From Verrucomicrobiota bacterium (GTDB taxonomy: Bacteria > Verrucomicrobiota > Verrucomicrobiia > Chthoniobacterales > Terrimicrobiaceae): 61,882 bases of DNA. The notes below the pieces were generated by a model. That model saw only the letters and a program-made list of their open reading frames with translations. It was not told the origin of the DNA and did not search any database. The stretch's first letter is position 1; each line of letters starts with the position of its first letter. The stretch is from NCBI GenBank assembly GCA_018970255.1, contig JAGWWS010000016.1:1-61882 (forward strand). The letters are read 5' to 3'. Below are positions 1-61,882 of the stretch, one piece after another. The translations under genes and the position numbers were made by a program.

Positions 1-743
1 TCCGCACCGGCCTCCCCATTTTTTACACCTCCGCCGACAGTGTTTTCCAAATCGCCTGCCACGAGGAATCCTTCGGCCTCGAACGGCTCTACGCGCTTTG
101 CAAAACCGCCCGCGCCGTCCTTGACGAAAGCGGCCTGAAAATCGGCCGCGTCATCGCCCGCCCCTTCCAGGGACCGCCCGCCGGGCCCTTCCAACGCACG
201 GGCAACCGCCACGACTACGCCGTCCCGCCACCCGCACCCACATTGCTCCAGCGAGCCGCGGACGCCGGGCGCGATTCCATCGGCGTCGGAAAAATCGCCG
301 ACATTTACGCCCACACGGGCATCACGGAGGAGGTCCGCGCCTCCGGCCACGAAGCCCTCTGGAACAAAACCCTCTCCGCCCTCGACCGCTGCCGCGATGG
401 CGGGCTCGTGATGGCGAACTTTGTGGATTTCGACGCCGTCTTCGGCCACCGCCGCGACACCGCCGGCTACGGCCTCGCCCTTGAGGAATTCGACGCCCGC
501 CTGCCGGAGTTGGCATCGAAACTCCGCCCCGGCGACCTCCTTTGCATCACCGCCGACCACGGCAACGACCCCACTTGGCCCGGCACCGACCATACGCGCG
601 AACGGGTCCCCGTGTTGTTCCACGCAGCCGGCCTCAATGCCCCGCGGAACCTCGGCCTCCGGCGCACATTTGCGGACACCGGTCAAACCCTTGCCCGTTG
701 GCTCTCGCTCCCCGCCGTGCCCGAAGGCACCGCCATGTTCTGA
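1..743 (+). CDS. deoB: Phosphopentomutase, C-terminal part (gene runs in from the left edge)
   Basis: An open frame (first full codon at base 3) enters from the window edge and ends at TGA 741-743. It interconverts ribose/deoxyribose 1- and 5-phosphates in nucleoside salvage. The visible part holds the family-typical [10 protein letters not shown] stretch and the metal-binding [17 protein letters not shown] segment of the alkaline-phosphatase fold (metal-binding Asp and His), followed by a normal C-terminus. The N-terminal catalytic Ser/Thr region lies outside the window. The identification rests on these motifs, which are distinctive. Alanine dehydrogenase follows after 46 bases on the same strand, with no obvious functional link. 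Confidence 0.93.
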
Positions 744-789
744 CCGAAAATCCCCTTCCGCATTCGCCGCGATGCGGCATATTCACTGC

Positions 790-1890
790 ATGACCATTGG
801 AGTTCCCAAGGAAATCAAGGCCCAGGAGCACCGGGTCGCACTCCTCCCCTCGGCCGCATACCAACTCATCAAACACGGCCACAAGGTCGTTGTGGAAACC
901 GGGGCCGGTTCGGGCATCGGCTTCGGGGATGACAACTACACCCATGCCGGTGCCGAGGTCGTCAAAAGCCACGCCGAAGTTTTCGGGCGCGCCGACCTCG
1001 TGGTGAAAGTGAAGGAACCGCTGCCCGAGGAATACGGCCTGCTCCGGAAAGACCAGATCCTCTTCACCTACCTGCACCTCGCCGCCAGCAAACCGCTCAC
1101 CGAGGCGCTCATGAAAACCGGCGCCACTTGCATCGCCTACGAAACCGTCAAGGTGAACAACCGCCTCCCGCTCCTCGAACCCATGAGCGAAATCGCGGGC
1201 CGCATGTCCGTTCTCGTCGGCGGGTATTTCCTCGCGAAGCACAATGGCGGCGAAGGCGTCCTCCTCGGCGGGGTCCCCGGGGTCCTGCCGGGCAAAGTCG
1301 TCGTCATCGGCGGCGGCACCTCGGGCGTCAATGCGGCCCGCATGGCCACGGGCGTCGGCGCCGATGTCACCATCCTCGAAGTGGACCTCGAGCGGATGCG
1401 CTTCCTCGACATCACCATGGGCACCGCCCACACGCTGTTCTCGAGCGAAGCCGGCCTCATCGACCTCCTGCCCCACACGGACCTGCTCATCGGCGCGGTC
1501 CTCGTGCCCGGCGCGAAAGCCCCGAAACTCATCACCCGCGACATGCTCCGGCTCATGAAACGCAGCAGTGTGGTCGTGGACATCGCCATCGACCAGGGCG
1601 GCTGCCTGGAAACCTCGCGGCCGACCACCCACGACAACCCGACCTTCGTCGAAGAAGGCGTGCTCCACTACTGCGTCGCGAATATGCCCGGGGCCTACGC
1701 CCGCACCGCCACGCAGGCCCTTACGAATGTGACCTACCGCTACATTGAGGCCCTCGCCGACTTCCCGCTGCGCGATGCGGTCCAACGCAACCCCGCGCTC
1801 CTCGGCGGCATCAACATCTTCAATGGGACCGTCGCCTGCCCGGCCGTCGCCGAATCCCACGGGCTCCCGCACACGCCGTTCCAGCAATGA
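790..1890 (+). CDS. ald: Alanine dehydrogenase
   Basis: This 366-aa protein matches the usual length of about 370 aa. It catalyses NAD-dependent interconversion of alanine with pyruvate and ammonium. It begins MTIGVPKEIKAQEHRVAL, the standard N-terminus of the AlaDH/PNT family, and carries a Rossmann glycine motif (VIGGGTSGVNAARMA) in the middle. The ATG at 790 is chosen because it gives this canonical start; the frame is open further upstream but overlaps deoB without family similarity. Its stop overlaps the proA start by four bases (ATGA, 1887-1890), so the two are probably cotranscribed and translationally coupled. Confidence 0.95.
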   Translation: MTIGVPKEIKAQEHRVALLPSAAYQLIKHGHKVVVETGAGSGIGFGDDNYTHAGAEVVKSHAEVFGRADLVVKVKEPLPEEYGLLRKDQILFTYLHLAASKPLTEALMKTGATCIAYETVKVNNRLPLLEPMSEIAGRMSVLVGGYFLAKHNGGEGVLLGGVPGVLPGKVVVIGGGTSGVNAARMATGVGADVTILEVDLERMRFLDITMGTAHTLFSSEAGLIDLLPHTDLLIGAVLVPGAKAPKLITRDMLRLMKRSSVVVDIAIDQGGCLETSRPTTHDNPTFVEEGVLHYCVANMPGAYARTATQALTNVTYRYIEALADFPLRDAVQRNPALLGGINIFNGTVACPAVAESHGLPHTPFQQ

Positions 1891-3161
1891 ACCCGCTCGA
1901 ACAGGAAATCCACGAAATCGGCCGCCGCGCGAAAACCGCCGCCCGCGCACTCGCACTCCTCGGTCCCAAGGAAAAAAATGCCATCCTCCTCGCGATGGCG
2001 GACGAGCTGGTGGTGCGGTCGGCAGACATCCTTGCGGCGAATGCCTCCGACATCGCCGCCGCCGAATCAAACGGGCTCACCAAGGCCTCCATCGACCGCC
2101 TCCGGCTCACAGACAAACGCATCGCCGACATGGCCGACGGCATCCGCCAGGTCGCCACGCTCGAAGACCCCGTTGGCGAAATCCTCCGCGACTGGACGCG
2201 CCCGAACGGCATACGCATCCAAAAAATCCGCACGCCCATCGGCGTGATCGGAATCATCTACGAGTCCCGCCCGAATGTGACCGCCGACGCCGCCGTGCTT
2301 TGCCTGAAGACCGGCAACGCCGTCATCCTCCGCGGCGGCTCCGAGGCGCTCGCCTCGAACCTCGCGATTGCCAAGGCGCTCCAGGCCGGCGGCTTCCACG
2401 CCGGGCTGCCCGACTACTCCGTCCAACTCATCCCCACGAAGGAACGCGATGCCGTGAAAATCATGGCGGCCATGGACCGCTACATGGATGTCATCATCCC
2501 CCGCGGCGGCCATTCGCTCATCGAAGCCGTCGTCAACGCCGCCCGCATGCCGGTCATCAAGCACTACGACGGCATCTGCCACATCTATGTCGACCGCGAT
2601 GCCGACCTGGAAAAAGCCCTCGCGATCGCCATCAATGCCAAATGCCAGCGACCGGGCGTTTGCAACGCCGCCGAGACACTCCTCGTCCACCGCGATGCCG
2701 CCGCCGCGTTCCTCAAACTCGCCGCCCCGGAGTTTGCATCCCGCCAGGTCGAATTTGTCGCCGAGCCCGAAGCCTTCCAAGCCCTCGCCGGTTTCGGCTA
2801 CAAGCCCCTCCGCGCCGCGGACGATTCGAGTTTCCGCACGGAGTGGCTCGACCTCATCCTCTCGGTCCGCATTGTCGGCAGCCTCGCCGAAGCCATCGCG
2901 CACATCGGGGAATTCGGTTCGCACCACAGCGACGCCATCGTCACCGAAAACGCCGATGCCGCCCGCACCTTCCTCGCCGAAGTCGATTCGGCCACCGTTT
3001 ACTGGAATGCATCCACCCGCTTCACCGACGGGGGCGAATTCGGGTTCGGCGCCGAAATCGGGATCAGCACCGACAAGCTCCACGCCCGCGGCCCCATGGG
3101 CCTCGAGGAACTCACCACCTACAAATACCTCATCCAAGGCAACGGCCAGGTCCGCACATGA
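1887..3161 (+). CDS. proA: Gamma-glutamyl phosphate reductase
   Basis: The second enzyme of proline synthesis reduces gamma-glutamyl phosphate to glutamate semialdehyde with NADPH. The length of 424 aa is normal for ProA. The aldehyde-dehydrogenase fold is clear: a nucleotide-binding stretch around VILRGGSEA, the catalytic cysteine in CQRPGVCNAAET, and the C-terminal segment GPMGLEELTTYKY typical of ProA. It overlaps ald by ATGA at its start and the following small gene by ATGA at its end. No proB is seen nearby. Confidence 0.97.
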   Translation: MNPLEQEIHEIGRRAKTAARALALLGPKEKNAILLAMADELVVRSADILAANASDIAAAESNGLTKASIDRLRLTDKRIADMADGIRQVATLEDPVGEILRDWTRPNGIRIQKIRTPIGVIGIIYESRPNVTADAAVLCLKTGNAVILRGGSEALASNLAIAKALQAGGFHAGLPDYSVQLIPTKERDAVKIMAAMDRYMDVIIPRGGHSLIEAVVNAARMPVIKHYDGICHIYVDRDADLEKALAIAINAKCQRPGVCNAAETLLVHRDAAAAFLKLAAPEFASRQVEFVAEPEAFQALAGFGYKPLRAADDSSFRTEWLDLILSVRIVGSLAEAIAHIGEFGSHHSDAIVTENADAARTFLAEVDSATVYWNASTRFTDGGEFGFGAEIGISTDKLHARGPMGLEELTTYKYLIQGNGQVRT

Positions 3162-3349
3162 AAATTGTTGGCACCCGCACCGCAGGACCCGCCACTGCCG
3201 CCGACGCGGTGAACCGGGCCAACCGGCTTATCTCCGAGGCTTTCCGCATCGCACCCCTGAAAAAACCCCGCGGCTTCGTTGCAAAATTCAAGACTTGGCA
3301 GGATTACGAAGTTTGGCGGAAATCCCATCCGCACCCCCGCTTTTGGTAG
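3158..3349 (+). CDS. Small protein of unknown function paired with a nucleotidyltransferase
   Basis: A 63-aa basic protein begins at ATG 3158, overlapping the proA stop by four bases, and ends immediately before the nucleotidyltransferase start (stop 3347-3349, next ATG 3350). Visible features are an N-terminal helix-like segment and a conserved-looking C-terminal half rich in Lys, Trp, Tyr and His (KFKTWQDYEVWRKSHPHPRFW region). I do not recognise a family. Its size, its exact abutment to the nucleotidyltransferase and translational coupling suggest the two work as a pair, possibly a toxin-antitoxin-like module; that is inference only. Confidence 0.6.
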   Translation: MKIVGTRTAGPATAADAVNRANRLISEAFRIAPLKKPRGFVAKFKTWQDYEVWRKSHPHPRFW

Positions 3350-3802
3350 ATGCCGACCGAGCCGCATGGTCCTTTGTTGAAAGTCTGCAGCCTCCTGAAT
3401 GCGGAATCCGCGGAGTATATAGTCGTCGGCGCTTGGGCGCTGATTTTGAACAATGTTATCCGCGCCACGGAGGATGTGGATATCCTGATCGCCGAAAATG
3501 CGGGAAATTATCTCAAGGTGATCAAAGCGCTTTCGCGCCTCGAGGACGGGGCCGCAGCGGAACTCAAGCCCGAAGACTTCGAGAACAATGTGGTCGTCAA
3601 AATCGCCGATGAAGTCGAAGTCGATGTGAGCAGAAGGGCTTGGTCGGTGACTTTTGGGGAGGCGGCGCCGAACGCACAGCGGGCTTCGGTCGATGGAATC
3701 GAAATCCCTTACCTTTCGGTTGCCGACCTGATCCGCAGCAAGCAGACCCAGCGCGACCAAGACCGCATCGATCTGGAGATGCTTCTCCGCCTCCAAAAAT
3801 GA
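3350..3802 (+). CDS. Nucleotidyltransferase-fold protein (AbiEii/DUF6036-like)
   Basis: A 150-aa protein with the layout of minimal nucleotidyltransferases: a GAWALIL stretch (usual form GGxAL) followed by RATEDVDILI, which supplies the two metal-binding aspartates, then a helical C-terminus with SVADLIRSKQTQRDQDRIDLEML, resembling the end of AbiEii/DUF6036-type proteins. Such proteins often act in toxin-antitoxin or phage-defence pairs, but some have other roles. It starts directly after the stop of a 63-aa gene and overlaps acyP by ATGA (3799-3802), so it is embedded in a housekeeping operon rather than in an obvious island. The biological role here is unknown. Confidence 0.8.
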   Translation: MPTEPHGPLLKVCSLLNAESAEYIVVGAWALILNNVIRATEDVDILIAENAGNYLKVIKALSRLEDGAAAELKPEDFENNVVVKIADEVEVDVSRRAWSVTFGEAAPNAQRASVDGIEIPYLSVADLIRSKQTQRDQDRIDLEMLLRLQK

Positions 3803-4071
3803 AAACCCTCGAAGTCCACTACGAGGGGAATGTCCAGGGCGTCGGCTTCCGATACACCGTCAAAAACCTTGCCCGCGAATACGAGGTCTCGGGCACCGTG
3901 GAAAACCTCCCCGATGGCCGCGTTCGCCTCGTTGCCGCCGGCGAACCCGCCGAGGTCTCATCCTTCCTCGAAGCCATCCGCACCAGTGCGCTCGCCGGCC
4001 ACATCGCCCTCGAAACCCCGCGCGAAATCCCGCGCCCGGGCGCCCTCCGCGGCTTTTCCATCATCCCGTGA
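3799..4071 (+). CDS. acyP: Acylphosphatase
   Basis: A 90-aa protein of normal acylphosphatase size, hydrolysing carboxyl-phosphate bonds. The signature GNVQGVGFRYTV supplies the catalytic arginine, and TVENLPDGRVRL contains the catalytic asparagine. The ATG at 3799 overlaps the preceding stop and is the natural start because the domain begins at once. The stop overlaps the GTG of the next gene (GTGA, 4068-4071). Confidence 0.95.
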   Translation: MKTLEVHYEGNVQGVGFRYTVKNLAREYEVSGTVENLPDGRVRLVAAGEPAEVSSFLEAIRTSALAGHIALETPREIPRPGALRGFSIIP

Positions 4072-4913
4072 GCACTCCGGCCGTCCAAATCCAAAACATC
4101 ACCAAAACCTTCCCGGTCCACCTGCGCCGCCGCCGCGTGGTCGCGGTGAAAAACCTCAGCCTCTCCGTGGAAACGGGCGGCATCTACGGCCTCCTCGGCC
4201 CGAACGGCAGCGGCAAAAGCACGACCCTCAAAATCCTCCTCGGCCTCGTCACCCCCGATTCCGGCAGCGCCCGCCTCTTCGGCCGCGATTGCCGCGACTA
4301 CTCATCCCGCCGCGAGGTCGGCTTCCTCCCCGAGAACCCGTATTTCTACAAATTCCTCACCGCCGCCGAAACCCTCCGCTTCTATGGAAAGGTCTGCGGC
4401 ATCCCCCGCCGCGAACTCGACAGGCGCATCCCCGAACTCCTCGAACTCGCCGGCCTCTCCGAAGCCGCGGACCGCCGCGTGGGCGGGTTTTCGAAAGGAA
4501 TGCTACAGCGCATCGGCCTCGCCCAGGCGCTCATCCAGGACCCCAGCCTCCTCGTCCTCGACGAACCCACCGCCGGCGTGGACCCCGCCGGTTCGCACCA
4601 GATCCGCGACCTCATCCTCGACCTCAAGAAACGCGGCAAAACCATCCTCCTCACCTCGCACCTCCTCGAGCAGGTCCAGGAAATCTGCGACCGCGTCGGC
4701 ATCATGGCCCGCGGCGAAATGGTGCGCGAGGGACCCCTCGGCGACCTCGTCGCGGTAAAAAACCAGACCGAATTCGTCGTCGAAAACGCCACGCCCGAGC
4801 TCGCGGCGCAAATCGAGCGCCTCGTCCGCGAATCCCCCGCCAAGCTCGTCGCCGCCCGCCAGCCCCAGCGCTCGCTCGAAACCGTTTTCCTCGAGCTGAC
4901 CTCAAAAAATTGA
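4068..4913 (+). CDS. ABC transporter ATP-binding protein (ABC-2 / exporter type)
   Basis: A 281-aa ATPase begins at GTG 4068, overlapping the acyP stop. It has Walker A GPNGSGKSTT, a Q-loop-region segment VGFLPENPYFY, signature FSKGMLQRIGLAQAL and Walker B LLVLDEPTAGVDP, followed by a C-terminal extension typical of ABC-2 exporters and gliding/antibiotic-export ATPases. No ABC-2 permease follows; instead a small single-helix protein overlaps its stop (TTGA, 4910-4913). The substrate cannot be inferred. Confidence 0.93.
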   Translation: MSTPAVQIQNITKTFPVHLRRRRVVAVKNLSLSVETGGIYGLLGPNGSGKSTTLKILLGLVTPDSGSARLFGRDCRDYSSRREVGFLPENPYFYKFLTAAETLRFYGKVCGIPRRELDRRIPELLELAGLSEAADRRVGGFSKGMLQRIGLAQALIQDPSLLVLDEPTAGVDPAGSHQIRDLILDLKKRGKTILLTSHLLEQVQEICDRVGIMARGEMVREGPLGDLVAVKNQTEFVVENATPELAAQIERLVRESPAKLVAARQPQRSLETVFLELTSKN

Positions 4914-5290
4914 ACCCCACCCCGACAGTCAAACGCGCCTCCGGACGACTCGTCGTCCTCATCCTCATCATCCTCTGCCTGATAGGCTTCCTCGCTACCG
5001 TCTCGAACTATAAAAAATTCAACCCACTCAGCACCAACGCCTCCGTTTCATCCCCCGGTAATCCAGCCATCATCAAGGCCCTTTTCGAACCCGGCGCCAA
5101 CATCCAACCCGGCCAGCGCGTCCTCATCCGCGTCCCCGGCGCCGACCCCGAGCGCCTCGCAGGCACCATCGTTTCCATCGCCACCGACGGCACCGCCACC
5201 ATCGAAACCACCTCCCCGCTCGACTCCCCCGCAGGCACCCCCGCCACCGCCAGCATCGAAGGAACCCTCCCGCCACAGCCGCAGGATTGA
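4910..5290 (+). CDS. Small membrane-anchored protein next to the ABC ATPase
   Basis: A 126-aa protein with a probable TTG start at 4910 that overlaps the ABC ATPase stop. It has a short basic N-terminus (TPTVKRASGR), one hydrophobic helix at about residues 15-31 (LVVLILIILCLIGFLATV), and a soluble domain of about 90 residues rich in Pro, Thr and Ala. The part around GQRVLIRVPGADPERLAGTIVSI looks like a small beta-barrel or lipoyl/HlyD-like strand segment. I do not recognise the family. Topology suggests a periplasmic domain tethered to the inner membrane. The TTG start is inferred from coupling. Confidence 0.65.
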   Translation: MNPTPTVKRASGRLVVLILIILCLIGFLATVSNYKKFNPLSTNASVSSPGNPAIIKALFEPGANIQPGQRVLIRVPGADPERLAGTIVSIATDGTATIETTSPLDSPAGTPATASIEGTLPPQPQD

Positions 5291-5343
5291 CCCTTCGTAG
5301 TATTGCGTTTTCCGGACAGGTTAAAAAATTTTCCAGAAACGCC

Positions 5344-5373
5344 TTGCAAAAGCCATTTTCCGTTCGCTAAGAA
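5344..5373 (+). promoter_or_regulatory. Possible promoter of the HU/IHF gene
   Basis: TTGCAA (5344-5349) and TAAGAA (5368-5373) are separated by 18 bases in the 140-base gap before the HU/IHF gene. The spacing and AT content stand out against the GC-rich surroundings. It would give a leader of about 50 bases. No clear Shine-Dalgarno sequence lies before the ATG at 5431. Confidence 0.3.
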
Positions 5374-5430
5374 ATTCCCCGTTGTTTCGGCAACACCCAA
5401 ACCCAACCCAAGAAGCAAAAAACAAGCACT

Positions 5431-5748
5431 ATGGCAAACCTCACCAAACGCGATCTCGTCATGCAGATCAGCAAACAAACGGGACTCACCCAGCAGGAAG
5501 TCTTTAGCGTTATCCAGCTCACCCTGGACGGCATCACAGACGCCCTCGCCACCGGCCGCGATGTGGAACTCCGCAACTTCGGCGTTTTCGAAGTCCGCCT
5601 CACCAAGTCCCGCGTCGGCCGCAACCCGAACAAACCCGAGCACGATGTCGTCATCCCGGCCCGTGCCACCGTGAAGTTCAAGTCCGGCAAAATCATGCGC
5701 CAGCGCGTCCTGCTCCGCACCGACGAGTTGCGCGGCAAGCAGGGCTAA
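5431..5748 (+). CDS. HU/IHF family DNA-binding protein
   Basis: A 105-aa nucleoid protein of the bacterial DNA-binding HU/IHF family. It begins with the typical helix pair (LTKRDLVMQISKQTGLTQ), has the RNFGVFEVR beta strand, and carries the DNA-intercalating arm motif around GRNPNKPEHDVVIPAR, followed by VKFKSGK. The short extra C-terminal tail (about 10 residues after KIMRQRVL) is variable in the family. It stands alone after a 140-base gap and is followed after 22 bases by uvrA. Confidence 0.95.
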   Translation: MANLTKRDLVMQISKQTGLTQQEVFSVIQLTLDGITDALATGRDVELRNFGVFEVRLTKSRVGRNPNKPEHDVVIPARATVKFKSGKIMRQRVLLRTDELRGKQG

Positions 5749-5770
5749 CCGCCCCGCCTGATTCCATCGG

Positions 5771-8700
5771 GTGGATTCCATCCGGCTCCGCGGAGCCAGA
5801 CAAAACAACCTCCAATCGATCGACCTTGAGCTTCCCCTCGGGAAGCTCATTGTCGTTACTGGACCCAGCGGCAGTGGCAAGTCCAGCCTCGCCTTCGACA
5901 CCATTTATGCCGAAGGCCAGCGCCGCTATGTCGAGACCTTCAGCCCCTACACGCGCCAGTTCCTCGAGCGGATGGACAAACCGCTCGCGGACAGCATCGA
6001 AGGCATCCCCCCCGCCATCGCCATCGAGCAGGCGAACAATGTCCGCACCACCCGCTCGACCGTCGGCACCATCACCGAGGTCAACGACTACCTGAAGCTC
6101 CTCTTACCCCGAGCCGCCAAGGCTTTCTGCCCCGGATGCGGCGGCGAAATCGTCCCCGGCACCCCGCGTTCCATCCTCCGCAGCCTCTTCGCCGCCCACG
6201 CCGGGAAAACCCTCCTCATCGCCTTCCCCATCAAGGTCCCGGAAAAAACCAAACCGGCCGATTTCTTCGAATTCCTCGCCGGCCAGGGCTACCTCCGCGT
6301 GTGGCTGGAGGGAAAAACCCACCGCACCGACGAACCCCCCTCCCTAAAAAAACTCCCCACCGAAATCCTTGTCATCCAAGACCGCATTGACCTGGATTCC
6401 TCAGCCACCCCCCGCCTCACCGAATCCCTCGAAACCGCCCTCCGCCTCGGCAACGACCGCCTCGCCGCCATCGACCCCGCCACCGGCCGCATCGAAACCC
6501 ACACCTCCGGTTGGCATTGCGCCCCCTGCAGCATCGACATCCGCCCCCCCTCGCCGGGCCTCTTCTCCTTCAACTCCCCCCTCGGCGCCTGCCCGGAGTG
6601 CAAAGGCTTCGGCCGCATCATCGGCATCGACATGCAGCGCGCCATCCCCGACCGCTCGCTCTCGATTTCCGAAGGCGTCATCCGCCCGTTCCAGAGCGGC
6701 CAGTCCGCCGAGTGCCAGGACGACCTCCTCCGCCACTGCCGCAAGCGCGGCATCGAAATCCACCGCTCCTTCGAGCGCCTCCCGAAACCCGACCAGGATT
6801 TCGTCATCCACGGCGAACCCGGCCTCGAGCCGGGCGAAGCCTGGGAATCCGGCGCGTGGTATGGCGTGGACGGCTATTTCCGCTGGCTGGAGGGCAAAGC
6901 CTACAAAATGCATATCCGCGTGCTGCTCTCGCGCTACCGCAGCTACCAGCCGTGCCCGAAATGCCGCGGCGGCCGCTTCCAGCCCGAAACGCTCAATTAC
7001 AAAATCGCCGGCCTCACCCTCCCCGAACTCGCCGCCCTCCCGCTCCACCGCCTTCTCCCCATCCTCGAAGGCCTCCAAATCCCCCACGCCGATTCCTCCG
7101 CCAAGCTCGTCCACAGGCAAATCGCCTCCCGCACCGCCTACCTCTGCCGCATCGGCCTCGGCTACCTCTCGCTCGACCGCCCCACGCGCTCCCTCTCCGG
7201 CGGCGAACTCCAGCGCGTCAACCTCACCACCTGCCTCGGCGCCTCCCTCGTCAACACCCTCTTCGTCCTCGACGAACCCAGCGTGGGCCTCCACCCCCGC
7301 GACACCTCCCGCCTCATCGAAACCATGCAAGGCCTCCGCGACAAGGGGAACACCCTCCTCGTCGTCGAGCACGAGGAAGCCGTCATCCGCGCCGCCGACG
7401 AACTCGTGGACATCGGCCCCGGCCGCGGCCGCTCGGGCGGCCAACTCCTCTACTGCGGCCCCGCCGGAAATTTCGCCTCCGCGAAAAACTCCCTCACCGC
7501 CGATTACCTCACGGGGAAAAAATCCATCCCCGTCCCGAAAAAACGCCGCAAGCCCGCCGGCCACATCGCCCTCAAGGGCGTCACCCACCACAACCTCAAA
7601 AACCTCTCCGCGAAATTCCCCCTCGGCGTCCTCTGCGCCGTCACCGGCGTCTCGGGCTCGGGAAAAACCTCGCTCGTCCGCGATGTCCTCCACCGCCAGC
7701 TCGTCGGGGGCGATGCACCCGAGGAAGAAGCCGCCGGCTTCGTCAAATCCCTCTCCGGCGACGACGAAGTGGACGAAGTCGTCATGGTGGACCAGTCCCC
7801 GCTCGCGAAAACCCCGCGCTCCACGCCCGCCGTCTACCTCGGCGTCTACGACCACATCCGCGAACTCTTCGGCGACACCCCCGCCGCCGAAGCCGCCGGC
7901 TTCACCCCCTCCAGCTTCTCCTTCAATTCCGGCAACGGCCGTTGCGACCGCTGCAGCGGCCTCGGCTTCGAAAAGGTCGAGATGCAATTCCTCAGCGACC
8001 TCTTCCTCCGCTGCCCCGAGTGCGAAGGCACCCGCTTCCGCGCACCCCTCCTGAAAATCCAGGTCGCCGGGAAATCCATCCACGAAGTCCTCGAACTCAC
8101 CGCCTCCGAAGCCGTCGAATTCTTCGCCCCCCTCGACCCCGCCGGGAAAATCACCGGCCCGCTGAAGCTCCTCGCCGAAGTCGGCCTCGACTACCTCAAG
8201 CTCGGCCAGCCCGTGAATTCCCTCTCCGGCGGCGAATCCCAGCGCCTCAAGCTCGTCCACCACCTCGTCCGCCAATCCCGCGAACGCGCCCTCCTCATCT
8301 TCGACGAACCCACCACCGGCCTCCACTTCGACGATGTCGCCCTCCTCGTGAAGGTCTTCCACCGCCTCGTGGACCAGGGCAACTCCGTCATCGTCATCGA
8401 GCACAACCTCGAAGTCGTCAAATGCGCGGACTGGATCATCGACCTCGGCCCCGAGGGCGGCGACGAAGGCGGGAAAATCGTCGCCGAGGGCACCCCCGAA
8501 AAAATCCTCTCCGTCCCCGCCTCCCACACCGCCCGCTTCCTCGCACCCCTCCTGGAGGGACCCGCCCCGTCGGGCCCTTCCCCGCTGCTCAACGAATCCC
8601 CCCTCCCAAAAAATCCCCCGCCCGCGAAAACCATCTCCGTCCGCGGCGCCCGCGAGCACAACCTCAAGAACATCGATATCGACATCCCCCGAGACGGCAT

Positions 8701-11221
8701 GGTCGTCGTCACCGGCCTCAGCGGCTCGGGCAAATCCACGCTCGCCTTCGACATCCTCTTCGCCGAGGGCCAGCGCCGCTTCCTCGACAGCATGTCCGCC
8801 TACGCGCGCCAGTTTGTGGACCAACTCGAGAAGCCCGATGTCGATTCCATCGAGGGCCTCCCGCCCAGCGTCGCCATCGAGCAGCGCGTCACGCGCGGCG
8901 GCGGCAAATCCACCGTCGCCACCGTCACCGAAATCTACCACTTCCTCCGCCTCCTCTTCTCCAAACTCGGCACCCAATTTTGCCCCGAGTGCGATGTCGC
9001 CGTCGCCAGCCGCACCCCCACCGCCATCGCCGAGGAGGTCAACGCCCGCGCCGCCAAGGGCCCCGTCAAAATCCTCGCGAACCTCGTGAAGGGCCGAAAA
9101 GGCTTCCACACCGAAATCGCCCGCGCCGCCGCGCGCCAGGGCATCGAAACCCTCATCGTCGATGGCAGCCGCGTCGCCGTGGACGCCTTCCAAAAACTCG
9201 AACGCTTCAAGGAACACACCATCGACGCCATCGTCGGCGAACTCGATGCGCCCGACCTGAAAAAAGCCGACGACCTCGTCCGCAAAGCCCTCCGCCTCGG
9301 CAAAGGCACCGCCCGCCTCGTCGATGCGAAGGGCAAATCGACCACCCTCAGCACGGAGATGAACTGCCCGTCCTGCCAGCGCGCGTTCGAACCCCTCGAC
9401 CCCCGCCTCTTCTCCTTCAATTCCCCCCACGGCTGGTGCGGACACTGCCGCGGCTTCGGCGAAGTCTGGCGCGGCCTCGGCTCGGGCGATGGCAATTTCG
9501 AAACCGCCATCGAGGCCGAACTCGACGAGGAGCGCCGCCACGAGGGCCTCGAGGACGGCGAGCCCCGCCCCTGCCCAATTTGCAAAGGCACCCGCCTCAA
9601 CGAAACCGCCACCCATGTCCGCATCGGGAAAACCTCCATCGCCGACTTCACCCGCTCCCCCGCCGCCGACGCCCTCTCGCTCTCCGGCACGCTGAAATTC
9701 ACCGGCCCCGCCGCCGAGGTCGCCCGCGACATCCTCGCCGAAATCACCCAGCGCCTCGAGTTCCTCGCGAAAGTCGGCCTCGACTACCTCTCGCTCGACC
9801 GCAGCGCGAAAACCCTCTCCGGCGGCGAGTCCCAGCGCATCCGCCTCGCCGCCCAGCTCGGCTCGAACCTCCGCGGCGTGCTCTATGTCCTGGACGAGCC
9901 CACCATCGGCCTCCACCCCCGCGACAACGAACGCCTCCTCGACGCCCTCCAAACCCTCGCCAAAAAAGGCAACTCCCTCGTCGTCGTCGAGCACGACGAG
10001 GAAACCATGCGCCGCGCCGACCGCATCATCGACCTCGGCCCCGGCGCAGGCAGCCGCGGCGGCCGGGTCGTCGCCAGCGGCACCCTCGCCGAAATCCTCG
10101 GGCACCCCACCTCCCACACCGCCAGCGCCCTCCGCGAGCCGATGAAGCACCCGCTCCGCGGAAAACGCCGCCCCGCCGCCAAGGAGTGGCTCGAACTCAA
10201 GGGCTGCCGCCTCCACAACATCAAAAACGAAACCCTCCGCATCCCCCTCCAGCGCCTCACCGTCCTCACCGGCGTCTCGGGTTCGGGAAAATCCACACTC
10301 GTCCGCGGCATCGCCGTCCCCTCCATCCGCGACGCCCTCGCCCGCAAGCGCGCCCCCGCCCACTCCGACCTCCACACCGGCATCTCCGGCTTCGAAAACC
10401 TCGCCGGCGTCCTCGAGGTCGACCAATCCCCCATCGGGAAAACCTCCCGCTCCACGCCCGCCACCTATGTGAAGGTCTTCGACGAAATCCGGAAACTCTT
10501 CGCAAACATCCCCGCCGCCCGCATGCGCGGCTACACCGCCAGCCGCTTCTCCTTCAACAACGAGGGCGGCCGTTGCGAAGCCTGCCTCGGCCAGGGCGTC
10601 ACCAAGCTCGAGATGAATTTCCTCCCCCCCTCCTACATGCCCTGCCAGGACTGCTCCGGCCGCCGCTACAACCCCTCCACCCTCGAAATCCTCTACAACG
10701 GGAAATCCATCGGCGATGTGATGGACATGGCGATCGAGCAAGCCGTCGAATTCTTCGCAGCGCACCCGAAAATCCGCCGCCCGCTCTCGCTCCTGTTGGA
10801 AACCGGCCTCGGCTACCTCAAGCTCGGCCAACCCAGCCCCACCCTCAGCGGCGGCGAAGCCCAGCGCATCAAGCTCGTCACCCAGCTCGCCCGCCGCGCC
10901 ACCTCCGCCGCCGAGGAAATCCGCACCACCCGCAAGGGCAAATCCATCCTCTATGTCTTGGAGGAACCCACCATCGGCCTCCACGCCCACGATGTCGCAC
11001 AACTGGTCCAGGTCCTCCACCGGTTGGTCGACGAAGGCGGAACCGTTGTGGTGATCGAGCACCACCTGGACATCATGGCCGAAGCCGACCACATCCTGGA
11101 CATCGGCCCCGAAGCCGGGTCCCGCGGCGGAAAAATCATCGCCGTCGGCCCCCCCGAAAAAATCGCCCAATCCAAAACCAGCCACACCGCCCCCTTCCTA
11201 AAAAAAATCCTCACCCCCTGA
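5771..11221 (+). CDS. uvrA: Excinuclease ABC subunit A, tandem double-length form
   Basis: The damage-recognition ATPase of nucleotide excision repair. At 1816 aa it is about twice the usual length of about 940 aa because two complete UvrA units are fused head to tail (about residues 1-940 and 955-1816). Four Walker A motifs are visible: [10 protein letters not shown] near residue 31, [10 protein letters not shown] near 625, [10 protein letters not shown] near 981 and [10 protein letters not shown] near 1500. LSGGE signatures recur in each half. Zinc-finger Cys pairs appear in both units (for example CAPC..CPEC, CDRC..CPEC, CPSC..CGHC, CEAC..CQDC). The start is GTG 5771, where the domain begins. 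A fused double UvrA is known in Chlamydiae and relatives and would supply the functional dimer in one chain. Confidence 0.97.
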
Positions 11222-11353
11222 ACCGCACCCCCGTCCCCAGCGCAAAGCGCGGCCCCATCTTCTTCAAAAATGCCCCGCCCCCCGGACGATACGGAGGTCG
11301 TCCCTCCATCACAGCGTTTCGTTCCCAAGAAGGGCACCGATTTTGCCTCCGCG

Positions 11354-12484
11354 CTATACCCAAAGATTCTCAATACCGATGACCGAGATCCCTTCATCAA
11401 GCTGGGCGGAAACATTTCCAGGGCAGACAATCCTCAGCTCGTCGAGCCGCAGGTCTTCGATGGCCACCCGCATCGACCTTGTCGTGGCCGGCCTTTCCGA
11501 GAGTTTGAATTCGTAGCCGATCCGTTTGTTTCCATCCTGCACGAGGAGGTCGAGCTCCGCGCCGCGTTGGGTCGCCCAAAACCATGCGGGTTGGTTTTTG
11601 TGCCGCCTCAGCACCTGCTCCATCGCAAATCCCTCCCACGAGGCACCCGACCGTGGATGGGATTCTACCTGCGCGGAAGTGCCGAGACCGAGGAGCGCGT
11701 GGAGAAGGCCAGAATCCCGGAGGTAAATTTTGGGGGACTTAACCTGCCGCTTCGCGATGTTTTCAAACCAGGGTTGCAACTGCCGAATCACGAGTGTCTC
11801 CGTGAGCGTGTCGAGATAAGAGCGAACCGTCTTGTCGCTGAGTCCCATGGATCGGCCGATCTCCGAGGCGTTCCAAACCTGCCCGTGCGAGTGCGCCAGC
11901 ATGGTCCAAAAACGCCTCATGGCCGGCGCGGGCACGCGGATTCCGAAATTCGGCAGATCGCGCTCGAGAAATGTCCGGATGAACCCCTCGCGCCAGGCGG
12001 CGCTGTCCGCTTGGGTGTGGGCGAGGTAGGATTTTGGAAATCCCCCGCGCATCCAAAGTTCACGCCATTTTGAGACACCGGTTTCGGAGAGGTCGAACCC
12101 GCCCATGTCCACAAACTCCACTCGACCGGCGAGGGTCTCCGATGTTTCGCGGATGATCCCCGGTGAAGCGCTGCCCAACAACAGAAACCGGGCCGGAATC
12201 GGCTTGCGGTCCGCCAGCACACGAAGAACAGGAAAAATTCCTGGCATGGTCTGAACCTCGTCGATCACCACCAGTCCGCGCAGCGGAGAGAGCGCCAACT
12301 CGGGGTTCGCCAATCGCATCTGGTCACCCGGCGATTCCAGATCAAAAAAGACCGACTTTGTTCGCGCCGCAAAGGCCTTGGCCAGCGTGGTCTTGCCGCA
12401 CTGTCGCGGACCCAGAATCGCGCAGATCGGAGATCGCCGGAGCGCTCGGGAAACCGATTCGACGTATGCCGACCGATCAATCAT
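11354..12484 (-). CDS. AAA ATPase with DUF4143 domain
   Basis: A 376-aa protein of the AAA_14/DUF4143 family. Walker A is GPRQCGKTTLAKAF near residue 25 and Walker B is LVVIDEVQTMP near residue 95. The central winged-helix-like part contains MGLSDKTVRSYLDTL, and the C-terminus has the nuclease-like DUF4143 core (RGAELDLLVQDGNKRIGYEFKLSE). The biological role of this widespread family is poorly known. The ATG lies inside a near-perfect 16-bp inverted repeat (12483-12523), pointing to self-regulation at the start. It is convergent with uvrA, with 132 bases between the stops and no clear terminator. Confidence 0.92.
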   Translation of the reverse strand: MIDRSAYVESVSRALRRSPICAILGPRQCGKTTLAKAFAARTKSVFFDLESPGDQMRLANPELALSPLRGLVVIDEVQTMPGIFPVLRVLADRKPIPARFLLLGSASPGIIRETSETLAGRVEFVDMGGFDLSETGVSKWRELWMRGGFPKSYLAHTQADSAAWREGFIRTFLERDLPNFGIRVPAPAMRRFWTMLAHSHGQVWNASEIGRSMGLSDKTVRSYLDTLTETLVIRQLQPWFENIAKRQVKSPKIYLRDSGLLHALLGLGTSAQVESHPRSGASWEGFAMEQVLRRHKNQPAWFWATQRGAELDLLVQDGNKRIGYEFKLSERPATTRSMRVAIEDLRLDELRIVCPGNVSAQLDEGISVIGIENLWV

Positions 12485-12523
12485 TGTTGAATATTCGGTT
12501 TTTATTTCCGATTATTCAACAAT
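12483..12523 (-). promoter_or_regulatory. Inverted repeat over the start codon of the DUF4143 ATPase
   Basis: Left arm 12483-12498 (ATTGTTGAATATTCGG) and right arm 12508-12523 (CCGATTATTCAACAAT) match in 15 of 16 positions with a 9-base T-rich spacer. Bases 12482-12484 are the complement of the ATPase ATG, so the palindrome begins inside the start codon and covers the 5' region. It is strongly AT-rich compared with its surroundings. It may be an operator, an mRNA hairpin that hides the start, or a transposition/targeting site; the sequence alone does not decide. Confidence 0.65.
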
Positions 12524-12583
12524 AAAAATTCGAGATAAAGCCTGCCGATCACACACAAAAACCTGCGACGCGCCGCAGGAAAA

Positions 12584-13528
12584 TCACGGTTGGCCTGACC
12601 CGGTGACCATTTTGAGGATGGAGGCGGGGTTCAGGGTGGAGGCTTTTTCTTGGATTTGGGGGAGGTGGCGGGCGTGGAGTTCGCGGGCTTTGGCCTGCAG
12701 GTTGGCGAAGGTTTGTTTGGCGGCGGCGGTGTCCAGGCGCCCGCCTCCGCGGTGGTATTGGTCGGCCAGATGGCCGATCGCGTAGGTCGAGGCGAACGAG
12801 AATGCGGAGCCGGTGAGCTGGCCTGCGGCTTTTCCGACGAGCTTGCCACCCATTTTTTTGGCGAAGCCACCCATGAATTTGCGGGCAAATCCCTCGACCA
12901 TTTGCGAACCGAGGCCAATGCCTCCGACCGCCAGGAATTCCTTGATGCGGGAGCGGTCCCACTCGATGCCGTGCGTTTTTCCGATGCGGTAGACCATTTT
13001 CATCTGCATCGGGAGGATGGCCATCGTGGCGAGCGTGTCGGGAAGGAGTTCGAGCGCGCCGTTGAGGATGGAGTAATTGAGGATCATCGAGCCGTTGTCG
13101 ACGGCGGCGGCCGGCTCGGGAGCGGGCAGGGCCGGAGTGGCGACAGGTGCGAGAACGAGGGGCTCGACGGTTTTTTCAATATTGGCGGATTGGGAACTGT
13201 CGATTTGGAGTGCGGAGCGGAGGTTCTCGAGAAAGGCGCGCTCGGGGGCGATGAGTTGGCCGTCGGCCTCGCAGACTCCGAGGGCCATTTCGTAGGCGAG
13301 TAGTTTTTCGTTTTGGCCCGGGAGGGCGGCGGCGGCATCGGCGATGGCGGCGCGGCCGGTGAGAACGCGGCGGACGAGGCCGGCGGGGTCGGGCACACCG
13401 AGGTCGGTAGCGATGCGGCGGACCTCTTCGCGCTCGGTGTCGGATTTCGATCCATCGCTGAATGCGGCGAGGAGGCAGATGGTGAGGAGGGCTTCGTTCG
13501 ATGCGGAGTCGTTTTGCGGGATGTCCAT
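12584..13528 (-). CDS. TerB/DUF697-like membrane-associated protein
   Basis: A 314-aa protein starting at ATG 13528. The N-terminal 110 residues resemble an all-helical TerB-like domain (ALLTICLLAAFSDGSKSDTE, with acidic positions, and later CEADGQLIAPERAFLENL). After a Pro/Ala linker, the C-terminal half has hydrophobic glycine-zipper segments (ILPMQMKMVYRIGKTHG, FLAVGGIGLGSQMVEGFARK and GGFAKKMGGKLVGKAAGQL) like DUF697 proteins of the inner membrane. TerB domains are linked to metal or stress response, but no tellurite genes are nearby. It is followed on the same strand by ExoD-like and DUF1232 genes, suggesting an envelope or stress cluster. Confidence 0.82.
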   Translation of the reverse strand: MDIPQNDSASNEALLTICLLAAFSDGSKSDTEREEVRRIATDLGVPDPAGLVRRVLTGRAAIADAAAALPGQNEKLLAYEMALGVCEADGQLIAPERAFLENLRSALQIDSSQSANIEKTVEPLVLAPVATPALPAPEPAAAVDNGSMILNYSILNGALELLPDTLATMAILPMQMKMVYRIGKTHGIEWDRSRIKEFLAVGGIGLGSQMVEGFARKFMGGFAKKMGGKLVGKAAGQLTGSAFSFASTYAIGHLADQYHRGGGRLDTAAAKQTFANLQAKARELHARHLPQIQEKASTLNPASILKMVTGSGQP

Positions 13529-13548
13529 AGCGCGGGGTTGGGGGCGGG

Positions 13549-14196
13549 TCAGGCGGGCAGGATTTTGAGCCACTCGGCGACCTGTTTGCCGAAAAAGATG
13601 AGGGCGACGGCGACGGCTGCGAAATAGACGATGGTGGCCACTCCCCAGGCAAGCGAGACGATGACCATGATGCCGTCGCGTTCCATCCAGCCGATGGCGG
13701 CAAAGACGATCATGAGGGCGGGGAAGAAATTGTTGAGCGGGAGGTTTGCCATGGGGACGGCGAGCAGGGCGCCGCCGACGAGGATGAGCCCGCCGACGAT
13801 GCGGTGGCCGCGCTCGCCGGTGACCCAGGAGGAGCACCGCTCGCGGGTGAAACGGCGGCAGAGGCCGAGGAGCTTGCGCGAAAAGGCGAGGGCAGTGAGC
13901 CAAACCTTGCCGTGAATGCGCATGTTGCGGGCTTTTTCGGGGAGCTTGAGCGTGTCGTGCCCGCGGACCATTTGCCACCCGATGGCGATGAAGGTGACGC
14001 CGCAAATCACGGTAAGCGGCCCGAGCGGGACGGGCTGGACGAACGGGACGGCGAGCAGGAATGCGGCGAAGCAAAAGCCGTTTGCCCCGATGTGGTCGAG
14101 GGCTTCGGAGAGGTTGATGCCGTCGGCCGCGGCGTGCTTCACACAAATGTCGAGCGCGTGGTCGATGCCGGGCGGGTTTTGTGCAGCGTCCGCCAT
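13549..14196 (-). CDS. ExoD-family membrane protein
   Basis: A 215-aa integral membrane protein with about five hydrophobic segments. The N-terminal region (LSEALDHIGANGFCFAAFLLAVPFVQPVPLGPLT) is characteristic of the ExoD / exopolysaccharide-synthesis family, whose molecular function is unsettled (linked to exopolysaccharide production and alkaline stress in rhizobia). It lies 20 bases from the TerB-like gene and 3 bases from the DUF1232 gene. Confidence 0.9.
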   Translation of the reverse strand: MADAAQNPPGIDHALDICVKHAAADGINLSEALDHIGANGFCFAAFLLAVPFVQPVPLGPLTVICGVTFIAIGWQMVRGHDTLKLPEKARNMRIHGKVWLTALAFSRKLLGLCRRFTRERCSSWVTGERGHRIVGGLILVGGALLAVPMANLPLNNFFPALMIVFAAIGWMERDGIMVIVSLAWGVATIVYFAAVAVALIFFGKQVAEWLKILPA

Positions 14197-14199
14197 CTC

Positions 14200-14592
14200 T
14201 TAGCGGGCGGGGGCTTTGCCGAGGAGGGAGAGGTTGCGCTCGAAGACGCGGGCGAGGATACGGGCGTCATCGGTGAGCCCGATCTCGGGGATGGAATCGG
14301 GGATGATGTCGACCCCTTTAAGAATGTAGTAGCCGGCGACGGCCGCCTCGCGGAAGTGCTGCGGGAGGGGCTCGTTGGCGGTGGCGGCCTCGTCCGACTC
14401 GAGGAACCGGACGAGGGCCGCCACCCCGTCAACGAAATCGAAGTGGCTGCGGGCCTGATCGAGTTTGGTTTTGAGGAGCAACTCCCCGGTGAGGCCGCGC
14501 AGGCGGCGGAATTTTTCCAAGTCGATCGACCCGCTTTGGGAGTCGATGAACTCATCGATGGAAACGGCTTTTTCGGGTGCGTTGGGCGGCAC
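14200..14592 (-). CDS. DUF1232-type protein
   Basis: A 130-aa protein with the DUF1232-like core AVAGYYILKGVDIIPDSIPEIGLTDDARILARV, which in the family forms a short membrane-associated helical unit. The GTG at 14592 is preferred because AAGGA lies five bases before it, one of the few clear Shine-Dalgarno sequences in this window. The frame is open further upstream but overlaps the zinc peptidase gene and has no family similarity there. Function is unknown. Confidence 0.8.
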   Translation of the reverse strand: MPPNAPEKAVSIDEFIDSQSGSIDLEKFRRLRGLTGELLLKTKLDQARSHFDFVDGVAALVRFLESDEAATANEPLPQHFREAAVAGYYILKGVDIIPDSIPEIGLTDDARILARVFERNLSLLGKAPAR

Positions 14593-14621
14593 GATGATCC
14601 TTGCGCGTTGAGTGAGGGGTT

Positions 14622-15317
14622 TCAATGTTCGTCCCGCCGGCCCATCAGGAGCGGCAACAGGTGCCAAATGAAGTAGGCCAGCGAGGTGATGAACGCGGCG
14701 ACATAGGTCCAGGCGGCGGCGTTGAGGACGCGGTTCACGCCGTCGGTTTCGCCGAAGCTGGAGAGGATGCCGCTGTGCTGGAGGGCGGCTTTCGCGCGGG
14801 CGGAGGCGTCGAACTCGACCGGAAGCGTGACGAGGTTGAAGAGCATGATGATGCCCCAGCCCACAGCCATGAGGACGATGCCGGTGTAGGTGTTTACAAA
14901 TCCGGTGAACATGCCGATGAGCGGGAGCCACATGACGATCTGGCTGGCGATTTGCGTGGCGCCGACGGCGGCCATGCGCAGGTGGAGCGGGGCGTAGGCG
15001 CGGGCGTGCTGGATGGCGTGCCCGGCTTCGTGGGCGGCGACGGCGAGGGCCGCGACCGAACTGCCGTGGTAGTTGTCCGCGCTCAGGACGAGACGGCGGT
15101 GGCGGGGGTCGTAGTGGTCGGTGAGTTCACCCTCTTGGGATTCGATTTGGACGCCGTCCACGCCTGCATCCTGGAGCACGCGGGCGGCGGCTTGGGCGCC
15201 GGTGAGGCCGGTGAGCGAAGGCTCGGCGGCATATTTCCGGTAGACGCTCTTGACCCGCATGGAAGCCCACAGCGAGAGGAGCATGGTTCCTGCAAAGAGA
15301 AGAAGTGGTATTAGCAT
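14622..15317 (-). CDS. Membrane zinc metallopeptidase, YugP family
   Basis: A 231-aa membrane protein with an N-terminal helix, then the zinc peptidase motif HEAGHAIQH near residue 95 preceded by the family-typical VLSADNYHGSSVAALAVAAHE. Three more hydrophobic helices follow, with LPVEFDASARAKAAL between them. This layout and length fit YugP/PF04298 neutral zinc metallopeptidases. The start at 15317 gives a clean membrane-targeting N-terminus (MLIPLLLFAGTML). It is divergent from a LysR regulator across a 66-base AT-rich gap. Confidence 0.92.
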   Translation of the reverse strand: MLIPLLLFAGTMLLSLWASMRVKSVYRKYAAEPSLTGLTGAQAAARVLQDAGVDGVQIESQEGELTDHYDPRHRRLVLSADNYHGSSVAALAVAAHEAGHAIQHARAYAPLHLRMAAVGATQIASQIVMWLPLIGMFTGFVNTYTGIVLMAVGWGIIMLFNLVTLPVEFDASARAKAALQHSGILSSFGETDGVNRVLNAAAWTYVAAFITSLAYFIWHLLPLLMGRRDEH

Positions 15318-15335
15318 TCGGCGAGTGTCGTTGAT

Positions 15336-15383
15336 GCTTGTGTTTTGAAAATTACGAAAATAAAAATCTAAGTTTAGAAAAAT
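15336..15383. promoter_or_regulatory. AT-rich divergent regulatory region (zinc peptidase / LysR)
   Basis: The 66 bases between the two divergent starts are markedly AT-rich. On the plus strand TTGTGT (15338-15343) and TAAAAA (15361-15366) are spaced by 17 bases and could be the LysR gene promoter. LysR proteins often bind such shared intergenic regions and control the divergent gene, so regulation of the zinc peptidase cluster by this regulator is plausible. No convincing T-N11-A palindrome could be fixed. Confidence 0.35.
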
Positions 15384-16292
15384 ATGAACCTTCAACTCAA
15401 CTATCACCATCTCCGATATTTCTACGCTGTGGCTGCTCGCGGAGGCATTACCGGCGCATCGGAAGCGCTAAGGGTTTCCGCTCCGACCTTGAGCGCGCAG
15501 GTGCGGGAGTTGGAGGGATTTTTGGGGACGGAACTCTTTCACCGGCAAGGGCGAAAAATGGTTTTGAGTGAATCCGGGCGGGTGGTGGTGCGGTATGCCG
15601 AGCGGATTTTTTCGCTGGGGGACGAGTTGGCGGAGGTGGTCAAGCGGGGTGAACCCGGGGGACCGGCCACGGTTTTTCTCGGGCTGGCGGATGCGGTGCC
15701 GAAGTTGCTGGCGTCACGGTTGCTCGAGCGGGCCTGTGCGGAGATGCCGGAGTTGCGGGTGACCGTGCGCGAGGGACAGCCGGGGGAATTGTTTCCCGCG
15801 CTGGCGGCTCATCAGGTGGATCTCGTGATCGCCAATGAACCTCCAGCGGGCTCGATGAAAAATTTGCTGCCGGGCGTGCGCATCGGAAGGCTGGGCGTGC
15901 GCTTCGCAGCCTCGCGGGAGGTGGCGAAAAAATTCGGTCGGCGGAAATCGATGGCTGGGTTCCCGTTTTTATCTCCGGCACGGGAATCGGTTCTCAGGCG
16001 CGAACTCGAGCAATGGTGGTCTCTCTCGGGTGGAGCGCCCGACATCAGGGCGGAGTTTGACGACTCGGCGGCGATGTTTGAATTGGCCGCGGGCGGGCTG
16101 GGAGCCGCTCCGGTGCATGAGCCGGTGCTGAAGGATGTCTGCCGCCGCTACGGGCTGACCGTTCTTCCGCTCAAGCCGGGCATCGAGGACGAGTTGTTCC
16201 TCGTGACCGGAGAGAGGCAATACTCCCACGCCGGCATCGAAGTGCTGGCCCGCTGCGCCAAGGGAATGATCGAGGCGAACAGCGGCGAGTGA
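15384..16292 (+). CDS. LysR-family transcriptional regulator (NhaR-like)
   Basis: A 302-aa regulator with an N-terminal winged helix-turn-helix (LNYHHLRYFYAVAARGGITGASEALRVS, then TLSAQVRELEGFLGTELF) and a periplasmic-binding-protein-like effector domain. The opening LNYHHLRYFY is typical of NhaR-type regulators that respond to sodium or pH in enterobacteria; the effector here is unknown. It is divergent from the zinc peptidase and convergent with coxB (25 bases between stops), so it could in principle act on either flank; the divergent gene is the more likely target. Confidence 0.93.
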   Translation: MNLQLNYHHLRYFYAVAARGGITGASEALRVSAPTLSAQVRELEGFLGTELFHRQGRKMVLSESGRVVVRYAERIFSLGDELAEVVKRGEPGGPATVFLGLADAVPKLLASRLLERACAEMPELRVTVREGQPGELFPALAAHQVDLVIANEPPAGSMKNLLPGVRIGRLGVRFAASREVAKKFGRRKSMAGFPFLSPARESVLRRELEQWWSLSGGAPDIRAEFDDSAAMFELAAGGLGAAPVHEPVLKDVCRRYGLTVLPLKPGIEDELFLVTGERQYSHAGIEVLARCAKGMIEANSGE

Positions 16293-16317
16293 TTGGAAAA
16301 AGCCGGGGGCCGAGGGG

Positions 16318-17160
16318 TTAAGAGCCGGCGAGGGCTGCGAGGGCGGCTTGGGATTTTTCGGCGTGCCACTTTTCGTATTCCGCCTCGGGGAGGACGCGGA
16401 TTTTCGCCTTCATGTTGTAGTGGCCGGTGCCGCAAAGCTGGCTGCAGGCGAGTTCCAATTCCGCCGGGCGCGTGACCGTGAAGTGGACCCACTTGATCGT
16501 GCGGCCGGGGACGGCGTCCTGGTAAAGACGGAACGAGGGGACATAGAAGGAGTGGATGACATCGCGGCTGCGCAGGAGGACATGGACGGTGCGGCCGGCG
16601 GGGATGACGAGTTCGGTGGTGTTGAAATCGTCCTTGCCGGCGGGGTCGTCGGGGTTGACGGCGAATTTGTTGTCGACCGTGAAGCCGGTGGGGGTGGATT
16701 CGCCGAGCTTGCCGTCGGCGCCGGGGTAGCGGAAATCCCAGCCGTATTGGTAGGAGACGATGTCGACGGTGACGGCATCGGGGGGGATGGGGGACTGGGT
16801 GAGCTCGCCCCAGACGCGGTTGCCCCAAATGGCGAGGGTGAGGAAGATGGCGGTGGGGATGATGGTCCACCAGAATTCGAGGGTGTTGTTGCCGTGGCTG
16901 TAGAAGGCCTTGTGGCCGGGGCGGCGGCGGTATTTGACGAGGTAGTAGATGTAGACGCCCTGGGTGAGGACGAAGACGGCGAGCGTGAGCCAGAAGATGA
17001 AATTCAGGATCTGGTCGATCTTTTCGCCGCCGGTGGTGAGGTTGGTGGGGGCGTAGTAGAGGTTGTGGGTGCGTTCCTCGCCGATGAGGGCGCGGGCTTC
17101 GGGGACGAAGGCGCCGAGGAGCAGGAGGCCGAGGGCGAGGATGCGTGGAAGTTGTCGCAT
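16318..17160 (-). CDS. coxB: Cytochrome c oxidase subunit II (CuA)
   Basis: A 280-aa protein with a signal/first helix, two transmembrane helices (about residues 48-75 and 95-115) and a periplasmic cupredoxin domain. The CuA ligands are present: H203 in DVIHSFYVP, C239 and C243, H247 and M250 in CSQLCGTGHYNM. The usual Glu is Gln here, which still ligates through its backbone. It receives electrons from a cytochrome c and passes them to subunit I. It is the last gene of the respiratory operon, and no coxA or coxC follows, since a convergent LysR gene lies there. No C-terminal haem domain is present. Confidence 0.95.
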   Translation of the reverse strand: MRQLPRILALGLLLLGAFVPEARALIGEERTHNLYYAPTNLTTGGEKIDQILNFIFWLTLAVFVLTQGVYIYYLVKYRRRPGHKAFYSHGNNTLEFWWTIIPTAIFLTLAIWGNRVWGELTQSPIPPDAVTVDIVSYQYGWDFRYPGADGKLGESTPTGFTVDNKFAVNPDDPAGKDDFNTTELVIPAGRTVHVLLRSRDVIHSFYVPSFRLYQDAVPGRTIKWVHFTVTRPAELELACSQLCGTGHYNMKAKIRVLPEAEYEKWHAEKSQAALAALAGS

Positions 17161-17168
17161 GGCGTGGG

Positions 17169-17876
17169 TCAGGCGGCTGGTGCGGCGGGCGCTGGCGCCG
17201 GCGCGGGAGGTGCGGCGGCGCCGGCGGCGGGCTGGGTTTCGGCCGGGATGGCCTTGAGTTCCTTCTGGGTCCAGGGTTCCTTGCGGTCTCCGCTGTCGGC
17301 GCGGACTTTCGCGACATATTCGGCGGTGATGGGCGGCGCGGCGTTGCCCCATTCGGAGCGGATGTAGGTGAGGATGGATGCGATCTGTTCGTCCTTGAGC
17401 TGCGCCCACGGGGGCATGGCATTGTTGTAGGTGTTGCCCTTCACCTGCATGGGGCCCTGGGCGCCGGCGAGGAGGATTTTCACGAGGTGGTTGTCCCCCA
17501 CCCAATCGCCTCCGACGACCCATTCGCTGGCGACGAGCGGCGGGAACTGGCCGGCGACGCCCATGCCGCTGGTCTGGTGGCAGACGGCGCAATTTTGGTT
17601 GAAGAGTCGCTTGCCGACGACCCTGGGGTCCGGCGGACCGGCCTGTGCGGCGGCGCCGCCTGCGGCGAGCTCGGGGTTGTAGACATCGGGTTTGAAGCCG
17701 CCGCTGTTCCCGGCGAGGTGGAAGCCACCCCAGAAGATGAGGACGCCGGCGAGGATGACGAGCCAGAAGGGCAGCGGGGAGCTTTTCTCGACGGGCTCGG
17801 GCGCCTCGCGCAGCTCGGGCGCGTTGGCCTCGATGCTGTCGTGGCTGCCGGGATCGTTGTTGGGCGTTTGGTTCAC
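17169..17876 (-). CDS. Membrane-anchored mono-haem cytochrome c
   Basis: A 235-aa protein with one transmembrane helix (FWLVILAGVLIFWGGFHLAG, about residues 37-56) and one periplasmic cytochrome c domain with CAVCH near residue 96 and an axial Met in NAMPPWAQL. The C-terminus is a low-complexity Ala/Pro tail. It sits between ccoO and coxB (6- and 8-base gaps), where a CcoP-like or caa3-type electron donor would be expected. It has only one haem site, unlike di-haem CcoP. Confidence 0.93.
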   Translation of the reverse strand: MNQTPNNDPGSHDSIEANAPELREAPEPVEKSSPLPFWLVILAGVLIFWGGFHLAGNSGGFKPDVYNPELAAGGAAAQAGPPDPRVVGKRLFNQNCAVCHQTSGMGVAGQFPPLVASEWVVGGDWVGDNHLVKILLAGAQGPMQVKGNTYNNAMPPWAQLKDEQIASILTYIRSEWGNAAPPITAEYVAKVRADSGDRKEPWTQKELKAIPAETQPAAGAAAPPAPAPAPAAPAA

Positions 17877-17882
17877 TGTGGA

Positions 17883-18512
17883 TTACTGGGCTGGCGGGGG
17901 CGGCGCTTCGGGGAGCGCGTAGCTTTGGTTGAGCGAGAGGAGGTAGGCGGCGAGGGCTTTCGCCTTTTGCGTGGGCACGACCTCGTAGCCGGGCTTCGGC
18001 GCGGCGGCGCCGGTGAGGCCGACGACGGATTCATTGGAAGGCTGGCCCTGGATTTTCCTCACCTCGTAAAGGTAGGAGTAGGAGGGCATGGTGGACCAGG
18101 GGACGACGCTGCGCGGGGCGTAAAGTTTTTTGTGGATGGCGTTGGCATCGTCGTTGCGGGCGCCGTAGTTCGAGAGGTCCTGGCCGGTGCGGTTCGAGCC
18201 GGGGAATGCGGTGGTGCGGCGGAGGTAGTCGCGGGCGACAGTCTGGCGTTTGCCGAGTTCCTTCGCGATATCCGTGGTGAGCGGGGCGAGGCGCACCTGC
18301 TGGCTGTGGCACTCCACGCAGCCATTGGCCGCATAGACTTTTTCGCCGATGACGGCGAGGCCGGGGAGCGTGGGCGGGAGGGTGCCGCCGGTTTCCTCGT
18401 CGGGCAGGGGCTCGAGGACGGAAAGATTGTTGTAGGAATAGGCGACCACGCCGATCCATGCGGAACCGAAGAGGACAAGGATGCCGAAGAAGAGCGAGGG
18501 CAGTTTTTTCAT
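17883..18512 (-). CDS. ccoO: cbb3-type cytochrome oxidase subunit II (mono-haem cytochrome c)
   Basis: A 209-aa protein with one N-terminal transmembrane helix (FFGILVLFGSAWIGVVAY) and a CcoO/FixO domain: GEKVYAANGCVECHSQQVR (haem c site CVECH), a segment GSNRTGQDLSNYG equivalent to the CcoO 'KRTGPDLARVG' stretch, and SVVPWSTMPSYSYL with the axial methionine. All haem-binding residues are intact. Its start overlaps the stop of the histidine-less CcoN-like gene by ATGA (18509-18512), the normal ccoN-ccoO arrangement. Confidence 0.94.
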   Translation of the reverse strand: MKKLPSLFFGILVLFGSAWIGVVAYSYNNLSVLEPLPDEETGGTLPPTLPGLAVIGEKVYAANGCVECHSQQVRLAPLTTDIAKELGKRQTVARDYLRRTTAFPGSNRTGQDLSNYGARNDDANAIHKKLYAPRSVVPWSTMPSYSYLYEVRKIQGQPSNESVVGLTGAAAPKPGYEVVPTQKAKALAAYLLSLNQSYALPEAPPPPAQ

Positions 18513-19966
18513 ACGGCGACGGGCTCGGTGGAATCGGCTTCACGCACGGCAAGGTAGGCGGGCGCGGCGTTTTTGCGGGTGTCGAGGAGGATGCCCGCGA
18601 AGAGGAGTGCGAAATTCGCGGCGGAGAGGAAGAGCAGGATGAAGCCGACTGCGGACATGAAGCGGAACGGCCAGATGAAATCCAGGGCGCTGCGGAATTC
18701 CACGATGGGGTTTGTGAGCGCGTAGGCCTGAATGAGGCCGCCGGTGAGGAGGTCGATGACGATGAGGCCGACGCCGACTGCTGCGAGCCAGTAGTGCCAT
18801 GCGACGCCGCCGTGGCAGGGCCACTCGTGGCCGGTGAGGCGCGGGACGATGTAGTAGATGGCACCCGAGGCGGCCATGGCGAAGAAACCGTAGAAGGCGA
18901 GCACCGTGAGGGCGCGGCCGATGTCCGAGAAATGCGTGACGGCGTTGACGGCCGGGAGGGAATTGATGGCGTTCAGCACCCAGTAGGCGAAGAGGCAGCC
19001 GATGCCGGTGGCGAGGAAGCGGAGCGCCGGGCTCCAGCCGACGGTGGCGTAGTGGCCGGAGAGGGTGAGGTGGAGGTTGACGCCGATGGCGAAGGCGGGG
19101 ACGAGCATCATCACGGAGGCGGCCACGCCTGCGCTTTGGATCCATGCCGGGACGGGGCCGCCGATGAGCGAGGCTCCCGCGGTCCAGGAACCGAAGAGCA
19201 TGAGGGTCCAAAAACCGAGGAGGTCGAGGTGGTGGCTGGCGACCGGTTGGCCGGAGGCTTTCGGGATGATGTAAAACGCGGCGGCCGCGCCCATGGGGGC
19301 GAGCCAGAGGTTCACGAACCCGCCGGCAAACCAGTAGGCGATGGCGGGCTGTGCCGGGGCGTTGACGGGGTTCCAGACGAGAAGGGTGTTCGCGGCGGCG
19401 AAGAGCCACGGGAAGGCGAGGAGCCCGGCGAAGAGGAACCACTCGGCCACGAAAAGGGGCGAGTCGCCGCGGCGGAAGAAGGTCAGCAGCGCCCAGATGG
19501 CGACGAGAAGGTAGGAGAGGAGAAGGATGGGTGTGGAGTAGCCCGGCAGGCAGAGGAGAGGGAGGGAAGTGCTGTCGCCCGAGAGGATGCCGCTGGCGCC
19601 GATGAGGAGCCCGAGGTTCCAAACGATGCCGGCGCTCACGAGCAGCTTGTGGTGGTCGAGTTCCACGCGGCAGAGGCGGCTGGCGAGCCAGATTCCGGCG
19701 CCGATGGCGGCGGGGGTGGCGAAGCCGTAGGCGAAAATGGTGGTGGCCGCCTGGGTGATGCGCCCGTAGGTGAGGAAGCTGATCCCCTCGAGGAACCACG
19801 GGAGGATGAGCTGGACCGAGGCAAGGGTTTCCAGCGCGAGGCCGAAGACGAGCCAGAAAAGGGCGGAGCCGAAGAACAGCAGGACCGGACCGCGCGTGGA
19901 GGCATCGATGCGGGCGCGGTCGGCGGTCGAAAGCGTGTTGGCGGAAATGGACGGGAAGGCGCTCAT
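18509..19966 (-). CDS. CcoN-like oxidase subunit I without haem/copper ligands
   Basis: A 485-aa polytopic protein alignable along its length with CcoN: TYGRI..TIFAYGF for the first-ligand helix, FYIIPKASGQPV for YFVPKQAERPV, HLDLLGFWTLMLFGSWTAG for the CuB helix, LTLSGHYATVGWSPALRFL, and AVNAVTHFSDIGRALTVLAFYGF..GAIYYIVPRL for [29 protein letters not shown]. All six ligand histidines are absent: none in 60-104 (low-spin haem), none in 207-225 (GHN becomes AGG), HH in the CuB helix becomes AS (residues 266-267), and HVH becomes a segment without His at 347-361. The cross-linked Tyr is also lost. The frame is intact and coupled to ccoO, so this is not simple decay. It probably cannot reduce oxygen and may be structural. 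Confidence 0.9.
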   Translation of the reverse strand: MSAFPSISANTLSTADRARIDASTRGPVLLFFGSALFWLVFGLALETLASVQLILPWFLEGISFLTYGRITQAATTIFAYGFATPAAIGAGIWLASRLCRVELDHHKLLVSAGIVWNLGLLIGASGILSGDSTSLPLLCLPGYSTPILLLSYLLVAIWALLTFFRRGDSPLFVAEWFLFAGLLAFPWLFAAANTLLVWNPVNAPAQPAIAYWFAGGFVNLWLAPMGAAAAFYIIPKASGQPVASHHLDLLGFWTLMLFGSWTAGASLIGGPVPAWIQSAGVAASVMMLVPAFAIGVNLHLTLSGHYATVGWSPALRFLATGIGCLFAYWVLNAINSLPAVNAVTHFSDIGRALTVLAFYGFFAMAASGAIYYIVPRLTGHEWPCHGGVAWHYWLAAVGVGLIVIDLLTGGLIQAYALTNPIVEFRSALDFIWPFRFMSAVGFILLFLSAANFALLFAGILLDTRKNAAPAYLAVREADSTEPVAV

Positions 19967-20466
19967 GGGTTCTTCTTCGATTTCCTCTTTTTCGGTTCGG
20001 GGGTGGGTTCGGGCGTGGGCTCGGGGGTCGGTGCGAGCTCGGCGGCATTTTCCGCCGGCGTGGCGACCGGTTGCTCTGGGAGCGGATCGTCCGGGGCGTT
20101 GGCGGAGGGGATTGGGTTGCCAGCGGAGTCGAGGATGGGGTAGGCGGGCGCGGGTTTTTTCGCGTTGAGCGAGGGGAGGACGAGTTTCATCGCCTCGCCG
20201 ATCGGGATTTGCACGCTGCCTGCGGGGCGGTCCACCCAGGCGTAGGTGTTGAGTTTCGCGGCATCCTCGGCCTGGAGGTCGGCAAGGTTTTTGGTGCGCT
20301 CGGCATCGCGGGCGGCGTCCTCGGGGTTGGGGTCGGCAGCCTTGCCGCCGCGGAGGATGGCGGTGGCGGCGAGGAAGAGGGCGAGCAGGCCGATGCCCAG
20401 CGCGAACGGCCAGAATCCGGACTTCTTCGGCGCGGGGGCTTCCGCGTGTTGGACGGTGGATTGCAT
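19963..20466 (-). CDS. Small membrane protein of the ACIII operon with a PTPEP repeat tail
   Basis: A 167-aa protein with one transmembrane helix (FWPFALGIGLLALFLAATAIL, about 18-38), a soluble segment containing TYAWVDRPAGSVQIPIGEAMKLVL, and a C-terminal tail with three PTPE repeats ending in a Lys-rich stretch. From memory, the W-D-x-x-x-G-x-V-x-IPI-x-x-AM motif recurs in small proteins beside cytochrome oxidase genes, whose function is not established. The start overlaps the actF stop (TGATG) and the stop overlaps the CcoN-like start (ATGA), so it is tightly coupled to both. A role in linking or assembling ACIII and the oxidase is inference. Confidence 0.8.
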   Translation of the reverse strand: MQSTVQHAEAPAPKKSGFWPFALGIGLLALFLAATAILRGGKAADPNPEDAARDAERTKNLADLQAEDAAKLNTYAWVDRPAGSVQIPIGEAMKLVLPSLNAKKPAPAYPILDSAGNPIPSANAPDDPLPEQPVATPAENAAELAPTPEPTPEPTPEPKKRKSKKNP

Positions 20467-21665
20467 CAATTCTTCAGGGCGATGGATTTCTGCAGGCGCG
20501 GGTCGCGGAGCGGCCAGAGCGGGGCGTCGCCCAGGCGCTTGAGGAACACCGCGGCCAGCGTGCAACCGATGGCGGCGAGGCAGGCGATGTCGAGCCAGCT
20601 CACCACCACGCCCGCCTTGTGGAGCGCGGGCAGGACGACCACATAGATGTCGAGAAGGTGCATGGCGAGGATCCAGACGGCCATGCCGCAAAGGAACGCC
20701 GGGCTCTTTTTGCCGAAATTGAAAAGCAGGAGCAGGAACGGGACGAAGAAGTGGCCGACGACGAGGGCGGTGCTCAGGATTTGCCAGGTCTCGGTGTTCC
20801 GGCGGAGGTAGTAGGTGGTTTCCTCCGGGATGTTCGCATACCAGATGAGCATGTATTGGCTGAAACCGATGTAGGCCCAGAAGATGGTGAAGGCCAGCAT
20901 GAGCTTGCCCATGATGTGGTAGTGCTCGAGCGTGACGACATTTTGGAGGTAGCCTGCGTTCCGGAGGGCGGTGACGACGAGGACGAGCACGCACATGCTG
21001 CTGAGCGCGGTGCCGGCGAAAATGTAGACGCCCCACATGGTGGAGAACCAGTGGTAGTCGAGGCCCATGAGCCAATCGATGGCCGAGAAGGTGAGTGCGA
21101 CGGCGAAGAGCGGGAGGCTGGCGAAGGTGATCTTGCGGTTGATGAGGGTGTAGCGGGCGGCGCCGGAGGAGTCCTGGTGGATCGAATTCGCGCGGAGCCA
21201 GACGGCGGCGATGCCGAAGAACAGGAAGTAGCAGGCGGCGCGGATCCAGAAAAATTCCTTCGTGAGGTAGGGCCACTTTTCGTCGAGGAGGAGGTCCTGG
21301 CCGGGGAGCTTGGTCATCCAATACCAGAGTTTCGGCGCGACGAAGACGAGCGGGATGAAGAGGACGCCCATGACCACGAGCAGGCTGGCGATGTTTTCCA
21401 TCTGGCGGCGGACGACGACGCTCCACTCGGCATCGACGGCGTGGTGGACGAGCGTCCAGAACAGGCCGCCCATGCAGATGGTGAGGAAAAAGGTGAAGGC
21501 GAAGAGGTAGGAGAAGGCGAACTGCTTCGTCTGGGTGAAGGCGCCGAAGCCCACGGCGGCGAAGGACACGATGGCAAGCGCAACGAGGCCGAGGAAGCGG
21601 CCGCCGACATGCTTGTAGTCGAACATGTGGCTGCCGGGTGTGGATGGTTCGTGTCCGCTGCTCAT
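20466..21665 (-). CDS. actF: Alternative Complex III subunit ActF (NrfD-like quinone-site membrane protein)
   Basis: A 399-aa membrane protein with about ten helices, paralogous to ActC but shorter. Recognisable ACIII segments are GGLFWTLVHHAVDAEWSVVVRRQMEN near residue 75 and FSAIDWLMGLDYHWFSTMWGVY near residue 215, both typical of ActF. Start ATG 21665 follows actE by a four-base overlap (21662-21665). In the complex it forms one half of the membrane arm thought to couple quinol oxidation to charge movement. Confidence 0.94.
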   Translation of the reverse strand: MSSGHEPSTPGSHMFDYKHVGGRFLGLVALAIVSFAAVGFGAFTQTKQFAFSYLFAFTFFLTICMGGLFWTLVHHAVDAEWSVVVRRQMENIASLLVVMGVLFIPLVFVAPKLWYWMTKLPGQDLLLDEKWPYLTKEFFWIRAACYFLFFGIAAVWLRANSIHQDSSGAARYTLINRKITFASLPLFAVALTFSAIDWLMGLDYHWFSTMWGVYIFAGTALSSMCVLVLVVTALRNAGYLQNVVTLEHYHIMGKLMLAFTIFWAYIGFSQYMLIWYANIPEETTYYLRRNTETWQILSTALVVGHFFVPFLLLLFNFGKKSPAFLCGMAVWILAMHLLDIYVVVLPALHKAGVVVSWLDIACLAAIGCTLAAVFLKRLGDAPLWPLRDPRLQKSIALKN

Positions 21666-22357
21666 GGGTTCTGAGATTCGAGTTTCGTCCGTTCGGCGGG
21701 CGGGAGGTCGTTGACGGTGGCGCCGCCCTGGGAGAACTGCAGCGCGCGCATGTAGGCGACGATCGCCCAGCGGTCCTGGACCTGGATGCGGTCGCCGTAG
21801 CCCATCATGGTGTTTTTGCCGTGGGTGATGGTGTTGAAGATTTCGCCATCCGCCATATCGCGGATGCGGGTTTGGTTGAGGTTCGCAATGGCGACGAGGC
21901 CGTATTTCCCGGCGATGCCATTCCCCGCGCCGGTGGCGCCGTGGCAGACCTGGCAGGAAATCGCGTAGCGTTCCTGGCCGCGGGCGATGAGTTCCGGCGT
22001 GACCTCGAACGGGATGCCCGTGCCCCACTTGTTGTCCATCTTGCCGGTGTCGAAATACGAGACGCCGCTGGAAAACCTGACTTGCTTGTAGGGGCTCTGG
22101 GATTCGCCGGTGGAGCCGTCGATGGGCTTGTGGAGGGGCATGGCGTAGCCAAGCGGGACGGTGCCAGGGACGGGCTCGCGGTTGCCGCGGCCGTCGGCGA
22201 AAAATTGGCTCGGGACCTGTGCCTTGACTTTAGGCTGGTGGTCCATGTCGGGGAAAATTTCGATGGGCGTCTTCTGGGATTTTTGGCCGCGGAAGCCAGC
22301 GACGGTCACCACGAGGACTACGAGGAGGGCGAAAATGTAGAAAAAGTATTTCAACAT
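21662..22357 (-). CDS. actE: Alternative Complex III subunit ActE (mono-haem cytochrome c)
   Basis: A 231-aa protein with an N-terminal hydrophobic anchor (YFFYIFALLVVLVVTVAGF) and one cytochrome c domain, CQVCHGATGAGNG near residue 135, with axial Met in NTMMGYGDRI. The segment VPLGYAMPLHKPI upstream of the haem is typical of ActE. There is no Cys at the membrane anchor, so it looks like a signal-anchor rather than a lipoprotein. It is thought to carry electrons from ActA to the downstream oxidase cytochromes. Confidence 0.94.
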   Translation of the reverse strand: MLKYFFYIFALLVVLVVTVAGFRGQKSQKTPIEIFPDMDHQPKVKAQVPSQFFADGRGNREPVPGTVPLGYAMPLHKPIDGSTGESQSPYKQVRFSSGVSYFDTGKMDNKWGTGIPFEVTPELIARGQERYAISCQVCHGATGAGNGIAGKYGLVAIANLNQTRIRDMADGEIFNTITHGKNTMMGYGDRIQVQDRWAIVAYMRALQFSQGGATVNDLPPAERTKLESQNP

Positions 22358-22361
22358 GGGG

Positions 22362-22922
22362 TCAGTCGCCGTGGATGGTGGTGATGTTTGTGCCGCCGAG
22401 GGATTCGAGGAAATCCTTCACGGAGCGGGGCGAGAATTTCGGGTCGGTGGACTCGATGGCGACGAAGAATTTGTCCTCGGTGACCTTTTTGAAGCGGTCC
22501 CAGTTGAAGAGTTCGTGGTTGAGGCGCGGGAGGCCGTTCATGATGAGCATCCCGAAGACGGCGGTGAAGGCCGAGAGGAGGATGGTCAACTCGAACATGA
22601 TCGGAAAAAAGGCCGGCACGGTGTAGAGGTTCGTCGGCTTGCCCGCGACGATGAGCGGGTAGAGGAACGACGAGGTGCCGAACTCGAGGGTGACTGCGGT
22701 GAGGAAGCCGGTGAGACCGCCGAAGAAGACGACTTTCCCGAGGATCGAGCGCTTGAGGCCCATCGCCTCGTCCATGCCGTGGATCGGGAACGGCGAGAAG
22801 ACATCCCACTTCGAGAAGCCGGCGTCGCGGATTTTTTCGGCCGCGTGGTAGAGGTCGCGGGCGGACTGGAACTCGGCGGCGACCCCGTAAACCGGTGCTG
22901 ATGTGTTTCCGGCGGCTTCCAT
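22362..22922 (-). CDS. actD: Alternative Complex III subunit ActD (DUF3341)
   Basis: A 186-aa protein of the DUF3341 family. It has a conserved N-terminal part (GVAAEFQSARDLYHAAEKIRDAGFSKWDVFSPFPIHGMDEAMGLKRS) and two transmembrane helices (VVFFGGLTGFLTAVTLEF and FFPIMFELTILLSAFTAVFGMLI). ActD carries no cofactor and is a structural membrane subunit. It lies between actC and actE with gaps of only 1 and 4 bases. Confidence 0.95.
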   Translation of the reverse strand: MEAAGNTSAPVYGVAAEFQSARDLYHAAEKIRDAGFSKWDVFSPFPIHGMDEAMGLKRSILGKVVFFGGLTGFLTAVTLEFGTSSFLYPLIVAGKPTNLYTVPAFFPIMFELTILLSAFTAVFGMLIMNGLPRLNHELFNWDRFKKVTEDKFFVAIESTDPKFSPRSVKDFLESLGGTNITTIHGD

Positions 22923-22923
22923 T

Positions 22924-24333
22924 TTAGTGCTTCTCCCCGTGGTGTGGGTCCGCCTCGGGCAGGACCGCTTTGACTTCGAACATGCAAATCATCGGCAGGA
23001 AGCGGATGAAGAGCAGGAACAGCGTTGTGAAGAGGCCGAAGGTTCCGACGAAGGTGCAAACATCGACCCAAGTCGGGTGGAACATTCCCCAGGCGGAGGG
23101 CATGAAGTCGCGGGCGAGCGTGGTGGCGATGATGACGAAGCGCTCGAACCACATGCCCGCATTCGGGAACTGGACGATGATCCAGACCCAGAGGAGGTGG
23201 GTGCGGAAGAATTTGAACCAGAAGAGCTGCGGGGCGACCACGTTGCAGAACATCATGGCCCAGTAGGCCCACCAGTAGGGGCCGAAGGCGCGATACCAGA
23301 AGGCCGCACGCTCGTAGGGGTTCGCGCCATACCAGGCGATGAACAACTCCATGAGGTAGGCGTAGCCGACGATGGAACCCGTGAGCAGGATGATTTTGCA
23401 CATCTTGTCCACGTGGTCGATGGTGACCAGGTCGTGGAGGGGTTTGTAGATCGCGCAGGCCGGGATCATGATGGTGAGCACCATCGCGAAGCCGCCGAAG
23501 ATGGCGCCGGCGACGAAGTAGGGCGGGAAAATCGTGGTGTGCCAGCCGGGGACGACCGAGGTGGCGAAGTCGAACGACACCACCGAGTGCACGGAGAGCA
23601 CGAGCGGGGTCGAGAGGCCGGCGAGGATGAGGTAGGCCATCTCGTAGTGGCGCCATTGGCGGTTGCCGCCGCGCCAACCGAGGGCGAGGACGCCGTAGAC
23701 GAACTTCCGGATTTTCGTTTTGCAGCGGTCGCGCAGCGTGGCGAGGTCCGGGATGAGGCCGGTATACCAGAAGAGGACCGACACGGTGAAATAGGTCGAG
23801 ACCGCGAAGACATCCCACAGGAGCGGGGAGCGGAAGTTTTGCCAGATCGCATTGGCATTCGGCACCGGCGCGAGCCACCACGCCATCCACACGCGGCCGA
23901 CATGTAGTGCGGGGTAAATGCCGGCGCAAACGACGGCGAAGAGCGTCATGGCCTCGGCGGCGCGGTTGATCGAGGTGCGCCACTTTTGGCGGGTGAGGAA
24001 AAGGATGGCCGAGATGAGCGTGCCGGCGTGGCCGATGCCGATCCAGAAGACGAAGTTCGTGATGTCCCACGCCCAGCCGACGGGGTGGTTGTTGCCCCAA
24101 ACGCCGACGCCGGTGGAGATGAGGTAGCCGAGCAGGGCGACGCAGAGGACGGTGAGCGGCACGGTGATGCCCATGGAGACCCACCACCAGGCGGGGGTTT
24201 TGCCCTCGACGATCGAACTGATGTAGTCGCTGATCCAGCCCATGGTGCGCTGGTTGAGCACGAGCGGCTGGCGGACGAGTTTCTTGTCGTCTTCCGTCAA
24301 CTGCTCGGGGTGTTCGGCGGTGGCTTGGGACAT
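22924..24333 (-). CDS. actC: Alternative Complex III subunit ActC (NrfD/PsrC-like membrane protein)
   Basis: A 469-aa membrane protein with about ten helices. It carries quinone-site segments of ACIII such as [65 protein letters not shown] and [30 protein letters not shown]. It forms the larger half of the membrane arm with ActF and holds the quinol-binding site next to ActB. The start ATG 24333 lies 10 bases after the actB stop. Confidence 0.96.
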
Positions 24334-24343
24334 TTCCTAAATC

Positions 24344-27300
24344 CTAATGGGCTGCGGGCGCGGCGTGGGCGGGGCCGGCCGGGGGTTGGGCATCGTGCGG
24401 CGCGGCGTGGGAATCGCCGTGGTGGCCGCTGCCGTTTGCCATGCCGACCTGGTCCGCACCCGGCATTTTCGGGTTCGGGTTGCGGATGCGCGTGAGGTAG
24501 GAGACGCGCGGTGCGACATTGAGGTATTTAAACATCGTGTAGGCGCGGGGGTCCTTGCGGAGGCGGCTGACCTGGCTCTTCAGGTCCGCGACATCGCCGA
24601 AGACGAGCGAGTCGTTCGGGCAGGCCTGCTGGCAGGCGACTTTGAACGGGGCGATGGGCGTCTCGCTGGCGGGCGTGGGGCCGGCCTCGACGAGGCGGGA
24701 AATTTTCGCCTCCTCGATGCGCTGGATGCAAAAGGTGCATTTTTCCATGACGCCGCGCATGCGCACGGTGACATTCGGGTTTTTCGACATCTTGAGGCTG
24801 TCGGCCATGCCTTTTTTGGCGAGTGGACCCCAGTAGAGCTCGTCGAGCGGGCGCTGGTTGTAGTCGAAATAATTGAAGCGGCGGACTTTCCAGGGGCAGT
24901 TGTTCGCGCAATAACGGGTGCCGATGCAGCGGTTGTAGGCCATGAGGTTCAGGCCGTCCTCGCTGTGGACCGTGGCGTTGACCGGGCAAACGGTTTCGCA
25001 CGGGGCGTTCTCGCAATGCTGGCACATGATGGCCTGCGAGAGCATCTCGGGGTCGTTCGCATCGCCGGCGAAATAGCGGTCGAGGCGAATCCAGGCCATG
25101 TCGCGGTTTTTTCGGACCTGTTCCTTGCCGACGACGGGAACATTGTTCTCGGCCTGGCAGGCGACGACGCAGGCATTGCAGCCGGTGCAGGTGTTGAGGT
25201 CCACCGTCATGCCCCACTGTTCCTTCGAGGTCAGTTCGGGGTGCGTGTAGAGCGAGATGTTCGGCGGGATGTGGCTGTCCATGCCCATTTTCTGGGCGAA
25301 ATCGGGCTCTTTTTCGAAGCGTTCGATCGTTCCCTCGCGGACGAGGTCGCGGCCTTCCATGCTTCGGTGCTCCTGCGTTTGGGCCATCGGGTAGTCGCGG
25401 CCGGTGACCTTGAGCGAAACGCCCGGCAGGACGCGCATCGCGGCGGTGGTGCGGAGCGGGTAGGCATCAAATCCCACGCCATCCATGAGGGCGGAGACGT
25501 TTTTGCGACCGTAGCCGAGGGCGATGGAGAGCGAATCGTCGGCGTGGCCGGGGGCAACGAGGGCGGCGGCTTCGATGGTGTTCTTGCCGTCCGAGATTTC
25601 CACGATGTCGGCAACGAGGTCGTAGTTGACATCGTTGCCGAGTTTTTCGGCGATGTCGCCGAGGATGTCGAAGTTGTTCGCCTTGACGCCGAGTTTCTTC
25701 GCGGTGGCGGGGCTGAGGAGGACAGCGTTGTCCCAAGTGAGCTTCGTGACGAAATCGGGCGTCTCGAGGAGCCAGGAGTTGTTCGCGTAGCGGCCGTCGT
25801 CCACGCTGGAGCTTTGGAGGAAGACGAGTTCGAGGGCGCCGGGTTTCGCAGCGGAAGCGGTTTTCGCGAGTTCGGCCGTGGCGGCGGTATTGAAAGAAAC
25901 TTTTGCGGTGGCGTAGGCGGAACCGGGCAGGAAGCCGTCGCGGAGGAAAGCGTTCCAAGCCTCGTCGGTGGGCTTCGGCGCGATTTGGTCAAAGGTTTCG
26001 CGGATGAGCGAGGGACCTTGGGGCGCCGGTGCGCCGGCGAGTTTGTTGAGGATTTCGAGTTCGGAGGCGCCGTTCCAGAGGGGCAGGATCATCGGCTGCA
26101 CCGAGGTGTAGGTGCCATCGCAGGTGCGGACATCGCCCCAAGCCTCCAGGAAGTGCGCGGCGGGGACATGCCAGCGGGAGAGCTTCGCCGTTTCGTCCTC
26201 GAAGAATCCGAGGTGGACGGTGTCGGGGACTTTTTCCAGGAGCTTGGCAAAACCAAGGTCGGCGGGGGCGTTGTAGGCCGGGTTCGCGCCAAGGATGAAG
26301 AGGGTTTTGACCTCGCCTTTGCCGATGGCGGCTGCGAGGTCGGAGATGGAGGCGGCGGCGGGCGTATCCGCCTTCACCGGGGCGAGCGTGGCACCGATAT
26401 TGCCGAGGGCGGAATTGATGGCGTTCGCGAGGGCTTGGACCGGCGCGGGGGTGAGCGGACCGGTGACGACAATCGAACGGCCGGGGTTCGCGGCAAGGTC
26501 GGCGGCGCATTCGTTGACCCAGACGGGGTCGATGGAAGATTCCGATTTCGGGTAGGCATCGGCGACGGCGGCGAGATTGGAATCCTTGGTGATTCCAGCG
26601 ATGGCCGTGGCGAGCTGGCGCGTGAATTCGCCGATCTCGGAGGCCTTGCAGCGCAAGCGGTGGTCGGCCATGCCGCCGGTGACCGTGTAGTGGTTCTCCA
26701 CGGCGTAGAGGCGGTTCATCGGCGCGCCCTTTTGCTCGGGGTTGCGGCGGGCGGCGAAGCCCTGCGCGTAGCCGATTCCGGTCTCGATGGGGTTCAGGAA
26801 ATCGCTGTCGATGGCCAGGACGATGTCGGCTTTTTTGAAATCGGGGATGAGGCGGATGCCAGGACCGAACGAGGCTGCGGCAGCCGTGGCGGCGGGGACT
26901 GCGGCAAGGGGGTCGTATTCCGCCCAAAGGAGCCCAGGGTATTTCGCTTGTAGCGAGGCGCGCAGGCGGTCGCGGGTGGGCGAGGATTTCGGTTCGGCGA
27001 GAATGGCAAGGCCCTGGCCGTCGCTGGCGGCGATCGATTGGACGAAGGCGTCGAACGCGGCGGGGTCGGCGGGTTTTCCTTTTTCCGTAATCTGCTTCGA
27101 ACGGTGCGGGTCGTAGAGGTTCAGCGTCTCGGCTTGGGCGAAGCTGTCGGTGCCGCCATTGGTGAATGGGTGGAGCGGGTTGCCCTCAAGCTTGGTCGGG
27201 CGGCCGTCGCTGGTCGTGGCGATGAGCGGAACCGCGCCGTAGCGGGCGGGCATGGCGGTCGCGTAGTAAAGGAACTTGCCGGGGATGGTGTATTCGACGC

Positions 27301-27553
27301 CCTTGGTGAACGGGACGAGGTAGGACTCCGGGCGGCGGCAACCGGAGAGGCCCACGCCGGCGAGCGCGATGGAGGCGCCCATGAGCTTAATGAAATCGCG
27401 CTTCGAAAGGCCGCTGTCCTGGAAGAGCTCGGCACCGCGCGGGAATTCCCGCTGCAGGTGCTTATGGAATTCGGGGTCGCCCTCGAGTTCGCGCAGGCTG
27501 CGCCAGATGCGGGGATTTTTTTCCGGGGGCGGGTGGTGGAGGTCTTTCTTCAT
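24344..27553 (-). CDS. actB: Alternative Complex III subunit ActB (Fe-S / molybdopterin-fold protein)
   Basis: A 1069-aa periplasmic subunit. A TAT-like signal lies at about residues 49-72 (LSKRDFIKLMGASIALAGVGLSGC), with Lys-Arg rather than Arg-Arg, followed by a potential lipobox Cys. The central part is the cofactor-free molybdopterin-oxidoreductase fold. The C-terminal third, from about residue 785, is a ferredoxin-like domain with Cys motifs for 3Fe-4S/4Fe-4S clusters: CTGCNACVVAC, CQHCENAPCETVCP, CIGTRYCANNCP, CTFC and CQQACP. The start ATG 27553 overlaps the actA stop by ATGA. ActB takes electrons from quinol at the ActC interface and passes them to the ActA haems. Confidence 0.95.
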   Translation of the reverse strand: MKKDLHHPPPEKNPRIWRSLRELEGDPEFHKHLQREFPRGAELFQDSGLSKRDFIKLMGASIALAGVGLSGCRRPESYLVPFTKGVEYTIPGKFLYYATAMPARYGAVPLIATTSDGRPTKLEGNPLHPFTNGGTDSFAQAETLNLYDPHRSKQITEKGKPADPAAFDAFVQSIAASDGQGLAILAEPKSSPTRDRLRASLQAKYPGLLWAEYDPLAAVPAATAAAASFGPGIRLIPDFKKADIVLAIDSDFLNPIETGIGYAQGFAARRNPEQKGAPMNRLYAVENHYTVTGGMADHRLRCKASEIGEFTRQLATAIAGITKDSNLAAVADAYPKSESSIDPVWVNECAADLAANPGRSIVVTGPLTPAPVQALANAINSALGNIGATLAPVKADTPAAASISDLAAAIGKGEVKTLFILGANPAYNAPADLGFAKLLEKVPDTVHLGFFEDETAKLSRWHVPAAHFLEAWGDVRTCDGTYTSVQPMILPLWNGASELEILNKLAGAPAPQGPSLIRETFDQIAPKPTDEAWNAFLRDGFLPGSAYATAKVSFNTAATAELAKTASAAKPGALELVFLQSSSVDDGRYANNSWLLETPDFVTKLTWDNAVLLSPATAKKLGVKANNFDILGDIAEKLGNDVNYDLVADIVEISDGKNTIEAAALVAPGHADDSLSIALGYGRKNVSALMDGVGFDAYPLRTTAAMRVLPGVSLKVTGRDYPMAQTQEHRSMEGRDLVREGTIERFEKEPDFAQKMGMDSHIPPNISLYTHPELTSKEQWGMTVDLNTCTGCNACVVACQAENNVPVVGKEQVRKNRDMAWIRLDRYFAGDANDPEMLSQAIMCQHCENAPCETVCPVNATVHSEDGLNLMAYNRCIGTRYCANNCPWKVRRFNYFDYNQRPLDELYWGPLAKKGMADSLKMSKNPNVTVRMRGVMEKCTFCIQRIEEAKISRLVEAGPTPASETPIAPFKVACQQACPNDSLVFGDVADLKSQVSRLRKDPRAYTMFKYLNVAPRVSYLTRIRNPNPKMPGADQVGMANGSGHHGDSHAAPHDAQPPAGPAHAAPAAH

Positions 27554-28203
27554 CGGTGGCAGCCTCCGCAAGTGACGGGCGGGTTGACTTCCCACTCTTC
27601 CTTGAATTTCAGGCCGATTTCGCGCTGGGTCTCGCCCTGCGGCGGCTTCCAGGCCATGTTGTAGATTTCCTCGGGCGGGCGGAGGTGGTTTTCCGGCGCA
27701 CGGTGGCAATCGAGGCACCAGGACATGCTTTGGGGCTCGTGCTGGTAAACGACCTTCATTTCGTTCACGGCGCCGTGGCAGCTGTAGCAGCTCACGCCGC
27801 GGTTCACATGGACCGCGTGGTTGAAGTAGGTGTAGTCGGGAACCTGGTGGATGCGGACCCAGTTGACAGGCTGGCCGGTTTTCCAGCTCTCGCGGACGGC
27901 GGCGAGTTTCGGGCTGTCGGCCTTGATCTGGGTGTGGCAGGACATGCAGGTCTGGGTGGTCGGGACATTCGAGTGCGAGGCGACCTCGACGAAGCTGTGG
28001 CAATAGCGGCAATCCATCCCGAGCTGCTGCACGTGGATCACATGGGAGAACGGAACCGGTTGGTTCGGCTCATACCCCACGCGGGTGTATTTCGGCGTGA
28101 AGTAGTAGGTGATGCCTCCCACGATCGCGGTCGCTAGAGCGCCCAAGCAGATGACCAGCTTAAGCGGGATCCAGTTCGTCCACTTTGGAAAAAAATTCGC
28201 CAT
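27550..28203 (-). CDS. actA: Alternative Complex III subunit ActA (pentahaem cytochrome c)
   Basis: A 217-aa protein with one N-terminal transmembrane helix (LVICLGALATAIVGGITYYF) and five CxxCH haem sites at residues 65-69 (CRYCH), 86-90 (CMSCH), 139-143 (CYSCH), 163-167 (CLDCH) and 212-216 (CGGCH). This number and order is the hallmark of ActA. It is the first gene of the operon that runs to coxB. The 111-base gap upstream, shared with a divergent DUF192 gene, must hold the operon promoter, but no convincing -35/-10 pair was found. Confidence 0.96.
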   Translation of the reverse strand: MANFFPKWTNWIPLKLVICLGALATAIVGGITYYFTPKYTRVGYEPNQPVPFSHVIHVQQLGMDCRYCHSFVEVASHSNVPTTQTCMSCHTQIKADSPKLAAVRESWKTGQPVNWVRIHQVPDYTYFNHAVHVNRGVSCYSCHGAVNEMKVVYQHEPQSMSWCLDCHRAPENHLRPPEEIYNMAWKPPQGETQREIGLKFKEEWEVNPPVTCGGCHR

Positions 28204-28314
28204 CGGGTCAGCTCGCCGTTTTCCTTATTTTTCCCCCAATTTCGGAGAGGGGGAGGACACGGGGGCTGTTGCAGTGAGGCGGCGAGGCGGATACATGTGT
28301 GGGACGTTCGAGCC

Positions 28315-28818
28315 ATGACTCCAAATTCATCCGCGCCTGTCAATAGATTCGCGAAATTCCTGTTGAAAAAAATCGCACCCGTGTGGGTGGTTTTTTTGTT
28401 GCCTGCGGCGGCGATCCTGGCGCAGGAGGCCGCGCAACCGAAGTTGCCGGTGGTGGAGTTGCGGGTCGGCGGGAAGGCTGTGGATGCGGAAGTGGCCGAT
28501 GAGGAGCACGAGCGCGCGGCGGGCTTGATGTTCCGGGAAAAACTCGGCGCAGACGAAGGAATGCTTTTTGTCATGCCGCGGCCGGGGCCGGCGGGATTCT
28601 GGATGAGCAACACATTCGTTCCTCTGACCATCGCCTATCTCGATGAAAAGGGGACAATCCTCGAACTCCACGATCTCCAGCCCCGCAACGAAAAAGTCGT
28701 CCGCAGCGCGTTCCCGAACATCGCCTACGCGCTTGAGATGCCGCAGGGGTGGTTCACCGAAAACAACGTCTGGCCGGGCGAACGGGTCACCGGTTTGCCA
28801 AAACCCACGGGCCGGTAA
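28315..28818 (+). CDS. Exported DUF192 protein
   Basis: A 167-aa protein with an N-terminal signal sequence (FLLKKIAPVWVVFLLPAAAILA) and a DUF192 domain. The family-typical pattern is present: ERAAGLMFREKLGADEGMLFVM, then GFWMSNTFVPLTIAYLDEKGTI, ending in YALEMPQGWFTEN. The molecular role of DUF192 is unknown. The ATG at 28315 is preferred over an in-frame GTG 18 bases upstream because it directly precedes the signal. It is divergent from actA, and ssrA follows on the same strand. Confidence 0.9.
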   Translation: MTPNSSAPVNRFAKFLLKKIAPVWVVFLLPAAAILAQEAAQPKLPVVELRVGGKAVDAEVADEEHERAAGLMFREKLGADEGMLFVMPRPGPAGFWMSNTFVPLTIAYLDEKGTILELHDLQPRNEKVVRSAFPNIAYALEMPQGWFTENNVWPGERVTGLPKPTGR

Positions 28819-28829
28819 AACGCGGCGGC

Positions 28830-28857
28830 TTGCGTTTGCCCCGGCGGTGCGTAGATT
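28830..28857 (+). promoter_or_regulatory. Probable promoter of ssrA
   Basis: TTGCGT (28830-28835) and TAGATT (28852-28857) are separated by 16 bases. The -10-like element ends 10 bases before the first base of the tmRNA (28868), which fits transcription starting at the mature 5' end. Confidence 0.45.
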
Positions 28858-28867
28858 GAATCCACAC

Positions 28868-29220
28868 GGGGGCGTAATGGTTTCGACTTCGAGTGTGAAA
28901 CCCGGCCCGCATGCCGAGGATGATTCGTTGGCCTCGTAAAAAATCGGATCACACAAACAAACGCAGATTACGAAGATCTCGCTCTCGCGGCCTAATTGAG
29001 CCGTGACGCGTTCCGGCGGACGCCTGCTAAGCCGGAACGCGACGACAGCAGGCTGGTCCGGGATGGGGCGACCGCTACCCCGGGTGAATCGATTCCGTGG
29101 ACGCTTTGGCAGGGGATGCGTGGCGGTTCGCCAGCCCCGGCCGAGACCAAAGACCGCCTAAGCATGTAGAAGGTTGTGCGGATCGTTTGAAGGACAGGGG
29201 TTCGACTCCCCTCGCCTCCA
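28868..29220 (+). ncRNA. ssrA: Transfer-messenger RNA
   Basis: A one-piece tmRNA of about 353 bases. The 5' end GGGGGCGTAATGGTTTCGAC is the classic start, and its first seven bases pair with CGCCTCC near 29213-29219. The T-arm GGGGTTCGACTCCCC lies just before the 3' end. CCA is not clearly encoded beyond the final CCTCCA, so the tail may be added enzymatically. The tag reading frame ends NADYEDLALAA followed by TAA at 28993-28995; the resume codon is a little upstream and could not be fixed. It frees stalled ribosomes and marks the unfinished protein for proteolysis. Confidence 0.95.
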
Positions 29221-29236
29221 GTTTTCCCGGGCGCGG

Positions 29237-32200
29237 CTACGGCGCGGCCTCGATTTTGATGAAGGCTTTTTCGTCCTCAGGCAAAACGGCCTCGTGCCGC
29301 GTGTAGTCGGCGGGCGTGTTGGATTGGTCGGCGGACTCGGTGGATGCGAGGGTTGCGGTGAAGCCCGACTCGAGCGAGGTCGCGAGGCGGACCGTGTAGT
29401 TCATACCGGCGCGCTTGAGGAAGGTGATGCGGACACGGCCGTCGATGGTTTGGCCGATTTCGACGAGGCGGCCTCCGGCGGTTTGCGGGTTCAGGCCGAA
29501 GGCGAATTCCTGTGCATTGGTCCAGCCATCGGCGTCGGGGTCGGCAGTGGGCGAGGCATTCCCGCCGGCGAGGCCTTGCGAGGAGGCCCAGGATTCGAAA
29601 GTGCTGGGCAGCGCGCTGACGGTGACGGCGGCTGAGGTGTTCGCGGTGGTGTAGTTGCCAGAATCGGCGGGCGTGAAAGTCACGGAGAAATTCCCGGTGC
29701 CGAGCGGCGGGATGGTGTTGGGATGGGTCCAGGCGAACGCACCGGCGATGCTGGCGTTTCCTCCGCTGAGCGTGGAAGTGGCGAGCGAGTTGCCAGAAAC
29801 AATCGGTGAGGCGGATGGTGCCTGAGTGATTGTTGGAGTGCCTTTGGCCACGACAACGGTGCGCATGGTGTTCGGCGAGGTGTTCCCGGCGGAGTCGGTG
29901 GCGGAGTAGAGGAGTTGGTATTCGCCGGCGGCGAATGGATTCACGGTTCCGCTGATGTCGACGGAAACCGCCCCATCCACGGCATCGGTAGCGGTGGCAC
30001 CGGGATCATTGAACGGCCCGCCGAATGGAACTTCGATGGTGGAGTTTCCGTTGAGCGTAACAACGGGCGGGGTTTGGTCGGTGACATGGACGATGCGATC
30101 CTCGGTGGCCGTGGCATTGCCCGTGTCGGAGGCGCGGTAGGTGATGATGTAGGTGCCGACCACCATGGGATTGACGACCCCGGAAATCGTGACCGGCCGC
30201 GAACCGTCCTGCTGATCTGTGGCCACCGCTCCCGGCTCGGAATAAACCGTGCCGTGAGCGATCGTCATGGGGCTTGTGCCATTGAGAGTGATGACCGGCG
30301 GGGTGTTGGCGGTGGTGCGCAGTGATTGAATAAAGGTGTTGTTGTTGGCGTTGTTTCCGGTGCCGAACGTCAGCGAGCGGGCGATGTCCGCTCCCGAGGA
30401 GGAGTAGAAATCCGCAAGAGAGCGCGATGGGCTGAGAGCGAAACCAAACGGGCGATTGGATGTGAGATCCCTCGAAGCGTTGAGTTTTCTGCCGTTGAAA
30501 TTTGAGAAAAGCGAGCCGGCGCTGCCCACAGAAAGGGCATGCATTCCTCCCGCCACTCCATCGGCTCCGGTTCCCGCCGGCTTCAGCATAACCATGTCCG
30601 TGGAGGAAATGTCGAAACCGCCGGAAGCCACTGTGAAAAGACTCGGATTCAGGAGATTCGCCCGGATGACAAAGTCCGAGCCATCGAGATCCTCGGTGGA
30701 GTTTGTGGAAGATAGGACGATCAGCGTTCCGGCACTGAGCGACTGCCATGTCGTGGAGTTTGAGAAAATGTATTTGCCGCCGAGGTCGGCGCCGACATTT
30801 GAAGAAAAATCCTTGAGCACCGCACCGCGGAGATCGGCTGTGCCGCCGGGAGTGCCGCGGGCGGTGACGAGGATTTCCAAAAGATCTGCGGTGCCATCGT
30901 TGAGGAATTTGTTCACAACAGCCTCCAGCGGAATGGAGACATCATCGGTGGTGTCGCGCACTTGGAGAGTGTAATTCGCCGTAGCGGTTCCTCCATCGCC
31001 GCTGGCGCTGAGCACAATGGTGAAATTTCCCTTCGCCGTTGGCGTTCCGCTGATGAGTCCTGTGGCGGTGTTTACGGATAGTCCGGAAGGCAATCCCGTG
31101 GCTCCATAGCCGTTTGCGGTGGTGGAACCTTGCAGGCGGATTTGGAGAGAGTGCGATCTGCCGCGGTAAGCCGACCCGCTGCCGCTGGTGGAAATCACAG
31201 GCGGCGCAACGGCAATCACGGTTCCGTTGACAGAGATGTTTTTGACACCGGCGCCGCCCGCGCTGTGGGTGATGCTGCCGGCGAAGGTTCCGCCGGTGGA
31301 GCGCGACGCCAAGCGGACCTCGATCGATGTTTGAGCAATCGCTCCATTGGACGGGCTGATCGAAACGCTGTTGGTGAAATTGCCCGCGCCTTCCGGCCTC
31401 AACTCGAATCCCGACGGCGCCTGGATGTTTAAGTCTCCAGTGAGCCCGCTGCCGGCAACGGTGTAGGTTTGGAAGTTCGAGGGAGTGTTGGTAGTGGTGG
31501 AGAACGGCTCCAAGGCGGCTGTCGAAAGGCTCAGCGTCGGAACCGGAGCCGTGGTGTTGCCCGAGAGGGGGAGGTATTGAGGCACGGCGCCGCCGCCGGA
31601 ATGGATCACAGTTTCCTCATGGGCGCCGAGCGTGGCGTTTGCCGAGAGACGGACGGAGAGATTCGCCGAGATCGAACCGCTCGCTGGTGTCAAAACCAGA
31701 CTCTGCAAAAACACACCCCCGCCCGCGCTTACCTCGTAACTCGGAGGCGCCATCACCGTGATGTCGCCGGTGAGTTGAGAGCCCGAGAGCGAGTAGGACT
31801 GCGCCGTTCCTGCGAAACCCAGTGATGAGGAAAACCCGGCGAGCGATGATTGCGAGACGGCCAAGACGGGATTCTTGATCGTGATGAGCAGGGTTTTCGA
31901 ATCGCTGCCGTAATCATTTTGAACCGTCAGCCAAACGCTGAAATTTCCAGCCAACTCCGGCGAGCCGGTGATTTCCCCCGTGGATGGGTTCATGGAAAGT
32001 CCCGCCGGGAGTCCAGAAGCCAGGAAGGCCTTGGGGCTATTCGTGGCCTCCACCTGAAAATCGAAAGGCTCGCGGAGTTTGCCCGTGGCGCTGAGGCTTC
32101 CCGAGATAGCAGGCGAAAGCGGATTGGAGCCAACGGTGATCGAAAGTGTGGCGGTTCCATCGCCCGCGGCGTTGTTGGCGGTGAGGGTGGCGGCGTAGTT

Positions 32201-34723
32201 ACCCGGAATCGTCGGCGTGCCGGAAATCACGCCCGTGGCCGGATCGCAGGACAGCCCTTCTGGCAGTCCCGAGGCCGAGAAGGACAGGGGATTGTTGGTG
32301 GCGGTGATTTGGTAGGTGAAGCTGGAAAACGCGGTGGCCGAAACGATCAGGGGACTGTTGATGAGGGGACTGTTGCTGGGTGCCGTCGATCCAATAGCCC
32401 CGGTCACCACGAAATCGGGTCCGGCCGTGGTTCCGTTCATTAAATACAGATTGCCACCGGACGAATTCGCCCCGAATGCCACTAATCGGAAATTAACCGT
32501 CGTGCCGCGAGGAAGACTCTGGAGATCTGTTTCTCCGGAGAGAGGGATTTCGCCGACCGCAAACCCGCTCGAACTGTTGGATGTCCACGTGGAAGTGGAT
32601 CCCAGATCACGGAACTCCCCGGCGCCAACTTGGTATTGCCATTGCCCAAAGCGAGGCCCCGTGCTGGAGCGCCGCATTCGGTGGGGCAGGATCGATCTCA
32701 AAGACAACGGAGTGTCGCTGTCGGAAGTGATGCTGAAACTGAAAAAATCCGCGGCTTGAATGGCATCCGCCAAAGTGCCGTTTCCAAAACCATTGCCGCC
32801 CCACGCATTCGCCGCACCTGAGCCGGAGGTTTGCACGCCATCTCCCCGCATCAACCCGGAAGTCGTCACCGAGGAAGAGGTCTGGTTCGCCGTGAAGGGC
32901 GAGGGCCCGTAATTGGCGGCCCCGCCTGACAATCCGCCCATCTCCCATTCCACAAGCGTGATGGATTCCGATCCCGCGAGAAACATCTCGCCGTAAAGTT
33001 GAAGGTTCGCCGTCGCGCCGCCGCCTGAATGCGTGATGTTTCCGCTACTTGCGCCAAGCGGCGCGGAGGCCTTGAGCCGCACACGCACGGGGGTTGCCGC
33101 CAGCGAACTTCCCGATGGAACGAACACCAGTGAGTCCGCATAACTCGTTCCATCGCCTGAAATTTCAAAGTTCGTAGGTGCTGCGGCCGTCACAGAACCT
33201 GTCAAATTGTATCCCGAAACAGTATAGGTTTTTTCTAGGCTCGGACTGCCTTGGGTTGCCGAGAAACCCGCTAGCGAACTCGGCGAGACCGTGAGAGTGG
33301 GCAGGTTCGAGAGAATTTGCCCGGCGAGTCCTAATGCCACCGATTGCGCTCCCGATGTGGAGTGGACGATCTGTCCTTCCAAGGTCCCCGGTGTCGAGGA
33401 GGTCGCGATGCGCACATAGATCGGAACATTCACCAACGCTCCGGCCACCGGTGGGATCGAAAGCGTCTGGCTGAAAAGCGTGGTGTCGCGGCTCATTTCA
33501 AAACCCGCCGAGGCGTTCAGCGTAACCGCTCCCGAAAGATTCGATCCGGAAAGAGTGTAAGTTTTCGACAACCCCGGCGCCCCCGCTGTGGCCGGGAGCC
33601 CGGCCAGCTGTGTGGTCGAAAGCGAAAGCGTGGGCGTGTTCGATGTCAGAACCGTGAAAACCGCCCCACTCGAATCCGTCCCGTTTGTGGAAACCACGGT
33701 GATGGCTCCGCTCGTCGCTCCGGAAGGCACAGATGTGGAAATCTGCGACCCGTTTCCGCTGACGGTCGCCGTTGCCGCCACACCGTTGAAGCGCACCTGC
33801 GGCGCACTCCCGAAATTGAAGCCCGAGATCGTCACGGGCGTTCCCGGCGCGCCGCTGGTCGGCGTGAATGAGGTGATCACCGTCGGCGAATTCGGCCCCG
33901 TGCCGGTATCCACCACATTTTTCAAATAGGTCGCCAGCGCCGGGTTCAGCGCCTTGATGTCGCGGAAAAACTCGAAGCCTGTTACCGACTCGATCTCCTC
34001 CACCGATGTGATGTATCCCTGCCAGGAACCCAGCGTGGTGCTGTTGATGTTCGGTGTGAGCAACGCGATCACCCGGCTTGAGGCCGTCACCCGCTGCGCC
34101 GCGGTTCCATTTCCCGCTGGAACCTTCACCGCGATTTTCCAAACCGACGCCGGAATCGCCATGCCGTTCGAAAGCATCGACCCTCCGAATTCCGAGGGTC
34201 CGGAAATAATCACCACCTCGCTCCCGTCCGCAGCCAGAGTTTGGCGGCTGTAATTCTCAAAATCCCCCCATAGGCCCTGGTTGTTCCGCGAGGCTTGCGG
34301 GATGATGTTACTCATCACGAAAGTCGCCGCGTTATCCGCGTAACTCAGGGTCCGGTCAGCCGAAGGCGCCATGTGCCCGCGATCCCAACCCGTTCCAAAC
34401 GCCGCCGTCCCCACCCGCAGATAACCGCTCGGCAACATCGTCTCCACCGACCAAGCATCCGTGCGATCCGTCGCGCCGCGGTCCGCATTCGACAAACTCC
34501 ACCCCACCCAGTTGGCCTGCCTCGTGTTGTCATTATACGAGAGAACGAACTGATCCCTCGGAATCAAATAATCCGTCCGCCGCGTCGCATCGACCGCAGC
34601 ATCCGTCGGACGCCCGAGCCCAGTTTGGTTTCCGACACCCAACCGCGCCTCCGCAAAATGAGACGTGGAAACAACTGAAAAAGAGAAAAGTGACAATACC
34701 AAAACACGACGCAATTTATTCAA
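29237..34723 (-). CDS. Giant secreted DNA/RNA non-specific endonuclease with Ig-like repeats
   Basis: About 1830 aa. The numbering below counts from TTG 34768. A signal peptide (NKLRRVLVLSLFSFSVVSTS) leads to a NUC-family nuclease domain (about 60-285) with the active-site motif DRGHMAPSADR at residues 129-139 (His132) and the supporting Asn in NNQGLWGDFEN. Then come an IPT/TIG-like domain (about 295-378), four copies of a repeat of roughly 105 aa (two in tandem, two later), putative-Ig repeats, a lamin-tail-like segment, two DUF5011-type Ig domains, a further Ig-like domain, and a C-terminus with DPDADGWTNAQEF as in many verrucomicrobial exported proteins. The start is uncertain: TTG 34723 gives the better signal peptide; TTG 34768 is also open. 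Base composition is less GC-rich than in its neighbours. Confidence 0.88.
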   Translation of the reverse strand: MNKLRRVLVLSLFSFSVVSTSHFAEARLGVGNQTGLGRPTDAAVDATRRTDYLIPRDQFVLSYNDNTRQANWVGWSLSNADRGATDRTDAWSVETMLPSGYLRVGTAAFGTGWDRGHMAPSADRTLSYADNAATFVMSNIIPQASRNNQGLWGDFENYSRQTLAADGSEVVIISGPSEFGGSMLSNGMAIPASVWKIAVKVPAGNGTAAQRVTASSRVIALLTPNINSTTLGSWQGYITSVEEIESVTGFEFFRDIKALNPALATYLKNVVDTGTGPNSPTVITSFTPTSGAPGTPVTISGFNFGSAPQVRFNGVAATATVSGNGSQISTSVPSGATSGAITVVSTNGTDSSGAVFTVLTSNTPTLSLSTTQLAGLPATAGAPGLSKTYTLSGSNLSGAVTLNASAGFEMSRDTTLFSQTLSIPPVAGALVNVPIYVRIATSSTPGTLEGQIVHSTSGAQSVALGLAGQILSNLPTLTVSPSSLAGFSATQGSPSLEKTYTVSGYNLTGSVTAAAPTNFEISGDGTSYADSLVFVPSGSSLAATPVRVRLKASAPLGASSGNITHSGGGATANLQLYGEMFLAGSESITLVEWEMGGLSGGAANYGPSPFTANQTSSSVTTSGLMRGDGVQTSGSGAANAWGGNGFGNGTLADAIQAADFFSFSITSDSDTPLSLRSILPHRMRRSSTGPRFGQWQYQVGAGEFRDLGSTSTWTSNSSSGFAVGEIPLSGETDLQSLPRGTTVNFRLVAFGANSSGGNLYLMNGTTAGPDFVVTGAIGSTAPSNSPLINSPLIVSATAFSSFTYQITATNNPLSFSASGLPEGLSCDPATGVISGTPTIPGNYAATLTANNAAGDGTATLSITVGSNPLSPAISGSLSATGKLREPFDFQVEATNSPKAFLASGLPAGLSMNPSTGEITGSPELAGNFSVWLTVQNDYGSDSKTLLITIKNPVLAVSQSSLAGFSSSLGFAGTAQSYSLSGSQLTGDITVMAPPSYEVSAGGGVFLQSLVLTPASGSISANLSVRLSANATLGAHEETVIHSGGGAVPQYLPLSGNTTAPVPTLSLSTAALEPFSTTTNTPSNFQTYTVAGSGLTGDLNIQAPSGFELRPEGAGNFTNSVSISPSNGAIAQTSIEVRLASRSTGGTFAGSITHSAGGAGVKNISVNGTVIAVAPPVISTSGSGSAYRGRSHSLQIRLQGSTTANGYGATGLPSGLSVNTATGLISGTPTAKGNFTIVLSASGDGGTATANYTLQVRDTTDDVSIPLEAVVNKFLNDGTADLLEILVTARGTPGGTADLRGAVLKDFSSNVGADLGGKYIFSNSTTWQSLSAGTLIVLSSTNSTEDLDGSDFVIRANLLNPSLFTVASGGFDISSTDMVMLKPAGTGADGVAGGMHALSVGSAGSLFSNFNGRKLNASRDLTSNRPFGFALSPSRSLADFYSSSGADIARSLTFGTGNNANNNTFIQSLRTTANTPPVITLNGTSPMTIAHGTVYSEPGAVATDQQDGSRPVTISGVVNPMVVGTYIITYRASDTGNATATEDRIVHVTDQTPPVVTLNGNSTIEVPFGGPFNDPGATATDAVDGAVSVDISGTVNPFAAGEYQLLYSATDSAGNTSPNTMRTVVVAKGTPTITQAPSASPIVSGNSLATSTLSGGNASIAGAFAWTHPNTIPPLGTGNFSVTFTPADSGNYTTANTSAAVTVSALPSTFESWASSQGLAGGNASPTADPDADGWTNAQEFAFGLNPQTAGGRLVEIGQTIDGRVRITFLKRAGMNYTVRLATSLESGFTATLASTESADQSNTPADYTRHEAVLPEDEKAFIKIEAAP

Positions 34724-34787
34724 ACTGCTCGCGCAAGGGCACCGCGTTATGGAAAGGAAACCTGACAAGTGTTATGTGAGCATAAAA

Positions 34788-34814
34788 TTGACTCCCTCAT
34801 GCGATTTTAGTCAA
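34788..34814. promoter_or_regulatory. Small inverted repeat with -35-like arms between divergent genes
   Basis: TTGACT (34788-34793) and AGTCAA (34809-34814) form a perfect 6-bp inverted repeat with a 15-base spacer in the 126-base AT-rich gap between the nuclease and the next plus-strand gene. Each arm reads as a -35 consensus on one strand. No clear -10 could be paired with either, so this is only a candidate shared control region. Confidence 0.22.
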
Positions 34815-34894
34815 GTTTGGGCTTGTCACAGATTGCACATAAACTGTTAGGTTTCCCACTTGATTCCATCGCCCGCTGCTGGTGTGTTTGAGGC

Positions 34895-35743
34895 GTGAGG
34901 AATTGGTTGATGGCTTTGGGACTCGCTGTGGGATCGGGGCTTTTTGAGTCCCGTGCGCAGGCGACAATTGAGGAGGAGTTGCAGGCGAGTTCCGAGGAGC
35001 ACATGCGCGAGGAACTCGGCGTGAATCCCATCACCACGCCGGCGATCGCGGATCTTTTGCGCGATCTCGAAACCTTCCGCCCCGTGCCGGTGGCGTTCAT
35101 GGAAAAATCCGACCGCGGCGCGTCGTTCCCGAACCGCATGCAAACCGCGATGCACTTCGGTTCGCTCGTCGCCGACGGGTTCATGTTCACGGTCGCCGAG
35201 CGTCCGCAGGATATTCAAAACATCGGCAAGGAACTCATCCGCCAGGCCCGCGCGCTGGGCGTGGGCGAGCGGCTTACGAAGCGCAGCAAGAGCCTTTTCG
35301 AACTCAGCGATGCCGCCAACTGGGCCGGCATGCGCGAAGAACTCGTCCGCACGCAGTCCGATGTGGAGGAATCGATGATGGAACTCCATGATGAGGAGAT
35401 GGCCCACATGGTGAGCCTCGGCGGCTGGCTCCGCGGCTTCCAGCTTGGCGCGCACAGCACGGTGGAGCGCTACTCGGAGGAGAAAGCCAAGCTCCTCGGC
35501 CGTGTGGAAGTGATGGACTATTTCCTCGACCGCCTCGGCACCCTGAACCCGCGCCTCAAGGAAACCGACTTCGTCCGGTCATTCATCGAATCCATCAAAA
35601 AAATCCGCACCGCCGCGCTGGAAACCCAAGGCGCTCCGCCCAAACCGGAACAGGTGGAGAAATTCAAAAAACTCGCCGACGAGGCGGAATCCATCGCGAT
35701 GTCCAAAGTGGATGCCGACGGCAAATTCGCGCCGGCGCTCTGA
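34895..35743 (+). CDS. Exported helical protein of unknown function
   Basis: A 282-aa protein from GTG 34895 with a signal peptide (RNWLMALGLAVGSGLFESRAQA) and otherwise soluble, mostly helical sequence. Central parts contain MHFGSLVADGFMFTVAERPQDIQNIGKELIRQARALGVGERL and long charged helices. I do not recognise a family. The protein is probably periplasmic. It is followed by zwf after 92 bases and may not share its transcript, since a 7-bp hairpin (35753-35769, no U-tract) lies between. Confidence 0.82.
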   Translation: MRNWLMALGLAVGSGLFESRAQATIEEELQASSEEHMREELGVNPITTPAIADLLRDLETFRPVPVAFMEKSDRGASFPNRMQTAMHFGSLVADGFMFTVAERPQDIQNIGKELIRQARALGVGERLTKRSKSLFELSDAANWAGMREELVRTQSDVEESMMELHDEEMAHMVSLGGWLRGFQLGAHSTVERYSEEKAKLLGRVEVMDYFLDRLGTLNPRLKETDFVRSFIESIKKIRTAALETQGAPPKPEQVEKFKKLADEAESIAMSKVDADGKFAPAL

Positions 35744-35835
35744 CCGAATCCCGGCGCTCGCGGAGCGCCTCCACTGCCGAACCACTCCCGTATTCTCGAT
35801 TGCCCAACGCCACCCGCAGGTCTATCACGCCACAC

Positions 35836-37365
35836 ATGCCCACCCAAACTCAGAATCCGCTTCGCGAAGGCCTCACCGCCAGGGCCATGCCCGACCCGTG
35901 CTCGCTCGTCATCTTCGGCGCCACTGGTGACCTCACCCACCGCAAGCTCGTCCCCGCCCTCTACAACCTCGCCGCCGACGGCGCGCTCCCGCCCGCCATC
36001 AATGTCCTCGGCTTCGCCCGCCGCGACAAAACCGACGAAGCCTTCCGCCAGGAACTCGAGGAGGCCTCGCGCAAGTTCTCCCGCCAATCCATCAACGACG
36101 AACTCTGGGCCAGCTTCGGCGCGAACATCGGCTACCACCGCAGCGAGTTCGACAACGCCGCCGGCTACGCCTCGCTCGCCAAGCGCCTCGACGAACTCGA
36201 CGCCACCCGCGGCACGCGCGGCAACCGCCTCTTCTACCTCGCCGCCGCGCCGGACCAGTTCGAGGTCATCCTCGACAACCTCCGCGCCAGCGGCCTCAGC
36301 ACACCCAAGGAGGGCACATGGTCCCGCGTGATTGTGGAAAAACCCTTCGGCACCGACCTCCCCAGCGCCAGGAAGCTGAACGACCTCGTCCAGCACGCCT
36401 TCGACGAGTCGCAGACCTATCGCATCGACCACTACCTCGGCAAAGAGACCGCGCAAAACATTATGGTCCTCCGGTTCGCCAACGCCCTCTTCGAGGCGAT
36501 GTGGAACGCCCGCTACATCGACCACATCCAGATCACCGCGAGTGAACCCCTCGGCGTCGAGGGCCGCGCCGGCTACTACGACAAATCCGGCGCCCTCCGC
36601 GACATGGTGCAAAACCACTTGCTCCAGCTCCTCTGCCTCACCGCCATGGAGCCGCCCGCAGGGCTCGATGCCGATTCGATCCGCGACGAGAAGGTCAAGG
36701 TCCTCCGCTCCCTCCGCCCGCTCGCGGGCGACGATGTTTTCAAGCATGTCGTCCGCGCCCAATACGGCGCCGGCGCCATCGACGGCAAGCGCGTGGCCGC
36801 CTACCGCGACGAACTCAATGTCAACCCGGAGTCGGAGACCGAAACCTATGTCGCCCTCGAGGTGAATGTGGACAACTGGCGCTGGGCCGGCGTCCCGTTC
36901 TTCGTCCGCGTGGGCAAGCGCCTCCCCAAGGGCGGCACAGAAATCGCCGTCCACTTCAAGAGCGTCCCGCCCGTCCTCTTCCGCGCCACCGGCGAAACCA
37001 TCGACGACAATGTCCTCGTCATCCGCATCCAGCCCGACGAGGGGATCTCGCTGCGCATGAGCGCGAAGATGCCCGGCGCCAGCCTCCGCATCGAGCCCGT
37101 GAAAATGGATTTCCACTACGGCACCAGTTTCGGCAAGGCCACGCCCGAGGCCTACGAGCGCCTGCTCCTCGACGCCATGAGTGGCGACCCCACCCTCTTC
37201 GCCCGCCGCGACGAGGTCGAGGAAGCCTGGAAATTCGTCGACTCCATCCACGCCGCCTGGAAGACGCGCAACGACGACCTCGCGTTCTACTCCTCCGGCA
37301 CCTGGGGACCCTCGCAGGCCGACGACCTCATCAAGCGCCACGGCGCCACCTGGAGGCGGCTGTAA
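35836..37365 (+). CDS. zwf: Glucose-6-phosphate 1-dehydrogenase
   Basis: The entry enzyme of the oxidative pentose phosphate pathway, oxidising glucose 6-phosphate with NADP. At 509 aa it has normal length. The nucleotide-binding motif is GATGDLTHRKL near residue 30, the IVEKPFG segment follows, and the active-site signature RIDHYLGKE lies near residue 196. The ATG at 35836 places about 24 residues before the Rossmann fold, as in many homologues. It is followed after two bases by opcA, so the two form an operon. Confidence 0.97.
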   Translation: MPTQTQNPLREGLTARAMPDPCSLVIFGATGDLTHRKLVPALYNLAADGALPPAINVLGFARRDKTDEAFRQELEEASRKFSRQSINDELWASFGANIGYHRSEFDNAAGYASLAKRLDELDATRGTRGNRLFYLAAAPDQFEVILDNLRASGLSTPKEGTWSRVIVEKPFGTDLPSARKLNDLVQHAFDESQTYRIDHYLGKETAQNIMVLRFANALFEAMWNARYIDHIQITASEPLGVEGRAGYYDKSGALRDMVQNHLLQLLCLTAMEPPAGLDADSIRDEKVKVLRSLRPLAGDDVFKHVVRAQYGAGAIDGKRVAAYRDELNVNPESETETYVALEVNVDNWRWAGVPFFVRVGKRLPKGGTEIAVHFKSVPPVLFRATGETIDDNVLVIRIQPDEGISLRMSAKMPGASLRIEPVKMDFHYGTSFGKATPEAYERLLLDAMSGDPTLFARRDEVEEAWKFVDSIHAAWKTRNDDLAFYSSGTWGPSQADDLIKRHGATWRRL

Positions 37366-37367
37366 AA

Positions 37368-38411
37368 ATGGAAACAGCCTTCGAGCCAGGGCTGCCCGTC
37401 GAGATCGGCCGGATCGAAAAGGAGCTCGGCAAACTCTGGGAGTCCAGCGGCGACACCAAGACCCGCGCCTCCCTCATCAACCTCGTCGTCTACACCGAGG
37501 ACCCCGGCTCCACCTCCGCCGACACCGCGCTCATCTCCGCCATCGCCGGCAAGCACGCCTGCCGCGCCATCCTCATCATCGCGAACCCCCGCGCGAAGGA
37601 GTCCGTCGCGAAAGCCTGGATCAACGCCCACTGCCACATGGCCGGCAAAGGCCGCCAGATTTGCTCCGAGCAAATCACCTTCCGCCTCGACGGCGACAGC
37701 GCCGCCGCCCTCCCGAACATCGTTTTTTCCCACCTCGATTCCGACCTCCCGCTCTGCCTCTGGTGGAAACACGACTTCCCCGAGCCGCTCGACGAAAAAC
37801 TCTGGGGATGGGTCGACCGCGTGATCTACGACAGCGCCTCCTGGAAAAACCCCGCCCACCAGTTCGCCCTCGTCCGCCACATCTCCTCGCGCGAGGGCAA
37901 CGGTATCGTCCTCTGCGACCTCAATTGGACCCGCCTCTTCCCCTGGCGCTACGCCCTCGCCGGGATGTTCGACCACTCCGCCGCCCTGCCCTGCCTGCCG
38001 GAAATCGGAAAACTCTCCATCGCCGCACCGCCTTCCGGCCGCACCGCCGCCCTGCTCATCGCCGGCTGGTTCGCCAACCGCCTGAATTGGCAACTCGCCT
38101 CCGACGGCCGCTCGTTCACCTCCGCCCAAGGCCGGCGCATCGCCTTCGAAATCGAAAGCGGCGCGGGCGCCGGGATCCTCGAAAGCGTCCGCCTCGAGTG
38201 CGGAAAAGCCTCCTTCGAGCTCAAGCTCACCGAAGACGCCGAGTTCTTCGAATCCACGATGCGCATCCCCGGCATCCCCGAAGCCCACCAGCTCTCCCCC
38301 GCCCCGCAGGGCCGTTTGGAGGAAACCCTGCTGCGCGAACTCAGCCGCGCCGGCCGCCACGCGCTCTACACGAAATCCCTCGACACCGTCCTGCAGCTCG
38401 TCGCCCGCTGA
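37368..38411 (+). CDS. opcA: Glucose-6-phosphate dehydrogenase assembly protein
   Basis: A 347-aa protein of the OpcA family, which in cyanobacteria and actinobacteria assembles or redox-regulates G6PDH. Family features include the early RASLINLVVYTED strand, a SEQITFRLDGDSAAALPNIVFSHLDSDLPLCLWWKHDFPE core, and GWVDRVIYDSASW. Location two bases after zwf supports the assignment. It is cytoplasmic, with no signal or membrane helix. Confidence 0.93.
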   Translation: METAFEPGLPVEIGRIEKELGKLWESSGDTKTRASLINLVVYTEDPGSTSADTALISAIAGKHACRAILIIANPRAKESVAKAWINAHCHMAGKGRQICSEQITFRLDGDSAAALPNIVFSHLDSDLPLCLWWKHDFPEPLDEKLWGWVDRVIYDSASWKNPAHQFALVRHISSREGNGIVLCDLNWTRLFPWRYALAGMFDHSAALPCLPEIGKLSIAAPPSGRTAALLIAGWFANRLNWQLASDGRSFTSAQGRRIAFEIESGAGAGILESVRLECGKASFELKLTEDAEFFESTMRIPGIPEAHQLSPAPQGRLEETLLRELSRAGRHALYTKSLDTVLQLVAR

Positions 38412-38532
38412 TACCGCTCCAAGCGGATTTCTGGGCAAATCACGGCAACATCAAGAAAGAATCCTCTCACCGGCTTGGCACCCCCTCTTTTGTTGACTAT
38501 TCCAATCTGGAAGACACTCTTCCGCGCCCGCC

Positions 38533-39555
38533 ATGGAAAACGGAACATCCCAACCCGCACGCGAAAACCGCCTTTGCCGGTTTGTTGATTCGGTGCGTCG
38601 TTTTTTCTGCGCCACCGCCGTCATCGCACTGGCACTTGGTGCCGCCCCGGCCGTCGGCGCAGAGGCGACCGTGCGCGTGGGCATGTTCCCGAACATCACC
38701 CACGCCCAAGCCCTCGTGGCCGCAAACATGACCCGCGAGGGGAAGGGTTGGTTCGAAACCCGGCTCGGAACCCCCACAAAAATCGAGTGGAATGTCTACA
38801 ACGCAGGTCCCTCGGCCATGGAGGCGTTCTTCACAAAGGCCATCGACCTCACCTATGTCGGGCCCAGCCCAGCGCTGAACGCCCATGCGCGCTCGAACGG
38901 CAAGGAAGTCCGGGTCGTTTCGGGCTCGATGTTCGGCGGCGAAGCGCTCGCCGTCCGCAACGGCACCATCGCCACCCCGCAGGACCTCCGTGGAAAAACC
39001 ATCGCCACCCCGCAGCTCGGCAATACGCAGGACATCGAATGCCGCGCGTGGCTCATCGGCCACGGCATCAAGGCCACGCTCGTGGGCGGCGACGCCCGCG
39101 TCATCCCCACGGCGAACCCCGACATCCTCCAGCTTTTCCTGCAGGGCAAACTCGATGCCGCCTGGACCGTCGAGCCCTGGGTCACGCGCCTCATGAACGA
39201 AGGCGGCGCCGCCATCCTCTACTCGGACCCCCACGCCCTCACCACCATCCTCACCGCCCGCTCCGGCTTCATTTCGGAGAACCCGGAAACCGCCCGCAAA
39301 TTCGTCGAGGCCCACCGCGAACTCACCGCTTGGATCCTCGCCAACCCCGAAGAAGCCCGCATCCGCGTGCGGAACGAACTTTCCGCCATCACCCGCCGAG
39401 AAATCAGCCAGGCGCTTGTGGACGAGGCATGGACGCGCCTCTCGCCCGGCACCGAACTTTCCATCGAACCCTTCGAAAAATTCCTCGCAAAAGCCCGCAA
39501 GGTTGGTTTCCTCCGCGCGAAGATCGACCTCTCGAACCTCCTCTGGCTGCCATGA
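38533..39555 (+). CDS. ABC transporter substrate-binding protein (sulfonate/nitrate type)
   Basis: A 340-aa exported protein with a long n-region and a hydrophobic signal (FFCATAVIALALGAAPAVGAEA, cleavage near residue 43). The mature part has the NMT1/SsuA/TauA-like fold: VRVGMFPNITHAQALVA, VYNAGPSAMEAFFTKAIDLTYVGPSPA, and DLRGKTIATPQLGNTQDIECRAWL. The ligand is likely an organosulfonate, nitrate or similar small anion, but cannot be fixed. It is the first gene of a three-gene transporter; the ATPase start overlaps its stop by ATGA. Confidence 0.92.
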   Translation: MENGTSQPARENRLCRFVDSVRRFFCATAVIALALGAAPAVGAEATVRVGMFPNITHAQALVAANMTREGKGWFETRLGTPTKIEWNVYNAGPSAMEAFFTKAIDLTYVGPSPALNAHARSNGKEVRVVSGSMFGGEALAVRNGTIATPQDLRGKTIATPQLGNTQDIECRAWLIGHGIKATLVGGDARVIPTANPDILQLFLQGKLDAAWTVEPWVTRLMNEGGAAILYSDPHALTTILTARSGFISENPETARKFVEAHRELTAWILANPEEARIRVRNELSAITRREISQALVDEAWTRLSPGTELSIEPFEKFLAKARKVGFLRAKIDLSNLLWLP

Positions 39556-40364
39556 GCCTCGAATCCGAACTCGCCAACGCCCGGGCCGAACGCATCGAAA
39601 TCATCGGCGTCACGAAATCCTTCACCACGGACCGCGGCACCGTTGTGGCCCTGGACAATGTCAGCCTCAAGGTCGCCGAGGGGGAATTCCTCTGCCTCGT
39701 CGGCCCCAGCGGCTGCGGGAAATCCACCCTGCTGAACATCATCGCGGGCCTCGACGAACCCACCTCCGGGCGCGCCCTCGCCGCCGGCCAACCCATCCAA
39801 GGCCCCGGCCGCGACCGCATGGTCATGTTCCAGGAGCACGCCCTCTTCCCGTGGCTCGATGTCACGGGGAATGTGATGTTCGGCCTGCGGCTCAAAACCG
39901 GCCTTTCGAACAAGGAGCGGCGCGAGGTTGCCGAATACTACCTCCAGCTCGTCGGGCTCGAAAAATTCGGCCGGGCAAACATCCACGAACTCTCCGGCGG
40001 AATGAAACAGCGCGTGGCCCTCGCCCGCGCCCTCGCCCCAAACCCCAGCGTCCTCCTCATGGACGAGCCCTTCGCGGCCCTCGACGCCCTCACGCGCGAG
40101 CAACTCTACGGCGACATCCAGCGCATCTGGGAGGCGCGCCGCAAGACCATCATCTTCGTCACCCACAATGTCCGCGAAGCCGCCTGCCTGGGGGACCGCG
40201 TGCTCCTCTTCTCGCCGAACCCCGGCCGCATCCAGGCGGAATTCCATATCTCCCTCCCTCGCCCCCGCGACATCAACAGCGTCGAACTCGCCCGCCACTC
40301 GACCGAAATCACCGCCGCCCTCAAGGGGTTCACCTCCACCGCCGGCAGGCAGGCCTCCGAATGA
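39552..40364 (+). CDS. ABC transporter ATP-binding protein (sulfonate/nitrate type)
   Basis: A 270-aa ATPase with Walker A GPSGCGKSTLLN, Q-loop MVMFQEHALFPWLDV, signature LSGGMKQRVALARAL, Walker B VLLMDEPFAALD and switch His in FVTHNVREA. These are typical of SsuB/TauB/NrtD-type importers. It overlaps the binding-protein gene and the permease gene by ATGA on each side, so all three are translationally coupled. Confidence 0.95.
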   Translation: MSLESELANARAERIEIIGVTKSFTTDRGTVVALDNVSLKVAEGEFLCLVGPSGCGKSTLLNIIAGLDEPTSGRALAAGQPIQGPGRDRMVMFQEHALFPWLDVTGNVMFGLRLKTGLSNKERREVAEYYLQLVGLEKFGRANIHELSGGMKQRVALARALAPNPSVLLMDEPFAALDALTREQLYGDIQRIWEARRKTIIFVTHNVREAACLGDRVLLFSPNPGRIQAEFHISLPRPRDINSVELARHSTEITAALKGFTSTAGRQASE

Positions 40365-41131
40365 TCCGCGCCATTTCCTCAATCGCATTTTTCGTCGTCC
40401 TCCTCCTCTCCTGGGAGGCGGCCTCGCGCTCGGGCCTGTATTCGCCGGTCCTCCTGCCCTCGCCTCTCAATGTCCTGGAATACCTCTGGCAGTCCGCGCT
40501 CGACGGCACGCTTTGGTCCGCCACCCTCGTCACCATGCAGCGCCTGCTGGCCGGCTACGGCATCGGCCTCCTCTTCGGCATTCCGCTCGGCCTGCTCACA
40601 GCCCGCTCCCGCATCATGCAGGACACGCTGGGCCTACTGGCGCTTGGAATCCAAACCCTGCCGAGCGTCTGCTGGGTCCCGCTCGCGCTCCTTTGGTTCG
40701 GGCAAACCGAAGCCGCGATGCTCTTCGTCGTCGTCATGGGAACGCTGTGGTCCGTGCTCATCGCCACCAGCGACGGCGTGCGCGCCATGCCCCCCATCTA
40801 CCTCCGCGCCGCCCGCACCATGGGCTCCACCGGCCTGCACACCTGGTTCAATGTCATCCTCCCCGCCTCGCTGCCCTACCTCGTCGGCGGGATGAAGCAA
40901 GGCTGGGCGTTCGCCTGGCGCTCGCTCATGGCTGCGGAAATTTTTGTCACCATCCTCACCGGCTTCGGCCTCGGCCAGCTCCTGCAATACGGGCGTGAAC
41001 TCCTCGCCATGGACCAGGTCGTGGCGGTCATGACCATCATCATCGTCATCGGCCTCCTCGCCGACCGCATCCTTTTCTCCCCCTGGGAACGCTTCTTCCA
41101 CCGCCGCTGGGGCACCGGCTCGGTGAAGTAA
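40361..41131 (+). CDS. ABC transporter permease (sulfonate/nitrate type)
   Basis: A 256-aa inner-membrane permease with about six helices and the BPD_transp_1 loop: AARTMGSTGLHTWFNVILPASLPYLVGGMKQGWAFAWRSLMAAE, which contains the EAA-type coupling motif. The N-terminus (IAFFVVLLLSWEAASRSGLYSPVLLPSP) matches SsuC/TauC. It completes the transporter started at 38533. No desulfonation or nitrate reduction gene is adjacent, though a sulfite reductase gene lies about 10 kb away. Confidence 0.95.
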   Translation: MIRAISSIAFFVVLLLSWEAASRSGLYSPVLLPSPLNVLEYLWQSALDGTLWSATLVTMQRLLAGYGIGLLFGIPLGLLTARSRIMQDTLGLLALGIQTLPSVCWVPLALLWFGQTEAAMLFVVVMGTLWSVLIATSDGVRAMPPIYLRAARTMGSTGLHTWFNVILPASLPYLVGGMKQGWAFAWRSLMAAEIFVTILTGFGLGQLLQYGRELLAMDQVVAVMTIIIVIGLLADRILFSPWERFFHRRWGTGSVK

Positions 41132-41204
41132 AAACTCGGCCACTGCTGCGGACCGGAAGCCCGCTTTTCAAAAACCCGATTCTCTGGAAACTTGAATCTC
41201 TCGC

Positions 41205-42632
41205 ATGGAATTGTTCTCCGCCGCCACGCTCGTCCTCTGCGCCGCCACATTGTCGGGAATCATCTTTCTGATTCTGCGTCAGCGTCGCAACGCCGCCAAC
41301 GAGCGCACCGAGTCGGCCCGCGTGCTGGAAACCCTCTTGCGCTCGGAACTCGCCACCCAACGCGCAGACTCCCGCTCCGAGAATTCCGCCGCCCGACAGG
41401 AACTTCTGGAGTGGTTGCGCACCGCGCTCGGCCAGCACTCGGATTCCACCCGCGAATCGCTTCAAACGAATTCCGCCTCCGTCCATGCGCTCCGCGAATC
41501 GCTCGACCAGCGCATCACGGAATTCCGTCAAACATTCTCCGACTCGACCCGACAGGAAATCCAAACCCTCGCCGCCTCGGTCAAAAACGCCTTCGACCTG
41601 CAGAACCAGCAACTCGCGAACCTCGCCCGACTCAGCGAGGAAAAACTGGAAGCCGTCCGCACCGCTGTGGAAGGCCGCCTCGCCGCGATTCAGCAGGACA
41701 ACAATGCCAAACTCGAAGCCATGCGCGCGACGGTGGAGGAAAAACTCCAATCCACACTCGAGCGCCGGCTCGGCGAATCCTTCAAAATCGTGAGCGACAA
41801 TCTCGACAAGGTTCAAACGGCAATGCTGAACATGCAAACGCTCGCCGAGGGCGTGGGCGACCTCAAACGCGTGATGACGAATGTCACACGCCGCGGCGCC
41901 TGGGGGGAATTCCAGCTCGCCGCCATCCTCGAACAATTCCTCAGCCCGCAACAATACGACACGAATGTCGCCACCAAGGGCGGAAACGAACGCGTCGAAT
42001 TCGCCGTGAAACTCCCCGGCCGCGATGCCGAACGCCCGACCGTCTGGCTCCCCATCGATGCGAAGTTTCCGAAGGAGGATTACGAACGCCTCGTTGCCGC
42101 GCTCGAAGCCGGCGCGAATGACGAGGCCGAGGCCGCCGCGCGCCAACTCGAAACCCGAATCAAGAACAACGCCCGCGACATTCGCGAAAAATACCTCAAC
42201 CCGCCGGCCACGACCGATTTTGCCATCATGTTCCTGCCCACCGAGGGCCTCTACGCCGAGGTCCTCCGCCGCCGCGAACTCACCGAATCCGTCCAACGCG
42301 AACACCGCGTGGTCATCGCCGGTCCCACCACACTCGTCGCCTTGCTGAACAGCCTGCAAATGGGCTTCCGCACCCTCGCCATCGAAAAACGCTCCAGCGA
42401 GGTCTGGCAAATTCTCGCCGCCGTGAAAACGGAGTTCTCGAAATTCGGGTCGGCGCTCGACAGCGTGAAACGCAAGCTCAACACCGCCTCGAACGAAATC
42501 GAACAAGTGGGCACACGCACGCGAGTGATGGAACGCAAACTCCGCTCGGTCGAGTCCCTCCCCGAATCGGAAACCGCCGAACTCCTCCCCCCCGACCCCA
42601 CCGAACTCCCGCCCCCCGCTTCGGAGGATTGA
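41205..42632 (+). CDS. rmuC: DNA recombination protein RmuC
   Basis: A 475-aa protein with an N-terminal membrane helix (LFSAATLVLCAATLSGIIFLIL), a long coiled coil to about residue 210, and the RmuC nuclease-like domain: TRRGAWGEFQLAAILEQFL, GRDAERPTVWLPIDAKFPKEDYERL and TDFAIMFLPTEGLYAEVLRR. RmuC limits DNA rearrangements and may act as a nuclease; its exact activity is unsettled. The C-terminal Pro/Glu tail is variable. Confidence 0.96.
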   Translation: MELFSAATLVLCAATLSGIIFLILRQRRNAANERTESARVLETLLRSELATQRADSRSENSAARQELLEWLRTALGQHSDSTRESLQTNSASVHALRESLDQRITEFRQTFSDSTRQEIQTLAASVKNAFDLQNQQLANLARLSEEKLEAVRTAVEGRLAAIQQDNNAKLEAMRATVEEKLQSTLERRLGESFKIVSDNLDKVQTAMLNMQTLAEGVGDLKRVMTNVTRRGAWGEFQLAAILEQFLSPQQYDTNVATKGGNERVEFAVKLPGRDAERPTVWLPIDAKFPKEDYERLVAALEAGANDEAEAAARQLETRIKNNARDIREKYLNPPATTDFAIMFLPTEGLYAEVLRRRELTESVQREHRVVIAGPTTLVALLNSLQMGFRTLAIEKRSSEVWQILAAVKTEFSKFGSALDSVKRKLNTASNEIEQVGTRTRVMERKLRSVESLPESETAELLPPDPTELPPPASED

Positions 42633-42689
42633 CCAAACTCACCCCCTTTCCTCCCTTCGCGCCCTCGCGGCTTCGCGGGCAATCCCCCC

Positions 42690-43487
42690 TCAGCTCTTCA
42701 CCGCCTTCGCCATCGGCGAAACGAATTCCGAAATTTTTTCGTAAAGGCCGGGGGCGTTGCCGTGCTCGCCTATGCGGCGGACGATGGCGCTGCCCACGAC
42801 CACGGCGTCGGACTCCTTTGCGACTTCGGCGGCCTGGGCGGGCGTGGAAATTCCGAAGCCGACCGCCACGGGCAGGGCGGTGTGTTTTTTGATTTCGGCC
42901 ACTTGGGCGGAGATGCCGGAGGAGATGCTGGATTGCTCGCCGGTGACGCCTTCGCGCGAGACATAGTAGATGAAGCCGCGGGCGGATTTCGCGATGAGTT
43001 CCATGCGGGCGGGGGGCGTGGTGGGGGCGATGAGGCGGATGGGGAGCAGGCCGTGGGTTTCGGAGAGTTCGGCGTTGCGGGCGGCTTCGTCGGGGGGGAG
43101 GTCGAGGATCAGGAGGCCGTCGGCGCCGGCCGCGGATGCGTCGGCGTGGAAGCGGTCGAAGCCGTAGACATAGACGGGGTTCAGGTAGGTGAAGAGGACG
43201 ATAGGGATTTGCGAGGAGGTGCGGATTTTTTTGACGGCTGCGAGGACGCCGGCGACGGTGGCGCCTGCGGCGAGGGCGCGGCCGGATGCGGCTTGGATGG
43301 TGGCCCCGTCGGCGAGGGGGTCGGAAAACGGGATGCCGAGTTCGAGAATGTCGGTGCCGGATTTTTCGAGGGCGGAGGCGAGCTGGACGGTGGCTTCGAG
43401 CGTGGGGTCGCCGGCGGTGATGTAGGCGATGAAGCCGGTTTGGCCGGCAGCGCGGAGGGTTTGGAATTTTTGGTCGATGCGGTTCAT
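42690..43487 (-). CDS. trpA: Tryptophan synthase alpha subunit
   Basis: A 265-aa TIM-barrel protein that cleaves indole-3-glycerol phosphate to indole for TrpB. Catalytic Glu49 and Asp60 are in place ([20 protein letters not shown]), and the phosphate-binding loops (VGFGIS and VVVGSAIV) are present. Its ATG (43487) overlaps the mnmG stop by four bases. trpB and other trp genes are not adjacent, which is unusual for trpA but not rare in this phylum. Confidence 0.97.
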
Positions 43488-45364
43488 GGGTGTGTTGTTT
43501 TTTCGGGGCCCCGGGTGATCCAAATGCCGAGGAGGGCGATGTCGGCGGGGGTGACGCCGCTGAGGCGGGCGGCTTGGCCGAGGGTTTCGGGGCGGACGCT
43601 GCCGAGCTTCTGGGCGGCCTCGGTGCGGAGGCCGTGAATTTTTGCGTAGTCGATCCACTGGGGGATGGATTTCGATTCGTGGCGGGAGGTGCGGGCGATT
43701 TGTTCCTCTTGGCGCTGGATGTAGCCCGCGTATTTGAGGTCGGTCTCGACTTGCTGCCAGGCGGCGTCGGGGAATTGGCTGCGGATTTCGGCGGGGAGGG
43801 TTTCGGTGGAATTTTCGGGGCGCTTGAGCCAGCGCGCGAGCGGGAGGGAATCGATTTTGAATTCCTGCAGGCGGGAGCGGAGGGATTCGAGTTGGCGGGA
43901 TTTTTCGCGGAAGCGTTCGGCGCGCAGCGGGCAGGCGAGGCCGAGTTCGATGGCTTTGCCGGTGAGGCGGAGGTCGGCGTTGTCCTGGCGGAGGAGGAGG
44001 CGGTATTCGGCGCGGCTGGTGAACATGCGGTAGGGCTCGGGGGTGCCGCGGGTGACGAGGTCGTCGAGCATCACGCCGATGTAGGCCTCGTGGCGGGCGG
44101 GGGCGAGAGCCGGGCGGCCGAGGATTTTCAAGGCGGCATTCGCGCCTGCGACCAGGCCCTGAGCGGCGGCCTCTTCGTAGCCGGAGGTGCCATTGATTTG
44201 CCCAGCGAAATAGAGCCCCGGGAGGCGCTTCGTCTCGAGGGTGGTGTGGAGCTGGGTGGGCGGGCAGTAGTCGTATTCCACGGCGTAGCCGGGCCGCAGG
44301 ATTTCGGCGTTGGCGAGGCCGCGGATGCTGCGGATGAAGGCGAACTGGACTTCGAACGGGAGGCTGGTGGAGACGCCATTCACATAGACCTCGCCGGTGT
44401 GGCGGCCTTCGGGCTCGAGGAAGATCTGGTGCTGGGTTTTTTCTGCGAACTTCACGACCTTGTCCTCGATGCTCGGGCAGTAGCGCGGGCCGGTGCCTTC
44501 GATTTTGCCGGAGTAGAGCGGGGATTTGTCGAGGTTCGAGCGGATGATTTCGTGGGTGGATTCGTTCGTGTGGGTGATCCAGCACGGGATCTGGCGGGCG
44601 TGGAAGGCGCCATCGCGCCATTCGTTGAGCGTGTGGAGGTCGTCGCCGCCCTTGGTGATGGTGTCGGCGAGGTAGCTGAAGAGCGGCGGGGGCTCGTCGC
44701 CGTGCTGGGGTTCGCATTGGGAGAAATCAATGCCCTTCGCGAGCAGGCGGCAGGGCGTGCCGGTCTTGAAGCGCTCGACCTCGAAGCCAAGCTCGCGCAG
44801 GCAATCGCTGAAGGTTGAGACCCCGTCGCCGAGCCGGCCGCCGGCTTGATTGCGGAGGCCAACATGCAAGAGACCGCGCATGAATGTGCCGGTGGTGACA
44901 ACGACGGCGCGGGCGCGGAATTGCAGGCCGAGGCTGGTTTCCACGCCTTCCACTCCATCGGGGCCGGACAGGAGGCGCGTGACATTGCCCTGCTTCATGT
45001 CGAGCAGCGGCTGGGCCTCGAGGAGCGCCTTCATGCGGAACTGGTAGGCTTTTTTGTCGCACTGGGCGCGGGGGGCGCGGACGCTCGGGCCTTTCGTGGC
45101 ATTCAGCATGCGGAATTGGATCCCGGTGGCGTCGGTGTTCAGGGCCATGGCGCCGCCGAGGGCGTCGATTTCGCGGACCATGTGCCCTTTGGCGAGGCCG
45201 CCGATGGCGGGGTTGCAGGACATTTGGCCGACGGTATCGGCATTCTGCGTGAGGAGGAGTGTCTCGCAGCCGAGCCGCGAGGAAGCCATGGCCGCCTCGA
45301 TGCCCGCGTGGCCGGCGCCGATGACTATGACATCGTAGGCTTTCGGGTAGGCGAAACCGCTCAA
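43484..45364 (-). CDS. mnmG: tRNA uridine-5-carboxymethylaminomethyl modification enzyme MnmG
   Basis: A 626-aa FAD protein that with MnmE modifies U34 of certain tRNAs. Motifs: FAD-binding [21 protein letters not shown] near the N-terminus, [30 protein letters not shown]-type RYCPSIEDK, and [14 protein letters not shown]; a helical C-terminal domain ends in [13 protein letters not shown]. The start codon is TTG 45364, two bases after the stop of the upstream OB-fold gene; no ATG lies nearby, and the TTG gives the usual short N-terminus. Confidence 0.96.
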
Positions 45365-45365
45365 G

Positions 45366-45902
45366 TTATTCGGACGCGAGGCCGTGTGCGGAGAGCTTCT
45401 GCGCGAGGGCTTCGGGCGAGAGTTTGAAGCAATTCTTCAGGATGATGTCGCCGGCGACGAAATTGTCGAAGGTGCCGCGGACGGCGACATTTTCGCCTTG
45501 GACGATGAAGGAGCTTTGGTTGCTGAGGTTGCCGGCCCAATCGGCGTGGTAAACGGTGGCGCGGGTGTCGTCGTCCGAAACCGTGACGACGGATGACGGG
45601 ATGAAATCGGCGCCGAACACGGCCTTCACATCCGGCGTGGTGCGGTCGGGGAGCTGCATGTAGACGGCGAGCGGGTCGCCCTCGGAATCGTCGGCCTGCG
45701 TGACCTCGCCCACCCGGCCGTAAACGCAAATGCGCATGCCGTTGTATTTCTGCAGGGCGGCGTCCTCGTTGTTGGAAAAATCGTCCACGATTTGTTCGAG
45801 GGTGACGAAGCCGTCGTCCGGGAGCGGCGCAAGGGCCGGCTGTGCAAACAGGGGGGCCGCGGCGAGGAGGAGCAGCGCGAGGGTGTTGCGGAGTGTTTTC
45901 AT
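45366..45902 (-). CDS. Exported OB-fold (tRNA_anti-like) protein
   Basis: A 178-aa protein with a signal peptide ([21 protein letters not shown]) and a domain resembling tRNA_anti-like OB folds: [22 protein letters not shown], then [20 protein letters not shown], and [26 protein letters not shown]. Exported members of this fold have no defined function. It lies directly upstream of mnmG and is probably cotranscribed; it is divergent from pyrD across 92 bases. Confidence 0.82.
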
Positions 45903-45994
45903 CGTTCAGAAACCTTGGGGCATCGGCTGCGGGCGCTCAACGCAAAAAGCTCCTTTTGGTTGTCGCGGAGGCGCAAGGCGTTTATTCCGCCCGC

Positions 45995-46996
45995 GTGGAT
46001 TTGTATCGGGCATTTCTGAGACCCCTGCTTTTCCGCCTGCCGGCGGAGGCGGCGCACAACCTGGCGCTCGCAGGGTTGAAGGCCTCGCCGCCCGATTTGC
46101 TGAAAAAAACCTTCGGCCCGCCGCCGCGCGACCCGTTCCGGCTTTTCGGGATCGCATTCCAAAACCGCGTGGGCCTTGCGGCCGGCATGGACAAGAACGC
46201 GGCGGCGCCGCGCGCCTGGGAGGCGCTGGGGTTCGGTTTCATGGAACTCGGCACGGTCACCGCCCTGCCCCAGCCGGGGAACCCCAAGCCGCGGTGCTTC
46301 CGCTATCCCGCCGAGTGCGCGCTGATCAACCGGATGGGATTCAATAATGCCGGCGCCGCAGCTGTGGCGGCGCGATTGGAAAAGGCGTGGACCGCCTCAA
46401 ACTGGCCCCGCGTGCCAGTGGGCATCAACATTGGAAAATCCAAGGCCACGCCGGTGGAGCAGGCGGCCTCGGACTACGCGACGAGCTTCAAGCTGCTGCA
46501 GCGCTTCGGCGACTACTTCACCATCAATGTCAGCTCACCGAACACGCCCGGCCTCCGCTCGCTGCAGGAGAGCGACCCTTTGCGAAAAATCGTGCAGGCG
46601 GTGCGCGCCGTGGATGCCGACAAGCCGCTGCTCGTGAAAATTTCCCCCGACATGGACGAGGAGGAACTCGCGCAAATCGCCGCCACCGCCGTGGAGGAAG
46701 GTGTCTCGGGCATCATCGCCACGAACACCACGCTCGACAGGAAAGGCATTGAGGCAAAGTCCTCGCACTCCGGTGGGCTCAGCGGCGCTCCGTTGCGCGA
46801 AAAATCCACCCGTGTGATCAAACTCCTGCGGCGGGTGACCGGTCTGCCCATCATCGCCTCGGGCGGCATCATGGATGCGGAATCTGCACGGGAAAAAATC
46901 GAAGCCGGTGCAAGCCTGGTCCAACTTTACACGGGCTTCGTCTATTCCGGTCCCGCCTTGATCCGCGCCATCACTGCGGAACTTTCGGAAAAGTGA
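45995..46996 (+). CDS. pyrD: Dihydroorotate dehydrogenase (class 2, quinone-linked)
   Basis: A 333-aa flavoenzyme of pyrimidine synthesis, attached to the inner membrane and passing electrons to quinone. The GTG at 45995 gives the standard class-2 N-terminal helix (VDLYRAFLRPLLFRLPAEAAHNLAL). Other marks are NRVGLAAGMDKNAAAPRAWEALGFGFMELGTVT, the class-2 catalytic-serine motif NVSSPNTPGLRSLQ, IIATNTTLDRKG and GGIMDAESAREKIEAGASLVQLYTGFVY. The next gene's GTG overlaps its stop (GTGA, 46993-46996). Confidence 0.96.
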   Translation: MDLYRAFLRPLLFRLPAEAAHNLALAGLKASPPDLLKKTFGPPPRDPFRLFGIAFQNRVGLAAGMDKNAAAPRAWEALGFGFMELGTVTALPQPGNPKPRCFRYPAECALINRMGFNNAGAAAVAARLEKAWTASNWPRVPVGINIGKSKATPVEQAASDYATSFKLLQRFGDYFTINVSSPNTPGLRSLQESDPLRKIVQAVRAVDADKPLLVKISPDMDEEELAQIAATAVEEGVSGIIATNTTLDRKGIEAKSSHSGGLSGAPLREKSTRVIKLLRRVTGLPIIASGGIMDAESAREKIEAGASLVQLYTGFVYSGPALIRAITAELSEK

Positions 46997-47532
46997 AACG
47001 GGCGCTTTTGGTTGTGTTTTTGGCCGCCGCCGCGTTCCCGGGCTTGGCACAAAGCGAACTCGAAGTGCGTGCGCGTTGGCTCGATTCGCTGGGGCTGCCC
47101 TACAACGCCCACTGGACGCCGCCCGGCGAGCCAAAGCCATGGAAAATGGATTGCTCAAACACCGTCCGCTGGCTCCACCGCGAAACCCACGGCTCGCTGC
47201 TGCCGAGGACCAGTTCGGACCAATACCTTTTCTTCCGCGAGCGCGGCCGCTTCCGCCGCGCCGGAACCAACCCCGATCGCCTCATGCGCGAACTCCGGCG
47301 GGGCGACCTGTTGTTTTGGGAACACACCTACCGCCCCCAGCGCAGGCCGCCGGTGACCCATGTGATGGTTTACCTCGGGCGCGACCAAGCCGGCCGCATG
47401 TGGATGGCCGGCTCGCAGGGCGGGCAGGGCGTGGGCGTCCACGAGTTCCGGCCGAAAATGCGGATGGGCGGCTACAATTGGTTCCTGTGGTTCCGCCGCG
47501 AGGGGCGGTTCATCGGATACGCGAGACCCTGA
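46993..47532 (+). CDS. NlpC/P60-like exported cysteine peptidase
   Basis: A 179-aa protein with a signal peptide (KRALLVVFLAAAAFPGLAQ) and an NlpC/P60-like fold: catalytic Cys54 in KMDCSNTVRWLH, the family motif RRGDLLFWEH near residue 103, and catalytic His123 in VTHVMVYLGRD. Such enzymes trim peptidoglycan stem peptides. The Cys motif (DCSNTV) departs from the usual DCSGFV. GTG start is chosen for the overlap with pyrD and for the signal peptide. It is convergent with gatA, with 18 bases between them. Confidence 0.85.
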   Translation: MKRALLVVFLAAAAFPGLAQSELEVRARWLDSLGLPYNAHWTPPGEPKPWKMDCSNTVRWLHRETHGSLLPRTSSDQYLFFRERGRFRRAGTNPDRLMRELRRGDLLFWEHTYRPQRRPPVTHVMVYLGRDQAGRMWMAGSQGGQGVGVHEFRPKMRMGGYNWFLWFRREGRFIGYARP

Positions 47533-47550
47533 GCCGCCTTTTCGAAGAAA

Positions 47551-49008
47551 CTAGGCCAACGGGTCTGTGCCCAGCACTTCGCCGGCGCCGGCTTTTTCGA
47601 AGGCATCCGCGATTCCCAGCAGGCGGGATTCGTCGAGCGCCTTGCCGAGGAATTGCAGCCCCACGGGGAGCCGCTTGTCGCCTTCCTCCACGAATCCGCA
47701 CGGCACACTGATCCCGCAAATGCCGGCGAGGTTTGTGGCGATCGTGAAAATATCGGCCAGATACATCCGCAGCGGGTCGTCCACGCGCTCTCCGATTTTG
47801 AACGCAAGGTCGGGCGAGGTCGGGCAAACAATCGCGTCCACTTTTTCGAACGCCTCCGTGAAATCCCGCCGCACCAGCGTCCGCACCTTCTGGGCGCGGA
47901 GGTAGTAGGCGTCGTAGTAACCACTGGAGAGCACATAGGTGCCGAGGATGATGCGGCGCTTCACCTCGCTGCCGAACCCCTCCTCGCGCGTCCTCATGTA
48001 GTGGTCGAGGAGGTCGCGGGGGTTCTTGGCGCGGTGGCCGTAGCGGACGCCGTCGAACCGCGCCAGGTTCGCCGAGGCCTCCGCCGTGGCGATGATGTAG
48101 TAAACGCCCACCGCATATTCCGTGTGGGGCAGGGAGACATCGACGATTTCGGCGCCGAGGCCTTCGCAAAGCTTGATGGCCGCCTCGACGCGTTCGCGCA
48201 CCCGTTTGTCCATGCCATCGACAAAATACTCGCGCGGCACGCCGAGCCTCGCGCCCTTCAGGTCCCTGCCGAGTTGAGAGGTGAAATCCTCGGGCGGCAA
48301 ATCGAGGGAGGTCGAATCCCGCGGGTCCCGGCCGGCGATGGCATTCAAAACCAAGGCGCAATCCCGCGTGCTGCGGGCGATCGGCCCGATTTGGTCGAGC
48401 GAGGAGGCGAACGCCACGAGCCCGTAGCGCGAGACGCGCCCGTAGCTGGGCTTCAGCCCCACCACGCCGCAAAGCGATGCCGGTTGGCGGATGGAACCGC
48501 CCGTGTCGCTGCCGAGCGTGGCGAACGCCTCGCGGGCGGCCACGGAGGCTGCGGAGCCCCCGCTCGATCCGCCGGGGATCCTCGAGGTGTCCCAGGGGTT
48601 GCGGGTTTTTTGGAAAGCGGAATTCTCGGTGGAGGAACCCATCGCAAATTCGTCCATGTTCAGGCGGCCGAATGGGATGGCCCCCGCCGCACGGAGCTTG
48701 GAGATCGCGGTGGCGTCGTAGGGCGACTTGAAGCCGGCCAGGATTTTCGAAGCGCAGGTGCATGGCTCGCCGAGCACATTGATGGCGTCCTTGATGCCGA
48801 TGGGCACGCCGCCCAGCGGGAGGCTGGTATCGGCCTTCGCCGCCGCCGCCAGCGCGGATTCGAGGTCCCGCGAGAGGTAGGCCCCGATTTGCGGGTCCGC
48901 CGCCGCGATGCGCGCTTCGAGCCCCTTCACGGCATCCACCGGCGTGAAATCGCCTTTGCGGAAGCCCGCTTGGAGTTCGGAAATGGAGAGTGCGGTCAGG
49001 TCGGCCAT
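47551..49008 (-). CDS. gatA: Glutamyl-tRNA(Gln)/aspartyl-tRNA(Asn) amidotransferase subunit A
   Basis: A 485-aa amidase that supplies ammonia for making Gln-tRNA(Gln) or Asn-tRNA(Asn) by the indirect route. The amidase signature is intact: GVPIGIKDAINVLG carries the catalytic Lys, and GGSSGGSAASVAAREAFATLGSDTGGSIRQPAS carries the Ser-cisSer-Lys triad serines. The C-terminus ends normally (GAGEVLGTDPLA). Its ATG lies one base after the gatC stop. gatB is not in the window. Confidence 0.97.
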   Translation of the reverse strand: MADLTALSISELQAGFRKGDFTPVDAVKGLEARIAAADPQIGAYLSRDLESALAAAAKADTSLPLGGVPIGIKDAINVLGEPCTCASKILAGFKSPYDATAISKLRAAGAIPFGRLNMDEFAMGSSTENSAFQKTRNPWDTSRIPGGSSGGSAASVAAREAFATLGSDTGGSIRQPASLCGVVGLKPSYGRVSRYGLVAFASSLDQIGPIARSTRDCALVLNAIAGRDPRDSTSLDLPPEDFTSQLGRDLKGARLGVPREYFVDGMDKRVRERVEAAIKLCEGLGAEIVDVSLPHTEYAVGVYYIIATAEASANLARFDGVRYGHRAKNPRDLLDHYMRTREEGFGSEVKRRIILGTYVLSSGYYDAYYLRAQKVRTLVRRDFTEAFEKVDAIVCPTSPDLAFKIGERVDDPLRMYLADIFTIATNLAGICGISVPCGFVEEGDKRLPVGLQFLGKALDESRLLGIADAFEKAGAGEVLGTDPLA

Positions 49009-49009
49009 G

Positions 49010-49297
49010 TCATTCGATCACTTTGGTCACGACCACGAGGTTGTTTGCCGAGTGGGGTGCGTTCGAGAGCGCGAGTTCCCTCGGCAGCCCGGGCTTGGGC
49101 TCGTCGGCGCGGAAGACATTGAAAACCGGGTTCGCATGCGCCGTCGGCTCCACGCCCGAGACATCGAGCGATTTCAACTGCTCGACATATTCCAGCACCC
49201 GGCCGAGCTGGCTTTGGAAGGTCGCCGCCTCTTCGCCGGTCAACTCGATCCTCGCCAGCCGCGCCACATCTCGCACATCAAGGTTGGGACTGCCCAT
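49010..49297 (-). CDS. gatC: Glutamyl-tRNA(Gln)/aspartyl-tRNA(Asn) amidotransferase subunit C
   Basis: A 95-aa subunit that stabilises the GatAB complex. It has the family pattern LDVRDVARLARIELTGEEAATFQSQLGRVLEYVEQLKSLDVSGVEPTAHANPVFNVFRADEP. ATG 49297 is preferred over an in-frame ATG 39 bases upstream, because the family helix begins shortly after MGSPNLDV. It is directly upstream of gatA (one base apart). Confidence 0.95.
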   Translation of the reverse strand: MGSPNLDVRDVARLARIELTGEEAATFQSQLGRVLEYVEQLKSLDVSGVEPTAHANPVFNVFRADEPKPGLPRELALSNAPHSANNLVVVTKVIE

Positions 49298-49357
49298 GGG
49301 CGGATATCCGTAGGGAATTGCGCCCGCTTTGTCCAAAAATTTGAGCGCGCCAGCGGG

Positions 49358-50092
49358 CTAATGGCGCTCGGCGAGGCGTTCGACCAAGGCGTGTTCGACG
49401 GCAAAAACCGCACCGTCTTCTGCGATGAGTTCCAAATTCCCGTCGGGGCGCAGCCCCTTGAAGAGCCCCGCCACGCGCCGCCCGCCGGAAAGGAAAACCT
49501 CCACCGGCAACGGGTCGCCCCACCGTGCATTCAATTCCGCCACCGCCGCACCCATCCCCCCCGCGGGCATTTTCCTGTGCGCATCCCCCAGCGCCGCCAG
49601 AACCCCGTTCGCCAATTCCCCCATCGGCGGCGGCTTGATCCAATCCGCCAGCCGCGACGCCGTTCCCCGCAGTTCCACATCCTCCAGCCACGGCTCGTTC
49701 CGGACATTCATCCCGAAGCCCACGATCAGCACGCCCGAAGCCGGCTGTTCGATCAAGAGCCCAGCCAGTTTGAGGCCGCCGCACATCAGGTCGTTCGGCC
49801 AACGGAGCCGAGCGTTCCCCACGCCCAGCGATTCCAAGAGCGCCAGCAGCTCCAGCCCCACCCGCAGCGAAAACCCCGCCCAGGCGCCGGCCGGACCCTC
49901 CGCCGGCAGCACAGCGGAAATCCATAGCCCGCCATCCCCGCAAACAAACCTCCGCCCGAACCGCCCCCTCCCGCGCGTTTGCCGGTCCGCCCTCGCCGCC
50001 TCCCATGGCCCCAGCCCGCGGCACACATCGTTCGTCGATTCGACCTCGTCGAACTCCAACAATTTCCACCCGGGATCCGCGTTGACAGCCAT
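49358..50092 (-). CDS. birA: Biotin--[acetyl-CoA-carboxylase] ligase, catalytic type without DNA-binding domain
   Basis: A 244-aa enzyme that activates biotin and attaches it to carboxyl-carrier proteins. Motifs include EVESTNDVCRGLG, the biotinyl-AMP loop GRGRFGRRF, RWPNDLMCGGLKLAGLLIE and GFGMNVRN, plus the small C-terminal SH3-like domain. There is no N-terminal winged helix, so it should not act as a repressor (class I BirA). The start ATG 50092 is the natural beginning of the domain. Upstream of gatC by 60 bases on the same strand. Confidence 0.93.
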   Translation of the reverse strand: MAVNADPGWKLLEFDEVESTNDVCRGLGPWEAARADRQTRGRGRFGRRFVCGDGGLWISAVLPAEGPAGAWAGFSLRVGLELLALLESLGVGNARLRWPNDLMCGGLKLAGLLIEQPASGVLIVGFGMNVRNEPWLEDVELRGTASRLADWIKPPPMGELANGVLAALGDAHRKMPAGGMGAAVAELNARWGDPLPVEVFLSGGRRVAGLFKGLRPDGNLELIAEDGAVFAVEHALVERLAERH

Positions 50093-50134
50093 TTCGCTAT
50101 TTAGTCTCCTCGGCTCCTCAACTCCCAAACACAA

Positions 50135-50809
50135 ATGAAAAAACTCCTCTCCACACTCACCCTCTCCCTCGTCCTCGCCACCTCGGGCGCCATCGCCGGC
50201 ACGACCAAGCCCGCGAAAAAGGAAGCCGACACCGGCAGCGCCACCGCCGAGGCCGCCAAGGCGACGGGCAAACAAGCCGAAAAAACCGCGAAGGGCACCG
50301 CCTCGAATGTCGGCAACACCGTTGCCAACGCTGCCGCCGGTTCCGCAGCCACCGCTGGCGCCGCCGCGGGGACTGTCGTCGGAACGGCCAAGGCCGCTGG
50401 CGCAACTGTCGTGGATACCGGCAAGGCCGCCCTCAACAAAAATCCCCTCAAGGGTGCCGAGAAAGCCGTTGAAGCCGCAGCAGGCGGAGCGCTGAAGACC
50501 ACAGGCACTGCCGTGGGCGGAACCCTCAAAACCGCAGCCGACGCCACAGAAACCGCCCTCGGGGCCGCAGCCGACACCACTGTCACGGGGGTTTCCGCAG
50601 CAGCCGGAACCGCCAAAACCGGCGTCGATGCCGCCAAGACCGCCGGCACTGCCGCCAAGGAAGCCGCTGACTCTGTGAAGCCGAAGAAAAAATCCAAGAA
50701 GGAATCCGGCGACAAGGCCGACAAGAAATCCGACAAAAAAGAGAAGAAATCCAAGAAGAAGGCCGAGAAGGATTCCTCCAAGAAGTCCTCCGAGAAAAAG
50801 CAGGACTAA
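50135..50809 (+). CDS. Exported Ala-rich repeat protein with a Lys-rich tail
   Basis: A 224-aa protein with a signal peptide (KKLLSTLTLSLVLATSGAIAG), a middle part of roughly 150 residues made of degenerate Ala/Thr/Gly/Lys repeats (such as GTAKAAGATVVDTGKAAL, and GGALKTTGTAVGGTLKTAADA) that resembles LEA or apolipoprotein-like amphipathic helices, and a highly charged Lys/Ser/Glu tail of about 45 residues. It has no catalytic motif. A role in stress protection, envelope or nucleic-acid binding is conceivable but unproven; low-complexity proteins like this are poor homology targets. A strong terminator follows. Confidence 0.8.
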   Translation: MKKLLSTLTLSLVLATSGAIAGTTKPAKKEADTGSATAEAAKATGKQAEKTAKGTASNVGNTVANAAAGSAATAGAAAGTVVGTAKAAGATVVDTGKAALNKNPLKGAEKAVEAAAGGALKTTGTAVGGTLKTAADATETALGAAADTTVTGVSAAAGTAKTGVDAAKTAGTAAKEAADSVKPKKKSKKESGDKADKKSDKKEKKSKKKAEKDSSKKSSEKKQD

Positions 50810-50830
50810 CGCCTCCTCCCACCCAACCCG

Positions 50831-50866
50831 AAAAGCCGCCCCGGCCAGACCGCGGCGGCTTTTTCA
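50831..50866 (+). terminator. Rho-independent terminator after the Ala/Lys-rich protein gene
   Basis: AAAAGCCGCC (50831-50840) pairs perfectly with GGCGGCTTTT (50854-50863). Inside the loop CGG and CCG can add three more pairs, and the 3' arm runs into a short T tract. It lies 22 bases after the stop at 50809 and before cysI, so cysI needs its own promoter. Confidence 0.75.
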
Positions 50867-50933
50867 TTTTGGGGGCGAGAAGAATCGCATTGCCGCGGGG
50901 GCGGTTTTCCCGAACGATTCCCCCCCATTTTCC

Positions 50934-52649
50934 ATGAGCACCGCCACACAGGAACCAAAACCCCTCAGCGCGAACGAAACCCTCAAAGCCGCCTCGAACC
51001 ACCTCCGCGGCCGCCTCGCCGAGGAATTGGCCGACACCTCCACCGGCGCCATCACCGAGGACTCGGGCCAACTCACGAAATTCCACGGCCTCTACCTGCA
51101 GGACGACCGCGACCTGCGCATCGCCCTCAAAAAAGCCGGCAAGGAAAAGGCGTTCTCGTTCATGCTCCGCGTGCGCCTGCCCGGCGGCCGCGCCTCCGCC
51201 TCCCAGTGGCTCGTCCTCGACAAACTCGCCGACGATGTCGCCTCGCCCTCGCTGCGCCTCACCACGCGCCAGACCTTCCAGTTCCACGGCGTGCTCAAGG
51301 GGAATGTCAAAAAGCTCATCCAGGGCATGCACCGCGCGCTGCTCGATTCCATCGCGGCCTGCGGCGATGTGAACCGCAATGTCATGGCGCCCCCGAACCC
51401 CGAGCGCAGCCCCGCCGCGCAGGAGGTTTTCGAACACGCGAAATCCTGGAGCGAATTTGCCCTGCCAAAGACCCGCGCCTACCACGAAATCTACCTCGAC
51501 GAGGAACTCGTCGCCGGCGGCGAGCCCGAGCGCGAGCCGATGTATGGCGACACCTACCTCCCGCGCAAATTCAAGACCGGCTTCGTCCTCCCGCCCTCGA
51601 ACGATGTCGATGTCTTCTCGCAGGACCTCGGGTTCATCGCCGTGGCCGAAGGCGGCCGCCTGCTCGGCTACAATGTCACCGCCGGCGGCGGCCTCGGCAT
51701 GAGCCACGGCAATGCCGAAACCTACCCGCGCCTCGCCGATGTCCTCGGGTTCATCGAGCCCGGCCAGGTCAACAAAATCGGCGAAGCCGTCATCACCACT
51801 CAGCGCGATTTCGGCGACCGCACGAACCGCAAGCACGCCCGCTTGAAATACACCATCCAGGACCGCGGCGTGGAATGGTTCAAGGGCGAGGTCGAAAAAC
51901 GCTCGGGCATCAAATTCCAGCCCGCCCGCCCCTTTGCCTTCACCACCATCGAGGACCCGCTCGGCTGGCACGAATGCGTGGACGGCACCTGGTTCTACGG
52001 CCTCCACATCCTCAGCGGCCGCATCGTGGACCGCGACGGCTGGCCGATGAAAACCGCCCTCCGCGAAATCGCCCAAATCCATTCCGGCGACTTCCGCCTC
52101 ACGCCCTCGCAAAACCTCACCATTTCCGGCGTCGCCCCCGGCAAAAAAGCCGAAGTCGATGCCATCCTCGCCAAGCACGGCCTCCACCGCGAGAACGAGC
52201 GCTCGGGTATGCGGCTCAACGCGCTCTCCTGCGTGGCCCTGCCCACCTGCGGCCTCGCCCTCGCCGAGAGCGAGCGCGCCCTGCCGGACATCCTCGAAAA
52301 ATTCGAAGCCGTCCTCGACGAGAACGGCCTCCGCCACGATGCCATCAGCATCCGCGTGACCGGTTGCCCGAACGGCTGCGCCCGCCCCTACCTCGGCGAA
52401 ATCGGCCTCGTCGGCAAAGCCCCCAACAAATACGCGCTCTACCTCGGCGCCCGCTATGACGGCACGCGGTTGAACCGCCTGTATTCGCCCAGCACCACGG
52501 TCGAAGGCGCCGTGGAAATGCTCCGCCCGGTCATCAAGCGCTACGCCTTGGAGAGGCAAAACGGCGAAGGCTTCGGCGACTTCTGCGACCGCGCCATCCT
52601 CCCCGCCGACGCCACCTTCCACTCGATCGGCACCCAAGCGGCGGCATAA
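50934..52649 (+). CDS. cysI: Sulfite reductase hemoprotein (siroheme / 4Fe-4S)
   Basis: A 571-aa enzyme that reduces sulfite to sulfide in six electrons. It contains two ferredoxin-like half repeats and two nitrite/sulfite reductase domains. The cluster/siroheme cysteines are visible at about residues 433 and 439 (CVALPTCGLALAESER) and 478 and 482 (GCPNGCARPYLGEIGLVGKAP). The siroheme-contact stretch LRLTTRQTFQFHGVLKGN is near residue 105. Length and motifs fit CysI rather than ferredoxin-nitrite reductase. No cysJ lies adjacent. Confidence 0.95.
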   Translation: MSTATQEPKPLSANETLKAASNHLRGRLAEELADTSTGAITEDSGQLTKFHGLYLQDDRDLRIALKKAGKEKAFSFMLRVRLPGGRASASQWLVLDKLADDVASPSLRLTTRQTFQFHGVLKGNVKKLIQGMHRALLDSIAACGDVNRNVMAPPNPERSPAAQEVFEHAKSWSEFALPKTRAYHEIYLDEELVAGGEPEREPMYGDTYLPRKFKTGFVLPPSNDVDVFSQDLGFIAVAEGGRLLGYNVTAGGGLGMSHGNAETYPRLADVLGFIEPGQVNKIGEAVITTQRDFGDRTNRKHARLKYTIQDRGVEWFKGEVEKRSGIKFQPARPFAFTTIEDPLGWHECVDGTWFYGLHILSGRIVDRDGWPMKTALREIAQIHSGDFRLTPSQNLTISGVAPGKKAEVDAILAKHGLHRENERSGMRLNALSCVALPTCGLALAESERALPDILEKFEAVLDENGLRHDAISIRVTGCPNGCARPYLGEIGLVGKAPNKYALYLGARYDGTRLNRLYSPSTTVEGAVEMLRPVIKRYALERQNGEGFGDFCDRAILPADATFHSIGTQAAA

Positions 52650-52703
52650 CCAAAGGTGAGGCGGTCTTTCCGCAGAGCGATTCGCTGAGAAAAATCCATC
52701 ACC

Positions 52704-53612
52704 ATGGTCACCCGCGAATCGATTTGCCCCGGCGGGCCAGAATTTTCACGCCTCGCCTACGGCACTTGGCGGATTCTTGATTCCAAGCCCACTCCCGCCG
52801 AAATCCTCGACCGCCTGAAAACCAGCGCCGATTGCGGCATCACCACAATCGACACCGCGGAAATTTACGGCCTCTACCAAGTCGAGGAATCTCTCGGTGC
52901 CGCCCTCCGCATCGAGCCAGCTTTTCGAAACCGCATCGAAATCGTCTCAAAATGCGGCATCCAATTCCCCTGCCCCGCCCACCCCGGGCGCCGCAACGCG
53001 CACTACGACGCCACCGCCGCCAACATCATCTCCGCCGCCGAAAAATCCCTGCGCCTCCTCGGCACAGACCGCCTCGACCTCTTTCTCATCCACCGCCCCG
53101 ACTGGCTCACCTCCGCCGATGAAACAGCTGAAGCGCTGAACAAGCTCCTTCGCGATGGAAAAATCCTCGCCGCCGGCGTTTCGAATTTCACCGTCCATCA
53201 ATTCGAACTTTTAAATTCGCGCATGGACCGCCCCCTCGCCACGAACCAAATCGAATTCAGCCTGCTCCACATGAATGCCATGGAAGACGGCATCCTCGAC
53301 CAATGCCAGCGCCTCCGCATCCTTCCCATGGCATGGTCCCCATTCGCGGGCGGACAACTCTTCTCAACAGAAAACCCCGCCTCCGACAGAATCCGCGCCG
53401 CGGCGGCCGAAATCTCGGTGCGCCACGGCGGGGCCACGCTCGAGCAACTCGCCCTCGCCTGGATCATGGCCCATCCGTCGCGCCCGATCCCGGTGCTTGG
53501 CACCAATCAGCCCGACCGAATCCGGGCCGCTGCAAAAGCCGCCTCAATCAGGATAGACCGCCAAGACTGGTTCGCCCTCTGGACAGCCGCCAAGGGCCAC
53601 CGGATTCCGTAG
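52704..53612 (+). CDS. Aldo/keto reductase
   Basis: A 302-aa TIM-barrel NAD(P)H-dependent oxidoreductase. The catalytic tetrad is present: Asp50 and Tyr55 (TIDTAEIYG), Lys83 (IVSKCGI) and His130 (LFLIHRPDW). The cofactor end contains VLGTNQPDRIRAAAKA. It most resembles YdhF-type aldo/keto reductases; the substrate is unknown. It follows cysI by 54 bases on the same strand. Confidence 0.94.
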   Translation: MVTRESICPGGPEFSRLAYGTWRILDSKPTPAEILDRLKTSADCGITTIDTAEIYGLYQVEESLGAALRIEPAFRNRIEIVSKCGIQFPCPAHPGRRNAHYDATAANIISAAEKSLRLLGTDRLDLFLIHRPDWLTSADETAEALNKLLRDGKILAAGVSNFTVHQFELLNSRMDRPLATNQIEFSLLHMNAMEDGILDQCQRLRILPMAWSPFAGGQLFSTENPASDRIRAAAAEISVRHGGATLEQLALAWIMAHPSRPIPVLGTNQPDRIRAAAKAASIRIDRQDWFALWTAAKGHRIP

Positions 53613-53717
53613 TGGATTGCTGAAAGAATCTCACCGCATGGTTGGATTTTCTTGATCCTCAAAGGAGGGCACGCGCCTTCGCCATGTCCATATCTTCCAC
53701 AGCAACAAAATTTGGGA

Positions 53718-54329
53718 TTACTCGCGCGCTTTTTGTGAAATCGCAGCGAGTTCGTCTGGAGTGAGTGGACGGGGAACGAATTTGAAGGAGCTGAGGAGTT
53801 TTTCGGCCATCGATTGGGTCTCCGCCGTCGTTTCGGGATTCAGATTTTGGTAGGCGGCATGAAGGATTCCCTCACCCGCGACACGGGCAGTGAGGCGCAG
53901 TTCCATTTTTTCCGGTCCGGAGTCGTCCAAGACAGTTGTAGCAGACAAACAGTCAGTTCCATCGCAGCGGATGTTCTCGAAATTGTTGAAGTCAATTTGT
54001 TTGCCGAATGCTTTCGTCATATGGCGCGACTCTGTCCGGAAAAATTCCTCCAACTTTTCCGCCTCGTTCATCTGAGGGAAGTCCGATGGAAGTTCCGAGG
54101 GGGGCAGGAAATTGATCTGAAGCGGGTTTCCCAAGTATTGGAAGCGATCGAGTGAGTCGCGGCCGAGCGCGTTTGGAACAAAGTAGGTTCCATAGGTGTC
54201 AGGTCCGCCAACACCCGGCAAAAACACGAGCAACCCGCCTTTTCGAACGATCGCCACCTGTTCTTGAGCGAGGGCTGGTGCCATGCAAAAAAAGACTGCA
54301 AGAAGCTTAAGGAGGACAAGTTTCAGCAT
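53718..54329 (-). CDS. Exported protein of unknown function downstream of cstA
   Basis: A 203-aa protein with a signal peptide (LKLVLLKLLAVFFCMAPALA) and a soluble part without recognised domain. Two cysteines (IRCDGTDCLS) could form a disulfide. It lies six bases after the cstA stop and is probably cotranscribed. Base composition is somewhat less GC-rich than in the housekeeping genes. Function unknown. Confidence 0.8.
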   Translation of the reverse strand: MLKLVLLKLLAVFFCMAPALAQEQVAIVRKGGLLVFLPGVGGPDTYGTYFVPNALGRDSLDRFQYLGNPLQINFLPPSELPSDFPQMNEAEKLEEFFRTESRHMTKAFGKQIDFNNFENIRCDGTDCLSATTVLDDSGPEKMELRLTARVAGEGILHAAYQNLNPETTAETQSMAEKLLSSFKFVPRPLTPDELAAISQKARE

Positions 54330-54335
54330 GGTAAT

Positions 54336-56180
54336 TCAGGCTCTTGAAATCCGCGGCGGGGCGAGGAGCAGTCGGGTTCCGATGAATGCGGTGGCGGCTC
54401 CGAGGAGAATCAAAACAGCGCAGGCGGAGACGAGCGGCCAGTTTGAGTTCGCCAGATTTTTCATCAGGGCGAGACCGGTGGAGGCAAAGGTCGTTGCAAA
54501 CATCAGCACTGCGGGAATCAAAACGAATGCGGAGCGGCGGCCGTGATCGCGCAGCCAGACGGCGGCGACCAGCAAGGCCATCGCGCCCATCATCTGGTTC
54601 GCGGAACCGAAGACCTGCCACAGGACCGGTAGCGTGTTGCTGCGGGAGAGCAGGAACATGATTCCCGCGCAGAGGAGCGTGTTGAACCAAACACTGCGCA
54701 GGAACGCGGGCGGGTTTTTGAAAATGAACCGCCACACTTCCTCAAGCAGATAGCGGTTCAAACGCACCGCCACATCGAGCGTGGTCACGACAAAACCTTC
54801 CAGAAGCAGGATGCCCAGAACGGTTCCGGTCCAGACAGGAAGGCCGAAAGCGAGATTCACCAAACTCCCGGTGGCGAGCGACACGGCGAGCACCGGGTTT
54901 TTTTCCGTGTAGGTGATGTTCAGATAGTTTTTCCAATCGAGCCCGATCAGCAGGGTGAGAATGATCGAAACCGCGAGAAGCGACTCGAGAAGCATGGAGT
55001 TGTAGCCGACTTTGCCCGCGTGCCGCTCGGAGGAAAGTTGGCGGGCCGTGGTGCCGCTCGAGACGAGGCAATGAAACCCGCTGATCGCACCGCAGGACAA
55101 GGTGATGAAAAGCATCGGCCAGAGGATGCCGACATATTGCAGGCCGGTTTCCAGATTCCATGCCGGAATGACCTCCGCGACGCCTTGCGGGGCGGCGGGG
55201 ATTTCCGCGAACCGTCCCGTCACTCCGGCGATGATCACTCCAGCCACGATGGCGAGCAGGCCGGCGTAGAGGATTTGAACATTCACAAAATCCCGCGGCA
55301 TCAGGAGGAGCCAGACCGGAACGGCGGAGGCGAGAATCACATAAAAAGTCATGAGGAATCGCCACACATCGGGGCTGACCACCACAGGAAACCAAACTCC
55401 CAGCACGACGGATGCAGCACAAAGAACGGCGGCGATCGCGTAGTTCATCCAGGCCGGGGTCCGCAGCCGGTAAATGAGGAGGCCCAACAAGGGCGCGCAA
55501 AGGGTGATGAACAAAACGCTCGTGGAGGCGATGCCGCCGATGCGGGCCATCACGACGGGTTGGCCATCACGCATAACGGCGGCCGTGGGAAGACCCTCAT
55601 CATGATGGAACGGATGCATTCCCATGCTGTCGGCGGGCTTTTCCATCGCCACCTGAATGTCCTCGGCCGAGGTCGCCTTCATTCCGAGTTTCTCGGCGGG
55701 ATACATGCTCGTGAGGGCCGTGACGCTGAGATTGAGGAAGGTCGCTGTGATCATGAAGAGCCCGATCACCAAAAAGCTCACGATGCAGACATAACCGAGC
55801 GGACCGAGATACTGGCGGGCGATGTCGGCAACCGATCGCCCCTCTTCACGGGTGGAAATGAAAAGTGTGACCATGTCATGCACGCCGCCGAGGAGAATCG
55901 CGCCGATCACCACCCAGAGCAGCGCGGGGAGATAGCCGTAAACCATCGCCAGGGTCGGACCAACGATCGGCCCCGCGCCGGCGATGGCGGCGAAATGGTG
56001 TGCGAAGAGCACATACACTTTTGCCGGCACGAAATCCTTGCCGTCGTTTTTCCGGATGGCAGGCGTTTCGCGCGTTTCATCGATTCCGAGGGATCGGGCC
56101 ACGAATCCGCGGTAGAAGCGGATGCCGATCCAATAGCAGATCAGCGCGCCGCAAATGATTCCGAGGAGGAGGAGTCCCAT
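54336..56180 (-). CDS. cstA: Carbon starvation protein CstA-type peptide/pyruvate transporter
   Basis: A 614-aa inner-membrane protein with about 15-16 helices. CstA family features: FVPAKVYVLFAHHFAAIAGAGPIVGPTLAMVYGYLPALLWVVIGAILLGGVHDM at the start, GFHCLVSSGTTARQLSSE in the middle, and LWQVFGSANQMMGAMALL near the end. Family members take up peptides or pyruvate. The ATG at 56180 follows the pyrophosphatase stop by 24 bases, so the three genes 57851-53718 probably form one transcript. Confidence 0.94.
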   Translation of the reverse strand: MGLLLLGIICGALICYWIGIRFYRGFVARSLGIDETRETPAIRKNDGKDFVPAKVYVLFAHHFAAIAGAGPIVGPTLAMVYGYLPALLWVVIGAILLGGVHDMVTLFISTREEGRSVADIARQYLGPLGYVCIVSFLVIGLFMITATFLNLSVTALTSMYPAEKLGMKATSAEDIQVAMEKPADSMGMHPFHHDEGLPTAAVMRDGQPVVMARIGGIASTSVLFITLCAPLLGLLIYRLRTPAWMNYAIAAVLCAASVVLGVWFPVVVSPDVWRFLMTFYVILASAVPVWLLLMPRDFVNVQILYAGLLAIVAGVIIAGVTGRFAEIPAAPQGVAEVIPAWNLETGLQYVGILWPMLFITLSCGAISGFHCLVSSGTTARQLSSERHAGKVGYNSMLLESLLAVSIILTLLIGLDWKNYLNITYTEKNPVLAVSLATGSLVNLAFGLPVWTGTVLGILLLEGFVVTTLDVAVRLNRYLLEEVWRFIFKNPPAFLRSVWFNTLLCAGIMFLLSRSNTLPVLWQVFGSANQMMGAMALLVAAVWLRDHGRRSAFVLIPAVLMFATTFASTGLALMKNLANSNWPLVSACAVLILLGAATAFIGTRLLLAPPRISRA

Positions 56181-56204
56181 GGGGTGGAGAGATGGGAGGA
56201 GCCG

Positions 56205-57851
56205 TCAGGCCATTCGGGAGAGAAGGGCCGTGAGATAGGGAAGGAGTTGTTTCTTTCTCGAGACGATGCCGTCGAGGCGCCAGATCCAGGCGCCCTCCTC
56301 CGGAAAATCGATGAGGCGGGTGAAACTCTCCGAACCTCGAATCAGAAGGAGCGAGTTTTGCGTGTTCACATCCGTGATGAGCAAAGTGGAGAAGAGATAG
56401 CCGTGCGAGGCGCGGTATTTTTCCAACTCCGCCAGCAGGGCCTCGCGCTGTTTTTCGAACGAGGCGAAACTGATCTCCTCGATTTGCGAGACGCTGAATT
56501 TCACGCCCTGCTCCTCGTATTCCTTGCAGTCCGCCGTAACGACATCCTTGGTGGAGAGTGTGAGGAGCGGCGAGCCGACGCTGAAAATTTCCGAAGCGAG
56601 ATCGGCCGGATTGATGTCGCTGATTTTCGAAAGCTCGGTCATGGCGGCGCGGTCGTTCTCAGTGGTGGTGGGCGAAGTAAGATTGAGCGTGTCGGAAATG
56701 AGGCCGCACATGAGCAGGCCGGCGACCGGTTTGGGAATCGGGAGACGGGCCTGCAGGAAACACTCGGCGACAATCGTGCTCGTGGAACCGACGGGGCGGT
56801 TCATGAACAGGATCGGCTGTTGCGTGGGGGCGACGCCGATGCGGTGGTGGTCGAGGATTTCGACAATCGGGATTTCCTCGGCACCCGCGACGGCCTGGGT
56901 GAGTTCGTTGTGGTCCACCAGAATGAGCTGGCGGGGGACGGGTTTGAGCAGATCGCTCTTCGAGATGATCCCCTGCAGGCGCCCTTGTGCCCCGATGACG
57001 GGGAATGCGAACTGCGACCGCAAGGCGATGTCCATGCGTGTCTGGCGAAGGGTCGCCTCCGGTGTGAGACGGATGAAGTCGGGTGAGAGCATCTGGCCGG
57101 CGGTGACGGCCGCGCGAGAGAGCAGCACCGTGGTGGCGGTATCGTGCGGCGAGGAGAGGAGTGTGACGCCGTGCTCCTGCGCCAAAGCAACGATGCGGTC
57201 CGGCGGGGAGAAATTGTTCGTGATGATGACTGCGGGAACGCCGGCGAGGATCGAGAGTTCCTGGATATTCCAGCGATCGCCGACGATGAGAATGGTGGAT
57301 GGCAGGTCGAGCTGCTCGAGGCGTTTCTTGAACGAATCGGTGAGCATCGCCGCAACGACGAGGATGCGCGGTTTGATTTCGGCATCCTCCTTGCCGGTGA
57401 TGACCATGCCGCGGATGGCGTCGCGGATGTGGGAAATGGATGCCTCGACGATGCGGCTCGAGGAAAGACTTTCGAGCGGCGGGAAGAGGTATTTGCCGAG
57501 TTTGAAAGCGGAAAGCAGGCCGATGCAGGCACGACTGTCATCAACCACTGGAAGGCCGCGGAACTTGGCTTCGCCGAAGCGAGTCATCGCTTGATAAATC
57601 GGAGCGTTGCGATGGATGCTGACGACATTGCGTTCCATCACATCCTCGACGCGCGGGTAGACATCGGGGACGAACACGGGCGCTTCGACTCCGAATTTTT
57701 GGAGGGCAAAGTCGATGCGCTCGTTCGTGTTGCCACAGCGCGCGGCAAAAACATTTTGCATGCCGGTGGCGCGCTTGAATTCCGCGTAGCCGATCGCCGA
57801 GACGATGGCATCCATGTCCGGATTGCGGTGGCCGATGACGAGCGTTTTCAT
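56205..57851 (-). CDS. ppaC: Manganese-dependent inorganic pyrophosphatase with CBS and DRTGG domains
   Basis: A 548-aa family II pyrophosphatase with an inserted regulatory unit. The N-terminal DHH motif is GHRNPDMDAIVSAIGY (metal ligands His8, Asp12, Asp14). Two CBS motifs bracket a DRTGG-like domain (about residues 70-300). The DHH/DHHA2 catalytic part resumes with LVDHNELTQAV and VEILDHHRIG, ending in a substrate-binding C-terminus. CBS-containing forms are regulated by adenine nucleotides. ATG 57851 is chosen since MKTLVIGHRNPD is the standard start. Confidence 0.94.
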   Translation of the reverse strand: MKTLVIGHRNPDMDAIVSAIGYAEFKRATGMQNVFAARCGNTNERIDFALQKFGVEAPVFVPDVYPRVEDVMERNVVSIHRNAPIYQAMTRFGEAKFRGLPVVDDSRACIGLLSAFKLGKYLFPPLESLSSSRIVEASISHIRDAIRGMVITGKEDAEIKPRILVVAAMLTDSFKKRLEQLDLPSTILIVGDRWNIQELSILAGVPAVIITNNFSPPDRIVALAQEHGVTLLSSPHDTATTVLLSRAAVTAGQMLSPDFIRLTPEATLRQTRMDIALRSQFAFPVIGAQGRLQGIISKSDLLKPVPRQLILVDHNELTQAVAGAEEIPIVEILDHHRIGVAPTQQPILFMNRPVGSTSTIVAECFLQARLPIPKPVAGLLMCGLISDTLNLTSPTTTENDRAAMTELSKISDINPADLASEIFSVGSPLLTLSTKDVVTADCKEYEEQGVKFSVSQIEEISFASFEKQREALLAELEKYRASHGYLFSTLLITDVNTQNSLLLIRGSESFTRLIDFPEEGAWIWRLDGIVSRKKQLLPYLTALLSRMA

Positions 57852-57924
57852 TGCTGTGGGAGAAGACTTAACCACATGCGAGGCCAGTCGCACAGAGGTT
57901 TGAGGACCGGCGGGCGATTGCGGG

Positions 57925-58935
57925 TCAAGGCGCCGCGGGCTTGGCGGGTTTTTTGTTTTTTTCGCGGTATTGGATGTAGGAGGAGCGCGCGGCGAGGTAG
58001 GGGTCTATCGAGTCCTTCGTCGCGGCATCGTAGACTTCGAGACGGGTGTGGGCGGTGTTCACGGAATTCGGCGTCGTGATGGGCAGGGCGATCGCGGGGG
58101 CCCCGACGGCGATTCCGACCCAAGTGACGGGATTCAGGGCGACATCGCCAGCAAAGCCGACGGTATCGCGAGCGGTGCGCGGGCCAACCACAGGCAGGAC
58201 GACATAAGGTCCGTGCGGGACGCCCCATTTTCCGAGAGTTTGCCCGGTATCTGTCGACGGGACATTCGAGAGCGAAGGGAAACGGTCCGAGACTTTCATG
58301 ATGCCGCCCACCCCGGCCGTTGAGTTCAGAAGGAATTTGCGGGTTTCGAGGTCGGCGTTTTTAAAGTCGCCCTGAAGCAGATTGTTGGTGAGGCGAACGG
58401 GATATTCGGCGTTGTTGTAAACATTGCCGATGGCCTTGCGCACGGGCTTCGGAAAGATGGTGGTGTAAGCCTTCGAAACCGGGCGAGCGATGTAATTGTA
58501 GAGTTGGTGGTTCAACCAAAAGAACCCGCGATTCACTGGTTCAATGGGGTCGGCAACGGTGGGAATGTTGCCATATTCATCGAGGTCGTCGAATTCCTCA
58601 TCGCCGGCGGGAGCCTTCGGCTGAGGCGCGGCTTTCTTGGTGATCTGGATGGTGGGAGTGGTCGCCGGCTTCGGCGTGGGCTTGGCTTTCGGAGGCTTCG
58701 GCTCGCGGGATTTTTTCTCCTTTGGCGGCTTGGGTGCCTTTTTCGGCTTTTGAGTCTGCTCCTGCGTGGCGAGGTAGAAGGTTTCGTCGGAATTTTTCGG
58801 AAGTTTTCCTCCGCGAATCTCCACGGGCTCGAAACCTTCCGTTGTATAAACCATGATTCGCGATTGCGCGGAGGCAAGCGGAGTCAGCACCAGTGCGGCC
58901 GCGAGAGCCGGGATGGTTTTTTTGAGGGGAATCAT
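57925..58935 (-). CDS. mlaA: MlaA/VacJ-type outer-membrane lipid-transport protein with long Pro/Lys linker
   Basis: A 336-aa exported protein with a signal peptide (LKKTIPALAAALVLTPLASA). Unlike typical MlaA it has no lipobox cysteine at the signal end. A Pro/Lys-rich spacer follows (about residues 60-112, KKAPKPPKEKKSREPKPPK region), then the MlaA domain: DPIEPVNRGFFWLNHQLYNYIARPVSKAY, NNAEYPVRLTNNLLQGDF, GKWGVPHGPYVVLPVVGPRTARD. MlaA takes mislocalised phospholipids from the outer membrane to MlaC. Its ATG overlaps the mlaC stop by ATGA. Confidence 0.93.
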   Translation of the reverse strand: MIPLKKTIPALAAALVLTPLASAQSRIMVYTTEGFEPVEIRGGKLPKNSDETFYLATQEQTQKPKKAPKPPKEKKSREPKPPKAKPTPKPATTPTIQITKKAAPQPKAPAGDEEFDDLDEYGNIPTVADPIEPVNRGFFWLNHQLYNYIARPVSKAYTTIFPKPVRKAIGNVYNNAEYPVRLTNNLLQGDFKNADLETRKFLLNSTAGVGGIMKVSDRFPSLSNVPSTDTGQTLGKWGVPHGPYVVLPVVGPRTARDTVGFAGDVALNPVTWVGIAVGAPAIALPITTPNSVNTAHTRLEVYDAATKDSIDPYLAARSSYIQYREKNKKPAKPAAP

Positions 58936-59519
58936 GGATTGCGGGCAGCGAGGGATTTCTGGAGGGACGAGATTACGGCCGCGGCTCCGCCGGACTTGAA
59001 CTGGGTGTCGAGCTGGGTGCGGTAGTTGGCAATCATGCTGACGCCTTCGATGACGATGTCGGTGATGCGCCATGGCGCGCCCTCCTTCGACTCGAGGCGG
59101 TAAACAACGCCGTATTTGCTGCCCTTGTAAGTCGTGGTGGTATTGACCTCCACACGGCCGGGCTCCGGCGATGTGGCTGACCGGTAGTCGATCTCGGGCA
59201 GTTCGCCGGGAGTGAAGCGGTTCGAGTAGGTGCGAATGATGAGCTTGGTGAAGAGGCGGACCGCTTCTTCGCGCTCAGGGGCCGTGAATTGGCGCCACCC
59301 AGGGCCGACCGCGCGGCGCGTCATGGCATCGAAGCTGATGACATTCAGCAGAACCGGTGTGATTTTTTTCTCGAGAGTGAGGGAGTCAGGCGAGGCTTTC
59401 GCAATCGCCACCACGCGGTCGACGGATTGTTTGAGGAAATTCTCGGCTTCAGCCGTTGATGCGAGTGCCGGCTGGAATGCCGCGGCGAGCGCCAACACGA
59501 TGAGGGGAAGTGTTTTCAC
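58932..59519 (-). CDS. mlaC: Phospholipid shuttle protein MlaC
   Basis: A 195-aa periplasmic protein with a signal peptide (KTLPLIVLALAAAFQPALA) and an MlaC/Ttg2D domain: AENFLKQSVDRVVAIAKAS, RRAVGPGWRQFTAPEREEAVRLFTKLIIRTYSNRF, and WRITDIVIEGVSMIANYRTQL. It carries phospholipid between the outer-membrane MlaA and inner-membrane MlaEFD. Start and stop both overlap neighbours by four bases. Confidence 0.95.
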   Translation of the reverse strand: MKTLPLIVLALAAAFQPALASTAEAENFLKQSVDRVVAIAKASPDSLTLEKKITPVLLNVISFDAMTRRAVGPGWRQFTAPEREEAVRLFTKLIIRTYSNRFTPGELPEIDYRSATSPEPGRVEVNTTTTYKGSKYGVVYRLESKEGAPWRITDIVIEGVSMIANYRTQLDTQFKSGGAAAVISSLQKSLAARNP

Positions 59520-60007
59520 TGGGACAATTTGTCAGTTTGATCCTTCGTTTCGGCGTCTTTGTCAACCGCGCCGAATGCCATTTTTCCGATGAGCGATTCC
59601 AAGTCGACGGCCGACTCGGTCATGGTGATGCGGGCGCCGGGCGCGAGGTATTCCTCTTCGGCGCCGGGGGCGAGGGCGATGAATTTGTCGCCGATCAGGC
59701 CGCTGGTTTTGATCGAGGCCATGGTGTCCGAGGGCAGTCGGAGATCAGAAAGGATGCGGAGCGTGGCAATGGCGCTGTAGTCCGAGGGGTCCATGCGGAT
59801 GGACTCGACCGTGCCCACAGAGACGCCCGAGAGGAGGACGCTGCTGCCGGCGTGCAGGCCGCCGGCGTTCGCGAAGCGCGCCTCGATCGAATAGGTGTCG
59901 CCACCAACGAGCGAGCCGGAGCCGACCTTCAGCGTGAGCCATGCCAGGGCGGCAAGGGCGAGGATGACGAACAGGCCGACGAGGAATTCGACTTTGAGTT
60001 TTTTCAT
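59516..60007 (-). CDS. mlaD: MCE-domain substrate-binding protein MlaD
   Basis: A 163-aa protein with one N-terminal transmembrane helix (FLVGLFVILALAALAWLTL) and one MCE domain (SIEARFANAGGLHAGSSVLLSGVSVGTVESIRMDP). MlaD forms a hexameric ring on the MlaFE transporter. The length is close to that of E. coli MlaD. It overlaps mlaF and mlaC by four bases each. Confidence 0.95.
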   Translation of the reverse strand: MKKLKVEFLVGLFVILALAALAWLTLKVGSGSLVGGDTYSIEARFANAGGLHAGSSVLLSGVSVGTVESIRMDPSDYSAIATLRILSDLRLPSDTMASIKTSGLIGDKFIALAPGAEEEYLAPGARITMTESAVDLESLIGKMAFGAVDKDAETKDQTDKLSQ

Positions 60008-60798
60008 GCGGGTTGGAGCGGTTCGCTGCGGATGGCGGAGAGGGACTCGCCGAGCGCCTGGACGCTGTCGCGGAACATGGCGACTGTCGGGTTGGTTGAG
60101 GAGGAGAATTCGGCGGGGGTTCCCTGGAATGCAATGCGCCCGCCTTCCAGGAGCGCCACGCGGTCGCTGGCGGCGAGCGCCTCGGGGACATCGTGTGTGA
60201 CCACGAGGGCGGTGAACCCAAAGCGACGCTGGTATTTTGCGATCATGGCGAAAACGGCGTTGCGCCGCAGGGGGTCGAGGCCGGCCGTGGGTTCATCGAA
60301 GAGGACGAGTTCCGGTTGTGCAACGATGGCGCGTGCGAGGGCAAGGCGCTTCTGCATACCTCCCGAAAGCTGGCCAGGGTAGTGTTCTGCAAATTCCTCG
60401 ATGTCGAGGCGGCGCAGCGCGGAGAGGCTGCGTTCGCGGACCTCGCGCGCGGGCAACCGTGTGGTTTGTTCGAGCGGGAGGGCGACATTTTCGAGCGCGG
60501 TGAGGGAGTCAAAGAGGGCGTTGCTTTGGAAAAGAAATCCGCATCGGCTTCGGAAGTCGGCGCGGGCGGCGGGATCGCAGAGCGGACGGCCTTCGAACGA
60601 AACAAGGCCCGCATTGGGCTCGAGAATCCCGGCGATGCATTTCAGGAGGACCGACTTCCCGGCGCCGCTGGGACCGAGGACCGTGGAAATGCTGCCGCGC
60701 GGCACGCGCAGGTCCACGCCACGGAGCACTTCGCGGGCTTGGAATTTTTTTTCGAGGCCCTCGACGCAAAGGATTTCCTGTGACGGGGTGGATTCCAT
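60004..60798 (-). CDS. mlaF: Phospholipid ABC transporter ATPase MlaF
   Basis: A 264-aa ATPase with Walker A GPSGAGKSVLLK, Q-loop FLFQSNALFDSLTALENV, signature LSGGMQKRLALARAI, Walker B LVLFDEPTAGLDP and switch His in VVTHDVPEA. These fit the MlaF/Ttg2A group. The stop overlaps mlaD; the start abuts the mlaE stop (60798/60799). Confidence 0.96.
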   Translation of the reverse strand: MESTPSQEILCVEGLEKKFQAREVLRGVDLRVPRGSISTVLGPSGAGKSVLLKCIAGILEPNAGLVSFEGRPLCDPAARADFRSRCGFLFQSNALFDSLTALENVALPLEQTTRLPAREVRERSLSALRRLDIEEFAEHYPGQLSGGMQKRLALARAIVAQPELVLFDEPTAGLDPLRRNAVFAMIAKYQRRFGFTALVVTHDVPEALAASDRVALLEGGRIAFQGTPAEFSSSTNPTVAMFRDSVQALGESLSAIRSEPLQPA

Positions 60799-61587
60799 TT
60801 AGACGAAGAAGGAACTGATCGCGTAATCGGCGACCAGCACGGCGATGGATGAAAAAACGACGGCGCGCGTGGTGGAAGCGCTCACGGCGCGGGCGCCGGC
60901 CGAGGAGGAGTTGCGGTCCGCGTGGAATCCCATGTAGGCGCAGATCGAGGTCGTGAGCAGGCCGAATGTCGCGGCTTTCGAAAAACATTCGCGCAAGTCG
61001 CGGTATTCCACGGCGCGTTCGACGGCGGACCAATAAACCCCGGGGTCCACCCCGAGCAGGAGCGAACCGGAGAGGCTTCCGCCCCAAAGGCCGACCACGA
61101 CAAAAAGCGCGGCCTGCGCGGGGAAAACGATGAGCGCCGCGACCAGCCGCGGGGCAACCAGGTAGCCGAGGCTGTTGACGCCCATGGTTTCCAGCGCGGC
61201 GATTTGCTCGGTGTTGCGCTGGATGCCGAGTTCCGCGGCCAGCGCCGAGCCTGCCTGGCCGACCAGCATCAAGGCGGCGAGGACCGGCGCCATTTCACGG
61301 ACGAGCGAAAGCGAGACCAGCGTTCCCAGCAGCCCCTCGGAACCGAAGCGGCTCAGGACATGGTAACCCTGGAGCCCGAGGACGAGCCCCGTGAAAACGC
61401 CGACGATGGCAATGACCGGAAGGCAAACGGCGCCTTGTTCGTAAACCGCCCGGATGATGCGGCGGGGGAGCTTGCGCGTTTTCGGCAGCGCAGCCAGCGC
61501 CCGCGTAAAAAACACAGTGAAGTCGCCGGTGTCGCGGACGATTCCGAGGGTTGTGCGGCCAAGCGATTGCACCATCAGGATGTCCAT
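60799..61587 (-). CDS. mlaE: Phospholipid ABC transporter permease MlaE
   Basis: A 262-aa inner-membrane protein with about five helices of the MlaE/PF02405 family, containing VFTGLVLGLQGYHVLSRFGSEGLLGTLVSLSLVREMAPVLAALMLVGQAGSALAAELG with the conserved Glu-rich loop, and ALETMGVNSLGYLVAPRLVA. ATG 61587 is preferred; the frame is open upstream but overlaps the tail of the HlyD-like gene. It is the first of five mla genes in this order: E, F, D, C, A. Confidence 0.95.
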   Translation of the reverse strand: MDILMVQSLGRTTLGIVRDTGDFTVFFTRALAALPKTRKLPRRIIRAVYEQGAVCLPVIAIVGVFTGLVLGLQGYHVLSRFGSEGLLGTLVSLSLVREMAPVLAALMLVGQAGSALAAELGIQRNTEQIAALETMGVNSLGYLVAPRLVAALIVFPAQAALFVVVGLWGGSLSGSLLLGVDPGVYWSAVERAVEYRDLRECFSKAATFGLLTTSICAYMGFHADRNSSSAGARAVSASTTRAVVFSSIAVLVADYAISSFFV

Positions 61588-61627
61588 GCCAGAGATTCGC
61601 CAAGTTTTCAATCCGCGCGGGGCGCCT

Positions 61628-61882
61628 TCACCGCATGCGGATGTCGAGGTGGAGGAAGTCGAGGAGGCCCTCAAGAAGGCGGCTGCCGGGCGATTGGCTG
61701 CCGCACCCGATTTTGGCGCGGCCGGTCATTCCGATTTTCAAGGGCTCGTCGGGATCGGCAAGACGGATGGTGGCAAAGTGGGTGTCGGAGCCGGGCGGCG
61801 GCGGGGGCTCGCCCGGGGCTGGCGGCGCAAGGCGCAGCGGAGGGGCTGCGACGGTGCCCGGGAAGCTCCCGCCCGAGAGCGA
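61628..61882 (-). CDS. C-terminal end of a HlyD-like membrane-fusion protein (gene runs off the right edge)
   Basis: Eighty-four residues in one frame enter from the right edge and end at TGA 61630-61628. The part FATIRLADPDEPLKIGMTGRAKIGCG matches the final beta-domain of HlyD/RND-adaptor-like proteins (typical ending with 'GMTGRA'), followed by a helix SRLLEGLLDFLHLDI. A Pro-rich stretch of about 15 residues precedes it. It lies 40 bases before mlaE on the same strand, so an export component may be cotranscribed with the mla genes. Only the C-terminus is visible, so the subfamily is uncertain. Confidence 0.72.
   Translation of the reverse strand, partial: SLSGGSFPGTVAAPPLRLAPPAPGEPPPPPGSDTHFATIRLADPDEPLKIGMTGRAKIGCGSQSPGSRLLEGLLDFLHLDIRMR

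Follow-up and report, generated by a model that had tools for sequence, protein, structure and literature searches.

The window, by which we mean the whole stretch of 61,882 nucleotides analysed, carries a gene for an intact CcoN homologue, a cbb3-type oxidase subunit I, in which none of the six histidines that bind haem and CuB in CcoN is retained. We refer to this protein as CcoN*. That its metal sites have been lost while the gene remains under selection is well supported, and the lost subunit has most likely been kept in this bacterium and many relatives as a membrane frame for cytochromes between two respiratory enzymes. Beyond what the sequence-only reading had described, the lost state is recurrent, an insertion factor was lost alongside the ligands, and both full-His and halfway relatives exist. 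Judged from its ligand columns, the oxygen-reducing site appears to be gone in 76 of the 99 loci of the family (63 lost and 13 low-spin only). With members that have six His, the low-spin pair alone or no ligand, the family forms a natural series in which to ask what use an oxidase subunit has after catalysis has been removed, and it offers a testable answer to how electrons may travel from alternative complex III (ACIII) to an oxidase that has no fused haem c.

The sequence-only reading had placed this gene on the minus strand at 18509-19966, resembling CcoN along most of its length and overlapping the start of ccoO (17883-18512) with its stop in an ATGA, and each of these points was borne out. 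The frame was open throughout, and a count by eye found the ATGA overlap with the next gene again in 32 of the 45 orthologues. The protein matched Pfam COX1 (E 4.3e-35), its best sequence match in the PDB was Pseudomonas stutzeri CcoN (3mk7, E 7.5e-25), and it could be aligned with residues 20-450 of that protein. An AlphaFold2 model made with 37 orthologues reached pLDDT 90 and pTM 0.91; Foldseek paired it with 3mk7 at TM 0.85/0.89 (rmsd 2.4, 23% identity), and the best seven matches were all cbb3 subunits. Fold, sequence family and the CcoO and CcoP-like partners in the operon are common to CcoN* and the P. stutzeri enzyme (3mk7/5djq), the CcoO being recognized by Pfam FixO and the ccoP score being weak. 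CcoN* differs in standing inside an ACIII operon, in having neither the haem b, b3 and CuB ligands nor the cross-linked Tyr nor E323, in having no CcoS that we could find, and in its score against the NCBIfam ccoN equivalog (106.7 bits for a cut-off of 583, which four full-His relatives, at 220–256 bits, also failed to reach).

The ligand positions were read from an alignment of CcoN* with residues 20-450 of P. stutzeri CcoN and with seven canonical CcoNO from the same order, numbered by the sequence index of 3mk7. Columns 60, 207, 257, 258, 345 and 347 were His in P. stutzeri and in all seven canonical proteins. In CcoN* they read A, G, A, S, L and V (0/6 His) and the cross-linked Tyr Y251 was G, confirming the earlier claim that all six histidines and this Tyr are gone; the active-site Glu E323, which that claim had not listed, was L. 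By analogy with other oxidases we take H345 to be the haem b3 ligand and H60/H347 the low-spin haem pair. None of the six sites in CcoN* of the window has a His within 3 residues. Histidines 105-106 and 245-246, which had been named as possible substitutes, were rejected as ligands. They lie at helix starts (helices 106-128 and 245-267 of the model), with H105 just outside its helix, and in the lost set His was rare at H106, H245 and H246 (fractions 0.08, 0.06 and 0.11), so that the ligand loss is not a misalignment. The window's own genus includes orthologues that retain all six His, and the loss therefore took place in a family that has other members with intact sites. CcoN* is very probably cofactor-free; the absence of the cofactors themselves we infer from the residues at these positions.

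The gene stands in an operon with the order actA-actB-actC-actD-actE-actF, small protein, ccoN*, ccoO, ccoP*, coxB (Table 1). All six act genes were found in order, actF by its place. The actB product also matched Pfam Molybdopterin weakly (E 0.006, under its cut-off), no Pfam match was found for actF or for the small protein at 19963..20466, and a tblastn match to the latter was present in 58 of 98 relatives' loci. The ccoP* product scored 33 bits against the ccoP model (cut-off 180), with its membrane anchor read by eye. CoxB of the window had the CuA motif and no CxxCH, and so lacks the fused haem c of a caa3 partner. Named ActC matches, at up to 92% identity, place the window's bacterium near Chthoniobacterales/Spartobacteria (Verrucomicrobiota). 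Three other COX1 proteins with high scores are encoded in the window's genome. Within that genome the CcoN* query found only itself and no canonical cbb3, yet elsewhere it found canonical CcoNO. In several relatives the operon continues directly into coxA, which shares 67–82% identity with the coxA that the window's genome carries on contig C41.

Table 1. Genes of the ACIII operon around ccoN*, in order along the window
Feature	Position	Strand	Basis
coxB, CuA subunit II of A-type oxidase	16318..17160	-	280 aa; TIGR02866 CoxB 150.6 bits, above cut-off
ccoP*-like membrane-anchored mono-haem cytochrome c	17169..17876	-	235 aa; Pfam Cytochrom_C E 1.4e-13
ccoO-like mono-haem cytochrome c	17883..18512	-	209 aa, one CxxCH; Pfam FixO E 2.2e-15
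ccoN* (CcoN-like subunit I without any haem/CuB ligand)	18509..19966	-	485 aa; COX1, 3mk7, alignment, model
small protein between actF and ccoN*	19963..20466	-	one membrane span by eye
actF	20466..21665	-	start approximate; assigned from its place in the operon and its conservation in relatives
actE, mono-haem cytochrome c	21662..22357	-	one CxxCH; Pfam cytochrome c E 5.6e-14
actD	22362..22922	-	Pfam ActD, alternative complex III, E 1.1e-61
actC (NrfD-like)	22924..24333	-	Pfam NrfD E 1.5e-16
actB (FeS protein)	24344..27553	-	Pfam Fer4_7 E 3.9e-14; start read by eye
actA, penta-haem cytochrome c	27550..28203	-	five CxxCH; Pfam Cytochrome_C7 E 2e-14

Relatives were gathered in two sets. In the first, 50 of 58 genomes had a match to CcoN*, the window's own included, and in two of these (G016 and G036) the only match was a canonical-type CcoNO. 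Loci with their neighbourhood were taken from 45 of the 47 other genomes, leaving out G021 and two contig-edge fragments of G008. The ccoN frame was open in 45/45 of these loci (L056 is cut at its start) and act genes adjoined 41/45; L049 and L050 had no act gene over upstream stretches of ~12 kb and ~6 kb, while L056 and L063 sit on contigs too short to judge the linkage. The second, named set consisted of 80 loci chosen by ActC, a contig search with CcoN* alone having matched nothing, from which duplicates (L090, L092, L110, on contigs equal in length to earlier ones) and contig-end cuts (L091, L100, L112, L135) were dropped. Together with the window this gave 99 loci with a usable ccoN of the family, and act genes were seen beside 95 of them, which answers the call for orthologues next to ACIII operons that had accompanied the sequence-only reading.

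Among the 99 loci, 22 had six His, one had five (L045), 13 kept the low-spin ligands only and 63 were lost, fractions that are not phylum frequencies because the loci were chosen by nearness to the window. The low-spin-only group comprised 12 loci with just H60/H347 and L114, whose start is missing so that H60 is not covered; such relatives seem, from their ligand columns, to suggest a halfway stage with one haem. The lost rows had no His at the six columns in 38 cases, one in 21, two in three and three in L155 (split L102 was counted by its alignable piece), and none had both low-spin His or all three CuB His. Since 21 of the 22 full-His forms have Q instead of E at 323, these forms are only putative oxidases. 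When 286 genomes were drawn evenly across the class, 15 of them had the exact full-His CuB-site motif (family carriers not counted). The lost state also occurs in Spartobacteria bacterium LR76 (L067/L092), a record not labelled as a MAG. Locus L155, from a record titled Methylacidiphilaceae, read YHYYHH at the ligand columns, and 11 of 12 genomes of its family had a match; the best ten matches besides L155, all read at the level of ccoN alone, comprised three full-His proteins with Q323 (L228-L230) and, in L231-L237, six proteins reading AHHDNF and one that is cut.

The ligands were lost more than once: at least four changes on the gene tree and at least nine on the Act tree. The latter was built with FastTree from the ACIII proteins of 91 of the 99 loci, with long-branch warnings, and mapping the full/not-full state on it needed at least 9 changes by parsimony, or 16 losses if regain was barred. 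The ccoN tree, with the ligand columns removed, needed at least 4 changes, which is a low count because long branches pull lost rows together. A single loss followed by descent, that is one lost clade, was rejected (AU test, p-AU 0.005). In the window's genus the two trees disagree, the Act tree putting the window group beside full-His L043/L048 and the ccoN tree grouping the lost forms. Gene exchange or long-branch attraction could explain this conflict, and the number of losses is therefore given as a range.

Loss of the ligands was coupled with loss of the insertion factor CcoS. In Rhodobacter capsulatus, as described in the portions of the papers drawn on here, CcoN reportedly depends on CcoS for its haem b, haem b3 and CuB (PMC8267372, after Koch 2000), and without this factor the CcoNOQP complex still assembles in an inactive form (PMC8267372, PMC5742617), so that apo-CcoN can hold its cytochromes. 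When whole genomes were searched with Pfam FixS/CcoS, 7 of the 11 genomes with a full or near-full form had a small matching gene immediately before ccoN, and 7/7 lost genomes had no match. The Pfam model is not fully sensitive: it missed G018, G028 and G063, found only a copy elsewhere in G062, and had no match in G030 and G039 although both have canonical CcoNO. The window's genome (G000, 93% complete) gave no FixS match, either upstream of ccoN* or elsewhere. We then used a CcoS HMM built from seven genes of full-His loci of the window's order. It recognized an ORF just upstream of ccoN in 21/21 full-His loci with upstream sequence (L056 has none) and likewise in L045, the near-full form. 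Of the 13 low-spin loci one had a match (L098, E 2e-4, the protein tail only and no membrane segment), and it found the gene in 0/63 lost loci, two of which have short upstream sequence (L063, 201 bases; L055, 820 bases). It also matched the deep-branching full-His loci L127, L130, L136, L166 and L169, and CcoS was present in 6/6 further loci picked by the CuB motif alone, the ACIII link not being considered. The association between CcoS and the full-His state agreed in 9/9 independent pairs on the Act tree (p 0.004), and in 4/4 in nearly every pairing on the ccoN tree, too few to test. Of 18 genomes, 7 encode a member of the CcoG family, namely G062 and six that also have a canonical CcoNO match, and the other full-His genomes have none; those forms, if metalated, thus do without CcoG.

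The earlier claim that the ligand-free protein is under selection was upheld by the dN/dS values, by the co-loss of CcoS and by the fact that ccoN never occurred apart from ccoO. By a counting method dN/dS of lost ccoN was 0.03–0.31 in 11/11 pairs, against 0.04–0.09 in four full pairs and 0.05–0.10 in four low-spin pairs, a rough ratio, as several pairs approach saturation at synonymous sites and not every pair is independent of the others. Internal stops were marked in this run and actF was left out; pairs outside the count were L037/L039 (ccoN 0.071), L044/L048 (0.034), and L151/L154, L043/L048 and L136/L169, whose synonymous ccoN sites were saturated. Among the ActC-selected loci with 3.5 kb after actF (n = 53; a further 27 were too short), ccoN and ccoO were both present in 48, both missing in five (L125, L133, L161, L162, L168) and never found singly. 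These results bear on the explanation that CcoN* is a relic without a job, carried along inside a needed operon while drifting towards loss. Such a relic would fit the looser constraint on lost ccoN, which evolves faster than its neighbors (dN/dS was lower for ccoO in 9/11 lost pairs and for actC in 9/9), the free variation of the former ligand positions, and the ccoN of Chthoniobacter flavus Ellin428, which is split in the draft genome by error or decay. We consider it unlikely, given purifying dN/dS in every lost pair, a ccoN wherever there is a ccoO (48/48), W, G, P and R positions conserved in common with canonical CcoN, and no other broken lost copy among the family loci (L120 and L141 have a stop before the likely start and are open from there on). 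Of the two signs of decay that the sequence-only reading had proposed to look for, relaxed selection and frameshifts, a looser constraint than on ccoO and actC and the split C. flavus copy were seen, against purifying ratios and open frames in the remainder.

ActA had five CxxCH in 74/74 complete module-locus ORFs, ActE had one in 90/90 module loci, and wherever 2.4 kb of sequence was available (83/83 loci) ccoN was followed by at least two CxxCH ORFs. The module-linked CoxB had CuA but no CxxCH in 34/34 cases (25 loci, the window and 8 others), a count excluding L042 and L052 (a CoxB match with no motif-bearing ORF) and L119 (coxB on the other strand). ACIII operons with CoxB but without the module had a fused CxxCH in 3/3, and stand-alone CoxB in module genomes comprised six with CxxCH and three without haem c (L172, L175, L176). 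Replacement of CuA by CcoO/CcoP in operons of the L073/L074/L138 type was rejected, as coxB was found further downstream. Ligand loss driven by the arrival of an aa3 oxidase was not supported: full-His loci also have coxB and coxA, and since full-His and lost forms adjoin the same CoxB/CoxA genes, no change of oxidase goes along with the loss. The full-His loci L049 and L050, which have no adjoining act gene, indicate that the module is not tied to ACIII everywhere.

We consider it probable that CcoN* is a cofactor-free frame holding CcoO and CcoP* as an electron bridge from ACIII to the aa3 oxidase. CcoN* would then be a pseudo-oxidase into which haem b, haem b3 and CuB are no longer inserted, and its membrane bundle would anchor CcoO and the CcoP-like cytochrome c within an ACIII / CcoN*-O-P / aa3 assembly. 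ACIII would oxidize menaquinol, electrons would exit through five-haem ActA and one-haem ActE, cross the two c-haems of CcoO and CcoP* and reach CuA of CoxB, the putative subunit II of the oxygen reductase whose CoxA sits on contig C41. The CcoO and CcoP* haems may thereby substitute for the haem c fused to CoxB in caa3 oxidases, and CcoN* may be retained because it is required to assemble and position the cytochromes. The role of CcoN* as a structural bridge is fairly probable. A scaffold that docks CcoO and cytochromes to ACIII had been proposed before, and it is the best-supported role, while the physical complex and the electron route are what we infer. A soluble cytochrome c could join ACIII and CoxB equally well. 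On balance we lean towards the view that in a single phylum the catalytic subunit became, repeatedly and on separate occasions, the cofactor-free frame of a new kind of electron bridge, with loss of CcoS and with low-spin-only relatives standing halfway.

The emptied haem cavity might instead move protons or hold menaquinone for ACIII, making CcoN* a membrane channel or quinone-binder. The setting would suit this, as NrfD-like subunits, ActC included, are cofactor-free quinone proteins according to the part of PMC8076601 drawn on here. We regard it as quite unlikely, since no acidic residue is among the positions at least 85% conserved in the lost set, which leaves the proton channel of the sequence-only reading without support, and since the mostly conserved R69, R97, K236, R316, R376 and H391 are common to canonical CcoN. 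D21, at the start of helix 1, was the only acidic helix residue of the window's CcoN* that is mostly acidic in the lost set (0.87). A different cofactor or an altered ligation, with haem on other residues or one haem remaining, would have a precedent in the 13 relatives of the L061 type, where H60 and H347 alone remain (H347 in L114, which does not cover H60), but in the lost rows no complete low-spin or CuB set remains (0/63, with 38 rows having no ligand His at all), the window's CcoN* has no His near any site and CcoS was not found in lost loci, so that this is very unlikely. Most of the records are MAGs, and an artefact of metagenome assembly or alignment was considered for that reason; with the lost state in LR76 and in many separate assemblies, and a fold predicted at pLDDT 90, its probability is practically negligible.

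In the open-access literature we found no report of a ligand-free haem-copper oxidase subunit I kept in an operon. The following comparisons draw on portions of the cited papers. The ACIII-adjacent C-type oxidase of verrucomicrobial methanotrophs is treated there as an ordinary cbb3 (PMC8498564, PMC6688271), with Opitutaceae added to its carriers (PMC8498564) and a tie to high oxygen affinity (PMC6688271), while in PMC5615132, on freshwater Verrucomicrobia, ACIII and oxidase genes receive a brief mention. The methanotroph papers thus take the ccoN next to ACIII for a functional cbb3 oxidase, and most loci of the family here are without the oxygen-reducing site; the methanotroph and Opitutaceae operons have the same order, ACIII and then cbb3-like genes. 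The ACIII-aa3 of Flavobacterium johnsoniae and the ACIII-caa3 of Rhodothermus marinus share with the window ACIII genes and an A-type oxidase, and for the step from ACIII to the oxidase the former was proposed to use a sixth ActA haem and the latter the extra haem c of caa3 (PMC8552683). In contrast, neither a sixth ActA haem nor a CoxB haem c motif is present here, and CcoO and CcoP* are encoded between. The CcoS-deficient cbb3 of R. capsulatus, an assembled but inactive CcoN with its cytochromes, is a laboratory counterpart of the proposed state (PMC8267372, PMC5742617). There it is that of a mutant (Koch 2000, Kulajta 2006, as cited), whereas here it would have been fixed by evolution, with the ligands gone too.

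The low-spin haem His pair, H60 and H347 in P. stutzeri CcoN numbering, was found to be the only part of the ligand set kept by the CcoN of loci L061, L062, L064, L096, L098 and L099, where the six sites (columns 60, 207, 257, 258, 345 and 347) read HNQRYH. The same HNQRYH pattern, with only this pair, was seen in the same-family CcoN of L101, L103, L105, L106, L107 and L111, and the CcoN of L114 was grouped with these loci on a cut sequence. The low-spin-only CcoN is apparently an intermediate, half-way form in which a single haem b is kept and the oxygen site is absent. Upstream of ccoN in L098 lies an element with the conserved tail motif of CcoS, the cofactor-insertion factor, lacking the membrane segment, which is likely to be a CcoS remnant. 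An additional group (L231-L236) carries AHHDNF at the six sites, a different residue pattern of loss. In the draft genome of Chthoniobacter flavus Ellin428 ccoN is split over two frames (L102:14589-16074).

Among the forms with all six His, position 323, the active-site Glu of cbb3 oxidases, is Gln in 21/22 (e.g. L048, L057 and L130); CcoS is nevertheless present with these Gln-323 forms. L049 and L050 have a full-His ccoN with ccoS, ccoO and ccoP, and no act genes were found in the sequence stretch examined around it, suggesting that the ccoN module may also occur without ACIII. L073, L074, L138 and L158 show a variant order, ccoN*-ccoO-ccoP-(cytochrome c)-coxA-coxC (ccoN* lacking the ligand His), with coxB farther downstream; CcoP is di-haem in L073 and L074.

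Two other features of the window were also recorded.

Other features in the window
Feature	Position	Strand	Remarks
Small protein, proline-rich tail	19963-20466	-	between actF and ccoN
tmRNA gene	28868-29223	+	tag ADYEDLALAA

A Pfam search with the small protein gave no match; matches to it were present in 58 of the 98 relatives' loci. The tmRNA gene lies ~0.7 kb from the actA start, on the strand opposite to actA.
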